Assembly (NCBI GenBank): GCA_029978815.1
Contig: JAPOIQ010000005.1
Span: forward strand, 1-14,500
Reading direction: 5' to 3'
From: a bacterium
Lineage (GTDB): Bacteria; Actinomycetota; Acidimicrobiia; Acidimicrobiales; Ilumatobacteraceae
DNA: 14,500 bases
Below, one piece after another: positions 1 to 14,500 of the stretch. The notes beneath the pieces are model-generated. The model made no database searches, was not told where the DNA came from, and saw only the letters and a list, made by a program, of their open reading frames with translations. Position 1 is the stretch's first letter, and the number at the start of each line of letters is the position of its first letter. The translations under genes were made by a program, and so were the position numbers.

Positions 1-160
1 CTACCTGACCAAGGAGATGTCCAACGTGCAACGAATCGGCCGTTGGATCAAAGCCCACGTACACACCGATTGGCCCCGAAGCTAAACGGGCAGAGAATTG
101 CTCGCGATCGGTGGTGTCGTGAATCAGCCCTCGGGCATCAAGCTCGGCAATGAAATCCAT
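1..160 (-). CDS. tyrS: Tyrosyl-tRNA synthetase, N-terminal part (runs off the left edge)
   Basis: Charges tRNA-Tyr with tyrosine in the cytoplasm. The reverse strand from 160 encodes 53 residues beginning [12 protein letters not shown]. They include the class I synthetase nucleotide-binding segment: [16 protein letters not shown] at residues 34-49, where HVGH (45-48) is the HIGH-type ATP motif and Tyr34 and Asp39 lie in the amino-acid pocket region known from bacterial TyrRS. The rest of the catalytic domain, the KMSKS loop and the C-terminal S4-like domain are outside the window. ATG at 160 is the only sensible start: in-frame codons upstream give no ATG, GTG or TTG before the divergent neighbour. 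No Shine-Dalgarno sequence is visible before it; GATGTT sits 6 bases upstream and might be a weak -10 of a leaderless transcript. It is divergent from the DUF2332 gene, with 64 bases between starts. Confidence 0.93.
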
Positions 161-212
161 ACGATCAACATCGTGCCACGACTCGGCACAAGAAACGACA
201 TCGCCCGGCACC

Positions 213-218
213 TACGCT
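213..218 (+). promoter_or_regulatory. Candidate -10 box of a leaderless promoter for the DUF2332 gene
   Basis: TACGCT fits the actinobacterial TANNNT -10 pattern. It is followed by exactly 6 bases and then ATG at 225, so transcription would start at or next to the A of the start codon. No Shine-Dalgarno sequence precedes that ATG. No convincing -35 box is seen at 16-18 bases upstream. Confidence 0.4.
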
Positions 219-224
219 GTGACG

Positions 225-1325
225 ATGCCTCAGGAGCGTACGAGCGACAAAGAACTCGTTGCCCTCTTCCGCGAGTTCGGAAGGTCTGTCGGTTCACGCG
301 CACCGCTCTACGCAAACCTCTCCGAGGCAATCGCTCAAGACTCGAAGCCACATGTTCGCGGGCTACTTAACAGTGCTCCGCTCCCCCAACGTCGGCCCGT
401 GCTGTTACTTGCAGCGATTCACCGCATAGTGCTCGAAAACCAGGGTTCGCCGCTTGCTCAGTGGTACCCGTCGGTCACCGGTGTGGCTCGCGAGCAGAAA
501 CACGACCTCGCGGATCTGACCTTAGATCTCAACGAATTTTGCGACACCTACCGCAGCGAGATCATCAACCTCGTTCGAACCCGACACACCCAAACGAACG
601 ACATCTCGCGCTCGGCGCTACTTCGCCTTGCACTTGCCCACCAACCGGTCGTCAACAACTCAGCCCTCATCGACGTGGGCTGTTCTGCAGGACTCAATCT
701 TCATCTCGATGCATACCACTGCACGTACACCGCAGAGAGCGGCTCGTGGACCATAGCCGCTGGCGATACTGCAGCCCCGGCGCTTCGCTGCAGCGTAAGG
801 GCCGAAGTAACACCCGACATCGCGGTAGGCACATTTACCCAGCGCATCGGATACGACCCTCATCCGATCGACGTGCGAACCGACGACGCAATGTGGTTAC
901 TCGCATGTGTCTGGCCAGACCAGCTCGACCGCATTGCACGACTGAAGTCAGCTATCGAATGGATGAAGCAGAACCCGGTTGAACTTCGCTCAAGAGATGC
1001 ACTAGGTGCTCTCGATGAAGTTGAGGGAATGAATGATTCACACATCACCATCATCAACTCGTGGGTGCTGTCGTATTTGAGTGACGACGATCAGCGTGAA
1101 TATCGACAGCGACTAGAACAACTCGGGCAACGCCGTGACCTCACTTGGGTCTACCTCGAGCAACCCTCAACAACTTCAGTGCTGCAGCATGACGCTTCAA
1201 TTGCTAACAACCCCAAGCGCTCTGAACTCACTGCAATAACCCGAATCGATTGGCTCGGCGGAACACCCCAGGTACGCCACCTCGGGACGATGCACCCCCA
1301 CGGATACTGGTTCCACCCAAGTTGA
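225..1325 (+). CDS. DUF2332 family protein, possible SAM-dependent methyltransferase-like fold
   Basis: A 366-residue protein recognised as DUF2332, a family common in actinobacteria with no established function. Features that fit the family are a helical N-terminal half with QWYPS at about 80-84, the segment ALIDVGCSAGLNLHLDAY at about 147-164, and a C-terminal end rich in His, Gly and Trp (HPHGYWFHPS). The D-V-G-C-S-A-G-L-N stretch resembles the glycine-rich motif I of class I methyltransferases, so SAM binding is a reasonable inference, but no catalytic motif or substrate can be named. ATG at 225 is chosen because a TANNNT box ends 6 bases before it, suggesting a leaderless mRNA. GTG at 219 would add two residues, and an ATG at 150 would run across the tyrS start. 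It is monocistronic and convergent with marC, 86 bases apart; that gap shows no clear terminator. Confidence 0.82.
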   Translation: MPQERTSDKELVALFREFGRSVGSRAPLYANLSEAIAQDSKPHVRGLLNSAPLPQRRPVLLLAAIHRIVLENQGSPLAQWYPSVTGVAREQKHDLADLTLDLNEFCDTYRSEIINLVRTRHTQTNDISRSALLRLALAHQPVVNNSALIDVGCSAGLNLHLDAYHCTYTAESGSWTIAAGDTAAPALRCSVRAEVTPDIAVGTFTQRIGYDPHPIDVRTDDAMWLLACVWPDQLDRIARLKSAIEWMKQNPVELRSRDALGALDEVEGMNDSHITIINSWVLSYLSDDDQREYRQRLEQLGQRRDLTWVYLEQPSTTSVLQHDASIANNPKRSELTAITRIDWLGGTPQVRHLGTMHPHGYWFHPS

Positions 1326-1411
1326 CCTCGAGAAGCGACTAAACGTCATAACAGCCAAATCGCACACATAAACGCGGAGGAGTAATTCAACGACTAGGAC
1401 AACTTGCTGGG

Positions 1412-2023
1412 TCACGCCCCAGAACTGATGAATCCGGCGACCGAGTCAGCGATCATCTGAACCGCAATCGCCGCTAGCAGTAATCCAGCAATACGACTGA
1501 GAAGCATGATGCCAGACTGACCAATCAGACGATTAACCAGTTCAGCGAACAGCATCGCCAGATACACCAACAAGAGGACGAGGGCGAGAGCGCCCGCGAT
1601 GAGCCAACGCTCACGAGCGGTTGACGAATTTTGCACGAAGACGATTGCAGCAACAATCGCACCAGGGCCAGCAAGCAACGGAGTGCCGAGCGGGACCATG
1701 GCAACCGCAACATGGTCAATCGCAGCCGACTCGGCATCATCGTCGTCCGCACTCATCAACAACTGCAACGCAACAAGCAGCAGCAACAGCCCGCCAGCAC
1801 CTTGAAGTGCAGGCACCGACACATCGAGAAAACCAAGCACTTGGCGACCACCAACAGCGAAGCCCGCAATCACCAATGCAGCGGTGACGACAGCAAGTAA
1901 GGCAGACCGAGACCGCTGCTTTGGCGTAAGGCGCCGAGTCACCGACAAGAAAATCGGGACGTTGCCAATTGGGTCCATGATGACCAGCATCGTGACAAAC
2001 ACCGCCCCAAACGTCACTGCCAT
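1412..2023 (-). CDS. MarC family integral membrane protein
   Basis: A 203-residue inner-membrane protein of the MarC (UPF0056) family, whose transport or other role is not established; the original link to multiple antibiotic resistance was not upheld. About six membrane segments can be seen, near residues 5-25, 42-60, 70-91, 105-130, 140-163 and 175-197. Family signatures present are DPIGNVPIF (17-25) in the first segment, VPLGTPLLAGPGAI (110-123) in the fourth and SRIAGLLLAAIAVQMI (176-191) in the last. A short acidic loop, ADDDDAES, lies between segments 3 and 4. ATG at 2023 lies only 4 bases after the argH stop, so the gene is the last member of the arg operon and probably depends on read-through or coupled translation; no strong Shine-Dalgarno sequence is seen. 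Membership in an arginine operon could hint at a role connected with amino acids, but that is speculation. Confidence 0.88.
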   Translation of the reverse strand: MAVTFGAVFVTMLVIMDPIGNVPIFLSVTRRLTPKQRSRSALLAVVTAALVIAGFAVGGRQVLGFLDVSVPALQGAGGLLLLLVALQLLMSADDDDAESAAIDHVAVAMVPLGTPLLAGPGAIVAAIVFVQNSSTARERWLIAGALALVLLLVYLAMLFAELVNRLIGQSGIMLLSRIAGLLLAAIAVQMIADSVAGFISSGA

Positions 2024-2027
2024 GCCA

Positions 2028-3428
2028 TCAACCCAAGCCGTCTAGGCGAGTAACTGATTCAGCAAATGCCGCTGCGAACGCGTCAATCTGCACCACAACT
2101 GGTGACGGGCCTGCACCACCGGGCGAAGTGCGCATCTTGGTTGCACCGCCCGACTCAAAGTACGCCGCACAATCGGACCCTATTTCTGCAACTGCAAGGT
2201 CCCGAAGATTTGCCTCCCCGCTCAAGTGACGTCGAACGAGTTGCCCGACCTGAGCATGCGCCTGTCGGAACGGCACGCCATTGCGAACCAAATGCTCAGC
2301 GAGGTCAGTCGCGACGAGCAGTTCCGCATCAGCGCATGCTGCCATCCGCTCAGTATCAAATTCAGCAGTGCCGATCATGCCGGCAATTGCGGCGAGCGCC
2401 AGCACTGTCTGTTCAACCGAATCAAAGAGAGGCTCTTTGTCCTCCTGCAGGTCACGGTTATACGCGAGCGGAAGGGCTTTCAACGTGGCGAGCAACCCCG
2501 TCAGATTGCCAATCAATCGGCCAGACTTGCCGCGCGCGAGTTCGGCAATGTCAGCATTCTTCTTCTGCGGCAACATCGATGAGCCAGTCGCATAGGCGTC
2601 GTCCAGACGAGCGAACCCGAACTCCTCCGACGTCCACAACACCCACTCCTCTCCAATTCGCGAGAGGTGGATACCGATGAGCGACAGAGCAAACAATGTC
2701 TCAGCGACAAAGTCACGGTCACTCACCGCATCGAGTGAGTTCGCGAACGTTGAAGCAAAACCAAGATCTTCGGCTGTTGTTACGGGATCAATCGCAATCG
2801 ATGTGCCCGCAAGAGCACCCGCACCAAGAGGAGACACATCGAGACGGTGGTACGCATCAACGAGTCGATCGAGGTCACGATGCAGCGACCACGCATGTGC
2901 AAGTAGATGGTGCGCAAGCATGACCGGCTGCGCGCGTTGCAGGTGGGTGTACCCAGGCAGGTAGGCATCGCCCGCCTGCCGAGCCCGATCGAGCAGCACC
3001 CGTTGAAGATTGATCACACCGGACGCAACCTCAGTAATCGCACCTTTCGTCCACAACCGAAGGTCGGTAGCGACCTGATCGTTGCGGCTACGCGCCGTGT
3101 GCAAGCGTGCTCCTGCATCTCCAGCAATCTCTGTCACTCGCCGTTCGACAGCAGTGTGAATGTCTTCGTCACCTTCGTGGAACTCGAATGTTCCAGAGGC
3201 AAATTCACCATGGACCTTGTCAAGGGCATCAAGGACAACTTCAACCTCTGCAGTGGACAGCACCCCAGCTCGACCCAACCCGCGAACATGTGCCTTCGAC
3301 CCTCGGATGTCAACTTCCCATAGCCGACGGTCAAACGGGAGGCTCGCTGTGTACGCCATCAACGCCTCTGCAGGTCCGCCCGCAAACCTGCCGTGCCACA
3401 ACGACTCTGAGCTCTTCTCTTCAGCCAT
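2028..3428 (-). CDS. argH: Argininosuccinate lyase
   Basis: Splits argininosuccinate into arginine and fumarate, the last step of arginine synthesis, in the cytoplasm as a homotetramer of the fumarase/aspartase superfamily. The protein is 466 residues, the usual length. It has HTARSRNDQ at 110-118, the catalytic-His segment GYTHLQRAQP at 159-168, and the mobile signature loop GSSMLPQKKNAD at 282-293 with the catalytic Ser. In that loop most relatives read MMPQKKNPD, so Leu and Ala here are mild substitutions. The ATG at 3428 has GGAGGA a few bases upstream; the reading frame is open further upstream, but that part has no homology and lies over argR. The start overlaps the argR stop in ATGGCTGA (8 bases), which suggests coupled translation. 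marC follows after 4 bases. argG, which usually sits just before argH in actinobacterial clusters, is missing. Confidence 0.97.
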   Translation of the reverse strand: MAEEKSSESLWHGRFAGGPAEALMAYTASLPFDRRLWEVDIRGSKAHVRGLGRAGVLSTAEVEVVLDALDKVHGEFASGTFEFHEGDEDIHTAVERRVTEIAGDAGARLHTARSRNDQVATDLRLWTKGAITEVASGVINLQRVLLDRARQAGDAYLPGYTHLQRAQPVMLAHHLLAHAWSLHRDLDRLVDAYHRLDVSPLGAGALAGTSIAIDPVTTAEDLGFASTFANSLDAVSDRDFVAETLFALSLIGIHLSRIGEEWVLWTSEEFGFARLDDAYATGSSMLPQKKNADIAELARGKSGRLIGNLTGLLATLKALPLAYNRDLQEDKEPLFDSVEQTVLALAAIAGMIGTAEFDTERMAACADAELLVATDLAEHLVRNGVPFRQAHAQVGQLVRRHLSGEANLRDLAVAEIGSDCAAYFESGGATKMRTSPGGAGPSPVVVQIDAFAAAFAESVTRLDGLG

Positions 3429-3906
3429 GGTGTACTCCTCCGTCAATTCCCGCGAGCTGGCGAAGTTGTGATGCAAGCTCTCTTCCCGTTGAGTCCTCAG
3501 ATGCAATACAGAGGACTGTGTCATCTCCTGCGACAGTGCCGATAAGACCGTCGACGGCACTTCGATCAAGCGCCGAAGCAACCACGTGCGCACAACCAGG
3601 AGGGGTACGCACAACAACCAAATTTGCTGAACTCGTCACCTCGCCAACCCACTCGCCCATCACCCGGCGAAGTTGCTCTAACGGCGCGACACGATCAGGT
3701 GCGAACTCAGGCAGGGCATACACCGACGACCCAGAAGCTGTGCGCACTTTGATCGCTCCGAGATCGTCAAGGTCACGCGACACAGTTGCTTGAGTGGCGG
3801 AAACCTGCTCGGACAGCAACAGTTCGACGAGCTGTGCCTGGTTACCAACCTCATGCTGCTCAATGAAGCGCGAAATCAATTGCTGGCGACGAACCTTCAC
3901 ACTCAC
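3421..3906 (-). CDS. argR: Arginine repressor ArgR
   Basis: Arginine-responsive transcription regulator of the ArgR/AhrC family, active as a hexamer that binds ARG boxes when arginine is bound. The protein has 161 residues. The N-terminal winged helix-turn-helix covers about residues 1-70, with the recognition region VSATQATVSRDLDDLGAIKV (35-54). The C-terminal oligomerisation and arginine-binding domain covers about 85-161 and carries GTVAGDDT (123-130), whose two Asp residues contact arginine in known structures. The start codon is GTG at 3906, overlapping the argF stop in GTGA, with AGGTGG upstream as a modest ribosome site. The gene lies inside the operon it should control, so ArgR is expected to limit its own synthesis through the operators before argC. 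Confidence 0.96.
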   Translation of the reverse strand: MSVKVRRQQLISRFIEQHEVGNQAQLVELLLSEQVSATQATVSRDLDDLGAIKVRTASGSSVYALPEFAPDRVAPLEQLRRVMGEWVGEVTSSANLVVVRTPPGCAHVVASALDRSAVDGLIGTVAGDDTVLCIASEDSTGRELASQLRQLAGIDGGVHHG

Positions 3907-4808
3907 CTCACACCACCTAAGAATGCGAGCACACCTCGAGCGGCATGCATGCGGTCGTGACCCTGACGAATCACCCGAGAAGCAGGACCGTCGATCACCG
4001 ATGCAGCGACCTCATAGCCCCGGTAGGCCGGAAGACAGTGCATAAAGATGGCGCCAGGCGACGCAGCAGCCATGAGTTGATCGGTCACGCTGAACGACGC
4101 AAAAATCCGACGCCGCTCTTCAACCTCATCTTCTTGCCCCATCGACACCCACGTATCGGTATGAACCGCATCAGTTCCACTAACCGCCTCCACCGGATCA
4201 TCCGTCGATATGACATGCCCGGATCCCAGCGATGAAAGGCGCTCACACTCCTGAGCGGATGGCTGGAAACCATCTGGGCATGCAAAGGAAATTGACATGC
4301 CCGACATCAGGCAGGCCTCGGCAAGCGACCTTGCAACGTTGTTGTAATCGCCAACCCACGCAACATTGCGACCAGACAGCGAACCGAACTCGTGGCGCAT
4401 CGTCCGAAGGTCAGCAAGGGCCTGCAGCGGATGCGACCGGTCAGACAGCATGTTGACAATCGGCACGGTCGACAATGCCGCCATGCGCTCCACCACGCTG
4501 TGCGAAAACACACGCGCTGCAACCATCGAGTGATAACCCTCAAGAATCTCAATGACGTCCTCAACCGACTCGCGCACGTCAAGACCGACCTCCTCGCCGC
4601 GGGTGTACACCGGGTGACCACCGAGTTGGACAACCGCCATCTCCATCGACTGACGAGTTCGGTTCGACGGCTTCTCAAAAATGAGCGCCACACCGCCACC
4701 AGAGAGTGGCTGACCAAGGTCGACAATCGGACGATCGGAGAGGTCGCCAACAAGCGCAAGTTCGTCGGCAGAAAGATCGACGATATTGAGAAGGTGACGC
4801 ACCGTCAT
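3903..4808 (-). CDS. argF: Ornithine carbamoyltransferase
   Basis: Joins carbamoyl phosphate and ornithine to give citrulline. The protein has 301 residues and two domains. The carbamoyl-phosphate site is FEKPSNRTR at 44-52, with HPLQ at 126-129. The ornithine side has DTW and SMGQE around 218-226, HCLP at 257-260 with the catalytic Cys258, and DRMHAARG at 285-292. The SMG motif supports ornithine rather than aspartate or acetylornithine as substrate. One oddity is that the widely conserved S-T/G-R-T-R loop reads S-N-R-T-R here, and HCLPAHRG reads HCLPAYRG. All other key residues are intact, so an active enzyme is likely. The ATG at 4808 overlaps the argD stop in ATGA, and the stop overlaps the argR GTG, so translation is probably coupled on both sides. 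The start has GGAG about 7 bases upstream. Confidence 0.96.
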   Translation of the reverse strand: MTVRHLLNIVDLSADELALVGDLSDRPIVDLGQPLSGGGVALIFEKPSNRTRQSMEMAVVQLGGHPVYTRGEEVGLDVRESVEDVIEILEGYHSMVAARVFSHSVVERMAALSTVPIVNMLSDRSHPLQALADLRTMRHEFGSLSGRNVAWVGDYNNVARSLAEACLMSGMSISFACPDGFQPSAQECERLSSLGSGHVISTDDPVEAVSGTDAVHTDTWVSMGQEDEVEERRRIFASFSVTDQLMAAASPGAIFMHCLPAYRGYEVAASVIDGPASRVIRQGHDRMHAARGVLAFLGGVR

Positions 4809-6010
4809 GATGTGCTCCTCACATTGGCAATCGCCGCCATGAGAATGCTCATTGCCTCCTCGATCTCTTCATCAGACGCGGTGAGAGGCGGGGCAAGTCG
4901 AATTGTTGCCGCATTCACTGCATTCACGATGAGCCCATTCGCAAGCGCCTCAGCGGCTACATCTCCCGCAGCGATGCCCTCTTCGAGCGCAACACCGAGC
5001 AGTAACCCGCTGCCACGAACGCCGACGACACCCTCAGTTCCGTCGAGCAGCGCTCTGATTTTTGCCTCTCCTGCAAGAGCGAGACCCGGTGCATCAAGCC
5101 GTTTCATCTCAGAAATCACGGTCTCAACAGCAGCGGTAGCGAGTGCGGTTCCGCTATAGGTGCTCCCGTGATCACCTGGGACAAATGCCGCTGCAACTTC
5201 AACCGGCGCCCAGCACGCCCCAATTGGCATACCGTTACCCATCGCTTTCGCCAGGGTGACAACATCTGGAGACACGCCCGAATGTTCGAATCCGAACCAT
5301 TTGCCAGTTCGCGCAAAACCGGTCTGTACCTCATCGATCATCATGAGAACACCCTTGCGGGTGCACATTTCACGCACTCCTTCGAGGTAGCCGTCAGGGG
5401 CAGGGTTCACTCCCCCTTCACCCTGCACCGATTCGAGGAATACCGCCCCGACGGTCTCATCGACGGCGGCTTCAATTGCGGAGAGATCGCCCCACGGAAC
5501 GTGAACAAATCCGTCCGGCATTGGCGCAAAGGGTTCATGTTTCGCCGGTTGACCAGTCGCCGCCAACGTTGCGAGAGTCCGCCCATGAAATGAGCCAAGC
5601 GCCGTCACAACCTTGTGACGACCTGGGCCAGCATGTTTGCGGGCAAGCTTCAACGCGCACTCATTCGCCTCGGCACCAGAGTTCGTGAAGAACACCTGCC
5701 CGGGGCGTCCCGTTGCCTCTGTCAGAAGACTGTCGACCGACATCGCAGCAGCAGTCGCTACCGGGTTCGCAAAAAAGTTGCTCACATGCACCAACTTGCG
5801 CGCCTGTTCCGCAATTGCGTCGGCAATGACTGGATTCGAGTGCCCCAGCGACACGACAGCGATACCTGCGAGAAAGTCGAGATAGCGCGTGCCATCGGTT
5901 GCGAACACTTCGGTACCTACACCGCGCTCAAGCATGAGCGCCGGAGGGCCAAACACCGGCATAAACGGGCAATGCCCGACCGCAGTCGAGGTATCAAACG
6001 TATGTCCCAT
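4805..6010 (-). CDS. argD: Acetylornithine aminotransferase
   Basis: Pyridoxal-phosphate enzyme that converts N-acetylglutamate semialdehyde to N-acetylornithine with glutamate as amino donor. It is a class III aminotransferase of 401 residues, normal for ArgD. Visible motifs are FTNSGAEANE (108-117, cofactor phosphate region), SFHGRT (140-145), IDEVQTGFARTG (225-236, with Asp226 for the pyridine nitrogen) and TLAKAMGNGMPIGA (252-265), where Lys255 is the Schiff-base lysine. The start at ATG 6010 is one base after the argB stop, with GGAGA just upstream; the frame continues upstream but covers argB and has no homology. Such enzymes often also serve as succinyldiaminopimelate aminotransferase in lysine synthesis; the sequence does not decide that here. 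Confidence 0.96.
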   Translation of the reverse strand: MGHTFDTSTAVGHCPFMPVFGPPALMLERGVGTEVFATDGTRYLDFLAGIAVVSLGHSNPVIADAIAEQARKLVHVSNFFANPVATAAAMSVDSLLTEATGRPGQVFFTNSGAEANECALKLARKHAGPGRHKVVTALGSFHGRTLATLAATGQPAKHEPFAPMPDGFVHVPWGDLSAIEAAVDETVGAVFLESVQGEGGVNPAPDGYLEGVREMCTRKGVLMMIDEVQTGFARTGKWFGFEHSGVSPDVVTLAKAMGNGMPIGACWAPVEVAAAFVPGDHGSTYSGTALATAAVETVISEMKRLDAPGLALAGEAKIRALLDGTEGVVGVRGSGLLLGVALEEGIAAGDVAAEALANGLIVNAVNAATIRLAPPLTASDEEIEEAMSILMAAIANVRSTS

Positions 6011-6011
6011 C

Positions 6012-6896
6012 TCAGTCTCCGTTCTGATCTGCCGGATTGTGCACCATCGTGCCAACGCCTGCATCGGTAAAAAGTTCAAGCAACAGTGCGTGCGGGGTTC
6101 GCCCGTCAAGGATGTGGGCCCGGCCAACACCATGACGAACAGCAGAAATACAGCTCGCAACTTTTGGAATCATCCCGCCATCGATAATCCCGTCACTAAT
6201 GAGTTGCTCCAACTCGGAAGGAGTGGTCTGGCGAATGAGCGAAGCGGCATCAGCAATATCGCGCCGAAGGCCATCAATATCGGTGAGGTACACGAGCTTT
6301 TCGGCTCCAAGCGCAGCCGCTATCTCGCCGGCCACGGTGTCAGCATTGATATTGAACGCCTGTCCTTCAGCATCAGCGCCAACGGTTGCGACCACCGGGA
6401 TGAACTCATCATCGAGCAACCTCTGCAACACGCCCGGGTTAATCGATGCGATGTCCCCAACAAACCCAAGTTCTGGATTACGTGCCACCGCCCTAATGAG
6501 CCCACCATCTTCTCCGCTCACACCAACCGCATAGTCACCATGAACATTGATTGCTGACACGATCTGGGGGTTGACTTGGCCGATGAGAACCATGCGCGCA
6601 ATGTCGACAGTTTCGGCGTCAGTGACCCGCAAACCATCTTTGAACTCTGCGGTCTTACCAAGTCGTTCCATCAGCTCACTGATCTGAGGACCGCCGCCAT
6701 GAACCACAACCGGGCGCATTCCGACGAGCCGCATCATCACGATGTCGGTTGCGAAGACGGCAAGCGCATCATCTCCCGAGGTGCCAGCCAAGGCATTGCC
6801 TCCATATTTCACAACGATGGTGCGGCCTGCAAAACGGCGAATGTACGGAAGCGCTTCAACGAGTATTGCGGCGCGCTGAGCGGCAACGTCGGTCAT
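6012..6896 (-). CDS. argB: Acetylglutamate kinase, probably arginine-inhibited
   Basis: Phosphorylates N-acetylglutamate with ATP, usually the controlled step when arginine synthesis uses the acetyl cycle. The protein has 294 residues of the amino-acid kinase fold. It shows VVKYGGNAL (28-36) and HGGGPQI (66-72) for nucleotide and substrate, RVTD (90-93), and NINADTVAGEIA with YLTDIDGL in the C-terminal half. The N-terminal helix before the first strand contains EALPYIRRFAGRT (14-26), the extension found in arginine-sensitive kinases of Pseudomonas and Thermotoga and absent from the insensitive E. coli enzyme. This predicts feedback inhibition by arginine in addition to ArgR control. The ATG at 6896 overlaps the argC stop in ATGA. 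argJ, usually between argC and argB, is not present. Confidence 0.97.
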   Translation of the reverse strand: MTDVAAQRAAILVEALPYIRRFAGRTIVVKYGGNALAGTSGDDALAVFATDIVMMRLVGMRPVVVHGGGPQISELMERLGKTAEFKDGLRVTDAETVDIARMVLIGQVNPQIVSAINVHGDYAVGVSGEDGGLIRAVARNPELGFVGDIASINPGVLQRLLDDEFIPVVATVGADAEGQAFNINADTVAGEIAAALGAEKLVYLTDIDGLRRDIADAASLIRQTTPSELEQLISDGIIDGGMIPKVASCISAVRHGVGRAHILDGRTPHALLLELFTDAGVGTMVHNPADQNGD

Positions 6897-7942
6897 GGTG
6901 CGACTCCAATCCGGTCGAGTCCTAATGTTTCGTCAATACCGAGCGCAACGTTGAGGGCTTGAATCGCCCCACCGGAGGCACCCTTCGCAAGGTTGTCAAG
7001 CGCCGAGATCGTGATGATCGTGTCGGTTCGTTCGTCGTATCGTCCCGTCACGAGCACGAGGTTGGACCCAAGTGTTGCTTTGGTTCCGGGAATACCCTCG
7101 ATGACTTTGACGAACGGCTCATCGGCGTATTGCGCCTGAAGCGTTTCCAATACGGCCTCTTGCGACCTTGCACCATCATGTGCCGGCGTCGAGTAACAGG
7201 TCGCGAGAATGCCTCGGTTCATCGGCACAAGGTGCGGAGTGAACAAGACGCGCGCGCCAATCTCTTGTTCCATCTCTGGGGTATGCCGATGCCGAAGGAG
7301 GCCATAGGCAGTGAAGTTTTCGTCAACTGTCGTGAAGGCGTAGGCGAGGTCCTCTTTACGACCAGCTCCTGTCACACCACTTGCTGCATCCACAATCACC
7401 GTGTCCGAACTCATGAGCCCAGCGTCAACGAGCGGGCGAACTGCGAGAATTGCCGCAGTTACGTAACACCCTGGGGTTGCAATGAGAGATGCGCCCAACA
7501 GTTCGTCGCGATGAAACTCGGGAAGCCCGTACACCGCTTTGGCAAGAGCTTCGGGCTGGTCATGATCGAACCCGTAATAGATCGGGTACTGAGACGCATC
7601 CGTCAATCGGAAGGCGGCGCTGAGGTCAACGATATGTCCGACTCTGTTTGACAACTCAGGGACGATCTCCATTGATGCTTCGTGAGGAAGGCCTAAAAAT
7701 ACGACGTCGAGGCCGTCGAGTTGATCGATATCAAACTCCGCGAAACATGCCGCGCCATGAGCTGCTGCCATCGATGGATATAGGTCCGCAACACGTTCTC
7801 CGGCCTGAGATGCCGCCTGCAGAGTCTCAACGGCAAGCGCCGGATGGCGGTCGATCACCCGGAGCAACTCGGCGCCAGTAAACCCAGAGGCTCCGACGAC
7901 GCCGACAGACGTTGGAGCAAGAGAAAGATTGTTCCCACCCAT
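6893..7942 (-). CDS. argC: N-acetyl-gamma-glutamyl-phosphate reductase
   Basis: NADPH-dependent reduction of N-acetylglutamyl phosphate to the semialdehyde; first gene of the arg operon. The protein has 349 residues from ATG 7942. The Rossmann motif VGVVGASGFTGAELLR is at 13-28, the catalytic Cys159 lies in ATPGCYVT (155-162), and HRHTPEMEQ (218-226) provides the conserved His region. The reading frame stays open upstream, but those codons lie over the promoter and operator palindromes and have no homology, so the ATG at 7942 is preferred. No Shine-Dalgarno sequence precedes it; TATACT ends 8 bases before it, which suggests a leaderless or very short-leader mRNA. It is divergent from the YqgE/AlgH gene, 79 bases apart. 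Confidence 0.95.
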   Translation of the reverse strand: MGGNNLSLAPTSVGVVGASGFTGAELLRVIDRHPALAVETLQAASQAGERVADLYPSMAAAHGAACFAEFDIDQLDGLDVVFLGLPHEASMEIVPELSNRVGHIVDLSAAFRLTDASQYPIYYGFDHDQPEALAKAVYGLPEFHRDELLGASLIATPGCYVTAAILAVRPLVDAGLMSSDTVIVDAASGVTGAGRKEDLAYAFTTVDENFTAYGLLRHRHTPEMEQEIGARVLFTPHLVPMNRGILATCYSTPAHDGARSQEAVLETLQAQYADEPFVKVIEGIPGTKATLGSNLVLVTGRYDERTDTIITISALDNLAKGASGGAIQALNVALGIDETLGLDRIGVAP

Positions 7943-7960
7943 AACGAATGAGTATACAGA
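7943..7960 (-). promoter_or_regulatory. Candidate ARG box 1 (proximal), overlapping the argC -10 box
   Basis: Plus-strand reading AACGAATGAGTATACAGA keeps the GAAT-N4-ATTC layout of the ARG box with one mismatch (ATAC for ATTC, then A). It lies directly before the argC start and contains the -10 box. Its centre is 20 bases from the stronger box 2, the spacing expected for tandem operators bound by one ArgR hexamer. Confidence 0.5.
7951..7956 (-). promoter_or_regulatory. -10 box of the argC promoter
   Basis: On the minus strand this reads TATACT, five of six matches to TATAAT. It is followed by CATTCGTT and then the argC ATG, so the first transcribed base falls at or 1-2 bases before the start codon. 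A weak -35 candidate, TCGAAT, lies 17 bases upstream within ARG box 2, so ArgR binding would block polymerase. Confidence 0.6.
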
Positions 7961-7962
7961 AG

Positions 7963-7980
7963 TCCGAATAGAAATTCGAC
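7963..7980 (-). promoter_or_regulatory. Candidate ARG box 2 (distal), upstream of argC
   Basis: Plus-strand reading TCCGAATAGAAATTCGAC contains the perfect inverted repeat CGAAT-AGAA-ATTCG, matching the centre of the enterobacterial ARG box (TGAAT-WWWW-ATTCA) except for the outermost pair and a G in the spacer. It covers the space between the -10 and -35 regions of the argC promoter. With argR encoded in the same operon, ArgR is the natural ligand. Confidence 0.65.
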
Positions 7981-8009
7981 TCTCCCCCGCTACCGACAAC
8001 CGCCGGCGG

Positions 8010-8015
8010 TAAAAT
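8010..8015 (+). promoter_or_regulatory. -10 box of a leaderless promoter for the YqgE/AlgH gene
   Basis: TAAAAT matches TATAAT in five of six positions. It is followed by the 6 bases TGGCGG and then ATG at 8022, placing the predicted first transcribed base on the A of the start codon. No good -35 box is seen. Confidence 0.5.
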
Positions 8016-8021
8016 TGGCGG

Positions 8022-8585
8022 ATGTTTACTGGCAGGACGCGCAGCCAACTCCTTGTCGCATCGCCGCCACTCGACGACCCAAACTTCGATCGCTCAGTCG
8101 TCTACATCATTGACCACAACGAAGACGGGGCAATTGGCGTCGTTATCAACAGACCACTCGCGGATCCTGAGCTCGAACCGATCTCACGGTGGGAAAGCGC
8201 CCTTACCGAGCCACCAGTGGTGTTCAGTGGCGGACCCGTCGACCCGGCCGCTCTGATCGCGTTAGGAGTTACGTCGACACCAGTTGAACATGACATCGAG
8301 GGCGCTGTGCAAGTTGCTGATCGAGTCTGGTCAATCGACCTTGCAGGAGATCCAGCCTTGATTGCGCCTTACTTTGCGGGCATCCGCATCTTCAGCGGGT
8401 ACGCAGGGTGGTCCCCCGGACAACTTGAAGCCGAGATAGATGCAGGCGGTTGGATTGTCGTCGCCGCAGAGACAAACGACGTGTTCGGAAATCAGCCCTC
8501 AGAACTTTGGCGACGGGTGCTCGAACGCCAACCACCACCGGTGAGCTGGCTTGCAAATGCACCAAGCGACGTCAACCTCAACTGA
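8022..8585 (+). CDS. YqgE/AlgH family protein (UPF0301)
   Basis: A 187-residue cytoplasmic protein of the YqgE/AlgH (DUF179) family. Its biochemical role is not established; the AlgH name comes from an effect on alginate genes in Pseudomonas. Family marks are the N-terminal QLLVASPPLDDPNFDRSVV (9-27), HNEDGAIGVVINRPL (32-46), the FSGGPVDP turn (about 68-75) and the IFSGYAGWSPGQLEAEI block (about 123-139). ATG at 8022 gives the N-terminus usual for the family. No Shine-Dalgarno sequence is present; the TAAAAT box 6 bases upstream suggests leaderless translation. It is divergent from argC and convergent with pheT, whose stop is 26 bases away; no obvious terminator hairpin lies in that short gap. 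Confidence 0.93.
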   Translation: MFTGRTRSQLLVASPPLDDPNFDRSVVYIIDHNEDGAIGVVINRPLADPELEPISRWESALTEPPVVFSGGPVDPAALIALGVTSTPVEHDIEGAVQVADRVWSIDLAGDPALIAPYFAGIRIFSGYAGWSPGQLEAEIDAGGWIVVAAETNDVFGNQPSELWRRVLERQPPPVSWLANAPSDVNLN

Positions 8586-8611
8586 TCCCCGTACCTAGTT
8601 AGAACGATCTT

Positions 8612-10972
8612 TTAGCTTCTCAGTTGTGCCCCAAGTTTGCTCGCCGCTGCCTCACACGCGGCCTTCACTTCGGCAACATCAGTATCGGTGAGGTTCCGGT
8701 CATGCGCTTGCAGTCGCAATCTCCATGCAAGAGAGCGGTGACCTTCTGGAACTCCAGCACCGCGATAGGTGTCGAACAGCGCAACATCTACGAGTAATCC
8801 TGCGGCAGCTTGCCGCAGTGCTCGCTCCAGTCGATCCGCTGCAATTTCGTCACTCATCACAAACGCCAGATCAAGGTCGCTTGATGGCATTCGACTAATC
8901 GGGCGATACGAGCCAGAGCCAGCCTTGCCAGAAAGAATTCCATCGATCCGGACCTCAAGCACTGCGACCCGCTCGGAGACGCCAAAGTTCTCAAGCACTT
9001 CAGGGGAGATTTCACCAATTATCCCGATGACATCTCGCCCAGCACGGAGCACGCCAGAGCGAGTTGCGTGCAGACCTCCAGGGGCGTTTGACTGATCGAT
9101 CATCGCGCCGACGCCAAGCGCCTGAGCGATCTCCCGCCACACCGCAACCGCTGAATGAGCGTAGCGACCCGCGAGCGCAACACCCAGGACCTCATGCTCA
9201 CTCGGTAGCCCCTCACCTGTTGGGGGATACACCCGGCCGATTTCAAACAGCGAAACGCCACTTCGGCGATGGTGCTCGTTATGAGCAATTGCGGTCAATA
9301 GTCCGGGGCGCAGCGACAAGCGGAGCGAACTCTCATCGGCCACAAGAGGATTCAAAATGCGCAATGTGTCGCCCGCAATTCCTCCCCTCTCCATCGTGTC
9401 GGGGCCAACAATCGGGTTCGGCATCGCCTCTGAAATTCCGAGACCGATGAGAACATCACGGAGACGGCGGCGACGGATCTGAATCTGCGAAAGGTGGCCA
9501 TGACCGATCGGCTTCGGAACTGAACGCCCAATGCGCTCATACCCATAATGCCGGGCAACTTCCTCAATGACATCAACTTCGCTCGTTGCGTCTGGACGCC
9601 AACTCGGGAGCAACACCTTGGCGATCTCGCCAGCAGTTTCTGTGACAAAACCGATCGGGTCGAGTAGCCCTGGTAGATCACCGAGGTTGAGTTCTGTACC
9701 GAGAATCCGATTCACCTCAGAAATACGAACATCGACAGATCGAGCAAGATCAGGCATGCCAGATGATCGTTCGTCGGCGCCTCCAGCGTGAACCACAAGT
9801 TCAGGACAGGTAAGAGAGAGAAGTTCCGCAAACCTCTCAATTGCACGATCAGCGAGTGTCGGGTCGACTCCACGTTCGTATCTCGCCGAAGCCTCTGAGC
9901 GCAAGCCATGGCGCGTTGCGGTCTTCATGATGCCGCGTGGTGCAAACCATGCAATTTCGAGCACGACTTCCGTAGTTGACTCTGAAATTTCACTATCAGC
10001 TCCACCCATGACACCGCCGAGTCCGACCGGCACATCGTTTCCGTCACAGATCAACAAGTCGTCAACAACGCATGAGCGATCAACGTCATCGAGCGTTCTC
10101 AGAACCTCACCGTTGCGAGCAGACCGAACAGTGAATCCTCCGCCGATTGCCGCAAGATCGTATGCGTGATTGGGTTGGCCCAATTCGAGCATCACATAGT
10201 TACTCACATCAACCACATTGTTAATTGAGCGCATTCCGAGTGCCTCAAGGCGTCTTGCCATCCAGTCGGGCGAACTTGTCACACGTACGCCCGACATCAC
10301 TGTTGCGGTAAATCTGCCACAGGCAGGGTTCTCGATAGCAACAGGCACCGTTCGGCTAGTGCCGATTGCATCAAATCCACTGCCGACAGTTGCAAGCGTC
10401 TGCGACCGCCAAGCGGCAAGATCGCGTGCAACTCCCTCAATCGACCAACAATCAGGCCGATTACGGGTCACGTCAAGATCGAAGACCACATCGGGTTCAA
10501 TGCCTAGAACTTTGGCGTACGACACTCCCAACTCGGCCTCACCATCAAGCAACAAAATGCCTGAGTGGTCTTCGCCAATGCCGAGCTCGACAGCCGAGCA
10601 CAACATGCCTTCAGAGTCGATACCAAGAATTCCGCGACGCTCAATTGTCATCCCATTCGGCATCGTCGTACCGAGGGTTGCGAGCGGAACCACATCGCCG
10701 GCCGACATATTGGATGCGCCACACCACACATGACGCTCCTCACCATCTCCTGCATCAACCCAGACACGACGAACTTTTGCGGCATCTGGATGCTGCTCCA
10801 CACGGAGCACTCGTGCCGAGACAACCCCCTCAACAGGACTGCCAACCGAAATGACGTCCTCCACCGCCAACCCAAGCGATGTCAGATCAGCAGCAACGGC
10901 CTCAACTGCCTCTGCATCAGATGGATCCGCAAACGGCCCGAATTCATTAAGCCACGAAAGAAGTACCTTCAT
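8612..10972 (-). CDS. pheT: Phenylalanyl-tRNA synthetase beta subunit
   Basis: Beta chain of the (alpha-beta)2 phenylalanyl-tRNA synthetase, which binds tRNA-Phe and edits tyrosine mischarged on it. At 786 residues it is full length. Domains in order are: an N-terminal helical piece and EMAP-type tRNA-binding domain at about 40-150 (CGASNMSAGDVVPLATLGT); the B1 segment DVTRNRPDCWSIEGVAR; the B3/B4 editing domain at about 230-395 (INNVVDVSNYVMLELGQPNH, then RHGLRSEASARYERGVDP); the B5 domain at about 410-480; the catalytic-like core at about 490-680; and a C-terminal ferredoxin-like anticodon-binding domain at about 692-786 (PSSDLDLAFV, FDTYRG). ATG 10972 is preceded by GGGGAGAA. It follows pheS by 9 bases and is co-transcribed with it. 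Confidence 0.98.
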   Translation of the reverse strand: MKVLLSWLNEFGPFADPSDAEAVEAVAADLTSLGLAVEDVISVGSPVEGVVSARVLRVEQHPDAAKVRRVWVDAGDGEERHVWCGASNMSAGDVVPLATLGTTMPNGMTIERRGILGIDSEGMLCSAVELGIGEDHSGILLLDGEAELGVSYAKVLGIEPDVVFDLDVTRNRPDCWSIEGVARDLAAWRSQTLATVGSGFDAIGTSRTVPVAIENPACGRFTATVMSGVRVTSSPDWMARRLEALGMRSINNVVDVSNYVMLELGQPNHAYDLAAIGGGFTVRSARNGEVLRTLDDVDRSCVVDDLLICDGNDVPVGLGGVMGGADSEISESTTEVVLEIAWFAPRGIMKTATRHGLRSEASARYERGVDPTLADRAIERFAELLSLTCPELVVHAGGADERSSGMPDLARSVDVRISEVNRILGTELNLGDLPGLLDPIGFVTETAGEIAKVLLPSWRPDATSEVDVIEEVARHYGYERIGRSVPKPIGHGHLSQIQIRRRRLRDVLIGLGISEAMPNPIVGPDTMERGGIAGDTLRILNPLVADESSLRLSLRPGLLTAIAHNEHHRRSGVSLFEIGRVYPPTGEGLPSEHEVLGVALAGRYAHSAVAVWREIAQALGVGAMIDQSNAPGGLHATRSGVLRAGRDVIGIIGEISPEVLENFGVSERVAVLEVRIDGILSGKAGSGSYRPISRMPSSDLDLAFVMSDEIAADRLERALRQAAAGLLVDVALFDTYRGAGVPEGHRSLAWRLRLQAHDRNLTDTDVAEVKAACEAAASKLGAQLRS

Positions 10973-10981
10973 TTCTCCCCC

Positions 10982-11998
10982 TCAGAACTGCTCAATGAAT
11001 CGGATGTCGTTGACATACATGTCGCGAATATCAGTGATTCCATGTCGCATCACGGCCATTCGGTCGATGCCGAAACCGAACGCGAATCCACTCCACTCTT
11101 CAGGATCAACACCACCAGCGCGAAGCACCTCAGGATGCACCATTCCACACCCACCAAGTTCAAGCCAGGATCCGTCAGGGCGTCGAATATCAAACTCCGC
11201 TGACGGCTCGGTGAACGGGAAATACGAGGGACGCAAACGCGAGGTGAAGCCCTCCCCAAAGAACGCCTGGGTAAACGCCTCAATCGTCCCCGCGAGATCA
11301 GCCATCGAAATATTGCGATCAACGACTAAGCCCTCGATTTGGTGGAACACAGGCATATGAGTCGCATCGGGGGTGTCCCGGCGGAACACCCGACCTGGGG
11401 CAACGATGTAAATAGGTGGTTCTGACTCAAGCATCGTGCGGATCTGAACCGGAGATGTATGGGTTCTTAAGAGCAGGCCAGAGTCGCCAGGGCCTTCGTT
11501 CTCGTCGTGTCCGACGAACAGGGTGTCGAATTCACCGCGCGCCGGATGGCCCTCACCCATGTTGAGCGCCTCGAAGTTATGCCAGTCAGTTTCAACCTCG
11601 GGGCCCTCCGCAACGGTGAAGCCAAGTCCAACGAAGACGTCCTCTAGTTCCTGCCATGCCTGCGTCACAAGATGGAGATGACCGCGGCTTGCTCGATCCA
11701 TTGCTTCGGTCAGATCAAGTCGTTCTGCTTCAACCCGAGCATTTCGCTCTGCAGAAACGAGTTGGGTGCGACGATCCTCAATTGCGGCGCCGACCAAAGA
11801 AAACGCCTCATTCAGCGCTCGACCAAGCGCTTTGCGCTCTTCAATATCTGAAACCTTCGACAGCGAAGCCTTGAGCCCACCGAGTACGCCTTTTTTACCC
11901 ATCGTCTCTGCAGAAACGGCATCGACCGTCTCAAGCGTTGTTGCCTCTTGAACTCGACTCAATGCGGCCTCAATTGCCGCTGTGATGTCATCCGTCAC
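10982..11998 (-). CDS. pheS: Phenylalanyl-tRNA synthetase alpha subunit
   Basis: Catalytic alpha chain of phenylalanyl-tRNA synthetase, a class II enzyme. It has 338 residues. An N-terminal coiled-coil arm for tRNA lies at about 1-100. The catalytic domain includes THTSPVQIRTM (180-190), motif 2 as RVFRRDTPDATHMPVFHQIEG (203-223; Arg203, Arg206, Arg207 and the His pair visible) and motif 3 as GFAFGFGIDRMAVMRHGI (304-321) with the ATP-binding Arg. The start is GTG at 11998 with a strong AGGAGGA ribosome site (12012-12006) 7 bases upstream. The 202 bases between this gene and the methyltransferase gene hold a separate promoter, a short Phe-containing reading frame and several hairpins, so pheST is probably controlled apart from the upstream ribosomal genes. 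Confidence 0.97.
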   Translation of the reverse strand: MTDDITAAIEAALSRVQEATTLETVDAVSAETMGKKGVLGGLKASLSKVSDIEERKALGRALNEAFSLVGAAIEDRRTQLVSAERNARVEAERLDLTEAMDRASRGHLHLVTQAWQELEDVFVGLGFTVAEGPEVETDWHNFEALNMGEGHPARGEFDTLFVGHDENEGPGDSGLLLRTHTSPVQIRTMLESEPPIYIVAPGRVFRRDTPDATHMPVFHQIEGLVVDRNISMADLAGTIEAFTQAFFGEGFTSRLRPSYFPFTEPSAEFDIRRPDGSWLELGGCGMVHPEVLRAGGVDPEEWSGFAFGFGIDRMAVMRHGITDIRDMYVNDIRFIEQF

Positions 11999-12005
11999 GA
12001 AATTG

Positions 12006-12012
12006 TCCTCCT
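12006..12012 (-). promoter_or_regulatory. Shine-Dalgarno site of pheS
   Basis: AGGAGGA on the minus strand, 7 bases before the GTG start at 11998. It is the strongest ribosome site in the region and decides the pheS start. I see no complementary pyrimidine run in the leader that could hide it. Confidence 0.85.
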
Positions 12013-12032
12013 ACACGTCTTAGCCCAGATCT

Positions 12033-12086
12033 CAAACCAACCAATGGTTTGCCAAACCCCTTGCCCGCCTGGCGGGCTGCCAAACC
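12033..12086 (-). other. Competing stem-loops in the pheST leader
   Basis: On the transcript the 9-base sequence GGTTTGGCA occurs twice, at 12086-12078 and 12058-12050, on both sides of a tight GC hairpin GCCCGCC-A-GGCGGGC (12077-12063). The segment CAAACCA (12051-12045) can pair with either GGTTTG copy or, best, with TGGTTTG (12039-12033; 7 bases, loop of 5). These pairings exclude each other, as expected of a switching leader. No run of U follows any stem, so this is not a plain intrinsic terminator. Confidence 0.45.
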
Positions 12087-12099
12087 TTCTCAGGTGGCG

Positions 12100-12153
12100 T
12101 CACAATCCCCGGACGGGTCGCCCGGGGCAAAGAAATCGACGGGTGAAGGTCAC
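12100..12153 (-). CDS. Putative pheST leader peptide (17 residues)
   Basis: A short frame starting with GTG at 12153 and ending TGA at 12100 encodes MTFTRRFLCPGRPVRGL. It has Phe codons at positions 3 (TTC) and 7 (TTT). The GTG lies exactly 6 bases after the TATGAT -10 box, the spacing seen at other apparently leaderless genes here, so the peptide could be translated from the very 5' end of the pheST mRNA. The GC hairpin overlaps its last codons. By analogy with pheM, the Phe-rich leader peptide of E. coli pheST, it could sense charged tRNA-Phe; two Phe codons is a modest number. The same frame continues upstream to an ATG at 12204 that overlaps the methyltransferase stop, which would give 34 residues; the promoter position favours the shorter form. 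No homologue is recognised. Confidence 0.45.
   Translation of the reverse strand: MTFTRRFLCPGRPVRGL
12107..12127 (-). other. Strong GC hairpin overlapping the end of the leader frame
   Basis: Transcript CCCCGGGCG-ACC-CGTCCGGGG forms a 9-base-pair stem (one G-U pair) with a 3-base loop. It begins 5 bases after the second Phe codon of the short frame, so a ribosome halted at that codon would cover the 5' arm and prevent folding. Confidence 0.6.
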
Positions 12154-12159
12154 CTCATG

Positions 12160-12188
12160 ATCATAGGCATCACGTGTCGAGTGACCAA
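12160..12188 (-). promoter_or_regulatory. Promoter of pheST
   Basis: On the minus strand -35 TTGGTC (12188-12183) and -10 TATGAT (12165-12160) are separated by 17 bases. Five of six -10 positions match the consensus, and the first three of the -35. The predicted start of transcription is near 12153, giving a leader of about 155 bases before pheS. Confidence 0.6.
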
Positions 12189-12200
12189 CGTTTATTGAAG

Positions 12201-12941
12201 TCATGGCATCGAATCTGACGCAGCAAACGCAATCAACGTTCCGGCCATCGCGACGTTCAGACTTTCAGACTTGCCCCGCTGTGGGATGTTGATCCACTCG
12301 CTGATGAGACCGCCCTCATCAACCCCGTGAGCCTCGTTTCCAAGCACGAACGCAATCTTCCGCTTCCAGTCAAACGAGCGATACGGAACCCCCCGATGCG
12401 ATGATGTCCCCACCAGCGCGAATCCTGCGGCCGCAAGATCATCAAGGCTCGCCGTCGTCACACTGGTGTGAAACACCGCTCCTGCCGAAGCCCGGATTGT
12501 CTTCGGGGAAAACGCGTCAGCAGTTCCGGGGGTACACACGACAGCATCAATCCCCGCTGCTTCGGCCGAACGAATCAATGTTCCGACATTGCCAGGGTCG
12601 CCGAGACGATCAAGCACCATCACCAACTTCGCGGTTTCCGGGAGATGAGACGCCCGTTGCTCGACCATTGCGAGGTTTGGTTGAGGTTCCGACGTCGTCG
12701 CGATGCGCTCGAGTGCGGCGTCGCTAAGAAGCGAACATGCGGCGGAAGACACCTGCCGTCCACCCGGCCCGACAAATTCTTCGAGGACTTCCCACCCAGC
12801 CGAAAGTGCCTCTTGAATGAGAATTGCACCTTCTACGAGCAGCACCCCATCAGACTCTCGGGTGGCACGCGTCCGCGCTAATTCGCGGAGGTACTTCACC
12901 CGAGAGTTTCGAGGAGAGAGTGGCTCAGAACTCGAGAGCAC
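12201..12941 (-). CDS. TrmH/SpoU family RNA 2'-O-methyltransferase
   Basis: A SPOUT-class enzyme that should transfer a methyl group from SAM to a ribose 2'-OH, most likely in 23S rRNA, as in the RlmB/TsnR group. The protein has 246 residues. The N-terminal L30e-like substrate-binding domain covers about 10-95. The knotted catalytic domain shows motif 1 DRLGDPGNVGTLIRSAEAAG (111-130, with catalytic Arg124), FSPKTIRASAGA (144-155), motif 2 FVLGNEAHGV (198-207) and motif 3 IPQRGKSESLNVAMAGTLIAF (219-239). The exact target nucleotide cannot be told. The start is taken as GTG 12941, 23 bases after the rplT stop, with no clear ribosome site; GTG at 12899 is possible but would trim the N-terminal domain. 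Its position between rplT and pheS is a conserved arrangement in many bacteria. Confidence 0.92.
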   Translation of the reverse strand: MLSSSEPLSPRNSRVKYLRELARTRATRESDGVLLVEGAILIQEALSAGWEVLEEFVGPGGRQVSSAACSLLSDAALERIATTSEPQPNLAMVEQRASHLPETAKLVMVLDRLGDPGNVGTLIRSAEAAGIDAVVCTPGTADAFSPKTIRASAGAVFHTSVTTASLDDLAAAGFALVGTSSHRGVPYRSFDWKRKIAFVLGNEAHGVDEGGLISEWINIPQRGKSESLNVAMAGTLIAFAASDSMP

Positions 12942-12964
12942 TGAACCGAATCCGATCTTTTGCT

Positions 12965-13318
12965 CTACAGAGCAGCTTTTGCCTGCTCAACGAGAGCGGT
13001 GAATGCTGCTGCATCGGTGACGGCGAGATCAGCAAGGATCTTGCGGTCAACTTCGATGCCGGCGGCGTTCAAGCCTGCAATAAAACGGCTATACGACATG
13101 TCATTTTGACGGCATGCAGCGTTAATACGCTGGATCCAGAGACGGCGGAACTCGCCCTTCTTTGCACGGCGGTCACGGAATGCGTACTGGCCGCTTCGCA
13201 TGACTTGCTCGTTTGCCGCACGGAACGAACGGCTCTTATTGCCGTAGTACCCGCGGGCCTGCTTCAACACCTTCTTGTGACGCTTCTTCGCTGCCACTCC
13301 ACGCTTTACACGTGCCAT
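12965..13318 (-). CDS. rplT: 50S ribosomal protein L20
   Basis: Binds 23S rRNA early in assembly of the large subunit. It has 117 residues, the usual length. The basic N-terminal half ([20 protein letters not shown], then [19 protein letters not shown]) forms the long RNA-binding extension, and the C-terminal globular part includes [13 protein letters not shown] and [18 protein letters not shown]. The ATG at 13318 is preceded by GAGGAGAA. It lies 42 bases after rpmI. In Bacillus and E. coli L20 also represses this operon by binding its own mRNA; whether that holds here is open. Confidence 0.98.
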
Positions 13319-13360
13319 GAGATTTCTCCTCGTTTACTTCTTACAACAACCGGTTATTAC

Positions 13361-13558
13361 TTAACGCTCGGCGAGCAAGCGCTTGATGTTCTTCTCATCG
13401 GTCGAATGAACATCAACATCACCGTCGAGACGACGGGTACGAGTTGATGGCTTCTTTTCAAACAGGTGCTGACGCATTGCCTGCTGACGACGAAGCTTTC
13501 CGGTTCCCGTCTTCTTAAACCGCTTTGCGGCTGTCTTACTGGTTTTCATTTTCGGCAT
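13361..13558 (-). CDS. rpmI: 50S ribosomal protein L35
   Basis: Small basic protein of the large ribosomal subunit, 65 residues, with the family start MPKMKTSKTAAKRFKKTGTG and the RRQQAMRQHLFEKKP stretch. The ATG at 13558 has a very good ribosome site (AGGAGG, 5-6 bases upstream) and lies inside the last codons of infC, overlapping it by 23 bases in another frame. Co-transcribed with infC and rplT. Confidence 0.97.
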   Translation of the reverse strand: MPKMKTSKTAAKRFKKTGTGKLRRQQAMRQHLFEKKPSTRTRRLDGDVDVHSTDEKNIKRLLAER

Positions 13559-14162
13559 CTTCGCCTCCTAGTAACTCGTTCTCGTTCTCTTGGCGTTCGG
13601 CTGCGAGAGCGGCCTCTGCCTTCTTCGCAGCTTCTGCTGCTTTTTTATCCGGGGACAGCACCATCGACATCGACCGGCCTTCGAGTCGGGCCTGGTTGTC
13701 GACTCGTGCGAGTGGGCCTGCCGCCTCAAGCACCTCGTCAAGAACCTTTGCTCCTAGTTCTGGGTGAGCCATTTCTCGTCCTCTGAATTGCAAGGTCACC
13801 TTGACTTTGTGTCCATCTTCGAGGAACCCGACGAGGTGGCGAACCTTGGTGTTGAAGTCACCTTTTCCGATTTTGGGACGGAACTTCACTTCTTTCACCG
13901 AGATCTGCACACTCTTGCGACGTGACTCTTTTGCCTTTTGGGCTTCCTCGTACCTGAACTTGCCATAGTCCATCACCCGGCAAACTGGAGGTGAGGCATT
14001 GGGGGCAACTTCGACGAGATCGAGGTCAAAACTTCTCGCAAGACGGAGTGCTTCGGGAACCGGCTTGATACCAAGCTGATCTCCCTCGGGGCCGATGAGG
14101 CGAACCTCACGGGCTCGGATCCGATCGTTGATGCGGTGTTGATCGCTGCGTGGCGCTGCTAT
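13536..14162 (-). CDS. infC: Translation initiation factor IF-3, with apparent AUA start
   Basis: Binds the 30S subunit, checks the start codon and initiator tRNA, and keeps subunits apart. From the ATA at 14162 the protein has 208 residues. The N-terminal domain is at about 10-80 (RINDRIRAREVRLIGPEGDQLGI; LVEVAPNASPPVCRVMDYGKFRYEE), a linker follows, and the C-terminal domain is at about 88-172 (VKEVKFRPKIGKGDFNTKVRH, LQFRGREMAHPELG). A charged tail of about 36 residues (Ala, Lys, Glu, then acidic and Asn) extends beyond the usual end. There is no ATG, GTG or TTG near the start of homology; ATA at 14162 has AGGAG 9 bases upstream. infC uses rare AUU/AUC-type starts in many bacteria so that IF-3 limits its own translation. 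A GTG at 14318 is in frame but would add 52 residues unlike any IF-3. The neighbouring GTC codon at 14165 is a less likely start. Confidence 0.93.
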   Translation of the reverse strand: MAAPRSDQHRINDRIRAREVRLIGPEGDQLGIKPVPEALRLARSFDLDLVEVAPNASPPVCRVMDYGKFRYEEAQKAKESRRKSVQISVKEVKFRPKIGKGDFNTKVRHLVGFLEDGHKVKVTLQFRGREMAHPELGAKVLDEVLEAAGPLARVDNQARLEGRSMSMVLSPDKKAAEAAKKAEAALAAERQENENELLGGEDAENENQ

Positions 14163-14171
14163 GACGTTTCT

Positions 14172-14176
14172 CTCCT
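14172..14176 (-). promoter_or_regulatory. Shine-Dalgarno site that sets the infC start
   Basis: AGGAG on the minus strand, 9 bases before ATA 14162 and the only good ribosome site near the start of IF-3 homology. It supports initiation at the non-standard codon rather than at GTG 14318, which has no such site. Confidence 0.7.
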
Positions 14177-14290
14177 GAGCAAGGGCTGTGGCCTCCCGGG
14201 TAAATAGCACGAAGCCACGCGCCGAAGACTTGCGCCTTCCGTCATGACCCAGACGCACTCCTAACGTGGCTGGGTGGGGGCGTTCCCCAC
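14177..14290 (-). promoter_or_regulatory. Structured 5' leader of the infC-rpmI-rplT mRNA
   Basis: The region between the putative promoter and the infC ribosome site has many pairing possibilities on the transcript. GTGGGG-AACGC-CCCCAC forms a 6-base stem (14290-14274). AGCCACG soon after can pair over a distance with CGTGGCT, while that second segment can instead pair through GTGGC with GCCAC just before the ribosome site. CCCAG and CTGGG give a further local stem. Such exclusive pairings fit a leader that controls translation or elongation, as L20 leaders do in Firmicutes, but I cannot match it to a named family. Confidence 0.45.
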
Positions 14291-14311
14291 TTCGATCGGT
14301 TGTAATTTCAG

Positions 14312-14342
14312 TCGGCACTCGGCCGACCGGTTCACTACGCTA
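14312..14342. promoter_or_regulatory. Divergent, overlapping promoters for the DUF1844-like gene and infC
   Basis: On the plus strand TCGGCA (14312-14317), an 18-base spacer and TACGCT (14336-14341) end 7 bases before the GTG at 14349, another leaderless layout. On the minus strand TAGCGT (14342-14337) is a possible -10 for infC, using the same bases because CGCTAGCG is palindromic; its -35 is unconvincing. The two promoters could not be used at once. Confidence 0.35.
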
Positions 14343-14348
14343 GCGGGA

Positions 14349-14500
14349 GTGAGTGAAGAATCCGACGACTACAGCACCGACCCCGATGACGCGCAATTTG
14401 CCGAACTCGACCGAGAACTACAACAAGCGCGAGCACGAGTAGCGGAAGCACCAGTCGAAACTGTCATCACGAACCATGCCGTTGGCCTATACGAATTGGC
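14349..14500 (+). CDS. DUF1844-like protein, N-terminal part (runs off the right edge)
   Basis: The frame from GTG 14349 is open to the end of the window, giving 50 complete codons. The first 30 or so residues are acidic and probably disordered (MSEESDDYSTDPDDAQFAEL), then a helix rich in Gln, Ala and Arg, then PVETVITNHAVGLYELA. This last part and the position divergent from infC resemble the small DUF1844 proteins found beside infC in other actinobacteria, a family of unknown function. Frame 14353 stops early, which supports the GTG at 14349. The -10 box TACGCT ends 7 bases upstream, suggesting a leaderless mRNA; GCGGGAG is too close to act as a normal ribosome site. Confidence 0.65.
   Translation, partial: MSEESDDYSTDPDDAQFAELDRELQQARARVAEAPVETVITNHAVGLYEL

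What the first reader, a model, noticed from the sequence alone, without database searches (positions are those of the whole stretch)
12100..12188. Leaderless Phe-containing leader peptide in front of pheST
A good promoter (TTGGTC-17-TATGAT) is followed after 6 bases by GTG opening a 17-codon frame, MTFTRRFLCPGRPVRGL, with Phe codons 3 and 7. Five bases after the second Phe codon begins a 9-base-pair GC hairpin, so a ribosome stalled for lack of Phe-tRNA would melt it. This has the layout of amino-acid attenuation, known for E. coli pheST (pheM), but here the peptide would be read from a leaderless mRNA. The promoter, frame and hairpin are seen; the mechanism is inferred.
Basis: partly seen in the sequence, partly recalled or inferred. 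Interest (0 to 1): 0.7.

Follow-up and report, generated by a model that had tools for sequence, protein, structure and literature searches.

The report
Leaderless phenylalanine leader before pheS
Before the phenylalanyl-tRNA synthetase genes of many members of one actinobacterial family lies a tiny conserved reading frame that seems to start at the very end of the messenger and meets an RNA hairpin just after one phenylalanine codon, probably a switch that senses phenylalanine supply.

Summary
Promoter, GTG, 17-codon frame, two Phe codons and 9-bp hairpin are as described. The element recurs before pheS in Ilumatobacteraceae: 53 of 221 genomes match a covariance model, 50 beside pheS, 2 at contig ends, 1 apparently false. 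Of 53 distinct elements, 51 have a -10 box 6-8 nt before an ATG/GTG, all 51 in the frame of CGA-TTT, 0 in the other frames. The hairpin covaries.

Corrections: only the second Phe codon (TTT, after CGA) is kept beyond the close clade. In many lineages the hairpin's 5' arm and loop can also pair with a downstream segment, with covariation in part of them; the window's own clade shows no clear copy. Tests for an intrinsic terminator or a masked Shine-Dalgarno were negative.

Best reading: Phe-tRNA-sensing attenuation through a leaderless leader peptide; output step unresolved. Logic as in pheM and the mycobacterial leaderless poly-Cys attenuators, but one conserved sensor codon and a different anatomy. 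New variant of a known kind.

The parts
12183..12188 (-). -35 box TTGGTC
   Evidence: a TTGGTC-like -35 (5 of 6 or better, spacing 16-19) in 20 of 51 elements against 4 of 255 control windows
12160..12165 (-). -10 box TATGAT, 6 nt before the start codon
   Evidence: TANNNT at 6-8 nt in 51 of 53 elements
12100..12153 (-). leaderless leader-peptide frame MTFTRRFLCPGRPVRGL with stop
   Evidence: frame kept with six different lengths between start and CGA
12133..12138 (-). CGA-TTT (Arg-Phe) codon pair, the conserved sensor site
   Evidence: 53 of 53 elements (demanded by the search pattern for 43); both codons are in the minority in pheS of the 46 loci measured
12107..12127 (-). GC hairpin A:B, 9 pairs with one G-U, beginning 5 nt after TTT
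   Evidence: covariation in 18 elements
11999..12099 (-). rest of the pheS leader; holds the competing segment C in many other lineages, no clear C in this clade
12007..12012 (-). Shine-Dalgarno AGGAGG of pheS
   Evidence: by sequence
10982..11998 (-). pheS, the gene presumed to be controlled, followed by pheT (10972-8612)
   Evidence: TIGR00468 and TIGR00472 above their cut-offs

Best explanation
The element is a cis-acting attenuator of pheST that senses charged Phe-tRNA. Transcription starts at or next to the ATG/GTG, so a ribosome starts the leader peptide at the 5' end of the mRNA without a Shine-Dalgarno sequence (inferred from the -10 spacing). When Phe-tRNA is short, the ribosome waits with TTT in its A site and CGA in its P site; with the usual footprint it then covers about the first five bases of the hairpin's 5' arm (spacing shown, footprint from general knowledge). 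That blocks the local hairpin A:B and leaves the loop free to pair with segment C where C exists. When Phe is ample, the ribosome runs on to the stop in or after the hairpin, leaves, and A:B re-forms. The state of this RNA sets pheST expression (inferred). The output is unresolved: tests for an intrinsic terminator and for Shine-Dalgarno masking were negative, so my guess is conditional, perhaps Rho-assisted, termination in the leader (about 0.35), with control of translation as close second (about 0.3). In the window's own clade only frame, codon and hairpin are shown.
For: Frame: 51 of 53 with leaderless spacing, all in frame. Codon: CGA-TTT in 53 of 53, though TTT averages 5.6% of Phe codons and CGA 11.7% of Arg codons in pheS of the 37 loci above 60% GC. 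Hairpin: 144 of 144 cells paired and 18 two-sided changes against 5.2 in shuffles, 0 of 500 as high. Gene: the 13 class-wide matches at E <= 1e-4 all lie before pheS; 50 of 53 family matches likewise, 2 more at contig ends. Alternative pairing A:C: mean z -2.28, 30 of 53 at p < 0.05; native beats swapped partners, p 0.0002, for 32 distinct A sequences; loop half covaries, 20 two-sided cells against 9.2 in shuffles, 0 of 500 as high. Precedent: leaderless Cys-codon frames that attenuate downstream genes in M. smegmatis (passages).
Against: One conserved Phe codon only, where known leader peptides usually repeat the codon. All of it is comparative: no transcript or ribosome data. No output found: masked folding gives no Shine-Dalgarno effect beyond shuffles (4 of 25 and 3 of 25 replicate means as high), C:SD pairs are no better than shuffles (2 of 37 at p < 0.05), C has no downstream partner (0 of 36). 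A:C shows no co-change beyond the core among 15 five-C lineages (p 0.55) and no clear C in the window's clade (6) or the short-leader clade (4). In the masked folds the stalled state lowers pairing of A with downstream sequence from 0.57 to 0.23 on average (41 elements; five of the eight positions scored are masked). The number of pairs with two-sided change and of pair types does not exceed shuffles (294 and 247 of 500). CGA and the TTT spelling are conserved too, which sensing of Phe alone does not explain.
Confidence: 0.62

Rival explanations
1. Arrest or slow-codon device not specific for Phe: CGA-TTT followed by a tight hairpin makes ribosomes pause whatever the Phe level, and the pause sets pheST expression or couples it to general translation.
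For: CGA is as invariant as TTT (53 of 53), and the spelling TTT is kept where TTC would be usual, which points to decoding speed or base-level constraint; the hairpin begins at a fixed distance after TTT.
Against: The link is to the Phe-tRNA synthetase gene only and the kept codon is Phe; the codon after TTT is free (12 different ones in 53), unlike known arrest peptides (recalled).
Confidence: 0.2
2. Protein- or RNA-binding operator: PheRS or another factor binds the hairpin with the CGAUUU flank, and the frame is incidental.
For: Base-level conservation of CGATTT and a covarying hairpin.
Against: Frame kept with six different start-to-CGA lengths, 51 in frame and 0 out of frame, which an operator does not need. 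No Rfam family matches the window at gathering score or four loci at E <= 1.
Confidence: 0.08
3. Ordinary promoter and GC-rich 5' UTR; frame and hairpin have no function.
For: In the window alone the hairpin is not extreme for its composition (z -1.62).
Against: Conservation of frame, codon pair, hairpin and place across 14 of 27 genera of the family; 0 of 40 pheS upstream regions in other families have the motif.
Confidence: 0.04

Closest known systems
pheST attenuator with leader peptide pheM (E. coli; pheM recalled; gamma-proteobacterial pheST attenuators named in PMC1262725, passage seen)
   Same: Same target operon, leader peptide with Phe codons, hairpin close after them.
   Different: pheM is Shine-Dalgarno-led, rich in Phe codons and ends in an intrinsic terminator with a U-run (recalled). 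Here one conserved Phe codon, leaderless design, no terminator found, another phylum, no sequence likeness seen (not searched for).
Leaderless poly-Cys short ORF attenuators of mycobacteria (Canestrari et al. 2020; paper not held, seen as cited in PMC9031893, PMC13236596 and PMC9094748, passages)
   Same: Leaderless short frame upstream of related genes; ribosome speed at sensor codons proposed to control the genes.
   Different: Run of Cys codons there, a single TTT after CGA here; other genes; here a covarying hairpin and, in many lineages, a competing partner.
Attenuators before trp, ilv, leuA, trpS and leuS, and T-boxes before ileS, in Actinobacteria (Seliverstov et al. 2005, PMC1262725, passages)
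   Same: Leader-peptide logic in the same phylum, also before aminoacyl-tRNA synthetase genes.
   Different: That survey reports no conserved RNA structure before phenylalanine operons in the genomes it studied.
T-box riboswitch
   Same: Would also sense uncharged tRNA before a synthetase gene.
   Different: No Rfam match in the window or in four loci; here a translated frame is kept.

Membership tests
Leader-peptide attenuator (general) | short translated frame before the regulated gene | tested here: met
   frame conservation, (translation itself not shown)
Leader-peptide attenuator (general) | codon of the amino acid linked to the gene at a conserved place | tested here: met
   TTT in 53 of 53, before pheS; search pattern demanded it for 43
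Leader-peptide attenuator (general) | two mutually exclusive RNA structures | tested here: inconclusive
   supported in many other lineages, not in the window's own clade or the short-leader clade
Classical transcription attenuator (pheM type) | intrinsic terminator with U-run | tested here: not met
   no terminator-like site in the window leader; longest T-run 4 or less in 47 elements
Translation attenuator (Shine-Dalgarno masking) | an alternative structure masks the Shine-Dalgarno sequence | tested here: not met
   masked folding of 45 elements and C:SD duplexes of 37 not beyond shuffles; thermodynamic models only
Leaderless attenuator (mycobacterial poly-Cys type) | frame starts at the 5' end of the mRNA | tested here: inconclusive
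   -10 spacing fits in 51 of 53; no 5' ends mapped
Leaderless attenuator (mycobacterial poly-Cys type) | run of sensor codons | tested here: not met
   one conserved Phe codon
T-box or other described RNA family | match to a covariance model of Rfam 15 | tested here: not met
   none in the window at gathering score, none at E <= 1 in L031, L079, L086, L016
Any amino-acid attenuator | expression changes with supply of the amino acid | not testable with these tools
   needs experiment

The most novel reading that the evidence does not exclude
A distinct class of attenuator: a leaderless ribosome reads a single slow codon pair, CGA-UUU, that sits one footprint before a bistable RNA whose 5' arm and loop swap between a local hairpin and a distant partner. 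The loop is a toehold that stays open when the stalled ribosome covers the arm. The output uses neither an intrinsic terminator nor Shine-Dalgarno masking but, for example, Rho-dependent termination in the leader.
Probability: 0.3. Interest if true: 0.75.

Novelty: new variant of a known kind. Interest (0 to 1): 0.58.

Why it matters
If true, it would be amino-acid attenuation of an aminoacyl-tRNA synthetase operon in Acidimicrobiia, for which my nine paper searches listed no report, and it would extend leaderless attenuation from mycobacterial cysteine genes to a second amino acid. One rare codon pair at a fixed distance from a hairpin with two partners makes it directly testable how little sequence a ribosome-based amino-acid sensor needs, and whether leaderless initiation suits such sensors.

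Tried and rejected
Shine-Dalgarno masking: masked folding first gave stall above stop by more than 0.1 in 15 and below in 6 of 45 elements, but shuffled leaders do nearly the same; C:SD duplexes 2 of 37 at p < 0.05, mean weaker than shuffles. Seen by eye as GAGUCC/GGACUC in the L031 group, it did not hold up. C with downstream sequence as a terminator stem: 0 of 36. A second helix B:B' hinted at by consensus folds: 6 of 37 at p < 0.05, mean -12.9 against -11.4, so weak. A helix between AGCGAU and a downstream AUCGCU was seen by eye in some leaders and not tested. Model R1 came from an alignment with short loops out of register and was replaced by R2.

Rows left out: L152 (pattern match without pheS) was dropped from the 54, leaving 53. 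One search used 18 elements (37 nt long, distinct). Searches used 25 typed A/C segments, four-C lineages with a recognisable C only, so the 5-C lineages, the short-leader clade (4) and the window's clade (6) are not in them; C was taken by its GGGG run and in part by best duplex, which favours pairing. The class scan listed 24 weaker matches, of which 17 were fetched and checked. For the other-family control, 40 of the 153 genomes with a match were fetched. One search examined 37 and 36 elements, without the 10 lacking C and those whose locus does not reach pheS.

Full report
What is in the window. The finding lies on the minus strand between an RlmB/TrmH-like methyltransferase gene (12941-12201; best NCBIfam match below its cut-off) and pheS (11998-10982), which is followed by pheT. 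A promoter scan finds one site where shuffles give 0.1, and no terminator.

Relatives. The closest named record is an Ilumatobacteraceae MAG with 95% identical PheS (L050). In the genus 15 of 16 genomes gave a PheS match, and 13 of these 15 have the element. Of 85 distinct pheS upstream regions hold CGATTT followed after 5-6 nt by a C-run; one of the 85 has no upstream sequence and one only 97 nt. Two more elements came from the class scan and eight from the family scan: 53 distinct elements.

Where it occurs. Covariance model R2, from 18 elements, matches 36 of 395 genomes of the class at E <= 0.01. The 13 matches at E <= 1e-4 are all in the window's family and all lie before pheS; the next is at 5.9e-4. 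Of the 24 weaker matches 17 were fetched and none of these loci holds pheS. In the family 53 of 221 genomes match at E <= 0.003, one match each, in 14 of 27 genera. Compared with the pheS coordinates lie just before pheS, 2 (G081, G103) sit at contig ends, and 1 (G574, L192) shows no element by my pattern. These scans use filters that lose weak matches, so the counts are lower bounds. Many genomes of the family have pheS without the element: 42 of the 85 regions. In 40 pheS upstream regions from genomes of other families of the order, 0 have the motif.

It behaves as a reading frame. In 51 of 53 elements TANNNT lies 6-8 nt before an ATG or GTG (13 and 38), in frame with CGA-TTT and without a stop between; the other two frames give 0. 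From start to CGA there are 4, 5, 6, 7, 8 or 12 codons. Relatedness inflates the count of 51, but every change of length is a multiple of three. L090 and L103 miss the cut with gaps of 10 and 9 nt. A -10 so close to the start codon leaves no room for a 5' UTR; that the mRNA is leaderless stays inference until 5' ends are mapped.

What is kept. CGA-TTT is in all 53; the search pattern demanded it for 43 and the model was trained on it, so a variant could have been missed. In pheS of 46 loci TTT is 9.9% of Phe codons and CGA 14.5% of Arg codons; in the 37 loci above 60% GC the means are 5.6% and 11.7%; in the window's own pheS 20% and 35%. The next codon is free (12 different ones). Phe codon 3 belongs to the window's clade only; 7 of 51 peptides have a Phe before CGA and 7 of 51 one after TTT. 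The hairpin starts at a fixed distance and covaries: 144 of 144 cells paired and 18 two-sided changes against 5.2 in shuffles; the number of pairs with such a change (3) and of pair types (8) does not exceed shuffles. In the window's clade the core is 95-100% identical while the part after the hairpin is 52-85%; against four more distant elements it is 73-78% against 17-39%.

A second partner. The 5' arm plus loop (A) is complementary to a segment C further downstream: mean z -2.28 against dinucleotide shuffles, 30 of 53 at p < 0.05, 18 of 53 at p <= 0.01. Native partners beat swapped ones for 32 distinct A sequences (p 0.0002) and for the 17 with four Cs (p 0.0002), not for the 15 with five (p 0.55). 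In 25 segments of four-C lineages the loop half is 78% paired, with 20 two-sided changes against 9.2 in shuffles (0 of 500 as high); one position is G-C in 12 and A-U in 10; pair types do not exceed shuffles. In free leaders A pairs with B at 0.36 and with downstream sequence at 0.57 on average over 41 elements. The window's clade (6) has z -0.04 to -1.55 and A:B at 0.98; the short-leader clade (4) has no C.

Working model. Shown: frame, codon pair, hairpin, spacing, link to pheS and, in many lineages, the alternative pairing. Inferred: with TTT in the A site the ribosome covers about the first five bases of the 5' arm, blocks A:B and leaves the loop for C; without stalling it goes to the stop (18 to 69 nt after CGA) and A:B re-forms. 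As the gene charges tRNA-Phe, starvation should raise its expression.

Output not found. Masked folding shows no gain in Shine-Dalgarno accessibility beyond shuffled leaders (45 elements; 4 of 25 and 3 of 25 replicate means as high; the six elements of the window's clade 2 of 25 and 7 of 25). C:SD pairing is no better than shuffles (2 of 37). C has no downstream partner (0 of 36), and T-runs do not exceed 4 in 47 elements. In the masked folds the stalled state does not raise A:C (0.57 to 0.23, with five of the eight scored bases masked). Rho-dependent termination stays a guess; C (0.347) is somewhat above G (0.298) after the hairpin.

Known systems. Seliverstov et al. 2005 (PMC1262725, passages) report trp, cys, ilv, leu, trpS, leuS and ileS elements in Actinobacteria, none before phenylalanine operons, and name pheST attenuators of gamma-proteobacteria. 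Leaderless poly-Cys frames in mycobacteria were seen only as cited (passages); the paper is not held. No Rfam match. Nine paper searches gave no report of this element; most subscription papers are not in that library.

Verdict. A real, conserved leader of pheST with the marks of a leaderless reading frame and, in many lineages, a bistable hairpin: a new variant of leader-peptide attenuation, most likely Phe-sensing, with the output step open.

Noticed in passing
L026 and L030 (genomes G010, G001 of the window's genus), upstream of pheS: The element is absent; pheS follows the methyltransferase gene closely, and by eye a TAGGGT box lies 7 nt before an in-frame GTG, as if pheS itself were leaderless there.
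   Followed up: partly
L044, L048, L059, L072, pheS leader: Short leaders without segment C; by eye the Shine-Dalgarno AAGGA lies in or near a small hairpin with an upstream TCCTT-like stretch. Possibly another output in this clade.
   Followed up: no
L031, L033, L035, L070, about 25 nt before pheS: A conserved CCCGTACGCTC holds TACGCT, which could be a second promoter giving a short, Shine-Dalgarno-led pheS transcript.
   Followed up: no
53 leader peptides, codons between start and CGA: Few kinds of residue: Gln, Thr, Ser, Arg and Leu prevail, and the codon before CGA is CAG in 29 of 53. Reason unknown.
   Followed up: no
window 2028-8585: argH, argR, an ornithine carbamoyltransferase and an acetylornithine transaminase gene on the minus strand and a YqgE/AlgH-like gene on the plus strand; ordinary.
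   Followed up: partly
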